Shown here in pieces: positions 1 to 41,304 of a stretch of 41,304 bases of DNA; the stretch's first letter is position 1; each line of letters opens with the position of its first letter. The position numbers were made by a program, and so were the translations under genes. The DNA is taken from the NCBI GenBank assembly GCA_006218065.1, contig VBWE01000021.1:1-41304 (forward strand). The letters run 5' to 3'. This stretch comes from Bacteroidota bacterium. GTDB taxonomy: Bacteria > Bacteroidota > Bacteroidia > Palsa-965. Below the pieces are notes generated by a model. The model saw only the letters and a list, made by a program, of their open reading frames with translations, was not told the DNA's origin and made no database searches.

Positions 1-15
1 GGGCCGAGCGTTAAG

Positions 16-36
16 AAAATGTCCAGTGGACATTTT
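16..36. repeat. Perfect 10+1+10 palindrome
   Basis: The arms AAAATGTCCA (16-25) and TGGACATTTT (27-36) are exact reverse complements around a single G. It lies at the window edge, downstream of the minus-strand tRNA and its terminator. No coding sequence is evident in positions 1-120. It could be a dispersed palindromic repeat or an operator of something to the left; the sequence alone does not decide. Confidence 0.7.
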
Positions 37-80
37 TAGCGAGGAGCCGGGCTGCAGGGCTGGCCGATTCCGCCCCATTT

Positions 81-115
81 ATAAAAAACAAACGCCACGC
101 AAAAAGCGTGGCGTT
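81..115 (-). terminator. Rho-independent terminator of tRNA-Phe
   Basis: Stem AACGCCACGC (91-100) pairs perfectly with GCGTGGCGTT (106-115) around a five-base loop. On the minus strand it is followed by a T-rich tail (81-90). It begins 9 nt after the tRNA 3' end, as expected for an intrinsic terminator. Confidence 0.85.
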
Positions 116-123
116 GAAGTATG

Positions 124-196
124 TGGTTCGGGGCGGAATCGAACCGCCGACACATAGATTTTCAGTCTATTGCTCTACCGACTGAGCTACCGAACC
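124..196 (-). tRNA. tRNA-Phe (anticodon GAA)
   Basis: Read on the minus strand, this is a 73-nt cloverleaf: acceptor GGTTCGG pairing with CCGAACC, D-arm AGCTCAGTCGGTAGAGC, anticodon loop CTGAAAA with anticodon GAA, and T-arm with GGTTCGATTCC. The discriminator is A and CCA is not encoded (the next bases read CA). All arms are canonical and an intrinsic terminator follows directly. It stands alone rather than in a tRNA cluster within the visible sequence. Confidence 0.97.
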
Positions 197-401
197 AACA
201 TGGAATGAACTGTACTGCTTTAAATCTGCGGATTTTCTGCCGGAGAAATCCCGAAGCCTGTCGCTCGGGGCGGCAAATATACAGGATTTTTGAAAAATAA
301 AAATTTATCCTTGCTCCTGCATTCCACAACCCGGATACATTGATATACCGGCGCCCCGGAACAAACCACCCCGCGTTTTCCGATACGGAACGCGCTTTTA
401 T

Positions 402-409
402 TATCTTTG
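402..409 (+). promoter_or_regulatory. Bacteroidota -7 box for PKD protein gene
   Basis: TATCTTTG matches the TAnnTTTG consensus of the primary Bacteroidota sigma factor exactly. It is 25 nt before the ATG at 435. The rest of 197-434 holds nothing else recognisable. Confidence 0.65.
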
Positions 410-434
410 CGTAATCCTCTCAAAATCAAGCAAC

Positions 435-3164
435 ATGAAAAAAATAGGACAACGCATTATCAGCGCGCTCTTTCTTATGTCGCCGGTCCTGGTATCCGCT
501 TCGGGTGGTCCCGATGCTTACGGTTATACCTGGATCACTTCTGCCGATGTAGGCGGTCCGACGTACAACTGGATCGATATTACCTCACGGCCGGGTGTAC
601 AAACCGTTACCGGTCTTGCCGATGACAATTCGGCCGCGGCTATGGCCACAATCGGTTTTAACTTTCACTATTACTGGACTGATGTAACGCAGATGCGAAT
701 CGGTTCCAACGGCTGGCTCTCTTTCAACTCATCCGCCAGCAACATTGCTTCCTGCTTTCCGAATATACCCACTGCAGGCGGCGCTGCCGATAATTATCTT
801 TCCGTACTCATGAGCGATCTGAATTTCACAGGCGTCGGGAATCCCGGGCAGGTGCAATACTGGACGAACAGCACGGACTCCTTTATCATTTCCTTTATAA
901 ACGTTCCGTACTGGACAGTTAACGCGCCGGGCTGGACGGGATCAAATACGTTCCAGGTTATTCTCTGCAACAGCGACAGTTCAATCACATACCAGTACGG
1001 TGCAGTCAGTCCATTCCTGGCCAACGCGGGTTGCAACGACATGGAAGTGGGGATTGAAAACAGCACAGGAACCATCGGCCTGCAGGTATATACCGATGCC
1101 ATGCCGCCGTCCAATTATGTTATCCGGTTCGACTATCCGAACGTAGTGCTGCTCAGTATCCAGGATGTACTGCCGGAATGGAACTCCAACGTGGACAATC
1201 TCTCCGAATTTATTTTCCAGAACGCCCCGGCTACCTTGCGGAGCAATATCAAAAACTCGGGTAACGCAGCCGTCACTACGACCATCAGCCTGCAGGCGTT
1301 GATCCGTGATGACATTCCTTCCACGGTATATTCTGCCGCCGGAAGCCTTCCCTTGCTCGCTGCCGGGGACGACAGCCTGTACACTTTCCCCGGTGCATGG
1401 ACACCCGCCAGCGCCGGGCAATACTCGTACGAAGTGACTACCACCTGCGCGCAGGACATCAATGCCGGGAATAATACCACGATCATTGAATATGATGTGG
1501 TGAATGCCTGTGCCCCGAGCATGAACCTGAGCTATGTTACCGGCAATACTCCTTCGACCAGCATCAACTGGAACGGTGGCGCGAACGATGACGGTGCGGC
1601 GGTATATTTCAATCCCCCGGTTTCGCCATACACGGTTTCTGCACTGCAGTTTTATATTTCTTCGAATGCCGGCAACGGGTACATCGCCTCGATTTATGAT
1701 GACGACGGACCGAACGGCGCACCGGGAACAGTCCTGTTTACAACAACTGTCGCTTCGGCTTCTGTAATTACAGGAGCATGGAATACGGTAGTTGTTTCCC
1801 CGGCGGTAACATTGCCTTCCGGCGGATTCTATGTAGCCTGGTTCCAGGGCGGCACAAGCATTTTCCTTGGATCGGAAACCACTGCACCGTACTCCCGCCG
1901 CAATTACGAAATCCTCGACGGCGGCTGGGCCTCGCTTCGCTATAACGATACGCGGGACCTTTGCATCCGCACCAGCATCAGTGGTTTTGCGACGCTGCCC
2001 TTAGCCAATTTCAGTTCCGCGACAACCGGTCCGCTCGATTTTGATTTTACCGACAGTTCAACCGGGCTGACCACATCCTGGGCATGGGATTTCGGCGACG
2101 GCAATACCAGCACGCTGCAAAATCCTTCGCACACCTATGCCGCACAAGGTATTTATAACGTATGCCTGATTTCCACCTCGCCCTGCGGATCGGATACAAT
2201 CTGCCAGCAGGTATCGGCCTGTCTTGCATTATCGGCAAACTACAGCAGCAGCCTCAACGGATCTTCCGTCAATTTCACCGACCTCAGTGCAGGCAGCCCG
2301 ACAAGCTGGTTCTGGGATTTCGGCGACGGCAACAACAGTACGGCACAAAACCCGTCGCACACATACGCGACAAACGGCACATACAACGTTTGCCTGGTCG
2401 CCACCACGGGCTGCGGATCGGATACCACCTGCCAGAACATTACTATCTGTACTCCAGGCGCAGCAGCTTTTACCCTGCTCGACAGCAGCGGAACGGTTAC
2501 CTTCAGCGACGGAAGCACCGGTAACCCGACAACCTGGTCCTGGGATTTCGGCGACGGAGGAAACAGCAACGTACAAAACCCGGTTTACACATATGCGATC
2601 AGCGGAACTTATAACGTATGCCTGGTTTCCGATAACGGCTGCGGCCCCGACACGACCTGCCAGCAGGTTACGATCTGCATCCCGGTCATCGCTTCGTTCA
2701 ACTCTACCGATACGCTGGGAACGATCACGCTCACCGATATGAGCAGCGGCGGTGCAACGTCCTGGTCCTGGGATTTCGGCGACGGAGGAAACAGCACTTT
2801 ACAAAACCCGGTTTATACTTACAGTGCGCCCGGTGTTTATAATGTATGTCTCATCGCAACCAGTTCCTGCTCGGCCGATACGTTCTGCCAGCAGATGCCC
2901 ATCATCATTACCGGTATAGCCGGTGCGGAAAATTCCGTCTTCTCGGTTTACCCGAACCCGGTGCATGGCCTGCTGACTATCCGTTTTGCACAGGAAACTG
3001 AAGCGACTGATCTCGTCATTTACGACATGACCGGGCGCGTTGTGCTGCGTGAAAAAACAACAGGCGGTTTTACCCGTGTGATCGATGTGCATGCGCTTCC
3101 TTCCGGAATGTACCAGTTGCAATTGCAGCATGCCGGAAGTAATATCCGCTTTGTGAAAGAGTAA
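435..3164 (+). CDS. Secreted PKD-repeat protein with T9SS sorting domain
   Basis: A 909-residue exported protein. Residues 1-23 form a signal peptide (MKKIG, hydrophobic core, ending near VSASG). The N-terminal half is a beta-rich region with a conserved-looking segment around residues 90-200 that resembles extracellular adhesion/NIDO-like modules, but I cannot assign it firmly. Four PKD repeats follow at about 76-residue spacing, each with the WDFGDG core (near residues 546, 622, 699 and 775), a QNPxxTY segment and a conserved Cys pair. The last ~75 residues carry the type IX secretion sorting domain: VYPNPV near its start, then TGRVV, and LPSGMYQLQL close to the end. Role inferred: cell-surface or released adhesin or matrix protein exported by Sec and then T9SS. 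The ATG at 435 is chosen because it starts the signal peptide and follows a good promoter box. A strong terminator follows, so the gene is probably monocistronic. Confidence 0.9.
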   Translation: MKKIGQRIISALFLMSPVLVSASGGPDAYGYTWITSADVGGPTYNWIDITSRPGVQTVTGLADDNSAAAMATIGFNFHYYWTDVTQMRIGSNGWLSFNSSASNIASCFPNIPTAGGAADNYLSVLMSDLNFTGVGNPGQVQYWTNSTDSFIISFINVPYWTVNAPGWTGSNTFQVILCNSDSSITYQYGAVSPFLANAGCNDMEVGIENSTGTIGLQVYTDAMPPSNYVIRFDYPNVVLLSIQDVLPEWNSNVDNLSEFIFQNAPATLRSNIKNSGNAAVTTTISLQALIRDDIPSTVYSAAGSLPLLAAGDDSLYTFPGAWTPASAGQYSYEVTTTCAQDINAGNNTTIIEYDVVNACAPSMNLSYVTGNTPSTSINWNGGANDDGAAVYFNPPVSPYTVSALQFYISSNAGNGYIASIYDDDGPNGAPGTVLFTTTVASASVITGAWNTVVVSPAVTLPSGGFYVAWFQGGTSIFLGSETTAPYSRRNYEILDGGWASLRYNDTRDLCIRTSISGFATLPLANFSSATTGPLDFDFTDSSTGLTTSWAWDFGDGNTSTLQNPSHTYAAQGIYNVCLISTSPCGSDTICQQVSACLALSANYSSSLNGSSVNFTDLSAGSPTSWFWDFGDGNNSTAQNPSHTYATNGTYNVCLVATTGCGSDTTCQNITICTPGAAAFTLLDSSGTVTFSDGSTGNPTTWSWDFGDGGNSNVQNPVYTYAISGTYNVCLVSDNGCGPDTTCQQVTICIPVIASFNSTDTLGTITLTDMSSGGATSWSWDFGDGGNSTLQNPVYTYSAPGVYNVCLIATSSCSADTFCQQMPIIITGIAGAENSVFSVYPNPVHGLLTIRFAQETEATDLVIYDMTGRVVLREKTTGGFTRVIDVHALPSGMYQLQLQHAGSNIRFVKE

Positions 3165-3179
3165 ATTTCTCTGCAAAAT

Positions 3180-3232
3180 AAAACAGCCCCGACAGTGAAT
3201 CCGTAAAATCACGCCGGGGCTGTTTTCCTTCA
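3180..3232 (+). terminator. Intrinsic terminator after PKD protein gene
   Basis: AAAACAGCCCCG (3180-3191) pairs with CGGGGCTGTTTT (3215-3226) around a 23-nt loop, so the 3' arm itself ends in the T run. It is 15 nt after the stop codon and separates the gene from coaX. Confidence 0.75.
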
Positions 3233-3280
3233 ATTTGTTTTTTCTTGTTAAAAAGACGTTCCGGGTTTCCGCGCAGACCT

Positions 3281-3288
3281 TAGCTTTG
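3281..3288 (+). promoter_or_regulatory. -7 box for coaX operon
   Basis: TAGCTTTG matches TAnnTTTG exactly. It ends only 4 nt before the coaX ATG at 3293, so the predicted transcript starts at or next to the start codon. Confidence 0.65.
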
Positions 3289-3292
3289 CAGC

Positions 3293-4039
3293 ATGCCGAT
3301 TCACCTGAGCATCGACCTGGGGAACAGTTCATTCAAACTGAGCCGTTTTTCCGGGAATAAATTCATCTCGCAGAAAAAATTCGCAGTCGACGATTACGAC
3401 AGCGTGCTGGTTTATTGTCAGAAACAAAAAGCCACAGCGGCCATCCTGTCCTCGGTAGTAAAGCATCCGAAAATTTTCGAAAAGGCGCTCCGCCAGATTT
3501 TTCCTTTGCTGGTTTTTGATCACCGCACGCCGCTTCCGTTCGCCAATAAATACGGATCGCCGCAAACTCTCGGATACGACAGGCTGGCGGCGGCGGCGGG
3601 AGGCTGGCAACTATTTCCCGGTTTCAACGTCTTGGTAATCGAAGCAGGAACCTGCATCAAGTACGACGTGATCAGCAAAAAAAACGAATACCTCGGCGGG
3701 GCGATCGCCCCGGGACTGCAGATGCGCTTTGCCGCCCTGCATCACTTTACGCAGAAATTGCCTTTAGTCGGTAAAACGGCAAAGACGCCCTTGCTGGGCA
3801 GAACCACCGAAGAATCAATACGAAGCGGTGTGCAGCAGGCCGTGCTGGCAGAAACAGCGGGCATGATCGGCGCGTATCGAAAACAGTTTCCCGGCCTGAA
3901 AATCGTACTGGGCGGGGGCGACAGCGCTTTTTTTGCGGGACGGCTGAAAACCCGCATCTTTGTGCGCCCAAATATCGTGGCAGAGGGCATGCATGTTATT
4001 CTCAAGTATAATGTCGAAAAAGGTTTCCTGGAAATTTAG
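3293..4039 (+). CDS. coaX: Type III pantothenate kinase
   Basis: Catalyses ATP-dependent phosphorylation of pantothenate, the first step of coenzyme A synthesis, in the cytoplasm. The 248-residue length is normal for CoaX. It has the ASKHA-fold phosphate motif DLGNSS at residues 8-13, the catalytic GYDR motif at 94-97 (Asp96), the second phosphate loop EAGT-C with Asp125, and the GGAIAPGLQMR segment typical of CoaX. A C-terminal LGGGDS segment completes the fold. One oddity is Glu117 in EAGT, where Asp is usual in my recollection of relatives; its effect is unknown. It heads a same-strand run with an outer membrane protein, lptC, a small membrane protein and a PpiD-like isomerase, and overlaps the next gene by 29 nt. 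The ATG follows a promoter box within 5 nt. Confidence 0.93.
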   Translation: MPIHLSIDLGNSSFKLSRFSGNKFISQKKFAVDDYDSVLVYCQKQKATAAILSSVVKHPKIFEKALRQIFPLLVFDHRTPLPFANKYGSPQTLGYDRLAAAAGGWQLFPGFNVLVIEAGTCIKYDVISKKNEYLGGAIAPGLQMRFAALHHFTQKLPLVGKTAKTPLLGRTTEESIRSGVQQAVLAETAGMIGAYRKQFPGLKIVLGGGDSAFFAGRLKTRIFVRPNIVAEGMHVILKYNVEKGFLEI

Positions 4040-5552
4040 TGTGAAGACAATCCTGCTCTCCTGTTCATTTTTCCTGTTTGTTGCCGCCGGCGCACAGGTT
4101 ACCACCTCGCCTTATTCGCGGTACGGTCTCGGCGATTTCCAGTTTACCGGATTCGTGCAGGGTATCGGCATGGGCGGGGGAGGAATCGGCATGCGCAACG
4201 ATTCATTGCTGGTGCAGTACATCAACATGAACAACCCCGCTTCGCTGACCTCCAACAATATCGTGGCGTATGAAGTCGGGCTGCAAAGCAATACCAGCCT
4301 GCTGCGCAATGATACGGCCAGCGCCGTACTGAATCGTTCCACCCTTTCGCATATCGGGCTCGCTTTTCCCATCGCCAAATGGTGGAGCGGTGCAATCGGC
4401 CTGGTTCCTTATTCTTCCGTAGGCTACAACGTCAGCAATTCCGAGGTGCGCGACACGATCGGAAATATCACGTACAAATACGAAGGCTCCGGCGGCATCA
4501 GCCAGGTCTTCACTTCCCATGCCTTCCGCCCTTTTTCAGGATTGCCTGCATATTATAAGAATACAAGCCGGTACGATCAGCTCGTCACCTCGCGCGATAC
4601 AGTGAAACTGAAAAAAGCAATCGCCCTGCGAAACGGCCTGTCCAATATTTCCGTAGGCGCTACCGTTTCGTATCTCTTCGGTCCGCTGAACAATGTGCGC
4701 CGCGATATTTTCCCGGATTCCAGCTATTCCCTTAATACGCGCATCACGCGCACCACCACGATACGCGATGTGTACGCCAGCTACGGCGCGCAGTACCGCT
4801 TCCGTTTACCTATCGTGAACCCGAAGTATAAAACGTTGAAAAAAGACACCACCGGCCTGCTCTGCGATAAAAGTATCGGCGACAATTATTTCTGTTTCCG
4901 GAAAACGCCCGGGGGCGTATGTTCCGATACCTCGAAACTTTTCATCAAAAGTCCGCAGGGCGCGCAGGTTTCGTTCGGAGCCGTTTTTGCATTGCCGGTT
5001 TCCGTGCGCGCAACTACCGATCTTTATGCGCAGACCTACAAGCTGAACGCCGGTTTCGAAACGTTTATCGATACGGTTTATAACCAGAGCGACGCTTCGG
5101 GCAATATCGTCCTTCCGGCCATGTTCGGTTTCGGCTTCGCGGTGAAAAAAGATTTCCGCTGGCAGTTCCAGGCCGATTATGCGCAGCAGATGTGGGAGAA
5201 TTTTACCTTCCTCGGCGAAACGACCGACCTGAAAAACAGCGAACGCATGACTGCCGGCGTACAGTGGCAGCCGAAAGTAAATTACCGCAGAAATTATTTC
5301 GCCAATGTGCAGTACCGTTTCGGCGCACGTTATTATAAAACGTACCTCGAACTGAAAGGCACGCAGCTTCGTGAATACGGCATTACCGCCGGTTTCGGTT
5401 TTCCCGTTCGCGAACTGGGCCGGATTAACCTCGGGCTGGAAGCAGGCCGCCGCGGCACAACCGAAAGTAACCTGATCGAGGAAAATTATTTCCGCGTGAT
5501 GTTCACCGTGAGCGTCAACGATCGCTGGTTCCAGCGCCTGCGTTACGATTAA
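4011..5552 (+). CDS. Outer membrane beta-barrel protein, function unknown
   Basis: A 513-residue protein with a signal peptide (MSKKVSW, hydrophobic stretch to about residue 29, cleavage after AGAQ). The start at 4011 is preferred over in-frame 3960 because it opens a normal signal peptide. The start lies inside coaX, giving a 29-nt overlap and suggesting coupled translation. The mature protein begins TTSPYSRYGLGDFQ, a conserved-looking beginning for Bacteroidota porin-like proteins. It has many alternating hydrophobic/aromatic strands (for example FANVQYRFGARYY, GITAGFGFPV) and ends in an aromatic-rich strand followed by RWFQRLRYD. This fits a barrel related in style to FadL/PorV-like proteins, but I cannot assign a substrate. 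Its place between coaX and lptC suggests a role in envelope assembly or transport; that is inference from context. Confidence 0.8.
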   Translation: MSKKVSWKFSVKTILLSCSFFLFVAAGAQVTTSPYSRYGLGDFQFTGFVQGIGMGGGGIGMRNDSLLVQYINMNNPASLTSNNIVAYEVGLQSNTSLLRNDTASAVLNRSTLSHIGLAFPIAKWWSGAIGLVPYSSVGYNVSNSEVRDTIGNITYKYEGSGGISQVFTSHAFRPFSGLPAYYKNTSRYDQLVTSRDTVKLKKAIALRNGLSNISVGATVSYLFGPLNNVRRDIFPDSSYSLNTRITRTTTIRDVYASYGAQYRFRLPIVNPKYKTLKKDTTGLLCDKSIGDNYFCFRKTPGGVCSDTSKLFIKSPQGAQVSFGAVFALPVSVRATTDLYAQTYKLNAGFETFIDTVYNQSDASGNIVLPAMFGFGFAVKKDFRWQFQADYAQQMWENFTFLGETTDLKNSERMTAGVQWQPKVNYRRNYFANVQYRFGARYYKTYLELKGTQLREYGITAGFGFPVRELGRINLGLEAGRRGTTESNLIEENYFRVMFTVSVNDRWFQRLRYD

Positions 5553-5573
5553 CCGCTTTCAAAAAAAACTTCC

Positions 5574-6167
5574 GTGGATACCAGGCACCGCAGAACAGCC
5601 GAAGCAATAACGCAGCATACCCGCGGCTTCTTTGTTGTCCTGCTTTTTCCCCTGCTCCTTTTTTCCTGCGTAAACGATCTCAAGGAAGTCCGCACATATA
5701 CCCAGGATGATACGCTGCCGGTACAGGTGGGCTACGACATCGACGTGCAGTACAACGATTCGGGCCGCGTGAAGGTAACGCTCAAGGCGCCCAAGATCGA
5801 AGAGTTCGGCGGCGACAAACCGTACACGGTACTTTCACAGGGCGTGAATGTGAAATTTTACGACGACAGTTTGAAAGTACATACCTCGATGACCTCCAAC
5901 CACGCCATCCGCCGCGAACGCGAACGGATCATGGAAGCCCGGAACAACGTGGTGGTGGTGAATGTAAAAGGCGAACGCCTGAATACCGAACACCTCGTGT
6001 GGGATGGCCTGCGGCGGCGCATATACACCAAAGCGGCGGTCAAGATCACAACGGCCGACCAGGTGATCATGGGAAAAGGCCTCGACTCCGACGAAACATT
6101 TACCGATTACACCATCGACAGCGTGACTGCGATACTCACACTTAAAGACGAAGACAACCAACCATGA
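5574..6167 (+). CDS. lptC: LPS export protein LptC, lipoprotein type
   Basis: Component of the periplasmic bridge that carries lipopolysaccharide from the LptBFG transporter to LptA/LptD. The 197 residues open with a basic N-terminus, a hydrophobic segment and a lipobox-like LLFSC (Cys near residue 32), so it is probably lipid-anchored rather than held by a transmembrane helix. The remainder is the LptC/OstA-type beta-jellyroll (GYDIDVQYNDSGRVKVTLKAPKI, then SNHAIRRER, ARNNVVVVN, LVWDGLRRRIYT, VIMGKGLDSDE), which gives a confident family call. Only a GTG (5574) provides a start that includes the signal sequence; no ATG precedes the lipobox in frame, so an alternative start codon is used. The stop overlaps the next gene by ATGA, implying translational coupling. 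Confidence 0.9.
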   Translation: MDTRHRRTAEAITQHTRGFFVVLLFPLLLFSCVNDLKEVRTYTQDDTLPVQVGYDIDVQYNDSGRVKVTLKAPKIEEFGGDKPYTVLSQGVNVKFYDDSLKVHTSMTSNHAIRRERERIMEARNNVVVVNVKGERLNTEHLVWDGLRRRIYTKAAVKITTADQVIMGKGLDSDETFTDYTIDSVTAILTLKDEDNQP

Positions 6168-6382
6168 ACCGCTACGTACGTATCTCCGAATTTCTCTGGT
6201 TATTCCTGGCCTTTACCTGCCTCTGTTTTTCAATCTATGAATTCGTCATTCTCAAAAACAACGAGCACGGATTTTACGCTATCGGCTTCACATTCATTTC
6301 AGCCATGATGTGGGCGCTGCGCCGCAATTTCCGCAAACGGATGGAAAAGCAAAGAGACGAAGAAGGAAACGGCTCGAAATAG
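6164..6382 (+). CDS. Small two-helix membrane protein coupled to LptC
   Basis: 72 residues with two hydrophobic segments (about residues 9-29 and 37-52) followed by a strongly charged tail (RRNFRKRMEKQRDEEGNGSK). This predicts a hairpin inner-membrane protein with a cytoplasmic basic tail. Its ATG overlaps the lptC stop as ATGA, a tight coupling that suggests co-expression with LPS export. I do not recognise a named family. A role as an accessory to LptC or the Lpt transporter is a guess from position only. Confidence 0.75.
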   Translation: MNRYVRISEFLWLFLAFTCLCFSIYEFVILKNNEHGFYAIGFTFISAMMWALRRNFRKRMEKQRDEEGNGSK

Positions 6383-6386
6383 CCGC

Positions 6387-6406
6387 TTCAGCCGGCCCGG
6401 GCTGAA
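6387..6406 (+). other. Weak hairpin after lptC unit
   Basis: TTCAGCC (6387-6393) pairs with GGCTGAA (6400-6406) around a 6-nt GC-rich loop. No T run follows, so it is not a convincing intrinsic terminator. It could stabilise the 3' end of the upstream message. Confidence 0.35.
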
Positions 6407-6466
6407 ATACTAACAACTGATAATCAGTATAATAGACAATATTTTCATATTTCGGGCGAAGGTTCG

Positions 6467-6474
6467 TATATTCG
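6467..6474 (+). promoter_or_regulatory. Possible -7 box for the isomerase gene
   Basis: TATATTCG matches TAnnTTTG at all but one position. TTTTC at 6442-6446 could serve as the upstream element, 20 nt away. The ATG follows at 6503. Confidence 0.4.
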
Positions 6475-6502
6475 CGTCCCAATTTCTAAATCTTTTGAAC
6501 GA

Positions 6503-8710
6503 ATGAGCATTCTTGAACGCATCCGCAGCAGGGCCGGCCTTTTAGTAGGCGTAATCATGTTGGCTTTGCTTGCCTTTGTACTCAGTGATTTTATCGGTGG
6601 CCAGTTCGGCCTTTCAGGCGGAGCCCCCGACGCCATTGCCGAAATAGCCGGGCACGAGATCAAACCGCAGGAATGGCAGCAGGTTATGGCACAGGCCGAA
6701 AATGATTTCGGTTTGCGCACCGGCGGCCGTGAAAAACCCAACGAGCAGCAGATCGACCAGATGCAGCAGCAGGTTTGGCAGAGCCTGCTCGACAAATACC
6801 TCCTCGAAGAAGGCCAGTACAAAGAACTCGGCCTGATCCTGAGCGACGACGAACTTGCCGAACAGATGCTGGGTAATCGCCCGAATGCTGTGATGAAGCA
6901 GGTTTTCGGTGATCAGCAGAGCGGTAAAATCGCACCGGGTTTCGGACTTCCGAACGGTGAACTGGATATGAACGCCGTGCGCGAATACGTGAAAAGCCTT
7001 TCGCCGGATAAAGAGCAAACCAAGCTGCAGTTTTACCAGTGGGTAATGACCGAACGCGTGGTTCGCGAATTCCTCATCAAACAGAAATACTTCAACCTGA
7101 TCAAAAAAGGATTTTACGTTACCTCGGCACAGGCCCGCATGGAACATAAAGCCGACAGTACGCTTTATACCGTTCACTACGTAGCGAAAAAATACAGCGA
7201 CATTCCCGATTCCACTGTCGCTATTACCGACGCGGACCTCAAAGCATATTACGACAGCCACCTGTACAAGTTCAAGGAAAAGCAGAACAAGCGGAATATG
7301 GATTACGTCGGTTTCGATGTTTTCCCTTCGGCTGACGATATCGCCGACGCGAAAAAGCAAATGACCGACCTTGCCTCCCTGTTCGAAAAACAAACCACTC
7401 CCCGCAGCGATTCCGAATTTGTGATGACCAACAGCAACGGGCAGTACAATGTGCAGAAGTTCAGCGCAGGACAGTTCCCGCTCGGTATGGATTCCGTTTT
7501 TCTGAAAACCGAAAAAGGAAAAGTGGTCGGTCCGCTCCAGCTCGGCGAAAACCTCCAGGTGTTCAAAGTGCTTAGCAGCGGCATGCTGGCCGATTCGGGC
7601 CGTGTGCGCCATATCCTGATCTCGTACACCGGCAATGGCCGTACCAAGGAACAATCGAAAAAACTGGCCGACAGTCTTACGGCTGCAATCAAAAAAGGAA
7701 CGAGAATGGAATCGCTGGTAGTAAAATTTACCGACGATCCCGGATCGAAGCCGCAGCCCGATGCGCCGGACGAGAAAATAAAAAAAGGCAATGGAGGCGA
7801 CTACGGCTGGATCAAGAATAACGGCCAGATGGTTCCTGAATTCACCAACTTCGCGCTCCAGCGTAAAGTGGGAGAAACGGATATCGTGGAAACTACATAC
7901 GGCTATCACATCATGCAGTGCCTCGAACGTTCGAAAACGGAAAAAACGCAGGTGGAAGTTGTTTCCGTCGAGCGCAAAATCGAACCGAGCGACAAAACCC
8001 GCAACGAAGTGTACAACAAGGCCATGACCTTCGCCAATAAAAACAAAACCGGCGAACTGTTCAACGCAGCGGCCAAGAAAGAGAACATAAACAAACTGAT
8101 TGCTACCGACGTAACGGAAGATGCACGCACGATCCAGGGTATCCAGGACGGCGTTAAACCAATCGTACGCTGGATGTTTGAAGAGAAGACCGCGAAAGGT
8201 TCTGTTTCAGAACCGTACGACGTAGGCAACCGCTACATCGTTTGCACGATAACCGCTATCAAGGAAAAAGGATACAAGCCGCTCGAGGATGTTAAACCCA
8301 TGATCGAAGTGGACGTACGCAAACAGAAAAAAGCCGATATGTTCATCGCGCAGTTCAACAAAGCGAAAGCCTCGAACCTTGACGGCTATGCAGCGAACAT
8401 GAAAGTGAACGTGATGAGCGCGAATAATTTCAGCTTCAACTCACCGAACATTCTCGGCATGGGTTACGAAGGTGAAATCGCAGGCAAACTGGCCAACATG
8501 AAAAAAGGTCAGCTTTCCGGTCCTTTCAAAGGCAACCTCGGCGTGTACATGATCCAACTGGATGAAATCAAGGAAGCCAGCCAGCTGAAAGAAGCCAAAC
8601 CGAAGCAGAATATGCTCATGGGCATGTACATCTACCGCGTTGACGGTGATGCGTACGAAATTCTGAAAGACAACGCGGACATCAAAGACAACCGTTCGAA
8701 GTTTTTCTAA
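6503..8710 (+). CDS. PpiD/SurA-type peptidyl-prolyl isomerase
   Basis: A 735-residue membrane-anchored periplasmic folding factor. One transmembrane helix (about residues 12-32) is followed by a SurA N-terminal-like chaperone region (GHEIKPQEWQQVMAQAENDF onward). A central parvulin domain at about residues 363-472 starts at GRVRHILISY and contains KFTDDPGS, GGDYGWI, MVPEFTNFAL and TTYGYHIMQ, the signature pattern of rotamases. A long C-terminal region resembles a degenerate second parvulin-like segment. The length fits PpiD proteins of Bacteroidota. It likely assists outer membrane protein maturation, which suits its neighbours (barrel protein, LptC). It has its own probable promoter and a good terminator. 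Confidence 0.92.
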   Translation: MSILERIRSRAGLLVGVIMLALLAFVLSDFIGGQFGLSGGAPDAIAEIAGHEIKPQEWQQVMAQAENDFGLRTGGREKPNEQQIDQMQQQVWQSLLDKYLLEEGQYKELGLILSDDELAEQMLGNRPNAVMKQVFGDQQSGKIAPGFGLPNGELDMNAVREYVKSLSPDKEQTKLQFYQWVMTERVVREFLIKQKYFNLIKKGFYVTSAQARMEHKADSTLYTVHYVAKKYSDIPDSTVAITDADLKAYYDSHLYKFKEKQNKRNMDYVGFDVFPSADDIADAKKQMTDLASLFEKQTTPRSDSEFVMTNSNGQYNVQKFSAGQFPLGMDSVFLKTEKGKVVGPLQLGENLQVFKVLSSGMLADSGRVRHILISYTGNGRTKEQSKKLADSLTAAIKKGTRMESLVVKFTDDPGSKPQPDAPDEKIKKGNGGDYGWIKNNGQMVPEFTNFALQRKVGETDIVETTYGYHIMQCLERSKTEKTQVEVVSVERKIEPSDKTRNEVYNKAMTFANKNKTGELFNAAAKKENINKLIATDVTEDARTIQGIQDGVKPIVRWMFEEKTAKGSVSEPYDVGNRYIVCTITAIKEKGYKPLEDVKPMIEVDVRKQKKADMFIAQFNKAKASNLDGYAANMKVNVMSANNFSFNSPNILGMGYEGEIAGKLANMKKGQLSGPFKGNLGVYMIQLDEIKEASQLKEAKPKQNMLMGMYIYRVDGDAYEILKDNADIKDNRSKFF

Positions 8711-8731
8711 ACCATATTGTATTTCATGAAG

Positions 8732-8765
8732 AACCCGTCCCGAGTAATCCGGACGGGTTTTTTAT
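8732..8765 (+). terminator. Intrinsic terminator after the isomerase gene
   Basis: AACCCGTCC (8732-8740) pairs perfectly with GGACGGGTT (8751-8759) and a T run follows. It also sits between two convergent genes. Confidence 0.88.
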
Positions 8766-8783
8766 TTCTCCCGTTTGCAGGCG

Positions 8784-10484
8784 TTACTTTTCCACATCCA
8801 TCCGGATCAGCCGGCTGTTGAGCTCCGGCAGGATCCAGCCACTGCGCAGACCGAAACGGATATAATACGGACCTGCTTTGTCCGGCGCTCGGAAATGTAC
8901 CTGCATCGTGTCACCGTTCGAAATCCGTGCGTTTTTCATATCCGCCAGGTGAATTTCCCGGTCGTATTCCTTGAAAAAATAACGCGTACAAACAAGCGAT
9001 ACCGGGTACAGCGTATCGTGGTTGAAATTGACCGGACCTTCATAAGGAACAAAAAAACGCAGGGAAACAGTTAAATCCTCGCCAGGGGCAACATGATACC
9101 AGGCCGTATCCGTCCCGATCCGGATTCCCGTGTAGGAGTGAAAATTATCGATGGTTGTGATGTACATTTTCCCGTGGCTGGTTTCAAACGAGTCGACCGG
9201 GAAATGGTGATTCGGAATGGATTTCATAACCAGCGCCACTTTTTTCCCCTGCATGCCGGCGGCGATATCCCAGAGGTCGAACTGGTTGCGGCGGTACGCG
9301 ATATTGTTCAGTGAAAGCGCTTCCTCTTTATTATAGAACGAATACTTTGACGCACGCTGGTACGAGTTCTCGATTACCACGGGCAATCCACCGGCATGCC
9401 TGTGCACTTCTGTCGCCCAGCTGTCCCAGCCGTAAAATTCGGGAATGACTTTGCTCCCGGCAGCGGGAACGATATCCGTAACCAGGTTTATTCTCGCGAA
9501 AAGAAAAATCAACGCCGTGATGAACGAAAGACGGATCGCCCACCTGCGCAGTTTTTCTTTCCCGGAAATATAATCATGCCCGATGACCAGCAAAGGAATC
9601 AGCACAGCCGACATCCAGTTTGCTTCCGCAATCGTGTTCAGCGTGGACAAAAGGAAAAAAACAAAAAATCCGAAAAACGCAAAGCGCATGGCGCGATGTA
9701 CCGGGTCCTGTTTTTTGTTTTTGAACAGGGCCCAGATGAGCAGCACGCTGACCAAAGGACCGGAAACCGCCAGCACGCCGCCGATAAAGCCGATCGTATC
9801 CAGCGGGTTGTATTCCGATTGCGATTTTTCCAGCACATGATATTTGTACGACGGGTAATCGTTGACGATCTGCCACCAGATATGCGGGAGATAAAACAAT
9901 ACCGATAAAGCGACTACGGCATAAAAACTCTTCCTGCGAAAAAGGGAGAGATTGGAAATAATCGTGAAAAACAGGATGAGGAAGCCGTGGTATTTGCTGT
10001 ACAGCATCAGCGCGATCACGAGCGAAAGCAGCAGCACTTCTTTCAGCCCGTCCTGCGCGAGGTATTTTTTATAAAGGAGAAAAAATAAAGCCGTGAATAA
10101 AATCAGCGGCGCATCCGGCACGGTGATAAACCCGTACACCTGGAAAACCGTGATCGCGACAAACAGGAAAGCGAAAAGCCGGAAATCTTTTTTCCCGCTC
10201 AGCTGGAACAAAACCGGGATCGAGATGGCGCTGAAAACAACCGTTAGCAGGCGCAAGCCCAGTTCCGTATCCGTCAGCAGCGAACCTGCCCTGATCATCA
10301 ATGCGATCATCGGCGGATGATCGAAATAACCGATATCCAGTTTCCTCGCGTACATCCAGTAGTACGCTTCATCGTTCGCCAGCCCGGTAAAAGCCGCCTG
10401 GATGATATTCACCACGAACCAGGCCAGGGTGAAAATAAAAACCGGGTTACGGAAAGAAAAAAAACGGTCGGTTGTTTGATTCAT
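8784..10484 (-). CDS. GT39-like membrane glycosyltransferase
   Basis: A 566-residue polytopic protein of the dolichyl-phosphate-mannose/ArnT-like (PMT_2) superfamily, which transfers sugars from polyprenyl-phosphate donors on the periplasmic side of the inner membrane. The diagnostic first loop is present: NDEAYYW (acidic pair at residues 38-39), then YFDHPPM near residue 54. About ten hydrophobic helices span residues 14-400, followed by a soluble C-terminal domain of about 190 residues. The ATG at 10484 (MNQTTDRFF) is preferred over the upstream extension, which would run into the divergent promoter region. It is divergent from an AraC regulator. The acceptor (lipid A, protein or polysaccharide) cannot be told. 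Confidence 0.88.
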   Translation of the reverse strand: MNQTTDRFFSFRNPVFIFTLAWFVVNIIQAAFTGLANDEAYYWMYARKLDIGYFDHPPMIALMIRAGSLLTDTELGLRLLTVVFSAISIPVLFQLSGKKDFRLFAFLFVAITVFQVYGFITVPDAPLILFTALFFLLYKKYLAQDGLKEVLLLSLVIALMLYSKYHGFLILFFTIISNLSLFRRKSFYAVVALSVLFYLPHIWWQIVNDYPSYKYHVLEKSQSEYNPLDTIGFIGGVLAVSGPLVSVLLIWALFKNKKQDPVHRAMRFAFFGFFVFFLLSTLNTIAEANWMSAVLIPLLVIGHDYISGKEKLRRWAIRLSFITALIFLFARINLVTDIVPAAGSKVIPEFYGWDSWATEVHRHAGGLPVVIENSYQRASKYSFYNKEEALSLNNIAYRRNQFDLWDIAAGMQGKKVALVMKSIPNHHFPVDSFETSHGKMYITTIDNFHSYTGIRIGTDTAWYHVAPGEDLTVSLRFFVPYEGPVNFNHDTLYPVSLVCTRYFFKEYDREIHLADMKNARISNGDTMQVHFRAPDKAGPYYIRFGLRSGWILPELNSRLIRMDVEK

Positions 10485-10493
10485 CGTGCAGAG

Positions 10494-10501
10494 CAAATTA
10501 A
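10494..10501 (-). promoter_or_regulatory. Possible -7 box for glycosyltransferase gene
   Basis: On the minus strand TTAATTTG matches TAnnTTTG at seven of eight positions. It lies 9 nt before the ATG at 10484, in the 121-nt divergent intergenic region. Confidence 0.4.
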
Positions 10502-10585
10502 AAACTTCCTTCAGCACTTCAATAACGTCAAAAGTAACCGATTCGTTGGAAGTGTGAAATTGTTTACGGCCTTGAATTTGTTTCG

Positions 10586-10593
10586 TAAGTTTA
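10586..10593 (+). promoter_or_regulatory. -7 box for AraC regulator gene
   Basis: TAAGTTTA matches TAnnTTTG except for the last base, 12 nt before the ATG at 10606. A TTG at 10560-10562 could be the upstream element. Confidence 0.45.
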
Positions 10594-10605
10594 TTGTCCA
10601 CAACC

Positions 10606-11409
10606 ATGAAAGCCATTTACCTGCCCGAAGGCCGATACTGCGGAAACCTCGACAAAAGCATCGGGCTGGATTTTGCATGGCTGTCGTTCACGCGCTATCA
10701 TGGTGAAGACAGTTTTCACCGGCATTACCATGAGAATTCGTACCTGAGCGTGGTCGGGTTCGGGCCATATACGGAAACAAACAAAACCGGTACCGTAAAA
10801 CTGGAAAACGGCGAAATCATTTTCCGGCCGGCAGGTTACAATCACGCGAACAGTTTTTGCGGCCAGCCGGGATTGTGCTTTAATATCGAGTTTAAAAAAA
10901 ACTGGCAGGAGCATACCGATTTCAACTGGAAACTTCCGCGCGACTGGAAAATATATCCCTGCGGCAGTTTCCCTGCGGTTTACAAATCCATGCTCGCATT
11001 TATGGAAGGCGATGACCCCGGGCATATTTCAGAGTACCTGTCCGGCTGGTTTTGCGAAATCAACGAAACACGTATTCCGGAAACGGGCTTAGCCTGGATA
11101 AAAAAAGTAAAAGACATTCTCGAAAACGAAACCGGTACACACCACAGTCTGCAGGCCCTGGCCGGGCGCGTGCACGTACACCCGGTTCACCTGGCTTCGG
11201 CTTTTCGCCGGAAGACGGGTTTTACTATCGGGGAATACCAGCTCCGCGCACGGCTGAAAAAATCGGCACGGCTGCTGCTCAATAGTACGAAAGATATTAC
11301 CGGCATCGCGCTCGAATGCGGCTTTTACGATACCGCGCATTTCATACACAAATTCCGCGCGGCATACGCGAGTTCCCCTGCCCGATTCCGGAAGAAAATA
11401 AAAACTTAA
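10606..11409 (+). CDS. AraC family transcriptional regulator
   Basis: 267 residues. The N-terminal half is a cupin-like ligand domain (FHRHYHENSYLSVV, then GEIIFRPAGYNHAN), with several His residues as in metal- or small-ligand-binding cupins. The C-terminal ~100 residues form the double helix-turn-helix DNA-binding domain: SLQALAGRVHVHPVHLASAF, then ARLLLNSTKDITGIALECGF, DTAHFIHKF, and SSPARFRKK. The order and length are typical for AraC/XylS regulators. The ATG at 10606 is chosen over an in-frame TTG at 10594 that overlaps the promoter box. Possible targets are itself, the divergent glycosyltransferase or the downstream secreted protein; no operator could be identified. Confidence 0.92.
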   Translation: MKAIYLPEGRYCGNLDKSIGLDFAWLSFTRYHGEDSFHRHYHENSYLSVVGFGPYTETNKTGTVKLENGEIIFRPAGYNHANSFCGQPGLCFNIEFKKNWQEHTDFNWKLPRDWKIYPCGSFPAVYKSMLAFMEGDDPGHISEYLSGWFCEINETRIPETGLAWIKKVKDILENETGTHHSLQALAGRVHVHPVHLASAFRRKTGFTIGEYQLRARLKKSARLLLNSTKDITGIALECGFYDTAHFIHKFRAAYASSPARFRKKIKT

Positions 11410-11440
11410 TCCTGTACAATTTCCGCAAGCCGGTATGTTT

Positions 11441-11448
11441 TTACTTTG
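11441..11448 (+). promoter_or_regulatory. Possible -7 box for HExxH protein gene
   Basis: TTACTTTG differs from TAnnTTTG by one base and ends 5 nt before the ATG at 11454. Confidence 0.45.
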
Positions 11449-11453
11449 CATGC

Positions 11454-12560
11454 ATGAACCACCGCGGTTGTTTTTGTTTTGTCGTTATTTCGTTCCTCGT
11501 ATCTTTTTCTTCCGTCGCACAACCTGACGATTCGCAAAAACCGGCATCCGAAATGAACATATCCGATCTGTATTTCTCGGCATTGCAGGGAGATGTACGC
11601 AGCATTCTTCAAAAAACCGATTCTTTTCCCGATGCCGCGCTCGATAAAGAGCAGTTGGATTTCAAGCAGAAATACAAGGCCCGTTTTGTCACCGGCACAG
11701 AAGTTTTCGATTACAGGACAAGCGACAGCCTGGTGATCGGCATAATCCGTATCTACATCGGTTACTGGCAGAATGTGCTGCTGAAAAAACAAACTATAGA
11801 AACGGCAGACAGCATGCTCAGCGCCCGGCTCGCGCAGTTCACCTGGGAAAATCATTATTCCGGATCCGGGATAAGCCGGGATACGATCGATAAGCATGTT
11901 TTTGAATACGCTGAAAAACTGCTCGGCACAAAAGGTATCGGCGTGGCTAACGGGAAAACCGCCGGCATTTACGACCTGCTGGCATGGGGAAAAGAATCGC
12001 GGGTAAATTATCGCGTCCGGCTCCCGGAAACAAAAATCGGCGTGAACGTGGTGTTCATGGAAAATATCATCAGCATGGGCTGGGAAGAATACGCTACTTT
12101 CGGCCGCTATTTCCCGGGAGGATGGGCGACTTCCGACGCGCTGTTCTGCACCAAAAGCACATACGACCTGGAAAGTGAAAATTTCAAAGTCAGTTACCTG
12201 CAGCACGAAGGGCAGCATTTCGCCGATTACATGGTTTATCCTGAACTGTCCGGCGCCGACCTGGAATACCGCGCCAAGCTAGTCGAGTTTTGCTACAGCA
12301 AGGAAACGACGATCGACCTGGTCGGATTTTTCATCCGCAATGCGTCGCGCGACCGGAACAATGCGCACGCCTTCGCAAACAGCTGCGTGATCCGGGATTT
12401 GTCGAGGGAATTATTTCACGAAGACCTGGTAACCGACCTGGAACGCTGGAAAAAAATGCCGAACAGGAAAATAAACCGGGCGGCCTCCATACTTCTCGCA
12501 AAAAATTCGGAAGACCTGAAAAAGGCCGGAGGAAAAACGGTTAAAGAATACATCCGGTAA
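11454..12560 (+). CDS. Putative exported zinc metallopeptidase (HEGQH motif)
   Basis: 368 residues with an N-terminal signal peptide (MNHRGCFCFVVISFLVSF, cleavage near SVAQ). I do not recognise the family as a whole. Residues 251-255 read HEGQH, an exact HExxH zinc-binding motif, followed after 15 and 22 residues by Glu271 and Glu278 in DLEYRAKLVE. This arrangement is reminiscent of gluzincin-type third ligands. The motif lies in a likely helix (SYLQHEGQHFADYM), as in metallopeptidases. The start at 11454 gives the signal peptide; the longer frame overlaps the AraC gene. It follows the AraC gene on the same strand, 44 nt after its stop, with a possible promoter of its own. A function as a periplasmic peptidase is inferred from the motif only. 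Confidence 0.7.
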   Translation: MNHRGCFCFVVISFLVSFSSVAQPDDSQKPASEMNISDLYFSALQGDVRSILQKTDSFPDAALDKEQLDFKQKYKARFVTGTEVFDYRTSDSLVIGIIRIYIGYWQNVLLKKQTIETADSMLSARLAQFTWENHYSGSGISRDTIDKHVFEYAEKLLGTKGIGVANGKTAGIYDLLAWGKESRVNYRVRLPETKIGVNVVFMENIISMGWEEYATFGRYFPGGWATSDALFCTKSTYDLESENFKVSYLQHEGQHFADYMVYPELSGADLEYRAKLVEFCYSKETTIDLVGFFIRNASRDRNNAHAFANSCVIRDLSRELFHEDLVTDLERWKKMPNRKINRAASILLAKNSEDLKKAGGKTVKEYIR

Positions 12561-12606
12561 ATACACTCTCTGTCTTCCCGGTTTTTAGCAGCGTTCTGTA
12601 AAAATA

Positions 12607-13287
12607 CTACGTGAATAAAACTGTGCTATCGTTGGCGAGCAGCATTTGCGGTACTTGTGTAAAAGCCGTGATCTGACCTCCGGCCATATCCAAAACAAGC
12701 ACCATATCATAACGGTCGCCGGGCCACGGGTTCACAGGGAGCGTAAAATTTGCCGTAGAAGTATTTGTCTGACTGAAAAACTCATTTAAGATACTGCTGC
12801 TACCTTCTTTTTTAGGATCAATGAGAATATCCTGGTGCTGCCATGCAATAAGAACAGCAGGAGCGTTCTGGAGCGCCAAAACGCTCGTTACCATATTTGC
12901 ATAATCTCCTTTCTTGAAACTCAGGTTGAGGCTGGGATTGGTGCCGGATGTCATCACTTGCATCTTGCCATATAATGCAGAGATGGTTTGATACGGTCGC
13001 TGACTGGGTTCTTCCAGATTCCCGTATGGATCAATCTTCATATCATAAGGGCTTGCTGCATAGATAACGTTCGGCGCGGCGAGTTCGGGACTCTGAAAAT
13101 TTTTATTCGTAGGATAAAACAGGTTCGCTATACCTCCTGCCCGCTCCCATCCCAGCGTAACAAGCGATTCAGCGTCCGCTTGTCCGTACGGATTAATGGC
13201 ATTATACTCCAAACCTTTGCTGCCGGCAGGCGGATAGGTTCCCGGCTTTTCAGCATGCCGAATGATCATGACTTTTGTAACTCCCAT
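12607..13287 (-). CDS. Histidine phosphatase superfamily protein
   Basis: 226 residues without a signal peptide when started at the ATG at 13287 (MGVTKVMIIRHAEKPG). RHAEKP at residues 10-15 is the catalytic phosphohistidine motif of the superfamily. The second conserved histidine is likely in VLIAWQHQDI, and an ASPYD segment fits the branch-2-like loop. The substrate cannot be deduced. An upstream in-frame extension would add a hydrophobic leader (VMLLFFVNWL), so a longer membrane-targeted form from 13365 is possible but has no better start signal. The coding sequence looks more AT-rich by eye and uses more A/T-ending codons than both neighbours, which may point to acquisition. It is convergent with the HExxH gene; the 46-nt gap holds no clear terminator. 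Confidence 0.8.
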   Translation of the reverse strand: MGVTKVMIIRHAEKPGTYPPAGSKGLEYNAINPYGQADAESLVTLGWERAGGIANLFYPTNKNFQSPELAAPNVIYAASPYDMKIDPYGNLEEPSQRPYQTISALYGKMQVMTSGTNPSLNLSFKKGDYANMVTSVLALQNAPAVLIAWQHQDILIDPKKEGSSSILNEFFSQTNTSTANFTLPVNPWPGDRYDMVLVLDMAGGQITAFTQVPQMLLANDSTVLFT

Positions 13288-13411
13288 AAATTTTTGCGTG
13301 TAGGTTTTGAGCCAATTTACAAAAAACAGCAACATAACCCTTACGTACGAAAAAACGAGTAACATCTCAATTTGTATCGATCAGTAAACCTTCAAATCTA
13401 TTATTGTTACA

Positions 13412-13426
13412 AGTCCCGGAAGGACT
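13412..13426. repeat. Short hairpin in 270-nt intergenic region
   Basis: AGTCC (13412-13416), loop CGGAA, GGACT (13422-13426). It is not followed by a T run. The rest of 13288-13490 is AT-rich with no gene; the promoter of the following gene begins at 13491. Confidence 0.4.
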
Positions 13427-13490
13427 AAAAATTTCAAACTGACCCGCTGCCTGGTTTTTATTGCATAATGCCGCTTTGGCATCTTTTCTT

Positions 13491-13498
13491 TAAGTTTG
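13491..13498 (+). promoter_or_regulatory. -7 box for Asp-box protein gene
   Basis: TAAGTTTG matches TAnnTTTG exactly, 59 nt before the chosen ATG at 13558. It lies inside the longer in-frame extension, which argues against an earlier start. Confidence 0.6.
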
Positions 13499-13557
13499 CA
13501 ATAACGGCTTTCCCCCGGCGGTCGCTAAGTAAGAATCAACCGTCAAAAATTCTCACG

Positions 13558-16047
13558 ATGCGCATCAAACTACTCTTCCACGCGGCAGCATTACTTTTCC
13601 CGGTTTTCATCACAGCTCAGCCCGCATCCTGGTCCGCGCGCGGCGTGGGCGGCGGCGGCGCTTTGTTTTCGCCCGCCATCAACCCGGCCAATACCAACGA
13701 ACTTTTTATCGCGTGCGATATGTCCGAGCTGTTTCACAGTACGGATTTCGGCTCAACATGGTCGCAGGTACATTTTACAGAATTGCAGGGCGGACATAAT
13801 TCCAAGGTGTGTTTTACATCGACCACGGGCCTGCTTTACAGCGTGAATTACGACGACGATATGCCCGTACCGGCAAAAAGCACCGACGGCGGCCTTACCT
13901 GGTCGGGACTTCCCGGCAATCCCGACAACAACGAAGAAACGTTTTCCATTTTCGCCGATTACAATACGCCGGACCGTGTGATCATCTCGTACTACGGTGA
14001 AATTTTTATTTCGCAGGACGGCGGAAATAATTTCACATCCATCCACACCGCTATCAACAGCGGCAGCGGCGTAACAGTCGGCGGCGTTTTCTTCGACGGG
14101 AACGACATCTGGATCGGCAGCAACGACGGCCTGCTTTATTCATCCAACGGTGGTACTTCTTTTACAACAGTAACAACCACCGGTATTCCCGCAGGCGAAC
14201 AGATCTGGTCCTTCGCAGGTGCAAAAACAGGAAATACGATCCGTTTTTTCTGTCTCACCGGCAACAGCGGGGATATTTACGCCGGCCTCGTCGGATCCGA
14301 TTACTGGGATTTTATGCGCGGCGTGTATGCGATGGACTGGGGCACACCCGCCTGGGCAAACTGCATGACATCCAACGGCACGGATTTCCCGATGTTCGTC
14401 GCGATGGCCGAAAACGATATCAATACCGTCTATGTTTCGGGAAGTAATAACAATTCCGTTCCGATCGTCATGAAAACAACGAACGCCGGGCTGAACTGGT
14501 CGCACGTTTTTAACAGTACGAATAACCAGAACGTCATTACCGGCTGGAGCGGCCAGGGCGGCGATCGCGGCTGGTGGTACGGGGAATGCCCCTTCGGAAT
14601 TTCCGTAGCGCGCACAAATGCAAACGTGATGACTTTCGGCGATTTCGGATTCATCCATAAAACAAACGACGGCGGAACGACCTGGCAGCAGGCTTATGTG
14701 GATGTCGCCGATCAGCATTCCGCCGGATCGAATACGCCCGCAGGAGCACCTTATCACAGTGCGGGAATTGAAAATACAACCTGCTGGCAGGTGCACTGGA
14801 GCGGCGGCGCGGATATGTTTGCCGCATTCTCCGATATCCGCGGCGTGCGCAGCGCCGATGGCGGAGCAAGCTGGTCATTCAATTACTCCGGACTGAATGC
14901 CAACAGCACATACCGTATCGCGCAGCATCCGTCGAACGGCACGCTTTATTCCGCGACGTCCAATATTCACGACATGTACCAGAGCACGCGCCTGCAGGAT
15001 AATATACTGGACGGAACCGATAACGAAGGAAAAATTCTGTATTCCACCGACAACGGGCAAACCTGGCAACTGCTGCACAATTTCGGTCACCCGGTTTTCT
15101 GGATCACGCTCGATCCGAACAACCCGAACCGCGCTTACGCCAGTGTGATTCATTATAATGGCGGAAACGGTATCGGCGGTATTTACCGTTGCGATGATCT
15201 GCAGAATCTCGCCGGATCGACCTGGACTTTGCTCAGCGATCCGCCGCGCACGCAGAAACATCCCGCTTCGATCGTCGTGCTGAACGACGGGAATATGATT
15301 TGTACTTTTTCGGGACGCCGCAACGGCGCAGGCGTTTTCCAGAACTGTTCGGGAACATTTATTTATAATCCCTCGAACGGAAACTGGACCGATGTTTCCG
15401 ATCCCGGCATGTATTACTGGACAAAGGATATTGTAATCGATCCGAACGATGCACAGCAGAATACCTGGTACGTGGGCGTGTTCAGCGGCTGGGGAGGTCC
15501 GCCCAACGGGCTCGGCGGACTTTACAAAACCACTAACCGCGGCCAGTCGTGGACAAGAATCAGCAATAACGATCGCGTTACATCCTGCACCTTCAATCCG
15601 AATAATGCGAATGAAATTTACATGACCACGGAACAGGACGGTTTGTGGATATGCAGCAACGTCAATGCAGGAACGCCGGCATTTTCACTCGTGAACAGTT
15701 ATCCTTTCCGCCAGCCGGAACGCGTGTTTTTTAATCCCGCAGTGCCGACGGAAATCTGGGTAACCAGTTTCGGAAACGGGATGAAAACAGGTTCCACCGG
15801 TCCCACAGGAATTGATTTTATTTCCACGCGGGAAGCCATCCGCATATACCCGAACCCGGTTTCCGATTACGTGATCGTTGATTTTCCGGCCGAACCGGCG
15901 CCGGTGGAATTGTTTGACCTTACCGGCAAACGCCTGCTCCGCATGGAAAACAAGGATCAGCAGGTCCGTATCGATCTCCGTTCCTTCGCTCCCGGCGTTT
16001 ATTTTATCCGCTCCGGCCGGTTCGCAGAAAAAATAATCCGCAGGTAA
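13558..16047 (+). CDS. Secreted Asp-box (BNR/GH74-like) protein with T9SS domain
   Basis: 829 residues. Signal peptide at 1-21 (MRIKLLFHAAALLFPVFITAQ). The body is a beta-propeller with at least eight Asp-box repeats of the S-x-D-x-G-x-x-W type: STDGGLTW, SQDGGNNF, SSNGGTSF, TTNAGLNW, TNDGGTTW, SADGGASW, STDNGQTW, TTNRGQSW. Such repeats occur in sialidases, xyloglucanases (GH74) and VPS10/sortilin-like proteins. Catalytic residues of GH74 could not be confirmed, so enzymatic activity is open. The last ~70 residues are a T9SS sorting domain (YPNPVSDYVIVDF, LFDLTGKRLL, APGVYFIRSG, ending KIIRR). The start at 13558 is chosen for the signal peptide and promoter position. The following methyltransferase gene starts 7 nt later and may be co-transcribed. 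Confidence 0.88.
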   Translation: MRIKLLFHAAALLFPVFITAQPASWSARGVGGGGALFSPAINPANTNELFIACDMSELFHSTDFGSTWSQVHFTELQGGHNSKVCFTSTTGLLYSVNYDDDMPVPAKSTDGGLTWSGLPGNPDNNEETFSIFADYNTPDRVIISYYGEIFISQDGGNNFTSIHTAINSGSGVTVGGVFFDGNDIWIGSNDGLLYSSNGGTSFTTVTTTGIPAGEQIWSFAGAKTGNTIRFFCLTGNSGDIYAGLVGSDYWDFMRGVYAMDWGTPAWANCMTSNGTDFPMFVAMAENDINTVYVSGSNNNSVPIVMKTTNAGLNWSHVFNSTNNQNVITGWSGQGGDRGWWYGECPFGISVARTNANVMTFGDFGFIHKTNDGGTTWQQAYVDVADQHSAGSNTPAGAPYHSAGIENTTCWQVHWSGGADMFAAFSDIRGVRSADGGASWSFNYSGLNANSTYRIAQHPSNGTLYSATSNIHDMYQSTRLQDNILDGTDNEGKILYSTDNGQTWQLLHNFGHPVFWITLDPNNPNRAYASVIHYNGGNGIGGIYRCDDLQNLAGSTWTLLSDPPRTQKHPASIVVLNDGNMICTFSGRRNGAGVFQNCSGTFIYNPSNGNWTDVSDPGMYYWTKDIVIDPNDAQQNTWYVGVFSGWGGPPNGLGGLYKTTNRGQSWTRISNNDRVTSCTFNPNNANEIYMTTEQDGLWICSNVNAGTPAFSLVNSYPFRQPERVFFNPAVPTEIWVTSFGNGMKTGSTGPTGIDFISTREAIRIYPNPVSDYVIVDFPAEPAPVELFDLTGKRLLRMENKDQQVRIDLRSFAPGVYFIRSGRFAEKIIRR

Positions 16048-16053
16048 ATCCGC

Positions 16054-17562
16054 ATGAAACAAAAACCAGGTGATGCGCTCGGAGCGGTTTTCACTCCACT
16101 GAAATGGGGCGCCTGGGCCGCGGAACATTTCGGCATAACCGATGCGTGGCTTGGCGGGAAAACGGTTCTTGATCCCACCTGCGGTGAAGGTCACCTGCTC
16201 GAAGCGCTTATCCGTTCTGCTCTCGGCAAAGGCGTTTCGCCGGAAAATCTCCCGCTGAACCGCCTGCACGGAATCGAACGGGAGAAAAAATTTCTCGAAC
16301 AATTCCGCCTGCGCCTGAAGCAGGAACTCGGGATCGATTTCCCGGAAAACAATTTGCATTGCGCCGATTTCCTGCAAAAACAAACCGGTTTATCCTGCGA
16401 TATTATTTTCGGCAACCCGCCCTGGTGCAATTTCACGGACCTCGCAGCGGATGAAAAACAAATCCTCAAGCCGCTGTTTCACCAGTACAAACTGGTACAG
16501 CGTTCGTCCGATATGCTGCTCGGCCATTCGCGGATCGACATTGCGGCGCTGGTGATCGTGCGTGCGGTGCGCGATTCCCTGGAAGAAAACGGGAAAGCAT
16601 TTTTTTTCGCGCCGCTTTCGCTTGTCCTCGGCGACGGTGCACACAGCGGTTTCCGGAATTTCAACGCAGGCGATGTGCCGTTCAGCATCAATTCGGTACA
16701 CGACTTCGGGGAAGAAAAAGTTTTTGAGGGCGTGCATACCCGGCACGGGCTGCTCTCGCTTGTGCGCAACAGCAGGCAGGAATTTCCTGTTCCGTATTCC
16801 ATACTCCGCGACGGAGCCTGGCAACCGCAGTTTGCACAGCCCCGGGTTTCGAGCAACGATGCCTGGAGCATTACCGAGCAGGAAAATAAATTTATCTCCG
16901 CTCTTCCCGTGCGCCGTGAAAGCATGCTGAAACCGCGCCAGGGCATCAACACCGGCGGAGCGAACGATGTTTTCCTGTTTCATACTCCCGAAGAAAAAGA
17001 AAACGGGAATGTTGAAGCGACCAACGGGCACGGTGAACGTTTCCTGCTTCCCGCGCAGTTTTTATACCCGCTGCTCGGCGCCGAAAATTTCCGCGAACAG
17101 GATTCTCCCGCAAAACGTTTTGTGCTGCTGCCCTATCATACCGGCGGAACGATCCTCACGGAAAATGATTTGAACAAACATCCGCTTCTCGCAAACTATC
17201 TTTTTCATTACAAAAACCGGCTCGAAGCGCGGAAAGGCACTTTGCTCCGTTCCAAAATGCGCAAAGGATGCTGGTGGGCTTTGTTCGGCGTAGGTTCCTA
17301 CAATTTCGCGCCGTATAAAGTGGTTTGGGAAGCTTACGGCAAAAACACCTTCGAACCGATCCTGGCCGAAGGCCGCTGGCAGGCCAACCAGTCGCTGCAG
17401 GCGTATGTGCCGTTCAGCAACAGGCGGAAAGCGCAGCAATTTCTTCGCCGGCTGAAAGCGCAGCCCGTAGAACGCCTGCTCCGGTCGCAGATGATGAAAG
17501 GAACCATGAACTGGGCGCAGCCGGGAAAAATGGAAAAACTGTTTCAATTCCTCGATCTGTGA
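16054..17562 (+). CDS. Solitary N6-adenine DNA methyltransferase
   Basis: 502 residues. The SAM-binding motif I is VLDPTCGEGHLLEAL (near residue 39), followed by an acidic motif II-like LHGIERE. Catalytic motif IV is GNPPWCNF at about residues 120-127, a variant of the NPPY/F motif of N6-adenine methylases of the Eco57I/type IIG kind. The C-terminal half contains a region with a WWALFGVGSY-type segment and GRWQANQSLQAYVPF, resembling the target-recognition part of such enzymes. No nuclease domain lies in the protein and no restriction gene is next to it, so it appears to be an orphan methylase, though modification of RNA or protein cannot be excluded. It begins 7 nt after the Asp-box gene stop. 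Confidence 0.85.
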   Translation: MKQKPGDALGAVFTPLKWGAWAAEHFGITDAWLGGKTVLDPTCGEGHLLEALIRSALGKGVSPENLPLNRLHGIEREKKFLEQFRLRLKQELGIDFPENNLHCADFLQKQTGLSCDIIFGNPPWCNFTDLAADEKQILKPLFHQYKLVQRSSDMLLGHSRIDIAALVIVRAVRDSLEENGKAFFFAPLSLVLGDGAHSGFRNFNAGDVPFSINSVHDFGEEKVFEGVHTRHGLLSLVRNSRQEFPVPYSILRDGAWQPQFAQPRVSSNDAWSITEQENKFISALPVRRESMLKPRQGINTGGANDVFLFHTPEEKENGNVEATNGHGERFLLPAQFLYPLLGAENFREQDSPAKRFVLLPYHTGGTILTENDLNKHPLLANYLFHYKNRLEARKGTLLRSKMRKGCWWALFGVGSYNFAPYKVVWEAYGKNTFEPILAEGRWQANQSLQAYVPFSNRRKAQQFLRRLKAQPVERLLRSQMMKGTMNWAQPGKMEKLFQFLDL

Positions 17563-17649
17563 TCCTTGCGGAAGTACCCGGGAATCTAATTCACAATCCA
17601 CTATTGAAAAATACCCGCCCGGGACGGGAAGAGCTTGAATCCGCCGCCC

Positions 17650-17657
17650 TACATTCA
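17650..17657 (+). promoter_or_regulatory. Weak -7 box for DUF3352-like gene
   Basis: TACATTCA matches TAnnTTTG at six of eight positions, 11 nt before the GTG at 17669. The 106-nt gap after the methylase gene holds nothing else recognisable. Confidence 0.3.
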
Positions 17658-17668
17658 CATCCGGTAAA

Positions 17669-20422
17669 GTGGGTCTGCTTCGAAATAAAATATTGATCAT
17701 CACCGGTATTCTGCTCCTGCTGGGCGGATGCACCTGGCTGTTCCTTCTTTTTTCCGGTTCGAAAACACCTGTCGGCGCCGCAGTAAATGCGATCCCGGTC
17801 AATGCCTTTTGCGTGATTAAAACCGAGCAGGCACGTCAAACGTGGAAAAAACTCGCGCAGGGAAATATTCTCTGGGAAGATCTCGGCGCCACGCAAACCA
17901 TCGCTTCGGTAAGCCGCACCGGCCGCCTGCTCGACTCGCTTCTTGAAAAATCGCCCGATGCCGCGAACCTGTTCGAAAAAAATCCGGCCTGGCTTTCGCT
18001 GCATTGCACGGGCAACGACCAGCTCAACTGGTTTTTTGCCGTCAGCCTGCGCAGCGCCGGCGATGAAAACGACGTGCATGAATTTATCCGGAATGCCGGC
18101 GGCGGAAAAAAAGCACAGGAAGAAAAACATACCGGCGATATTATTTACAAAACCGGTTCCTTTTCCTACGCTGTCCGCGAAGGCATTCTGCTCCTCTCCG
18201 ACAATGCCGCACTGGTAGGCGCTTCGCTCGACCAGCTGACGAAAGGCCAGTCGCTGATGAAAAACAAACGTTTCGCCGATGTGCTGAACACGGCCGGGGC
18301 AAAAGCCGACGGGAATATTTACATCAGCTACGACCGCCTGCCGCTTTTCATCAAACGCATGACGGCAGAAAGTTTCCACGACAATTCGGAAGCGCTCAGC
18401 CATTTTGCCGCATGGACGGAAGTGGATCTCACCATAAAGCCGAATGCCGCGATGCTGAACGGATTTACCACGGCCGTCGATACCTCGGGCGATTTCCTCG
18501 CGATTTTCAGGAAACAGGAACCGCAGCGGATAGATATGATTTCTATTTTACCGCAGCAGACTTCCACAATGGTTTGCTACGGCATCAGCGATTTTGCGGC
18601 ATATTATAAAGCGTACGAAACTTATCTCGAGAAGAACGGCCTTGGCGCGGAACGAAGCAGCACGATACTGGGCATGAACAGCCAGTACCGGATCGATGCC
18701 GAAGAACTGATGACGAGCTGGGCCGGGAACGAACTGGCTTTGGTTACCACCGCCGGACCGGGAACGCTTGAAGACAATACCTTCGCCGTTATTTCAGCGA
18801 GTGATATTACACTGGCGCGTGAAAAGCTCGGCCGGATGAAATACATCACCGACTTCATCGACCGGCAGGCCGCTTCGCACGAAGATATGCTTCCGGATAC
18901 TTCTTTTTTCAACGGGTATTCCATCCGGCGCATCGGCATCCTGCATCTTGTTCCGGCCATTTACGGTTCGCTTTTCGAGCGCCTGAACAATACGTATTAT
19001 GCCATCGTCGGGAATTACGTGGTATTCGCAAACAGCCCGGAATCGCTGCGTTCGTTCATTGTTTCGCAGCAGCTGGGAAAAACGCTGGCGAACGATCGCT
19101 TCTACATGGATTTCGTTTCCAATCTTTCCGGCGAAAGCAATGTGTATGTGTACTCGGCGCTCCGGAAATCCAAAAACGTGTACAAGCAATTTACCAGCGG
19201 CGCGGTTTCCGCAAATATCGAAGATCATGCGGAACTGCTCGGCAAACTGGAAGGCGTGGGCATCCAGTTCAGCGCCAGGAACGGGATGTTTTATTCGAAC
19301 GCATACCTGCGGCACAGCAACCCGGAAGTGAAACAGGAAGCCAATTCGCTCTGGGAAATCGCGCTGGACACCACCTTCAGTTTCCGCCCGCAGCTGGTGA
19401 TGAACCACAATACCAAAGCGCTGGATATTTTCGTGCAGGACGATGCGAATACGATTTACCTGGTGAGCAATACCGGGAAAACCTGGTGGAAACGGCAGCT
19501 TCCTGAAAAAATCATGAGCGATGTACAGCAGGTGGATGCGTTGAAAAACGGGAAACTGCAGTTGGTATTCAATACGTCCTCTTCCATTTACGTGATCGAC
19601 CGGAACGGGAAAGATCTCGAGCGTTTTCCGCTGAAGCTGCCTGCTCCCGCTTCGGGCCCGCTCCGCGTTTTCGATTACGAGAACAACCGCGATTACCGGA
19701 TGCTGATTTCCTGCACGGATAAACGAACGTACAACTATACGATCAAGGGAGAAAAAGTAGAGGGCTGGAAATTCGAGACCACCGGCGAAATTGTCGTCGC
19801 GCCCATCCGGCATGCGGTGATCGGCGCGAAGGATTATATCGTGCTGGCCGATCGCAGCGGGCGGATTTATGCAGTTGACCGGCAGGGACGTACCAGGCTG
19901 CAGCTGAAGCAGCGGTTGCCCGCCCCGGTGGATTATTTTGTACTCGAGCCGGGCAAGGACCTGGAACGAACGCGGATCACGGGTATCGATTCGGCTGGAA
20001 ATGTTACGCGGATCAAAATGAACGACGTTCCCGAAAATTTTCAGCTGGCTGAATTTGTAACGAAACCGGCCTTCGAATATGCCGATATCAATGCCGACGG
20101 CGTGCGCGAATATATCATGCTCGATTCGGTGCGGCTCAGCGTTTTTTCGCAGGATAAAAAACCGCTTTTTAATTTTGTTTCTGAAAACGGCTTATCGAAA
20201 AATATCCGCGTTTTTATTTTACCCGGGAACGATATGCGCATCGGTTTGGTTTCTCCCGTTTCCGCCGAAATTCACCTGCTCAATGGCAGCGGGGCGGAAA
20301 GCACCGGGTTCCCGCTGATCGGTAACACGCCGTTCTCGATCGGCAACCTGAATAATGACGGAAACTACGTGCTGGTTTGCGGCGGAAACAGGAATCACCT
20401 GTACGCCTACCCGGTAAAATAG
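17669..20422 (+). CDS. Membrane-anchored DUF3352-like protein with C-terminal propeller
   Basis: 917 residues, from a GTG codon. No ATG is available before the hydrophobic anchor at about residues 7-30 (ILIITGILLLLGGCTWLFLLF). That segment could be an uncleaved helix or, through GGC, a lipoprotein signal; a helix is favoured because hydrophobicity continues past the Cys. The N-terminal ~530 residues resemble the DUF3352 style of repeated alpha/beta modules (VNAIPVNAFCVIK, later YYAIVGNYVVFANSPESLRSFI). The C-terminal ~350 residues contain repeated short blades (NTIYLVSNTGKTWWKRQL, SSIYVIDRNGKDLERFPL, YIVLADRSGRIYAVDRQGR, YADINADGVREYIM), as in PQQ- or FG-GAP-type propellers. The function is unknown; a periplasmic or surface sensor or scaffold is plausible. 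Confidence 0.75.
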   Translation: MGLLRNKILIITGILLLLGGCTWLFLLFSGSKTPVGAAVNAIPVNAFCVIKTEQARQTWKKLAQGNILWEDLGATQTIASVSRTGRLLDSLLEKSPDAANLFEKNPAWLSLHCTGNDQLNWFFAVSLRSAGDENDVHEFIRNAGGGKKAQEEKHTGDIIYKTGSFSYAVREGILLLSDNAALVGASLDQLTKGQSLMKNKRFADVLNTAGAKADGNIYISYDRLPLFIKRMTAESFHDNSEALSHFAAWTEVDLTIKPNAAMLNGFTTAVDTSGDFLAIFRKQEPQRIDMISILPQQTSTMVCYGISDFAAYYKAYETYLEKNGLGAERSSTILGMNSQYRIDAEELMTSWAGNELALVTTAGPGTLEDNTFAVISASDITLAREKLGRMKYITDFIDRQAASHEDMLPDTSFFNGYSIRRIGILHLVPAIYGSLFERLNNTYYAIVGNYVVFANSPESLRSFIVSQQLGKTLANDRFYMDFVSNLSGESNVYVYSALRKSKNVYKQFTSGAVSANIEDHAELLGKLEGVGIQFSARNGMFYSNAYLRHSNPEVKQEANSLWEIALDTTFSFRPQLVMNHNTKALDIFVQDDANTIYLVSNTGKTWWKRQLPEKIMSDVQQVDALKNGKLQLVFNTSSSIYVIDRNGKDLERFPLKLPAPASGPLRVFDYENNRDYRMLISCTDKRTYNYTIKGEKVEGWKFETTGEIVVAPIRHAVIGAKDYIVLADRSGRIYAVDRQGRTRLQLKQRLPAPVDYFVLEPGKDLERTRITGIDSAGNVTRIKMNDVPENFQLAEFVTKPAFEYADINADGVREYIMLDSVRLSVFSQDKKPLFNFVSENGLSKNIRVFILPGNDMRIGLVSPVSAEIHLLNGSGAESTGFPLIGNTPFSIGNLNNDGNYVLVCGGNRNHLYAYPVK

Positions 20423-20445
20423 GCATAAACAGCAAGGCTTCCAGC

Positions 20446-20473
20446 CCGGCTAAGCCGGATTATTATTTTTTCC
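20446..20473 (+). terminator. Weak intrinsic terminator
   Basis: CCGGC (20446-20450) pairs with GCCGG (20454-20458) around TAA, followed by an AT-rich stretch with six Ts. The stem is short. The T stretch runs directly into the next promoter. Confidence 0.4.
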
Positions 20474-20481
20474 TATCTTTC
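20474..20481 (+). promoter_or_regulatory. -7 box for DUF5723-OmpA gene
   Basis: TATCTTTC matches TAnnTTTG except the last base, 31 nt before the ATG at 20513. Confidence 0.5.
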
Positions 20482-20512
20482 GGAATATACCAACCAGAAC
20501 AAATTTTCATTT

Positions 20513-23020
20513 ATGAAACGAATTTACCATGCTCTTCTCGTGCTGTTGGCTTTTGCATTGCCGGCGGCAGCGCAGGATTTCCTTCCTTTTGTCCCGAGTA
20601 ATTATTCGGGCGTGCAGGGAGTTGATCTTAACCCGGCCAACATTGTGGATAGCCGGTATATCCTGGATATCAACCTGACCGGTTTCAGCCTGCGTTTCAA
20701 AAACAATTACATGGGCATCCTGGGCACTGCTTTTGAGAACCGGACCGGGCCGATTCTTCCGCCCGACAGTACGACCGGGTTCCCTGCGTTTGAAGACAGC
20801 CTGTTCCTGGAAAAATACCTGGTTGAAAATCTCAACGGGCAAACCAAATCCGTTTTCCTGAGCAACCAGATCCAGATGCCGCTTTCCTTCATTGGCTCGA
20901 TCAACGAAAAAAACGCGATCGGTTTCCAGTGGAGACTGCGCACCTATTTTAACGTGGACGGTATCGAAGAACCGCTGGCGCACCAGGTTTACAAAGATTT
21001 CGACGACAGCACGCTGTACCTCAACCAGCTTACCAACAAACGTATCAGCGTACAGCAAATGACCTGGGCGGAATACAATTTCGCTTACGGGCGCGTGATG
21101 ATGGATCAGAAAGAGCATTTCCTGAAAGTGGGCGGACGTTTCAAACTGCTGCAGGGATTAGGCGCGATCTATGCGTTTATCGACAACCTGGAATACATGA
21201 CGCAGTCGGATTCCACGCTGACATTCTTTAAATCGGAAGTGAATTACGGACATTCTACGAACTATAATTTCGCGAGCATCGGAAGCGGAAGCAACGCGTT
21301 CACCGATTACTACAAATTCGTTTCATCTCCCGGTGTAGGCCTCGATATCGGCGCGGTTTACGAATGGCGTCCCGACTGGCAGAAGTACAAGTTCGACATG
21401 GACGGCGAAACCGACCTGTGGATGAAGAACAAGAACAAATACAAACTCAAAGCCGGCCTCTCGATCACCGATATCGGCAGCATCAAATACAAAAAGGGCG
21501 CGCTCAGCCGCGACTTCATCGCCGACATCAACAACTGGAATTTCCGCGATATCAGCCTCGACGGCGATAACCCGATCCAGTCGTTCGATACGCTGGTGGC
21601 AAATACGTTTACCGTACAAAACGACAGTAAGGATTTTTTCAGGATGAACCTGCCGACAGCGATTTCCGTTACGGCCGATTACCAGATCTGGAAAGATTTT
21701 TATGTCAACTTCACTTCGCATACCGCGGTACAGTGGAAAAAGAACGATACGAAAGTGCACGACCTGACCATGTTCAGCCTGGCTCCGCGCTGGGATCATA
21801 AGTGGTTCGGCGTTTTCCTGCCGATGAACTATTCGCAGTTCAAGGAATTCTCTTTCGGTACCGGCGTCCGTCTAGGGCCGCTGTGGGTAGGCACTACCGA
21901 TCTCGGTTCCCTGCTGCTGAAGAAAAAAGAAATCTACGGAGCCGATATCCATTTCGCGCTGAAAGTTCCGATCATGTACAGCGCCATCAAGGACAAAGAC
22001 AAGGACAAAGTATCGGACAAGAAAGACAAGTGTAAGGAAGTTCCCGGCGTTTGGGAATTTGCCGGGTGCCCCGACCGCGACGGCGACCATATCCAGGACA
22101 GCGAAGACGCCTGCCCGGATGAACCCGGCAAGCCCGAGCTCAACGGTTGCCCGGATAAAGACAACGACGGCATAACCGACAAGCAGGATGCCTGCCCGGA
22201 TGATGCAGGTCCGAAAGAATTCAACGGTTGCCCGGATAAAGACGGCGACAAGATCATCGACAAAGAAGACGATTGCCCGGATGATGCAGGTCTGCCCGAA
22301 TTCAAAGGTTGCCCCGACCGCGATGGCGATAAGCTGATCGACAAGCTCGACAAGTGCCCGGATAAGCCCGGCCCGATCGATAACGAAGGCTGCCCGGAAA
22401 CCGTGCTGCACCTGCTCGACAACGCGACCTCACGCAACCAGATCAGCTCGAGCCGCAAAGCGAAAGATGCCGAATTCTTCCTCTACACCACGCTGCCGGC
22501 AGATTCAGTATGCCTGTTCCAGCTTGTCGGTGAAAACACCGAAATGGTAACGGAAGTCATCATCATCGTAAGCGGCAACGCCAAGAAAGCCTTCCGCGAT
22601 TCGAAAGACCAGCTCTTCCGCTTCCCGCAGAAACCCAAGCCGCCGGCGCCTGTTGTACTGACCAAGCAGGAAGAAGAAATTCTGAAGAAAGCGTTCGACA
22701 ACCTGGAATTCGAAACAGGTAAAGACATCATCCGCTCGTCTTCGTTCGCTTCGCTGGATGAACTGGCTACGCTGCTCAAGAAGAAACCGACCTGGAAGCT
22801 TAAAATTGCCGGTCATACCGACAACGTGGGCAAACCTGCGGCCAACATGAAACTGTCGGAGAAACGCTCGAAAGCCGTGAAGAAATACCTCACCGATAAA
22901 GGCGTGGCTGATGCCAACCTGTTCGCTGAATGGTACGGACAAACCAAACCGATCGCATCGAACAAAACACCGGAAGGCCGTCAGAAGAACCGCCGCGTGG
23001 AGATGACGATCCTGGATTAA
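20513..23020 (+). CDS. DUF5723-TSP3-OmpA outer membrane protein
   Basis: 835 residues. Signal peptide 1-20 (MKRIYHALLVLLAFALPAAA, then QDF). The N-terminal ~470 residues form a barrel-like DUF5723 domain (FVPSNYSGVQGVDLNPANIVDS at its start). Residues ~492-630 hold about five thrombospondin type 3-like calcium-binding repeats with DxDxDxxxDxxDxCP patterns and regularly spaced GCPD units. The last ~110 residues are an OmpA C-terminal domain (LEFETGKDIIRSSS, AGHTDNVGKPAANMKLSEKRS, TPEGRQKNRRVEM) that should bind peptidoglycan. The protein probably ties the outer membrane to the cell wall. It has its own promoter and strong terminator. Confidence 0.92.
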   Translation: MKRIYHALLVLLAFALPAAAQDFLPFVPSNYSGVQGVDLNPANIVDSRYILDINLTGFSLRFKNNYMGILGTAFENRTGPILPPDSTTGFPAFEDSLFLEKYLVENLNGQTKSVFLSNQIQMPLSFIGSINEKNAIGFQWRLRTYFNVDGIEEPLAHQVYKDFDDSTLYLNQLTNKRISVQQMTWAEYNFAYGRVMMDQKEHFLKVGGRFKLLQGLGAIYAFIDNLEYMTQSDSTLTFFKSEVNYGHSTNYNFASIGSGSNAFTDYYKFVSSPGVGLDIGAVYEWRPDWQKYKFDMDGETDLWMKNKNKYKLKAGLSITDIGSIKYKKGALSRDFIADINNWNFRDISLDGDNPIQSFDTLVANTFTVQNDSKDFFRMNLPTAISVTADYQIWKDFYVNFTSHTAVQWKKNDTKVHDLTMFSLAPRWDHKWFGVFLPMNYSQFKEFSFGTGVRLGPLWVGTTDLGSLLLKKKEIYGADIHFALKVPIMYSAIKDKDKDKVSDKKDKCKEVPGVWEFAGCPDRDGDHIQDSEDACPDEPGKPELNGCPDKDNDGITDKQDACPDDAGPKEFNGCPDKDGDKIIDKEDDCPDDAGLPEFKGCPDRDGDKLIDKLDKCPDKPGPIDNEGCPETVLHLLDNATSRNQISSSRKAKDAEFFLYTTLPADSVCLFQLVGENTEMVTEVIIIVSGNAKKAFRDSKDQLFRFPQKPKPPAPVVLTKQEEEILKKAFDNLEFETGKDIIRSSSFASLDELATLLKKKPTWKLKIAGHTDNVGKPAANMKLSEKRSKAVKKYLTDKGVADANLFAEWYGQTKPIASNKTPEGRQKNRRVEMTILD

Positions 23021-23040
23021 CAGATCAATTATCCAACAAT

Positions 23041-23073
23041 AAAAAAGCTGCTTTGAAAAGAGCAGCTTTTTTA
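23041..23073 (+). terminator. Intrinsic terminator after the OmpA gene
   Basis: AAAAAAGCTGCT (23041-23052) pairs with AGCAGCTTTTTT (23061-23072). It starts 20 nt after the stop codon. The A-rich 5' arm could let it act in both directions. Confidence 0.85.
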
Positions 23074-23086
23074 TTGTGTGCCGGGA

Positions 23087-23125
23087 CTGAATTCCGAACG
23101 CCGAATTTCGAATGCCGAATGGCGA
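23087..23125. repeat. Low-complexity GAATNCCGAA-like stretch
   Basis: The bases between the terminator and the next promoter repeat variants of CCGAA and CGAAT (GAATTCCGAA, CGCCGAATTT, CGAATGCCGA, ATGGCGAA). It looks like a degraded short tandem repeat of the kind scattered in Bacteroidota intergenic DNA. No gene is seen here. Confidence 0.4.
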
Positions 23126-23131
23126 AGTTTT

Positions 23132-23139
23132 TACCTTTA
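23132..23139 (+). promoter_or_regulatory. -7 box for glutamine amidotransferase gene
   Basis: TACCTTTA matches TAnnTTTG except the last base and ends 4 nt before the ATG at 23144, implying a leaderless message. Confidence 0.5.
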
Positions 23140-23143
23140 TACT

Positions 23144-23704
23144 ATGATCTACGTTGTCAATTTCGGAAGTTCTAAAACGCCGAAGATCGCGGAATGCGTG
23201 AAGTCTGCCGGAACGGCGTGCGAAATCGTTCCCTGGGAGAATCCCGGGCTGATCGACCGGCAAAAAGTGAAAGGGATCATTTTCAGCGGTTCACCTGTGT
23301 TTTTCACGGAGACGGATTTTACACCTTATGGCAGCCGCTATGCGTTTATCCAGTCCGGTAAAATTCCGACACTCGGTATTTGTTTCGGGCACCAGCTGAT
23401 GGGACTTTTGCACGGTGCGCAGATTTTTCGCGGGGAGGAAGTGCGGACAACGATCCCGGTACGGATCATGAAACGCGATTTCCTTTTCGAAGGACTGGAA
23501 GATACCACTGCCATGACCGAAGATCATACCGAAGGTATTACGCTGCCGCATGGCTTTATACATTTGGCCGCTTCGGCATCCTATACCATCGAAGGTATGC
23601 GCCATCCTTTTCTCCCGCTTTGGGGTGTTCAGTTTCACCCGGAAGTTTCGGGAAAGAACGGGGAAATACTGATCGGGAATTTTATGGCGTACTGTAACCG
23701 GTAA
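23144..23704 (+). CDS. Class I glutamine amidotransferase-like protein
   Basis: 186 residues, the size of a free-standing GATase1 (GuaA/TrpG type). It has the nucleophile motif GICFGHQLMG (Cys80) and the partner residues in VQFHPEVSG (His165, Glu167), so the triad is intact. It would release ammonia from glutamine for a synthase partner, but no synthase gene is adjacent, so the acceptor is unknown. FSGSP and the short length argue for an independent GMP-synthase-like subunit or a peptidase-like relative. The ATG at 23144 (MIYVVNFGS) is preferred to an upstream in-frame start in the repeat region. Its last codons and TAA stop lie in a 25-nt palindromic repeat (copy A). Confidence 0.88.
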   Translation: MIYVVNFGSSKTPKIAECVKSAGTACEIVPWENPGLIDRQKVKGIIFSGSPVFFTETDFTPYGSRYAFIQSGKIPTLGICFGHQLMGLLHGAQIFRGEEVRTTIPVRIMKRDFLFEGLEDTTAMTEDHTEGITLPHGFIHLAASASYTIEGMRHPFLPLWGVQFHPEVSGKNGEILIGNFMAYCNR

Positions 23705-23720
23705 CAAATTGTGACCAGTT
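23696..23720 (+). repeat. ORF6N-associated palindrome, copy A
   Basis: A 25-nt near-palindrome: left arm AACCGGTAACAA, centre A, right arm TTGTGACCAGTT. Two of twelve arm positions mismatch. It overlaps and supplies the stop codon of the amidotransferase gene. Identical in sequence to copies C and E. Confidence 0.9.
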
Positions 23721-23756
23721 ATTTTGCATCAAAAAACGGGTGAAATAATGAACCGG

Positions 23757-23781
23757 AACTGGTCACAAATTGTGACCAGTT
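23757..23781 (+). repeat. ORF6N-associated palindrome, copy B (perfect)
   Basis: Arms AACTGGTCACAA and TTGTGACCAGTT are exact reverse complements around one A. It is followed by GCTTTCCG, as is copy E. It lies in the 277-nt region before the ORF6N gene. Confidence 0.92.
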
Positions 23782-23850
23782 GCTTTCCGGGAATCCTGGT
23801 CTCTTTTGTGATGATCGCCTGAAAGCCCCATTAACACTGAATTTATTCGA

Positions 23851-23899
23851 CAGCAAACGACTACAAACGGATGCAAACGAGTACATCCGGATACAAACG
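23851..23899 (+). repeat. Five 10-bp iteron-like repeats
   Basis: Consecutive 10-mers CAGCAAACGA, CTACAAACGG, ATGCAAACGA, GTACATCCGG, ATACAAACG share the pattern NNRCAAACGR with exact 10-bp period (the fourth is diverged). They lie between palindromes B and C, just upstream of the ORF6N start, and would face one side of the helix. Confidence 0.6.
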
Positions 23900-23940
23900 T
23901 TTTCGAACCGGGTAGCTCGGAAGCGACGAAGCATTTTTGC

Positions 23941-23965
23941 AACCGGTAACAAATTGTGACCAGTT
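23941..23965 (+). repeat. ORF6N-associated palindrome, copy C
   Basis: Same 25 nt as copies A and E, ending 16 nt before the ORF6N ATG. That is a natural operator position. Read in the ORF6N frame it would encode PVTNCDQF, similar to the peptide encoded by copy D. Confidence 0.9.
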
Positions 23966-23981
23966 CAAAAAAAGCTTTGCC

Positions 23982-24497
23982 ATGAAAAACATGATTGTAC
24001 ATGCTCGTTATGAATCACTGATCTTCGAATTCCGCGGGCAGAAAATAATGATCGACAGCGACCTGGCTATATTGTACGGGATCTCTACAAAATCATTAAA
24101 ACAACAGGTAAAACGAAACAAAAATCGTTTCCCTCAGGATTTTATGTTTGTGCTTACGAAAAAAGAGAAGATGGAACTGGTCACAAATTGTGACCGGTTG
24201 GCTGCGCTGAAGCATTCTTCTGTAATGCCGCTTGCTTTTACGGAACAGGGAGTGGCTATGCTTTCTTCGATTCTCCGTTCTCCCCGCGCAGTAAATGTCA
24301 ATATTGAAATCATGCGTGCCTTTGTCCGTTTCCGGGCTTTGCTCAAGGAACATGTAGAGTTGCGTAAAGAGATTGCGGATCTAGACGAAAAAATAGAAAA
24401 GATTTTTTCTTTTCTTCTTGAGAAAATCAACGGGCAGGAAAAGAAACGGTCGCGCCGCAGGCAGATCGGCTACAAAATAACCGGTAACAAATTGTGA
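23982..24497 (+). CDS. ORF6N domain protein
   Basis: 171 residues. The ORF6N domain covers about residues 5-115: IMIDSDLAILYGISTKSLKQQVKRN (predicted DNA-binding helices), RFPQDFMFVLTKKEK, then LAFTEQGVAMLSSIL and AVNVNIEIMRAFVRFR. The C-terminus is a charged coiled coil (LRKEIADLDEKIEKIFSFLLEK) and a basic tail (KKRSRRRQ), so it likely oligomerises and binds nucleic acid. ORF6N/KilA-N-type domains are known from phage antirepressors and from Bacteroidota chromosomes; no phage genes are near. The ATG at 23982 is chosen because upstream in-frame sequence is palindrome copy C. The gene contains palindrome D in its coding sequence and ends inside palindrome E, which supplies its TGA stop. Confidence 0.9.
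   Translation: MKNMIVHARYESLIFEFRGQKIMIDSDLAILYGISTKSLKQQVKRNKNRFPQDFMFVLTKKEKMELVTNCDRLAALKHSSVMPLAFTEQGVAMLSSILRSPRAVNVNIEIMRAFVRFRALLKEHVELRKEIADLDEKIEKIFSFLLEKINGQEKKRSRRRQIGYKITGNKL
24175..24199 (+). repeat. ORF6N-associated palindrome, copy D (inside the gene)
   Basis: Left arm AACTGGTCACAA, centre A, right arm TTGTGACCGGTT, one arm mismatch. It is within the ORF6N coding sequence and encodes the ELVTNCDRL stretch of the domain. Confidence 0.9.
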
Positions 24498-24503
24498 CCA
24501 GTT
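24479..24503 (+). repeat. ORF6N-associated palindrome, copy E
   Basis: Identical to copies A and C. It encodes the last residues (TGNKL) and the TGA stop of the ORF6N gene and is followed by the same GCTTTCCG as copy B. Confidence 0.9.
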
Positions 24504-24537
24504 GCTTTCCGAAAAGTATTCGTAGTATTTGTCTGTG

Positions 24538-24545
24538 TATATTTA
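24538..24545 (+). promoter_or_regulatory. -7 box for SpmAB gene
   Basis: TATATTTA matches TAnnTTTG except the last base, 6 nt before the ATG at 24552. Confidence 0.45.
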
Positions 24546-24551
24546 CCCTTT

Positions 24552-25841
24552 ATGATTCTCAATTACATCTGGCTTTTCTTTTTCTTCGTCGCGTTTATCG
24601 TCGGCCTGGTCAAGCTGATTTTTTTCGGCGACCTGGATATTTTCAGCAAGATGATGAACGACGGTTTCGAAGGGGCTAAAAAAGCATTCTTCGATATTTC
24701 CCTTCCGCTTGTAGGCATCATGAGTCTCTGGATGGGTTTGATGAACATCGCGGAGAAAGCGGGCGCGATTCATTTTATTGCAAGGGTTACCGGGCCGTTT
24801 TTCTCGCGCCTTTTCCCGGAAGTTCCACGGAATCACCCGGCTATCGGGCATATCATCATGAATTTTTCGGCGAATGTGCTCGGGCTGGATAACGCCGCCA
24901 CCCCGCTCGGGTTGAAAGCCATGCAGAGCCTGCAGGAAATCAATCCCGACAAAGAACGCGCTTCCAATGCGCAGATCATGTTCCTGGTACTCAACACGTC
25001 GAGCCTCACGGTTATCCCGGTAAGTATTCTGGCCCTGCGCGCGCAGGCGCATGCCGCAAACCCGGCCGATGTTTTTATCCCGATTCTCATCGCTACGTTC
25101 TGTTCTACGTTTGTCGCCCTGCTGATTACCTGCACCCGCCAGCGGATCAACCTGTTCAACCCGGTACTGTTCGGCGGAGTAACGCTGATCACCCTGCTGC
25201 TTGCCGGGCTGGTGGTCGGGCTGGCTTCGCTCAACCCAACTAAAATCGGCGGTGTATCGGCTACTGTCGGAAACCTGATGATCTTTCTCGTCATCATTCT
25301 TTTCCTGGCGGCGGGCTGGCGGAAAAAATTAAATGTATTCGACAGTTTCGTGGAAGGCGCGAAGAACGGTTTTGAAACCGTGCTGAAATTCGCCCCTTAC
25401 CTGATCGCGCTGATTACGGCCATTGCCATTTTCCGGGCATCCGGCGCCATGCAATACCTGGTGGAAGGAATCAGCTGGTGCTGTTTCCAGGTCGCCATGC
25501 TTTTCAGCGACGGTTCACCCGATATGCGTTTCGTGGATGCCCTGCCTACGGGATTCATCAAACCGCTGAGCGGCGGCGGAGCCAAAGCGATGATGATCGA
25601 TGTGATGAACACCAAAGGTCCCGACAGTCTCGCCGCCCGGATTTCCTGCATCATGCAGGGCGCTGCGGATACTACTTTTTATATCGCCGCCGTTTATTTC
25701 GGCTCCGTGGGAATCCGTAAAACCCGGTACGCCATTCCGTACGGTTTACTTGCCGACCTCGCCGGGATCATTGCAGCGATCATCATCGGTTATTATTTCT
25801 TCGGCGGCCAGCCCGACCCGGTTTTCCCGGCTGCGAAGTAA
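24552..25841 (+). CDS. SpmA-SpmB fusion, nucleoside-recognition (Gate) membrane protein
   Basis: 429 residues, polytopic with about ten hydrophobic segments. The N-terminal half is SpmA-like (GAKKAFFDISLPLVGIMSLWMG, LFPEVPRNHPAIGHIIMNFSANVLGLDNAATPLGL, NTSSLTVIPVSILALRAQ). The C-terminal half is SpmB-like (FVEGAKNGFETVLKFAPYLI, then PLSGGGAKAMMIDVM and CIMQGAADTTFYIAAVYFGSVGIRKTRYA). In sporulating Firmicutes these are two adjacent genes; the fused form occurs in Bacteroidota, which do not sporulate. The Gate domain suggests a transporter, but the substrate is not known. The ATG at 24552 follows a promoter box closely. Confidence 0.9.
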   Translation: MILNYIWLFFFFVAFIVGLVKLIFFGDLDIFSKMMNDGFEGAKKAFFDISLPLVGIMSLWMGLMNIAEKAGAIHFIARVTGPFFSRLFPEVPRNHPAIGHIIMNFSANVLGLDNAATPLGLKAMQSLQEINPDKERASNAQIMFLVLNTSSLTVIPVSILALRAQAHAANPADVFIPILIATFCSTFVALLITCTRQRINLFNPVLFGGVTLITLLLAGLVVGLASLNPTKIGGVSATVGNLMIFLVIILFLAAGWRKKLNVFDSFVEGAKNGFETVLKFAPYLIALITAIAIFRASGAMQYLVEGISWCCFQVAMLFSDGSPDMRFVDALPTGFIKPLSGGGAKAMMIDVMNTKGPDSLAARISCIMQGAADTTFYIAAVYFGSVGIRKTRYAIPYGLLADLAGIIAAIIIGYYFFGGQPDPVFPAAK

Positions 25842-25967
25842 ACGACATTCGTCGAAGTTTCTGAAAATCAATCGCCCGCGTTTGCGTTTACTTGTTTTTT
25901 TCGTTTCGGACAATCATTTCATGAAAAACAATTATTCATTTATACAGGTATTAACAGTAATTTTCTT

Positions 25968-25998
25968 TTTTGAAAATAAATAACGGTTAATACATTTG
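25968..25998 (+). promoter_or_regulatory. Complete -33/-7 promoter of lipoprotein cassette
   Basis: TTTTG (25968-25972) as the -33 element and TACATTTG (25991-25998), an exact TAnnTTTG, with 18 nt between them. The ATG is at 26022. This is the best promoter in the window. The preceding AT-rich gap 25842-25967 contains no convincing gene. Confidence 0.75.
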
Positions 25999-26021
25999 AC
26001 GCAAACAAAACTTATACACTT

Positions 26022-26516
26022 ATGAAACTCATTCGTTTACTCAGCATTTCGCTCGGGATGACCGGGATGCTTTTCCTGGCATCGTGCCAGAAGGAAACCC
26101 TTACGCCTGTCGGTACAGGTTCCGCAGGTATTCAGTCTGAAACCCCGGGACGGCAGCAGACTACCGAAGGAAAAGGAACATACCGGAAAGGTTTGTGGTG
26201 GTGTTTCGATGAACTGCATTACGGCTGCAGCGATTGTGCATCGTGCACATGTTATGTTTACCTGTATCCGAAAGAAAGCAGTACGCGCTGGACTCCGGAC
26301 GAAGTACTTGCCGCTTTACAAAACGGCGGGATTGAATTGTCCGAATGCGTTTCACCCGATTGCACGATGGATTTTGTGAACCATGCCAAAACCGTTTCTG
26401 AAGAACAGTGGCTGGTTCCCGGGGTCGACAACCCGGCACCGCGCAAAGTGAATACGTTCAGCGCTTACTATGATGAAGATGGAAACTATGTTGGTGAAGT
26501 AACTTATCAGCAGTAG
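26022..26516 (+). CDS. Cys-rich lipoprotein of unknown function
   Basis: 164 residues with a lipoprotein signal peptide (MKLIRLLSISLGMTGMLFLASC; lipobox LASC, Cys22). The mature part has a flexible Gly/Ser/Thr-rich linker and then a Cys cluster, YGCSDCASCTCYVY (four Cys in ten residues), with another two in SECVSPDCTM. This could bind a metal or form disulfides. I recognise no family. It is the first gene behind a strong promoter; the next gene starts 5 nt after the stop, so the three lipoprotein genes here are likely one operon. Confidence 0.75.
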   Translation: MKLIRLLSISLGMTGMLFLASCQKETLTPVGTGSAGIQSETPGRQQTTEGKGTYRKGLWWCFDELHYGCSDCASCTCYVYLYPKESSTRWTPDEVLAALQNGGIELSECVSPDCTMDFVNHAKTVSEEQWLVPGVDNPAPRKVNTFSAYYDEDGNYVGEVTYQQ

Positions 26517-26521
26517 TCCAT

Positions 26522-27766
26522 ATGCATTTCACGAAACGTTTCTGGCGATCCATCGTTATTCTGCCTGTCGCTCTTGCTTTGTCTTGCGGCGACAGGCAGA
26601 ATGCTTCGTCCTTTACTTTAACTCCCGCAGCACAGGTAAATATCGACGAGCAGGAACAGGTTTTAAATCTTTTGCCCACGCACGCCGAATTGCTCAGCGA
26701 TTCCCTGTTTGCCGCTTATTTTATGGATAAGCGCGCGGTTTATGTTTACAATATTTATACGGGCACGCTGCACGGAACAACCCAAAACCTGGACGGTGCA
26801 TTAAACTTCGATTCGCTCATGCGGGGCGTGATGACCAAAGCGGAACTTGATTCTATGGATATTCTTCCGCCGGCGCTGCAGGATGAGGACGTTCCATCAA
26901 GCGGGGGACTGCAGACTTTTTCCGTTGCAGGCGGCAAACTGTATTGTTTCTATTCTGTGCCGTATCGTTACAAACCAAAAACGGAGAAAGGCAGGCAAGC
27001 CATCCTGGATATGATGCCGGGAAATCTGCGCGAAGAATATACCCGGAAGAATCTTGACGTTACCGGGGATGGATACAAAGCTTTCCTTGTCGAAACGGAT
27101 AGCCGCATACAAATCCGGTCGGTAACGGAAATTCAATATGAAAATTTTCCGCGCACAAAATATGGAGCATATCACATCATGCCGAATGGCGGATTCTATG
27201 TTCATGACGGTGTACTTTATGCACGTATTTACGACCAGGCGGATATGCTGATGCCGGCTTCGGCTAAAAAAATAAAAAGCAGCGACAGCCTGCCGATGAT
27301 CGGCCGGTTAAAACGTTCGGACAACCGATTCGGCTGGCAGCATGAAGTCCTGAATACCAGTGCCATCGATGATTACAGTTTCCCGCCGGTTTATTACGGT
27401 TTTTCTTCGCTCAGCTTCCGCGAAAAAAACGATACGCTCCTGCTTTCCTGTGAAGGCGGAATTTTCACCTTGCCGGAAGGAAAAAAATATCTGCTGCAGA
27501 AAAAACTGGAACCGGGCGAAGTTTCCATGGGCGCATTCGAAATCCATAACGGGCGCATCCTGTACACCGCTGGCAAACCGAGTCCGAAAGGGTATCTGAA
27601 ACCCGACAATATGCATTTCTGCATATACAATCCTGCTACGGACCAGGTGGAATACAAGCAACCGTTCCCCACTTTTTCATTTGTCCGAAAAAACGACACG
27701 ATTGTTTTTATGGATAAAAACAAAGAGCATTACTTCATTGCGCGTTATGCGATTACTGAGAAATAG
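26522..27766 (+). CDS. Putative lipoprotein, propeller-like, function unknown
   Basis: 414 residues. Signal peptide with a lipobox ending LALSC (Cys near residue 22). The body alternates short beta segments with charged loops (VYVYNIYTGTLHGT, YCFYSVPYRYKPK, DTLLLSCEGGIFTLPEGK, GRILYTAGKPSPKGYL, DTIVFMDKNKEHYFIAR), reminiscent of the 6-bladed-propeller lipoproteins common in Bacteroidota. I cannot name the family with confidence. The start at 26522 is 5 nt after the preceding stop. Its 3' end overlaps the next gene by 20 nt, which supports co-translation. Confidence 0.72.
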   Translation: MHFTKRFWRSIVILPVALALSCGDRQNASSFTLTPAAQVNIDEQEQVLNLLPTHAELLSDSLFAAYFMDKRAVYVYNIYTGTLHGTTQNLDGALNFDSLMRGVMTKAELDSMDILPPALQDEDVPSSGGLQTFSVAGGKLYCFYSVPYRYKPKTEKGRQAILDMMPGNLREEYTRKNLDVTGDGYKAFLVETDSRIQIRSVTEIQYENFPRTKYGAYHIMPNGGFYVHDGVLYARIYDQADMLMPASAKKIKSSDSLPMIGRLKRSDNRFGWQHEVLNTSAIDDYSFPPVYYGFSSLSFREKNDTLLLSCEGGIFTLPEGKKYLLQKKLEPGEVSMGAFEIHNGRILYTAGKPSPKGYLKPDNMHFCIYNPATDQVEYKQPFPTFSFVRKNDTIVFMDKNKEHYFIARYAITEK

Positions 27767-28238
27767 CCTGCTGGTCTTCGGATTTTTATGCACCTGTGCC
27801 TGTGAAACCGCGGTATCGGAAATAGAAATATCTCCCGATCCGTTCGTTTTCGTTTCGGCATTGCACCGGGGGCAGCACGGGAAGCAGGTTATTTTTACGG
27901 CCAATCCCGGCGACTGCATCAACTGCCTGAACCTGCTGCAGTTCCGGCTGGGAAAAGCCAGGCGGGAAAATCAGAACCAGGTTACCGTAGTATTGCGGGA
28001 ACACCGGGCCGTTGAACGCAGGCAATTATATAACACGATTCTCTCCGGGATTGATACGACTATTATTCCCGTGATCTGGAATGATTCGCTTTACAATGCC
28101 ATCAACCGGGAATACGCGGGAAAATATCCGGGGCAATCGTTGCTGCTGATTTATGATGAATCGGGTAAAAAAATCCTTTGCAAACCGGTTAAAGAAATCC
28201 GCGGAGATGAACCGGAAACGGCGGAACTGTTCCAGTAA
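27747..28238 (+). CDS. Putative lipoprotein with CxxC, thioredoxin-like
   Basis: 163 residues from the ATG at 27747 (MRLLRNSLLVFGFLCTCACETA); the earlier in-frame ATG lacks a signal and lies well inside the preceding gene. The lipobox is within LCTCAC. The mature protein has FTANPGDCINCLNLLQFRL, a CxxC in the position after a beta strand as in thioredoxin folds. LLLIYDESGKKIL near the C-terminus looks like the strand-turn of a thioredoxin/TlpA-like domain. The pattern fits a membrane-tethered oxidoreductase, but the cis-Pro loop could not be confirmed. It overlaps the previous gene by 20 nt. The C-terminus is 2 nt from the convergent glucosaminidase gene. Confidence 0.72.
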   Translation: MRLLRNSLLVFGFLCTCACETAVSEIEISPDPFVFVSALHRGQHGKQVIFTANPGDCINCLNLLQFRLGKARRENQNQVTVVLREHRAVERRQLYNTILSGIDTTIIPVIWNDSLYNAINREYAGKYPGQSLLLIYDESGKKILCKPVKEIRGDEPETAELFQ

Positions 28239-28240
28239 AT

Positions 28241-29191
28241 TTATTTTTTCCGCAGCCTGATCTGCTGACCGGCTTTGGGTTCTTCGCCGGGTTCCAGTTT
28301 GTTGTATTTGCGCAATGCACGAAGTTTTACACCGTAAAGCTGCGCAATGGAGTGTATGGTTTCGCCGGGCTTGACCGTATGCGTATCGGTATCGTTCTTT
28401 TTCTTTTTTGGTGCGATGTACAGCACCTGCCCGGTTTCGAGCCGTGCGTCGCGTTTCAGATCATTGTAACGGAATAATTCCGGGTATGCCAGGTCGAGTT
28501 CGTTGCTGAGTTTCAGGAAAGAATCGTCTTTCCTGACGATGATATATTTCACCCCGTTGTTTTCGTACATTTTCCTCTGCCCGGATGCCGGGGTTACAAC
28601 AGCAACGGGCTGCGGTTTCTCTTTCGTGTCAATCGGTTTGGCGGCAGCGCCCTGCACTTTGTCCAGCTCATTGAGGTTATTGGCCTCGATCAGGTCGATC
28701 AGCCGGTCGGCATAACGCGGATCGGTGGCATATCCCGCCTGCTTCAGTCCTTTCGCCCAGCCTTTGTAGTCGGTTACTTTCAGTTCGAAAAGAAAAGCAT
28801 AACGCTGGCGTGTGCGGAGAAAATCCGAATGATCGAGATAGGAATCATATACACTCGGGTATTTCCGGAAACATTCGTTTTTCTCATCGTCGTCCTGCAC
28901 GTACGATTCACCCGTCCAGCCTTTATGGCATTTGATCCCGAAATGGTTGTTGGCATAAACGGCCAGCGCACTGTTCCCGTTCCCCGATTCGAGCATACCC
29001 TGGGCTAAGGTGATACTGGCCGGCACGCCGGAGATGAGCATTTCACGGACGGCATCTTCTTTATACTTATCTACATATTCCTGCGCCGACATTTTGCGTT
29101 CGGCCGGTTGGGCAAACAAAGCCGTAACCCCGCTGAAAAGAACGATCAGGGCGGGTTTCAGAACACGGTTATGTATGCGAAGACACTTCAT
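28241..29191 (-). CDS. Glucosaminidase with C-terminal LysM domains
   Basis: 316 residues. Signal peptide 1-27 (MKCLRIHN, hydrophobic core, ALFAQ). Residues ~30-175 are a mannosyl-glycoprotein endo-beta-N-acetylglucosaminidase-like (GH73) domain: ASITLAQGMLESGNGNSALAV includes the catalytic Glu context, followed by NNHFGIKCH and YDSYLDHSDFLRTRQRYAFLF, and AKGLKQAGYATDPRYADRLI. Two LysM-like modules bind peptidoglycan (VKYIIVRKDDSFLKLS onward, and HTVKPGETIHSIAQLYGV). The enzyme cleaves the glycan strands of peptidoglycan in remodelling or cell separation. The ATG at 29191 is used; the frame extends to a TTG three codons upstream that lies inside the promoter box. Confidence 0.92.
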   Translation of the reverse strand: MKCLRIHNRVLKPALIVLFSGVTALFAQPAERKMSAQEYVDKYKEDAVREMLISGVPASITLAQGMLESGNGNSALAVYANNHFGIKCHKGWTGESYVQDDDEKNECFRKYPSVYDSYLDHSDFLRTRQRYAFLFELKVTDYKGWAKGLKQAGYATDPRYADRLIDLIEANNLNELDKVQGAAAKPIDTKEKPQPVAVVTPASGQRKMYENNGVKYIIVRKDDSFLKLSNELDLAYPELFRYNDLKRDARLETGQVLYIAPKKKKNDTDTHTVKPGETIHSIAQLYGVKLRALRKYNKLEPGEEPKAGQQIRLRKK

Positions 29192-29197
29192 CCTATA

Positions 29198-29205
29198 CAA
29201 AACTA
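29198..29205 (-). promoter_or_regulatory. -7 box for glucosaminidase gene
   Basis: On the minus strand TAGTTTTG matches TAnnTTTG exactly, 6 nt before the ATG at 29191. Confidence 0.6.
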
Positions 29206-29315
29206 CCCCGAAGAACAGGCTCTTTTCGGGACAATGGCCCTGCTTTTAAACAGGTTTTTGTTAATAGTACGTTCAAAAGGGCATACTTGTTGTGTTTTTT
29301 GTCCCGATTCCGGGG

Positions 29316-29346
29316 TTTGCGGGCTCACCGGCAATCCCTAACTTTA
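29316..29346 (+). promoter_or_regulatory. -33/-7 promoter of DUF4412 gene
   Basis: TTTG (29316-29319) and TAACTTTA (29339-29346, seven of eight consensus positions) are 19 nt apart, and the ATG is at 29370. This is normal Bacteroidota spacing and rules out the earlier start inside it. Confidence 0.6.
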
Positions 29347-29369
29347 CCGTTATACTCATCGGAACAACC

Positions 29370-30149
29370 ATGAAAAAACGTACTATTTTACTTTGGGCGA
29401 CCTTATTCCCGGTTATCGCCATGGCCCAGCAGGGCATTCATTATACGTATAAATTCAGCTCGGAAAAGAGCAGCGGTATTATGAACGGCTACTATTCGGA
29501 AGCCGGAACGCGGTCGGAAATGGAAGCTACCGCTCCCAATCCGAAGGATCCGAAGCAGTCAATCAGTATAAAAAGTGTCGGTATCACGATGAAGGATAAA
29601 CCCGATGTACGTTATGTTCTGGATGAAAAAAACAAATCATACACCGAATATAAAAACACCGCTCATACCGGGAACAAGGAAACCTATACCGTCAAAATCG
29701 TCGGCGATGAAAAAGTAGGATCGTACAATTGCAAGCATGTACAACTGACCGACAGCAAAGGAAAAGTAACCGAGGAATGGGTAACCAAAGATGTGGCCGA
29801 TTACGAAAAACTGAAGGAAATCGCATCGACGAGCGAGTACGTGGATAGTGACGGCATGTCGAAAGCGCTGAAGGCTGCCGGTGTGGAAGGCATGATGGTG
29901 AAAATGAAAAACGCCGGCGCGCGCGGTGAAACCGTAACGGTCGAACTCGTGCTCCTGGAAAGGAAAGTGCTTGACGTTTCTTTGTTTAAAATTCCGGCGG
30001 ATTACAAAAAAACAGAAACCCCTGTAATGCCGGGCGCCGGCGGAATGCCTGATTTTTCGAAAATGACGCCCGAAGAACAAAAACAGTGGCTGGAGCAGAT
30101 GAAGAAACAGTACAGCACACCACCATCCGGCAGCGGCGGTGGAAACTGA
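29370..30149 (+). CDS. DUF4412 domain exported protein
   Basis: 259 residues. Signal peptide 1-19 (MKKRTILLWATLFPVIAMA, then QQG). The body fits the DUF4412 layout of a beta-rich periplasmic protein: IHYTYKFSSEKSSGIMNGYYS, TYTVKIVGDEKVGSYNCKHVQLTDSKGK, EEWVTKDVADYEKL, ETVTVELVLLERKVLDVSLFKIPADY. The C-terminus is Gly/Pro/Ser-rich (PPSGSGGG). The function of the family is not known. A 45-nt repeated element begins 12 nt after the stop. Confidence 0.85.
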   Translation: MKKRTILLWATLFPVIAMAQQGIHYTYKFSSEKSSGIMNGYYSEAGTRSEMEATAPNPKDPKQSISIKSVGITMKDKPDVRYVLDEKNKSYTEYKNTAHTGNKETYTVKIVGDEKVGSYNCKHVQLTDSKGKVTEEWVTKDVADYEKLKEIASTSEYVDSDGMSKALKAAGVEGMMVKMKNAGARGETVTVELVLLERKVLDVSLFKIPADYKKTETPVMPGAGGMPDFSKMTPEEQKQWLEQMKKQYSTPPSGSGGGN

Positions 30150-30160
30150 TTCATGCAGTC

Positions 30161-30252
30161 CGTATGCTGATTTGAAAATTGGACAATTGAGAAGATTTGA
30201 AAATGACAATTACCGGGAGATGCAACTTTCTCCATTTTCAAATCGATTCATT
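30161..30252 (+). repeat. Palindromic repeat unit 1 (92 bp)
   Basis: Its first 45 nt (30161-30205) match unit 2 (30253-30297) at 44 positions. GATTTGAAAAT near its start pairs with ATTTTCAAATC at 30234-30244, so the unit can fold into one hairpin. It ends with GATTCATT, as does unit 2. Confidence 0.85.
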
Positions 30253-30352
30253 CGTATGCTGATTTGAAAATTGGACAATTGAGCAGATTTGAAAATGCCG
30301 ATCGCCAGGCAGCGCTATTTTCTCAATTTTCAAATTTTCAAATTGATTCATT
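30253..30352 (+). repeat. Palindromic repeat unit 2 (100 bp)
   Basis: A tandem copy of unit 1, diverged in the middle and with an extra TTTTCAAA near its end. The 3' end overlaps the convergent PLP enzyme gene: the last residues NESI and the TGA stop (30338-30340) are read from the repeat. Confidence 0.85.
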
Positions 30353-31264
30353 CTTTCCGAAGTACTTACGAAGTATTCCCGTATTTCCCTGTAATCCGCC
30401 GGAATGAACGAGCAGGATGCGCTCACCTTTACGGAAGAAATTTTTCTGCGCGAGATCATAAAAAGCAAAGAGCAGTTTTGACGTATAGACATAATCCAGC
30501 GGGATGGCGGATTTTTCTTCGAACTGTTTTACAAAACCGAAAAGTGTTCCGGTTTGCCGCGCATAACCTCCGAAATGATAATCGCATTGCAGCAGGATTT
30601 CCGGTTTTTCAAAAACGTGCGCGGGATAATGCCGGAGAAATCCGCGGATATGTTCGTCCACATCCAGTTGCAGAAACGCCCCGTTCCTGAATACGGGTAC
30701 GCCGATCACGCGTTTTGTTTTTTGCAGTGAAAGCGCCACTCCTGCCAGCGTTGCGCCTGTTCCGCAGGCCAGCATCACCGTATCGAAATCGTCCTGCGCC
30801 GGGCCGATAATTTCTGTGCAGCCGCGCACGCCTTCGGTATTGGAACCGCCTTCGGGGATGGGGTAAAAATCACCGAAAACAGCGCGCAGTTCATTCAAAA
30901 ACTCCGGCGTGTTTTTTTTACCGTATTTTTCCCGGCTGACATGATGCAGGCGCATGCCGCAGCCGGCTGCAAAGGACAACGTTGTGTTTAACGGTTCGGT
31001 TGCTTCGCCGCGGATTATGCCTATGGAAGAGAAATGATGTTCTTTGGCCGCCGCCGCAGTTGCCGCGATGTGGTTGGAAAAAGCGCCGCCGAAAGTGAGT
31101 ATGGTTTTTGCTCCCGCCTCTTTGGCCGCCTGCAGGTTATACCTGAGTTTGTACCATTTATTGCCGCCATAATGTTCGTGCAAAAGATCGGTGCGCAGGA
31201 TACCGGCGCTGATGCCTTTTCCCGTGAGCCTTTCATCGTTCAGCATGTCGATCCGCGCCTGCAT
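30338..31264 (-). CDS. PLP-dependent ACC deaminase / D-cysteine desulfhydrase-like enzyme
   Basis: 308 residues, fold type II PLP enzyme of the tryptophan-synthase-beta superfamily. The PLP-binding lysine is in GNKWYKLRYNL (near residue 36). FGGAFSNHIAATA is the asparagine loop, and LACGTGATLAGVAL is the phosphate-binding Gly-rich loop. HSGG-LQG near the C-terminus is typical of the ACC deaminase/DcyD group. It probably breaks down a small amino acid (D-cysteine or a relative) to a 2-oxo acid and ammonia; the exact substrate is not readable from the motifs. It is convergent with DUF4412 and divergent from the SecA-like gene. Confidence 0.88.
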   Translation of the reverse strand: MQARIDMLNDERLTGKGISAGILRTDLLHEHYGGNKWYKLRYNLQAAKEAGAKTILTFGGAFSNHIAATAAAAKEHHFSSIGIIRGEATEPLNTTLSFAAGCGMRLHHVSREKYGKKNTPEFLNELRAVFGDFYPIPEGGSNTEGVRGCTEIIGPAQDDFDTVMLACGTGATLAGVALSLQKTKRVIGVPVFRNGAFLQLDVDEHIRGFLRHYPAHVFEKPEILLQCDYHFGGYARQTGTLFGFVKQFEEKSAIPLDYVYTSKLLFAFYDLAQKNFFRKGERILLVHSGGLQGNTGILRKYFGKNESI

Positions 31265-31271
31265 GACCGGG

Positions 31272-31279
31272 CAAAGTTA
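31272..31279 (-). promoter_or_regulatory. -7 box for PLP enzyme gene
   Basis: On the minus strand TAACTTTG matches TAnnTTTG exactly, 7 nt before the ATG at 31264. Confidence 0.6.
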
Positions 31280-31319
31280 TTTTAAAAGCAGGCATAATGT
31301 TTAATCGCCGGACAATGAC

Positions 31320-31327
31320 TAATTTTC
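31320..31327 (+). promoter_or_regulatory. -7 box for SecA-like gene
   Basis: TAATTTTC matches TAnnTTTG except the last base and ends 4 nt before the ATG at 31332. Confidence 0.5.
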
Positions 31328-31331
31328 GATC

Positions 31332-31982
31332 ATGTTCAATTTCTTTGGAAAAAAGCCGAAACTGGTACGTGAAGACGATAAGATTTACATGTATCGCCGC
31401 ATCACCGACCAGGTCCTGGTAACCGATGCCATTGCCGCTGCGCAGGGCACGAACCTGGTCATTATCAGTTCTTTTTTCGGAGCTTCGCTGCAGCGGATGG
31501 AAAACCTGCTGCGCGCACGGTCGTTCCCCTGCGCCGTACTGAATATTCACGATTTACCGGCGCTTCCGCTGAACGGCGTTCCGGCGCTTTTCCTGCTCGA
31601 TGCGCGGCAGATCGTGAGCAACCTGAGCCTGCAGTCGTGGCTGATGAAGCCGCAATGCTCGTTCCGGTTCCTGTTCACGGAACATTACCCGATCTTTTCG
31701 GCAGAACAACAGGCGCTGGACATACTCGAACAGGCTTCGCAGGAATCGCAGCAGCAGGTTCGTTTCTATGCCGGGCTCGACGACAGGCTGTTCCAGGTTT
31801 TCGGTGGAAACAATATCATGCAGCTCATGCATAAAATGGGCATGCGCGATGATGAAGTAATCACGCACCCGATGGTTACCAAATCCATCGCGAACGCGCA
31901 GAAAAAAATCGAGAAAAAAGTCACGCATGAGTTTACTGCATCCGGCGAAGAAGACTGGTTCCAGAAAAATATGCCGCACTGA
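31332..31982 (+). CDS. Free-standing SecA NBD2-like protein
   Basis: 216 residues, no signal peptide. The C-terminal ~60 residues read LDDRLFQVFGGNNIMQLMHK, then GMRDDEVITHPMVTKSIANA followed by QKKIE. This is very close to the end of the second nucleotide-binding domain of SecA (E. coli pattern: [34 protein letters not shown]). The N-terminal part (VLVTDAIAAAQGTNLVIISS, AVLNIHDLPALPLNGVPALFL) follows the layout of the NBD2 Rossmann core, but the helicase motifs V and VI (for example MAGRGTD) are missing. NBD1, the preprotein cross-linking domain and the C-terminal domain are absent, so it cannot be an active translocase. It is followed by DUF5522 and urocanase genes on the same strand. Confidence 0.7.
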   Translation: MFNFFGKKPKLVREDDKIYMYRRITDQVLVTDAIAAAQGTNLVIISSFFGASLQRMENLLRARSFPCAVLNIHDLPALPLNGVPALFLLDARQIVSNLSLQSWLMKPQCSFRFLFTEHYPIFSAEQQALDILEQASQESQQQVRFYAGLDDRLFQVFGGNNIMQLMHKMGMRDDEVITHPMVTKSIANAQKKIEKKVTHEFTASGEEDWFQKNMPH

Positions 31983-32000
31983 GAAGCTGTAATTATTTAC

Positions 32001-32008
32001 GACCTTTG
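32001..32008 (+). promoter_or_regulatory. Possible -7 box for DUF5522 gene
   Basis: GACCTTTG matches TAnnTTTG except the first base, 5 nt before the ATG at 32014. Confidence 0.4.
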
Positions 32009-32013
32009 ACCCG

Positions 32014-32205
32014 ATGGACGATTCACCGAATCAGAAAAAACTGGAACCGGGTGATTTCTATTATTCGGAAGAAGGGTACATCGTATTTACAGCGCAATAC
32101 CTGCTCCGCCGCGGTTACTGCTGCCAGAACGGATGCAAACACTGTCCTTACGGTTTCAACAAAAAGACCGGGCGGTTCGATAAGAAGAACGATAATAAAA
32201 ACTGA
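32014..32205 (+). CDS. DUF5522 small Cys-rich protein
   Basis: 63 residues, cytoplasmic. The core YYSEEGYIVFTAQYLLRRGY followed by CCQNGCKHCPYGF is the DUF5522 signature with CCxxxCxxCP, likely a metal-binding site. The C-terminus is basic (KKTGRFDKKNDNKN). Its function is unknown. Its stop is 3 nt before the urocanase ATG, so the two are co-transcribed. The pairing with hutU may simply reflect operon order. Confidence 0.85.
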   Translation: MDDSPNQKKLEPGDFYYSEEGYIVFTAQYLLRRGYCCQNGCKHCPYGFNKKTGRFDKKNDNKN

Positions 32206-32208
32206 ATT

Positions 32209-34215
32209 ATGACCACCGGTGAATTCCAGTCACTTATCCTGCGGGGCATACCCGACGATCTTCCCGCTCCAAAAGTTTTCGACGGTTCACTGAATCACGC
32301 GCCGAAGCGAAAAGAAATCCTTTCTCCCGAAGAAAAAAAACTGGCTATCCGGAATGCGCTTCGTTATTTCCCCGCAAAGCATCACGCCATACTGGCAAAG
32401 GAATTTGCCGAAGAGCTGAAAACATACGGACGGATTTACATGTATCGTTTCCGCCCCGATTATAAAATATTCGCCCGCCCCATCCACGAATACCCGCATC
32501 AAAGCATCCAGGCGGCGGCCATCATGCACATGCTGAGCAACAACCTCGACTACGCCGTAGCCCAGCATCCGCACGAACTGATCACTTACGGCGGAAACGG
32601 CGCGGTATTCCAGAACTGGGCGCAGTACCTGCTCACCATGCAGTACCTGGCCACGATGACCGACCGGCAGACACTGGTATTGTATTCCGGTCACGCGCTC
32701 GGACTTTTTCCTTCGCATCCCGACGCGCCGCGCTGCGTGGTTACCAACGGCATGATGATTCCCAATTATTCGAAACCCGATGACTGGGAACGTTTCAATG
32801 CGCTCGGCGTAACGCAGTACGGACAGATGACCGCCGGCTCGTTCATGTATATCGGTCCGCAGGGCATTGTGCACGGCACAACGATCACGATCATGAATGC
32901 TGCGCGGAAAATTTCGAAGAACGAAGCGGATGCGCGCGGCCGTCTTTTTGTTTCGTGCGGATTGGGCGGCATGAGCGGCGCACAGCCGAAGGCCGCAAAA
33001 ATTGCGGGACTTGTCGCGGTTATCGCGGAGATCAATCCGAAAGCGACACAGACGCGGCATTCGCAGCACTGGGTGGACGAAGTTTTCGAAAACCTGGATG
33101 AACTGATCGCGCGGATACGCAAAGCGCAGTCGGTGAAAGAAGCCGTATCGCTGGCTTACCAGGGCAACGTGGTGGATCTCTGGGAAAGGCTCGTAAAAGA
33201 AAATATGCACGTGGACATGGGTTCCGACCAGTCGTCGCTGCACAATCCCTGGGCGGGCGGTTATTATCCTGCGGATTATTCGCTGGAAGAATCGAACCGC
33301 ATGATGGCGGAGGAACCGGAAAAATTCCGCAAGGCCGTGCAGGAATCGTTGCGCCGCCAGGCTTCGGCCATCAATACGCTGGCGGCACGCGGCATGTATT
33401 TTTTCGACTACGGCAACGCGTTCCTGCTCGAGGCTTCGCGCGCGGGAGCGGACCTGCTGAAAAAAGATGGCAGTTTCATTTATCCTTCTTACGTGCAGGA
33501 TATCCTCGGGCCGATGTGTTTCGATTACGGTTTCGGTCCTTTCCGCTGGGTATGCACGTCCGCCGATCCCGCCGACCTGGCCGAAACAGACCGGCTGGCG
33601 CTGGCTGTGCTGGAAAACATGTATCACGAAGCGCCGGGCGAAATCAAACAACAGTTGCACGACAACATTCTCTGGATCAAAGACGCGATGGAGAATAATC
33701 TCGTGGTGGGTTCGCAGGCGCGCATTCTTTATACGGACAGCGACGGGCGTATCGGCATTGCGGCGGCGATCAACAAAGCCATCCGCGAGGGTCGCATCAA
33801 AGCGCCGGTGGTACTGGGCCGCGACCATCACGATGTTTCGGGAACGGATTCGCCGTACCGCGAGACTTCCAATATTTATGACGGGTCGCGTTTCACTGCG
33901 GATATGGCCGTGCATAATTTTATCGGCGACGGGTTTCGCGGTGCGACCTGGGTGAGCCTGCACAACGGCGGTGGCGTAGGCTGGGGCGAAGTGATCAACG
34001 GCGGGTTCGGGCTGGTGCTCGACGGCAGCGAGGACGCGGAAAGAAGATTACGTTCGATGCTTTTCTGGGACGTGAATAACGGCATTGCACGCCGCAGCTG
34101 GGCGCGGAACAAGGAAGCGATCTTCACCGCCAAACGCGCCATGGAAAACGAACCGATGCTCAAAGTAACGCTACCCAACCTGGTTGACGACCAGTTGCTG
34201 GATCATCTTTTTTGA
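32209..34215 (+). CDS. hutU: Urocanate hydratase
   Basis: Second enzyme of histidine degradation: converts urocanate to imidazolone propionate using tightly bound NAD+. 668 residues, matching the longer urocanase form of Bacteroidota rather than the ~555-residue proteobacterial one. ITYGGNGAVFQNWAQYLLTM and LYSGHALGLFP are conserved N-terminal segments. CGLGGMSGAQPKAAKIAG is the NAD-binding loop. VCTSADPADLAETDRLA carries the Cys expected in the active-site region. GATWVSLHNGGGVGWGEVIN is the C-terminal glycine signature. No hutH, hutI or hutG lies in the window. It follows the DUF5522 gene by 3 nt. Confidence 0.94.
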   Translation: MTTGEFQSLILRGIPDDLPAPKVFDGSLNHAPKRKEILSPEEKKLAIRNALRYFPAKHHAILAKEFAEELKTYGRIYMYRFRPDYKIFARPIHEYPHQSIQAAAIMHMLSNNLDYAVAQHPHELITYGGNGAVFQNWAQYLLTMQYLATMTDRQTLVLYSGHALGLFPSHPDAPRCVVTNGMMIPNYSKPDDWERFNALGVTQYGQMTAGSFMYIGPQGIVHGTTITIMNAARKISKNEADARGRLFVSCGLGGMSGAQPKAAKIAGLVAVIAEINPKATQTRHSQHWVDEVFENLDELIARIRKAQSVKEAVSLAYQGNVVDLWERLVKENMHVDMGSDQSSLHNPWAGGYYPADYSLEESNRMMAEEPEKFRKAVQESLRRQASAINTLAARGMYFFDYGNAFLLEASRAGADLLKKDGSFIYPSYVQDILGPMCFDYGFGPFRWVCTSADPADLAETDRLALAVLENMYHEAPGEIKQQLHDNILWIKDAMENNLVVGSQARILYTDSDGRIGIAAAINKAIREGRIKAPVVLGRDHHDVSGTDSPYRETSNIYDGSRFTADMAVHNFIGDGFRGATWVSLHNGGGVGWGEVINGGFGLVLDGSEDAERRLRSMLFWDVNNGIARRSWARNKEAIFTAKRAMENEPMLKVTLPNLVDDQLLDHLF

Positions 34216-34262
34216 CAATCGCCGCTCCGGCCGGTTGAGTTCTGCTGATTATCATCTTCCCC

Positions 34263-34284
34263 GGCAGTGACTTTCGTCACTGCC
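34263..34284. promoter_or_regulatory. Operator-like palindrome GTGAC-N4-GTCAC
   Basis: GGCAGTGAC (34263-34271) and GTCACTGCC (34276-34284) are exact inverted repeats around TTTC. The core TGAC-N4-GTCA has the spacing of Crp/Fnr-family sites. It lies 18 nt upstream of an exact -7 box (34303-34310), just where an activator would bind. No T run follows it, so a terminator for hutU is less likely, though a 3' hairpin role is possible. Confidence 0.6.
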
Positions 34285-34302
34285 ACGCTCTTTTCCAGGC
34301 GC

Positions 34303-34310
34303 TACTTTTG
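34303..34310 (+). promoter_or_regulatory. -7 box for small ORF and DUF2892
   Basis: TACTTTTG matches TAnnTTTG exactly, 8 nt before the ATG at 34319. Confidence 0.65.
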
Positions 34311-34318
34311 ACGCAGTC

Positions 34319-34411
34319 ATGAAATCTGAATTTTTTCGTTTCGTGCTCGTGTGCCTGCTTTGCATCGCCCTTGTAACAGGTATCGTATTCATAGCAGGGG
34401 CGTTCCATTAA
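34319..34411 (+). CDS. 30-residue single-helix membrane peptide
   Basis: ATG to TAA encodes a 30-residue peptide: MKSEFFRF, then a hydrophobic helix VLVCLLCIALVTGIVFIAGA, then FH. The short basic/aromatic N-terminus and ~20-residue helix fit a bitopic micropeptide. It sits directly behind a strong promoter box and a palindromic operator, 12 nt before the DUF2892 gene, which argues that it is translated. It could also be a leader peptide. No known family is recognised; it may be a small regulator of a membrane complex. Confidence 0.55.
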   Translation: MKSEFFRFVLVCLLCIALVTGIVFIAGAFH

Positions 34412-34423
34412 AAACCAGGAATC

Positions 34424-34639
34424 ATGAAAAAGAATATGGGAACAGCAGACCGGGTGATCCGGCTCGTACTGGCTGCAATTTTTGCGGCGCTTTATTTTAC
34501 CGGAACAGTAACCGGCACATGGGGGCTGATCCTGCTCGTACTGGGCGGAATCTTCGTATTCACTTCGGTTATTTCGTTTTGCCCGCTTTATACGATTTTT
34601 GGGCTGAGCACCTGCCCGGTGAAACAACATGGCTCCTGA
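34424..34639 (+). CDS. DUF2892 (YgaP-like) membrane protein
   Basis: 71 residues. The family start MKKNMGTADRVIRLVLAAIF is textbook DUF2892, followed by two helices (about 13-28 and 30-53) and the C-terminal FCPLYTIFGLSTCPVK with two Cys. The family corresponds to the membrane part of YgaP-type rhodanese proteins and occurs alone in many Bacteroidota. It is likely co-transcribed with the 30-residue ORF and controlled by the palindrome at 34263-34284. The link to sulfur or nitrosative stress is only an inference from YgaP. Confidence 0.9.
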   Translation: MKKNMGTADRVIRLVLAAIFAALYFTGTVTGTWGLILLVLGGIFVFTSVISFCPLYTIFGLSTCPVKQHGS

Positions 34640-34663
34640 ATTGTTATAATCCGTGCACTACCG

Positions 34664-34671
34664 TAAATTTG
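34664..34671 (+). promoter_or_regulatory. -7 box for DUF983 gene
   Basis: TAAATTTG matches TAnnTTTG exactly. TTG at 34641-34643 is 20 nt upstream; the ATG is at 34691. Confidence 0.6.
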
Positions 34672-34690
34672 CGACATAATACACCAGGCT

Positions 34691-35098
34691 ATGTCTTTGC
34701 TGAAAGAAGGGAAGTTGTACAGTATTTTTAATTCGAAATGCCCAAGCTGCAATGTGGGTGAGTTATATCCCGATCGCAATCCCTATCATTTACAGAACCT
34801 GGCGAAGATGCATAAGCGGTGCAGTTGCTGCAGGCAGACCTATGAACCGGAAACCGGTTTTTATTACGGCGCCATGTATGCGAGTTATGCGCTTTCCGTC
34901 GCAATCGTGATGCCCCTGATGGCTGTTCTCCATTTTGTTTTTCACCTGGAGGTAATCATCATGTTTTCAATAATCGGCGGCTTGGTTCTTGTTATGTACC
35001 CGCTTATTTTCCGCTGGTCGCGGAATCTCTGGCTGAATATATTCGTGCCTTACGATCCTGAAAAACGCAGGGCTGTTCTTTCAGGCGAGATGAAATAA
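34691..35098 (+). CDS. DUF983 membrane protein with zinc-ribbon-like Cys
   Basis: 135 residues. A Cys-rich N-terminus (KCPSCNVGELYPDRNPY, then KRCSCCRQTYEPETGFYYGAMY) looks like a zinc ribbon and is the DUF983 signature. Two transmembrane helices follow (about 70-88 and 94-112), then a charged C-terminus (YDPEKRRAVLSGEMK). The family is often found near cytochrome oxidase genes in other phyla; no such genes are seen here. Function unknown. Confidence 0.88.
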   Translation: MSLLKEGKLYSIFNSKCPSCNVGELYPDRNPYHLQNLAKMHKRCSCCRQTYEPETGFYYGAMYASYALSVAIVMPLMAVLHFVFHLEVIIMFSIIGGLVLVMYPLIFRWSRNLWLNIFVPYDPEKRRAVLSGEMK

Positions 35099-35159
35099 GC
35101 CCAAATCAAGTGTTAGAAAATATTCAGGCAGCAGTTTTTTTATAGGTACTGATTTTCTG

Positions 35160-35242
35160 ACGCTTAGATTTGTGAATCCTCCGAAGGAGTCCTTCGGACC
35201 GAAAGCATCAGACCGTAACAGACAAATTCTCGTCTAATGCGT
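35160..35242. repeat. Inverted-repeat element in 205-nt intergenic region
   Basis: A perfect 9+1+9 palindrome, TCCGAAGGA-G-TCCTTCGGA (35180-35198), sits between outer arms ACGCTTAGATTTGT (35160-35173) and ACAAATTCTCGTCTAATGCGT (35222-35242). The outer arms pair with a small bulge of extra bases. No coding sequence is present from 35099 to 35252. Confidence 0.55.
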
Positions 35243-35252
35243 AATTCGGGAT

Positions 35253-35293
35253 AAAAAACCGGCAGTCCATTTCAGGCGGACTGCCGATTTTTT
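35253..35293 (-). terminator. Bidirectional intrinsic terminator
   Basis: CGGCAGTCC (35260-35268) pairs with GGACTGCCG (35278-35286). T runs follow on the minus strand (35259 down to 35254) and on the plus strand (35288-35293). It ends the SprB-repeat gene on the minus strand and could also end the DUF983 transcript. Confidence 0.85.
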
Positions 35294-35303
35294 GTGCATT
35301 ATA

Positions 35304-36797
35304 TCAATGGCTGATCAGCAATTTCCTGGTAGCCGTTCCTTCCGCCGAAACCAGGCGCACGATATATACACCATTCGTCCAGTTTCCGACATCTATTTTC
35401 GTCGACGTGTTCAGCTGTTCAGCAAAAACAATTCTGCCGAAGGCGTCGAAAATTTCCAGCTGCATTTGATTCGCAGTAACAGGCAATTGAATTTCCACCA
35501 TGCCCGAAGCCGGGTTGGGGAATAAATTCATTACGCCGTTCACTCCGGCAGGATCGTTAGTTCCGGTGAGAAAAGTAACCGTAATACTTTGGCAGGAAGT
35601 GCAGCCGCTCGCATCCGTTACACAAACCGTGTATGTGCCGGGACAAAGATTATTGATCGTTGCTGTTGTTTGTCCACCCGGGCTCCAGAGATACGTATAC
35701 GGCGCTGTTCCGCCCGTTACTGTAGCCGTCGCTGTTCCGTCGCAGGTTGACTGCGAACTGGCCTGGGTACTGTTTGTCGTTACCGAAGGTCCCTGCTGCA
35801 TCGGCGGGGAGGTAGTCAGTATAAACGTGCCTGTACAGCCGTTCGGATCTGTTGCGGTTATGGTGTAAACTGAAGCCGGGCAAAGCGTTGATACAGTTGC
35901 GCCGGTCAGGTTTCCCGGGTTCCAGGTGTACGTATACGGTCCGCCGTTTCCGCCGGTGGCGTTGGCTGTTCCCATCGTAAAGCAGGCGCAGGTGGTGGAA
36001 GTTCCTGCAGTAGCTACAACAGAAACCGGCTGTGGTTGCGTGATGGTTACAGTAACCGTTGCGGTCTGCATAAGACTATCCGTTGCAGTTACTGTGTATG
36101 TGCCTGCACAAAGTCCGGAAGCGGTTTGCTGGTTGCCCCCGGAAGGAGCCCACGAATAAGTATAAGGCGGTGTGCCGTTGCTGGCTACCGCTGTTGCTGC
36201 GCCATTACAACTGTTGTTACAGCTCGCATTTACCTGCTGCATAATCTGCACGGTCAGTCCTCCCGACGGGGCCGTAATGGTAACTGTCTGGCAACTGCTG
36301 CACCCGTTTACATCTGTTACGCAAACAGTATACGATCCAACGCATAAATTATTGATTGTAGGAGTCGTCTGGCTGCCGGGCGTCCACATAAACGTGTACC
36401 CCGGTGTTCCGCCTGTAACTACTGCCGTCGCCGATCCGTCGCAGGTGGAGGATGAGCTGGCCTGCTGAGCCGATGTGGAAACAACAACTGGTGTGGGCTG
36501 TACGATGGTTACAGTAACTGTTCCTGTCTGCGACATCGCATCCATCGCAGTTACCGTATATGTTCCTGCGCACAACCCGGTTGCCGTCGATTGGTTTCCT
36601 CCCGAAGGAGACCAGGAATAGGTGTACGGCGCCATACCCCCGCTGGCAACGGCAGTTGCAAAGCCGTCGCAGCTACCGTTGCATGTTGCGTTACCCTGTT
36701 GCATGATCTGGACAACTATTCCCCCGGCATGTGCCTGCCTCGTGTTAAGAAATAGCAATAGAATCGCAGCCGTGAAGGCCATGTAGTAGTGTTTCAT
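35304..36797 (-). CDS. SprB-repeat secreted protein with T9SS domain
   Basis: 497 residues from the ATG at 36797 (MKHYYMAFTAAILLLFLN, cleavage near AHAG). Five SprB-type repeats follow, each of the form TCxxSCDGxATAVxxGGxxPYTYxW, GLCAGTYTVTxTD and VTVTITQP. The last ~80 residues are a T9SS sorting domain (LFPNPASGMVEIQL, IFDAFGRIVF, WTNGVYIVRLV, KLLISH). SprB itself is the huge gliding adhesin of Flavobacterium; this is a much shorter repeat protein, likely a surface adhesin or matrix component. The upstream extension of the frame lacks a signal peptide and overlaps the divergent lipoprotein promoter. A bidirectional terminator follows. Confidence 0.9.
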   Translation of the reverse strand: MKHYYMAFTAAILLLFLNTRQAHAGGIVVQIMQQGNATCNGSCDGFATAVASGGMAPYTYSWSPSGGNQSTATGLCAGTYTVTAMDAMSQTGTVTVTIVQPTPVVVSTSAQQASSSSTCDGSATAVVTGGTPGYTFMWTPGSQTTPTINNLCVGSYTVCVTDVNGCSSCQTVTITAPSGGLTVQIMQQVNASCNNSCNGAATAVASNGTPPYTYSWAPSGGNQQTASGLCAGTYTVTATDSLMQTATVTVTITQPQPVSVVATAGTSTTCACFTMGTANATGGNGGPYTYTWNPGNLTGATVSTLCPASVYTITATDPNGCTGTFILTTSPPMQQGPSVTTNSTQASSQSTCDGTATATVTGGTAPYTYLWSPGGQTTATINNLCPGTYTVCVTDASGCTSCQSITVTFLTGTNDPAGVNGVMNLFPNPASGMVEIQLPVTANQMQLEIFDAFGRIVFAEQLNTSTKIDVGNWTNGVYIVRLVSAEGTATRKLLISH

Positions 36798-36886
36798 AGT
36801 GATTTGAGTTTTGGTTTGCCAAGAGCAATTTAATACAAGTTCCGTCAGCAGGCAAACCCGGCCTTGATTTCGTGGCAGGAAAATTG

Positions 36887-36894
36887 CATATTTG
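36887..36894 (+). promoter_or_regulatory. -7 box for lipoprotein gene at 36918
   Basis: CATATTTG matches TAnnTTTG at seven of eight positions. TTG at 36864-36866 lies 20 nt upstream. Confidence 0.5.
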
Positions 36895-36917
36895 TAGATA
36901 AGCACATGCTTACTACC

Positions 36918-37340
36918 ATGAAAAACCTGCGTAAAATCGGCCTTTTCGCTGTGGCTGCTTTTGTTTTAGCCCTGCCTGCCTGCCAACCCGAGGAGGAGGA
37001 ACCCACTCCGACCGACGACCGTGACAAGTTTGTAGCCGCCTGGACCTGCGTGGAAAACAGTACGAACAGCGGGCAGACCACGTTCAACGTGCATATCAAC
37101 AAATCGACGACCAACAGTGCCCAGGTGAAACTGGAAAACCTGTACAATATCGGGCAGGCGTTCAGCGCTGTTGCGGATGTGAGCGGCAGCAACCTGACCA
37201 TTCCCCAGCAGGTTTATAACAACAAACCCCTGCACGGCAGCGGAACCATGGTAAGCAACAATACGATCAACATGACCTATTACGTCGATCTCGGCTCCGG
37301 CAATATCGATACCTGCACGGCCACACTGACCCGTCAATAA
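36918..37340 (+). CDS. Small lipoprotein, function unknown
   Basis: 140 residues. Lipoprotein signal peptide MKNLRKIGLFAVAAFVLALPAC with the lipobox LPAC (Cys22), followed by an acidic linker (QPEEEEPTPTDD). The mature beta-rich region (FVAAWTCVENSTNSG, SGSNLTIPQQV, GTMVSNNTINMTYYVDLGSG, TCTATLTRQ) resembles a small lipocalin-like or Ig-like fold, but no family is assigned. ATG 36918 is preferred to an ATG four codons earlier (36906), because it gives the cleaner signal peptide. It precedes the TPR gene by 17 nt, so they may be co-transcribed. Confidence 0.8.
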   Translation: MKNLRKIGLFAVAAFVLALPACQPEEEEPTPTDDRDKFVAAWTCVENSTNSGQTTFNVHINKSTTNSAQVKLENLYNIGQAFSAVADVSGSNLTIPQQVYNNKPLHGSGTMVSNNTINMTYYVDLGSGNIDTCTATLTRQ

Positions 37341-37357
37341 AAGCGCCCCCGATCAAG

Positions 37358-38569
37358 ATGTCTTTCTCTTTTTCCCGCATAAAAATCCTGGCTTTTACGG
37401 CCGGGATTTTCTTTTCGTTCCTGCTGCCTGCACAGTACAGCGGCAAGGAATTAAAATCGATCAACAAATCGAAACGGTATTACAATGACGGCAAATACGA
37501 AAAAGCGGTAAGTTCACTCGAACATATCCTGGATGCACATGAAACCGACGGCGAACTCTGGAACCTGATGGTGCATTATAAAGCGGCGCGTTACGAGGCC
37601 CAGAAAAACAAAGAAATGGCCGACCTGATGAATGTGCTGATGGCGGGCATCAATAAAGGAAAAAGCGTAAGTATTTCCATGGATAATTCACTTTCCACGC
37701 GCTATATGGGTGAGTATCTCTCCGCCTGCAAACGGGCCACGCTTTGCGCCGACAAACAATACAATGCGTCCGTCATCCTCCGCAATATCTATATCGACGA
37801 GCCGGTGGATACGGGTGTAAGCAACGAAGCGAAAGAAAAATTCGGCGAGGCGGAAAAAGAATTCCAGGCGAAAAATTTTGCCAAAGCCGTCAATCTCTAT
37901 AAACAGGCGCTCGACCTGGACAGCAGTTATTACAAAGCCGGCCTTTATCTCGGCGACAGTTACTGGAACGACAACCAGCCCGAGCAGGCCGTGAAATATT
38001 TCAAACGTTCGATCAGCCAGGAACCGGGCATGCTGGAACCGAGAAAATACCTGACGGACGCGTATGCCTCCATGAAAGAGTATGATCTTGCTTATAACGA
38101 ATGTGTCAATGCCATACTCATTCATCCCGATCTAAGTATGTTTGCCAAGCTCAGCGATATCTGCGAACTGAAAGGCAAAACGTTCGACCGGCACTGGATG
38201 GCGCGGACCTTTTACACCAACGATCCGAAAAACGAACAGGGACCGATTGCCGAACTGCCCTGGAAATATTACCGCGAAGCAAAAGAAAAAATCGCACCTT
38301 ACTGCAACAGCGGCGGGATGATCGACAAAAGCAATTCGCTGACGAAGGAAAAGTATATGGAATCGTATTGCTGGGAATACATGCTCACGCAGTATAAAAC
38401 CGACGATGCAAAATTCGTTTTCGCGCGCAAAATGCAAAAGGCAGGCCAGCTCGACTGTTATGTTTTACTCAGCATGTACCATATCGGTATCAACGACCAG
38501 TTCATTCATCTTGCAAAAACAAACCCGGATAAAATCAGGGATTACATCAAAAATTATTTAGTCCAGTAA
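37358..38569 (+). CDS. Exported TPR-repeat protein
   Basis: 403 residues. Signal peptide 1-26 (MSFSFSRIKILAFTAGIFFSFLLPA, then Q). Tetratricopeptide motifs are visible at about residues 38-70 (SKRYYNDGKYEKAVSSLEHIL) and 165-260 (AEKEFQAKNFAKAVNLYKQA, GLYLGDSYWNDNQPEQAVKY, YLTDAYASMKEYDLAYNECV). The C-terminal ~130 residues form a non-TPR domain with conserved-looking aromatic residues (GPIAELPWKYYREAKEKI, YCWEYMLTQYKTDDAKFVF). It probably acts as a periplasmic scaffold. A lipoprotein gene follows after 3 nt, consistent with a three-gene operon. Confidence 0.82.
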   Translation: MSFSFSRIKILAFTAGIFFSFLLPAQYSGKELKSINKSKRYYNDGKYEKAVSSLEHILDAHETDGELWNLMVHYKAARYEAQKNKEMADLMNVLMAGINKGKSVSISMDNSLSTRYMGEYLSACKRATLCADKQYNASVILRNIYIDEPVDTGVSNEAKEKFGEAEKEFQAKNFAKAVNLYKQALDLDSSYYKAGLYLGDSYWNDNQPEQAVKYFKRSISQEPGMLEPRKYLTDAYASMKEYDLAYNECVNAILIHPDLSMFAKLSDICELKGKTFDRHWMARTFYTNDPKNEQGPIAELPWKYYREAKEKIAPYCNSGGMIDKSNSLTKEKYMESYCWEYMLTQYKTDDAKFVFARKMQKAGQLDCYVLLSMYHIGINDQFIHLAKTNPDKIRDYIKNYLVQ

Positions 38570-38572
38570 ACT

Positions 38573-38968
38573 ATGCGGAACAGTTTCCTTGTGCTTTTCT
38601 TCGCTCCCCTGCTCTTCTTCTCCTGCAAGAAAGAACAGCCGGAAATTCCGAAGATCGCTTTCAAATCTGCTAGCGGGCTTATTTCTGCGGACGCCATTGT
38701 GGCCATGGGCGATACGGTTTATGTAACCATCCTGGCGGACAAAACCGATTTCGACCTGCATTTGTTTTACGTCGGTTATGCCTACGACGGCGTAAGCCTG
38801 CCGACTACGGACTTCCAGGATTTCGCTTCCCCGGCGGAGTTCAGCCACATGGAAAAAAATTACCGCATCATCACGCGCAACAGGCCGGGCAATGAGCGCT
38901 GGGTATTTTCAGTAAATGACAGTGAAGGACAGATCGCGGAGAAGGAAATTAATCTGCGGGTACAGTAA
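38573..38968 (+). CDS. Small lipoprotein, function unknown
   Basis: 131 residues with a clear lipoprotein signal (MRNSFLVLFFAPLLFFSC, lipobox FFSC at Cys18) followed by KKEQPE. The mature part looks like one Ig-like beta sandwich (DAIVAMGDTVYVTILADKTD, LHLFYVGYAYDGVSL, NERWVFSVNDSEGQIAEKEI). It starts 3 nt after the TPR gene. No family recognised. Confidence 0.8.
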   Translation: MRNSFLVLFFAPLLFFSCKKEQPEIPKIAFKSASGLISADAIVAMGDTVYVTILADKTDFDLHLFYVGYAYDGVSLPTTDFQDFASPAEFSHMEKNYRIITRNRPGNERWVFSVNDSEGQIAEKEINLRVQ

Positions 38969-38973
38969 ACTCA

Positions 38974-39114
38974 TTTCCGATTTGCGATTGCCGATTTTGC
39001 GATTTTTCTCTGCGTAAATTCTGCGTCCCTGCGCGGTAAAGTTTGGATTCCTCTTATCTACCGCGAAGACGCTAACGGTTAACCTTAAATCCAAAATCGG
39101 AAATCCAAAATCAG
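38974..39114. repeat. Nested imperfect inverted repeat (~140 bp)
   Basis: Outer arms CCGATTTTGCGATTT (38991-39005) and AAATCCAAAATCGG (39087-39100) pair. Inner arms GCGTCCCTGCGCGGTA (39023-39038) and TACCGCGAAGACGC (39059-39072) pair with two bulged bases. It fills the whole gap between convergent genes and its 3' edge reaches the TGA stop of the carboxylase gene (39111-39113). The sequence style, GATTTGCGATTGCCGATT, is typical of dispersed intergenic repeats in this phylum. Confidence 0.65.
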
Positions 39115-40652
39115 AGCGGAATATTTCCATGCTTCTTCCGCGGCAGTTTGTCCGCTTTATTCTTCAGCATTTCGTAAGCCGCGATCAGTTTTTCGCGCGT
39201 ATCGGCCGGATCGATCACCTCGTCGATAAAGCCGCGTTCGGCGGCGCGCCAGGGATTGGCGAAATGGGCGGTGTATTCTTCCACTTTTTCGTTCAGCTTC
39301 GCAGCGGGATCTTTTGCGGCGGCGATCTCGTTTTTGAAAATAATTTCCGCCGCGCCTTTCGGACCCATGACGGCGATCTCGGCGCTGGGCCAGGCGTAAT
39401 TCATATCGGCGCCGATGTGTTTGGAATTCATCACGTCGTAGGCGCCGCCGTAGGCTTTACGGGTAATGACCGTAATGCGCGGAACAGTGGCTTCGCTGAA
39501 TGCGTAAAGCAGTTTTGCGCCGTTGGTGATAATCGCATTCCATTCCTGGTCGGTGCCGGGAAGGAAGCCGGGAACATCCACCAGTACGAGCAGCGGAATA
39601 TTGAAGGCGTCGCAGAAACGGACAAAACGGCCCGCCTTGGTTGACGAATCGATATCCAGTACACCGGCAAGTACCGCGGGCTGGTTGGCCACAATGCCGA
39701 TGCTGCGGCCGGCAAGCCGTGCAAAACCGACTACGATATTTTCTGCAAAATTTTTATGTACTTCCAGGAAAGATCCTTCGTCGATAATGCCGCTGATCAC
39801 TTCGCGCATATCGTACGGCTGGTTTGGGTTTGCCGGGATGAGCTGCCCGAGTTGCGGCCGCTTTTCATCGGCAGGCTCGTATGCAAGTACAGGCGCTTCG
39901 TCCTCACAATTCTGCGGCATGTAACTTACCAGCGAACGGATAGTATGGATGCAATCTATTTCATTCGTGCAGGCAAAATGTGTCACACCCGATTTGCTGG
40001 AATGCGCCGCAGCGCCGCCGAGTTCTTCGGCAGTGACTTCTTCGTGCGTTACCGTTTTCACCACGTTGGGACCGGTAACGAACATGTACGAAGAATTTTC
40101 CACCATCAGGATAAAGTCGGTGATGGCCGGCGAATACACCGAACCGCCCGCGCAGGGTCCCATAATGGCTGATATCTGCGGGATGACACCGGAAGCCAGC
40201 GTATTGCGGTAAAAAATATCCGCGTAACCACCAAGCGAAACCACGCCTTCCTGGATACGCGCTCCGCCCGAATCGTTAAGCCCGATAACCGGGGCGCCGT
40301 TTTTCATAGCGAGGTCCATCACGCGGCAGATTTTTTCCGCATGTGTTTCGGAAAGCGATCCGCCGAAAACCGTAAAGTCCTGCGAAAAAACGTAAACAAG
40401 CCGGCCGTTGATGCGCCCGTATCCTGTAACGACGCCGTCGCCGAGGTATTTTTCCTTTTCCAGGCCGAATTCGTTCGAACGGTGCGTAACGAACATGCCG
40501 ATTTCTTCGAAACTGCCTTCGTCGAGCAGGAAATGCAGCCTTTCACGGGCAGTCAGTTTTCCTTTGGCATGTTGCGCATCGATACGTTTCTGGCCGCCGC
40601 CGAGCAGCGCAGCATCGATTTTTGCCTGCAGTTGTTTGCTTTTGTCTTTCAT
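39111..40652 (-). CDS. Acyl-CoA carboxylase beta subunit (carboxyltransferase)
   Basis: 513 residues, the usual size for propionyl-CoA carboxylase beta (PccB) or the MmdA subunit of methylmalonyl-CoA decarboxylase. It transfers CO2 between carboxybiotin and an acyl-CoA. Motifs: [19 protein letters not shown] at the N-terminus, [34 protein letters not shown] (oxyanion region of the N-domain), then [40 protein letters not shown] and PTR-free C-terminus with [15 protein letters not shown]. Whether it works as a carboxylase or decarboxylase needs the partner: no biotin carboxylase or biotin carrier is in the window. ATG 40652 overlaps the GNAT stop as TGATG, so its translation is coupled to the upstream acetyltransferase. 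Confidence 0.92.
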
Positions 40653-41188
40653 CAAAAAATCCGTGCAAAAAGTTTTCCGTCGATATACCGACCTTCTTTC
40701 AGATAAGCTTTGCGAAGATAACCTTCTTCCTGAAATCCGTTCTTTTCAAGCACCCGCTGCGAAGCGATATTGAACGCAAAAATCGGGGCTTCCAGCCTGA
40801 TCAGTCCCAGCTCTTCGTGCCCGTAACGGCAAAGCGCAGCCACCATCCCGGTCATGATTCCCTTTCCCCAGTAAGGCTTGGCCAGCCAGTAGCCGATTTC
40901 GCCCACGTGCGGCTTGAACAGGTTGAAATTATGGAACCCGCCGCCCCCGACCAGGATATTGTCCGGCTTTCGGCGCAAAACCCAGTTTACAGGTTTACCC
41001 ATCCGCGCGGTTTCTTCCCTGCAATGATCGATGTACCATACGCCGTCCGCTTCTGTATATGGAAACGGTATGGTAAGCGTACGATCGAAAATTTCTTTTT
41101 CGTTCAGCCACTGCACATAGGTTTTCTCATCGCCGGGCCGGGGAAGTCCGAGGTAATAATTTTCGTCGAGGTTGATGCGGGTAAACAT
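40652..41188 (-). CDS. GNAT family N-acetyltransferase (RimJ/RimL type)
   Basis: 178 residues. Starts at ATG 41188 ([20 protein letters not shown]); the upstream extension would overlap the promoter and repeat. Motif A is in [22 protein letters not shown], with YWGKGI providing the acetyl-CoA pyrophosphate-binding Q/R-x-x-G-x-G/A-type loop. [25 protein letters not shown] and RDGKLFARI-like ending are typical of ribosomal-protein or general RimJ/RimL-type acetyltransferases. It is the first gene of a two-gene unit with the carboxylase subunit. The acceptor is unknown. Confidence 0.9.
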
Positions 41189-41192
41189 GGGG

Positions 41193-41200
41193 TAAAGATA
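41193..41200 (-). promoter_or_regulatory. -7 box for GNAT-carboxylase operon
   Basis: On the minus strand TATCTTTA matches TAnnTTTG except the last base, 4 nt before the ATG at 41188. Confidence 0.5.
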
Positions 41201-41221
41201 AAAGTTTGTGGTACGGGGACT

Positions 41222-41304
41222 CACCCCCCGGCCCCCTCTCTCCGTCTTCGACATGTCAGCAGAAACGGAAGATCGTTTTGCGTCGAAGACGCAAAGAGGG
41301 GGAG
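41222..41304. repeat. Inverted-repeat element, truncated by window end
   Basis: Arm pairs: CCCCCTCT (41232-41239) with AGAGGGGG (41295-41302), and CGTCTTCGAC (41243-41252) with GTCGAAGACG (41282-41291). The left side continues outward into a C-rich run (ACCCCCCGG), so the element probably extends beyond the window. No coding sequence seen here. Confidence 0.65.

Follow-up and report, generated by a model that had tools for sequence, protein, structure and literature searches.

A predicted operon of a CxxC micropeptide and a DUF2892 membrane protein behind a Crp/Fnr-type operator in Bacteroidota, with a probable role in sulfide or persulfide stress

Analysis of the window, a stretch of 41,304 nucleotides from a Bacteroidota genome of 5.26 Mb (contig C33), suggests the presence of a Crp-activated operon in which a gene for a membrane micropeptide carrying a CxxC motif precedes a gene for a DUF2892 protein, with a probable role in sulfide or persulfide stress. 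We put the probability of this reading at about 60%. The operon and the peptide family are well supported by comparison among relatives, where the geometry of operator and promoter, the family, its pairing with DUF2892, an invariant cysteine of the adjacent Crp and a sulfur-related neighbourhood are all recognizable. The order of elements in the studied unit is hutU, palindrome, promoter box, 30-codon open reading frame (ORF), DUF2892 and DUF983.

The comparisons are based on 193 non-redundant DUF2892 loci of Bacteroidota. Two smaller samples were also used. A less biased set of 99 DUF2892 loci includes 60 places picked by hand from a listing and leans to high PF11127 scores, and a named set of 80 loci was picked by similarity to peptide-linked DUF2892 proteins, of which 77 were left after removal of duplicates and failures.

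Operator and promoter

The perfect inverted repeat of 9 nucleotides described in the initial annotation is present at positions 34263–34284, with no strand assigned. Its arms, 34263–34271 (GGCAGTGAC) and 34276–34284 (GTCACTGCC), are 100% complementary and enclose 4 nucleotides (TTTC), and the 22-nt palindrome occurs only once in the window even when 3 mismatches are allowed (0.02 expected). The part conserved across relatives is not the full 9-nt arms but a 14-mer core, GTGAC-N4-GTCAC, located at 34267–34280. Of the 193 loci, 57 have an exact copy of this core in the 300 nt upstream, compared with 0.05 expected from composition shuffles; two control stretches per locus gave 0/189 and 0/193. 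Positions flanking the core are weakly complementary, all three outer positions pairing in 8 of 95 sites. The operator precedes the first ORF of either kind, by 33–56 nt where the peptide comes first and by at least 45 nt where DUF2892 does.

The TAnnTTTG box reported 18 nt past the palindrome is located at 34303–34310 on the forward strand (TACTTTTG), 22 nt past the operator core. Among the 95 full-site loci, for which purine/pyrimidine degeneracy was allowed in the site, 76 have the start of the best box either 22 nt past the site (63) or 23 nt past it (13), and the window copy, with its box at +22 from the core, matches the geometry of its relatives exactly. Palindromic TGA-type half-sites at a fixed spacing to the box are thus a feature of the relatives as a group, as in class II Crp/Fnr promoters, and it is this spacing together with the conservation of the core that bears out the earlier proposal of a Crp/Fnr-like operator ahead of a promoter. 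If transcription starts about 4 nt past the −7 box, the centre of the site falls near −41.5, the position of a class II activator. The spacing is thus the one known from class II sites of the Crp/Fnr family, and we infer activation rather than repression at the operator.

Among 38 loci, 21 have the peptide ATG only 3–12 nt past the box (9 of them at 3–5 nt), so the message of the peptide operon may be nearly leaderless; in DUF2892-first units the start codon is located 15 nt or more past the box. The excerpt of a study on Bacteroides gives TAnnTTTG as the −7 consensus of sigma-ABfr and describes 5′ UTRs under 10 nt as uncommon (about 3.7%; PMC7366714).

The micropeptide family

The short ORF starts with the ATG at 34319 and runs for 30 codons to 34411 on the forward strand (MKSEFFRFVLVCLLCIALVTGIVFIAGAFH). 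As had been claimed, it is intact and encodes one hydrophobic helix, predicted over residues 2–29 with a mean pLDDT of 90.9. The CxxC motif is formed by residues 12 and 15 (codons 34352–34354 and 34361–34363). A single-helix CxxC peptide of 25–39 aa is encoded in 57 of the 193 DUF2892 loci, the window locus included. Because CxxC was required for scoring a locus as peptide-positive, its invariance in the peptide alignment is true by construction; in the profile searches the motif was not required, but the profiles were trained on CxxC peptides. A lysine or arginine is found at −5, before the CxxC, in 53 of 55 alignable peptide loci.

Codon-level comparison, which the initial annotation had proposed as a check, indicates that the micropeptide is under purifying selection at the amino-acid level. 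Identity by codon position is 0.49/0.69/0.31, the second position being the most conserved and the third the least. The pair L120/L121 differs by 8 synonymous and 0 non-synonymous changes, and 43 close pairs give a pS of 0.71 against a pN of 0.20. The suggested pair of a regulated micropeptide and a membrane protein is therefore upheld as far as its parts are concerned: the ORF is real, it is conserved in relatives and it is paired with DUF2892.

A peptide profile built from six loci matched 28 of 395 genomes of the class with 29 hits, and DUF2892 adjoins 23 of these hits; the other 6, mostly weak, have no DUF2892 nearby. With a wider profile, 32 of 395 genomes of the phylum contained a match, and 29 of the 30 matches fetched have DUF2892 within 420 nt (24 of 25 outside the training set). 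Many of the phylum-wide peptide loci outside the class (group f90) have no operator, and several of these suggest that the pairing of peptide and DUF2892 outlives the promoter.

No model in Pfam or NCBIfam covers the window peptide. When 44 family members were searched, none matched NCBIfam at E up to 0.01, and Pfam returned two isolated matches of one member each (E about 0.009). By these searches the ORF founds a peptide family without a name in the profile libraries used, and so adds a conserved gene family absent from them. We take single-helix small membrane subunits such as CydX and CcoS-type proteins to be its nearest likeness, since these also have about 30 residues and one helix and lie beside a membrane partner. 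The window peptide differs from them in having a CxxC inside the helix and a different partner, and a scan of three peptides at E up to 1 gave only one sub-threshold CcoS match, from one peptide (E 0.38).

Variants of the family were also observed. The micropeptide of L126 is in CxxS form. Two Eudoraea loci (L144 and L145) keep the operator, and an intact CxxC peptide was not found in either; L145 has a broken remnant. Fusions of peptide and DUF2892 were looked for as in-frame upstream extensions, which are present in 4 of the 193 loci, none of them peptide-like.

The DUF2892 protein

The DUF2892 gene reported 3′ of the ORF is located at 34424–34639 on the forward strand and encodes a protein of 71 aa that belongs to PF11127 (YgaP-like_TM; E 9.8e-23), scoring 80.5 bits against a cut-off of 25.3. 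Alignment columns identify Cys53 (in FCPLY) and Cys64 (in STC) as its conserved cysteines. Of the 395 genomes of the class, 232 encode stand-alone DUF2892 proteins. A DUF2892 profile found no match among solved structures at E up to 1, and the structure model, with a mean pLDDT of 66.7, is too poor for a fold search.

In the less biased set, the C-terminal Cys of DUF2892 is present in 8/8 loci with peptide and 55/89 without (Fisher p 0.047; 2 loci without CPLY dropped). This association was rejected, since a tree test revealed that neither the C-terminal Cys nor the rhodanese associations of DUF2892 are independent of phylogeny. In one locus (L081) a TGA is located at the codon of the conserved C-terminal Cys. 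Selenocysteine was considered and rejected for this tail, as no SelA match is present in that genome (86% complete), and the TGA is probably a stop or an error.

Crp/Fnr regulators and their sites

A Crp/Fnr gene lies directly upstream in 71 of the 193 DUF2892 loci, and 68 of these 71 have an operator site. Like CRP, FNR and NtcA, the adjacent Crp contains the Pfam domains cNMP_binding and HTH_Crp_2 and is associated with a palindromic site with a 4-nt spacer. It is distinguished from all three by a single invariant cysteine, Cys73, located in the effector domain and found in 72 of 72 aligned Crps (the 71 locus-adjacent proteins and the copy of this genome). N-terminal Fe-S cysteines of the FNR type are not conserved among the 72, and NCBIfam contains no equivalog that the protein matches at its cut-off. 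Most of the 72 have R-[E/V]-V-I-S-R as their recognition helix, and we presume that its R-E-x-x-x-R pattern, found in most, corresponds to that of CRP. Crps with E179 pair with GTGAC on both sides of the site (43/53) and those with V179 with GTAAC (11/14). On the tree this correspondence amounts to about 3 changes, and the independent supported pairs, 2 in number, are both or nearly both as expected but too few for a test. What emerges is a testable regulon for a Crp/Fnr lineage that has a single invariant cysteine and is as yet uncharacterised.

Five HTH_Crp_2 proteins are encoded in this genome. The Cys73 orthologue is located at C78:267009–267632 and is of the V179 type. A full GTAAC-N4-GTTAC site overlaps its stop codon, TAGTTTTG follows 22 nt on and a TauE gene comes next, while a second, weaker site lies ahead of an MBL-rhodanese gene. 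The cluster C78:267009–269800 (L270), which brings together the Cys73-type Crp, TauE, MBL-rhodanese and DUF6132 genes with two operators, is a candidate persulfide regulon.

When this genome was scanned for site plus box, allowing a gap of 22 nt and 2 mismatches at most, 14 matches were obtained against 6 in a reversed control. The best three are those in the window, on C78 and, on C40, at the promoter of a multicopper oxidase gene. A gap of 23 nt gave 10 matches in the genome as in the control and is thus not enriched genome-wide. Other matches, with a TGAC-N4-GTCA core but different outer bases, precede genes that presumably encode a hemerythrin-like protein (next to the gene of an FNR-like regulator), a sensor kinase, homogentisate-dioxygenase-like and kynureninase-like proteins and an M50/CBS protease. 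Those at C41:188574, C41:192523, C9:769, C21:20544 and C21:156633, each with a TGAC-N4-GTCA-like site and a box 22–23 nt on, lie ahead of genes of the first four of these kinds and make up a possible second regulon. Two overlapping Crp/Fnr regulons may thus be present in this genome, and the window site may belong to either of them. Exact GTRACn4GTYAC sites number 18 in this genome, most of those checked lying inside genes (the check left out C64:16021 and C78:62641, of which C78:62641 lies within an ORF). A second exact GTGAC site, C47:63058, was considered as a multicopper-oxidase promoter and rejected, as it is inside a gene.

Sulfur neighbourhood and candidate signal

The same-strand downstream neighbours of the 45 Crp-adjacent, peptide-free loci, 70 in all, include 23 rhodanese, 7 OsmC, 5 TPMT, 2 TauE and 2 metallo-beta-lactamase proteins. 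The regulator is thus linked to sulfur genes, by rhodanese and OsmC neighbours in the relatives and by TauE and MBL-rhodanese in this genome, as in a sulfide/persulfide module. Oxygen, NO or redox state, which the initial annotation had offered as the signal, is unsupported as stated, because the adjacent Crp has no conserved N-terminal Fe-S cysteines and stands in a neighbourhood of sulfur genes, and that guess is probably not the right one. The single invariant Cys, the lack of Fe-S cysteines and the rhodanese, OsmC, TauE and MBL-rhodanese neighbours point to reactive sulfur, which is most likely the signal.

At the peptide loci themselves an adjacent rhodanese is scarce, being found in 1 of 55 loci and among 2 of 74 neighbours (the 74 covered out of 102 listed neighbour proteins). 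The sulfur link would hence run via the regulator and the peptide-free relatives. Across all loci, the difference between those with and without peptide (1/55 vs 29/132) has a p of 3e-4. The idea that the peptide replaces an adjacent rhodanese was rejected, as the difference is not significant in the named set (1/31 vs 4/43) or the less biased set (0/8 vs 25/89), nor on the tree.

In the accessible part of a study on Azospira, a DUF2892 gene is up about 10-fold during H2S oxidation and its deletion has only a minor sulfide phenotype (PMC5358917). Literature listings contained no fitting paper that describes persulfide sensing by a Crp/Fnr protein of Bacteroidetes or Flavobacterium.

Alternative explanations

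The same operon and peptide could respond to low oxygen or NO if the site were read not by the Cys73-type Crp but by the FNR-like regulator on C41, which has an N-terminal CEHC...C and lies beside hemerythrin-like and UspA genes. The window core TGAC-N4-GTCA, with a TAnnTTTG-like box at +22/23, also precedes the hemerythrin-like gene beside this regulator and other genes. In addition, the sole Cys73-type Crp of this genome is V179 with GTAAC-N4-GTTAC as its own full site and the window site is of the G type; both observations count against the reading that we prefer. DUF2892 genes elsewhere do respond to NnrR or low oxygen. According to the available excerpts, that of Bradyrhizobium belongs to the NnrR regulon (PMC6710368), which makes an NO or low-oxygen signal precedented as well, and that of Acaryochloris lies in a microoxically induced cluster (PMC5295598). 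However, across relatives the operator sits right behind the gene of a Cys73-type Crp, and the window keeps the outer G/C bases, which the C41 sites do not. Relative G006, moreover, has an E-type Cys73 Crp with GTAAC as its own site and a mixed site at the peptide operon, so one regulator may read both kinds. We consider control by the FNR-like protein possible, though not probable.

Two further readings concern the ORF and the palindrome. The ORF might be a leader peptide or part of a 5′ UTR that tunes translation of DUF2892, with a functionless product, since it lies close to the predicted transcript start and ends about 11–12 nt before DUF2892 in many loci. Selection at the amino-acid level and the K/R kept ahead of the CxxC within a single helix argue against this, as does the fact that the pair is found with other promoters too; 136 of the 193 DUF2892 loci have no peptide, so the peptide is not needed for translation of DUF2892. 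We hold a mere leader to be improbable. The palindrome, for its part, might be a terminator hairpin of hutU, with a perfect 9-bp stem and TTTC loop located 47 nt past the hutU stop and a short T-rich stretch after it, the promoter match then being due to chance. Yet the core is conserved as DNA at a fixed distance to the box, the outer stem pairs in the 95 loci close to expectation, and the upstream gene is Crp, not hutU, in the 71 loci mentioned above. A transcript-end hairpin was rejected on account of the unconserved outer stem and the position fixed relative to the promoter, and a hutU terminator is a very remote prospect. The two outcomes that the initial annotation had named as refuting, an ORF not conserved in relatives and a palindrome mostly 3′ of genes, were both checked for and not observed.

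Proposed mechanism and relation to known systems

In the sulfide/persulfide reading that we prefer, a Crp/Fnr-family activator would detect reactive sulfur via its single invariant cysteine, bind GTGAC-N4-GTCAC near −41.5 (class II) and turn on the TAnnTTTG promoter of a two-gene operon, micropeptide first and DUF2892 second. The CxxC of the peptide would lie near the predicted cytoplasmic end of its membrane helix, and DUF2892 would be a membrane protein of the YgaP type, with two helices and, on that same predicted side, two cysteines. The two products may assemble into a complex in the membrane and there carry or move sulfane sulfur, much as in E. coli YgaP the TM domain may serve the rhodanese fused to it. 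Contact between the two and any thiol chemistry are putative. If the peptide CxxC and Cys53 and Cys64 of DUF2892 face the cytoplasm, as the positive-inside rule predicts, a thiol relay could operate. The statistical indications of such a relay fail once phylogeny is considered.

The window DUF2892 shares the TM family PF11127 with E. coli YgaP. The consulted excerpts describe YgaP as a membrane sulfurtransferase whose TM domain is a two-helix dimer (PMC4730233), and ygaVP as sulfide-responsive, being derepressed by sulfide (PMC9774250). Unlike YgaP and ygaVP, the window unit has no rhodanese domain and adds a CxxC micropeptide, and the regulator is of the Crp/Fnr type rather than a SqrR/BigR-type YgaV. 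It is conceivable, but doubtful, that the unit represents a "split YgaP", in which the CxxC micropeptide would be the missing catalytic or relay partner of the stand-alone DUF2892 protein; a membrane dithiol of 30 residues would then replace the rhodanese domain and, at the inner membrane face, hand sulfane sulfur on to the cysteines of DUF2892, under a new cysteine-based Crp/Fnr persulfide sensor. The operon offers a handle on the role of stand-alone DUF2892 proteins.

Neighbouring genes

The upstream neighbour hutU (urocanate hydratase, Pfam Urocanase domains) is located at 32209–34215 on the forward strand, outside the unit. Downstream, a DUF983 gene (PF06170) at 34691–35098 on the same strand is possibly co-transcribed with the unit. 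The window stretch had no match in the plasmid collection. A urocanase-like C-terminus is also present ahead of the unit in the family relatives L006 and L015, and a DUF983-like gene, the likeness being judged by eye, follows DUF2892 in the relatives L073 (the same as L010) and L074 (the same as L015).
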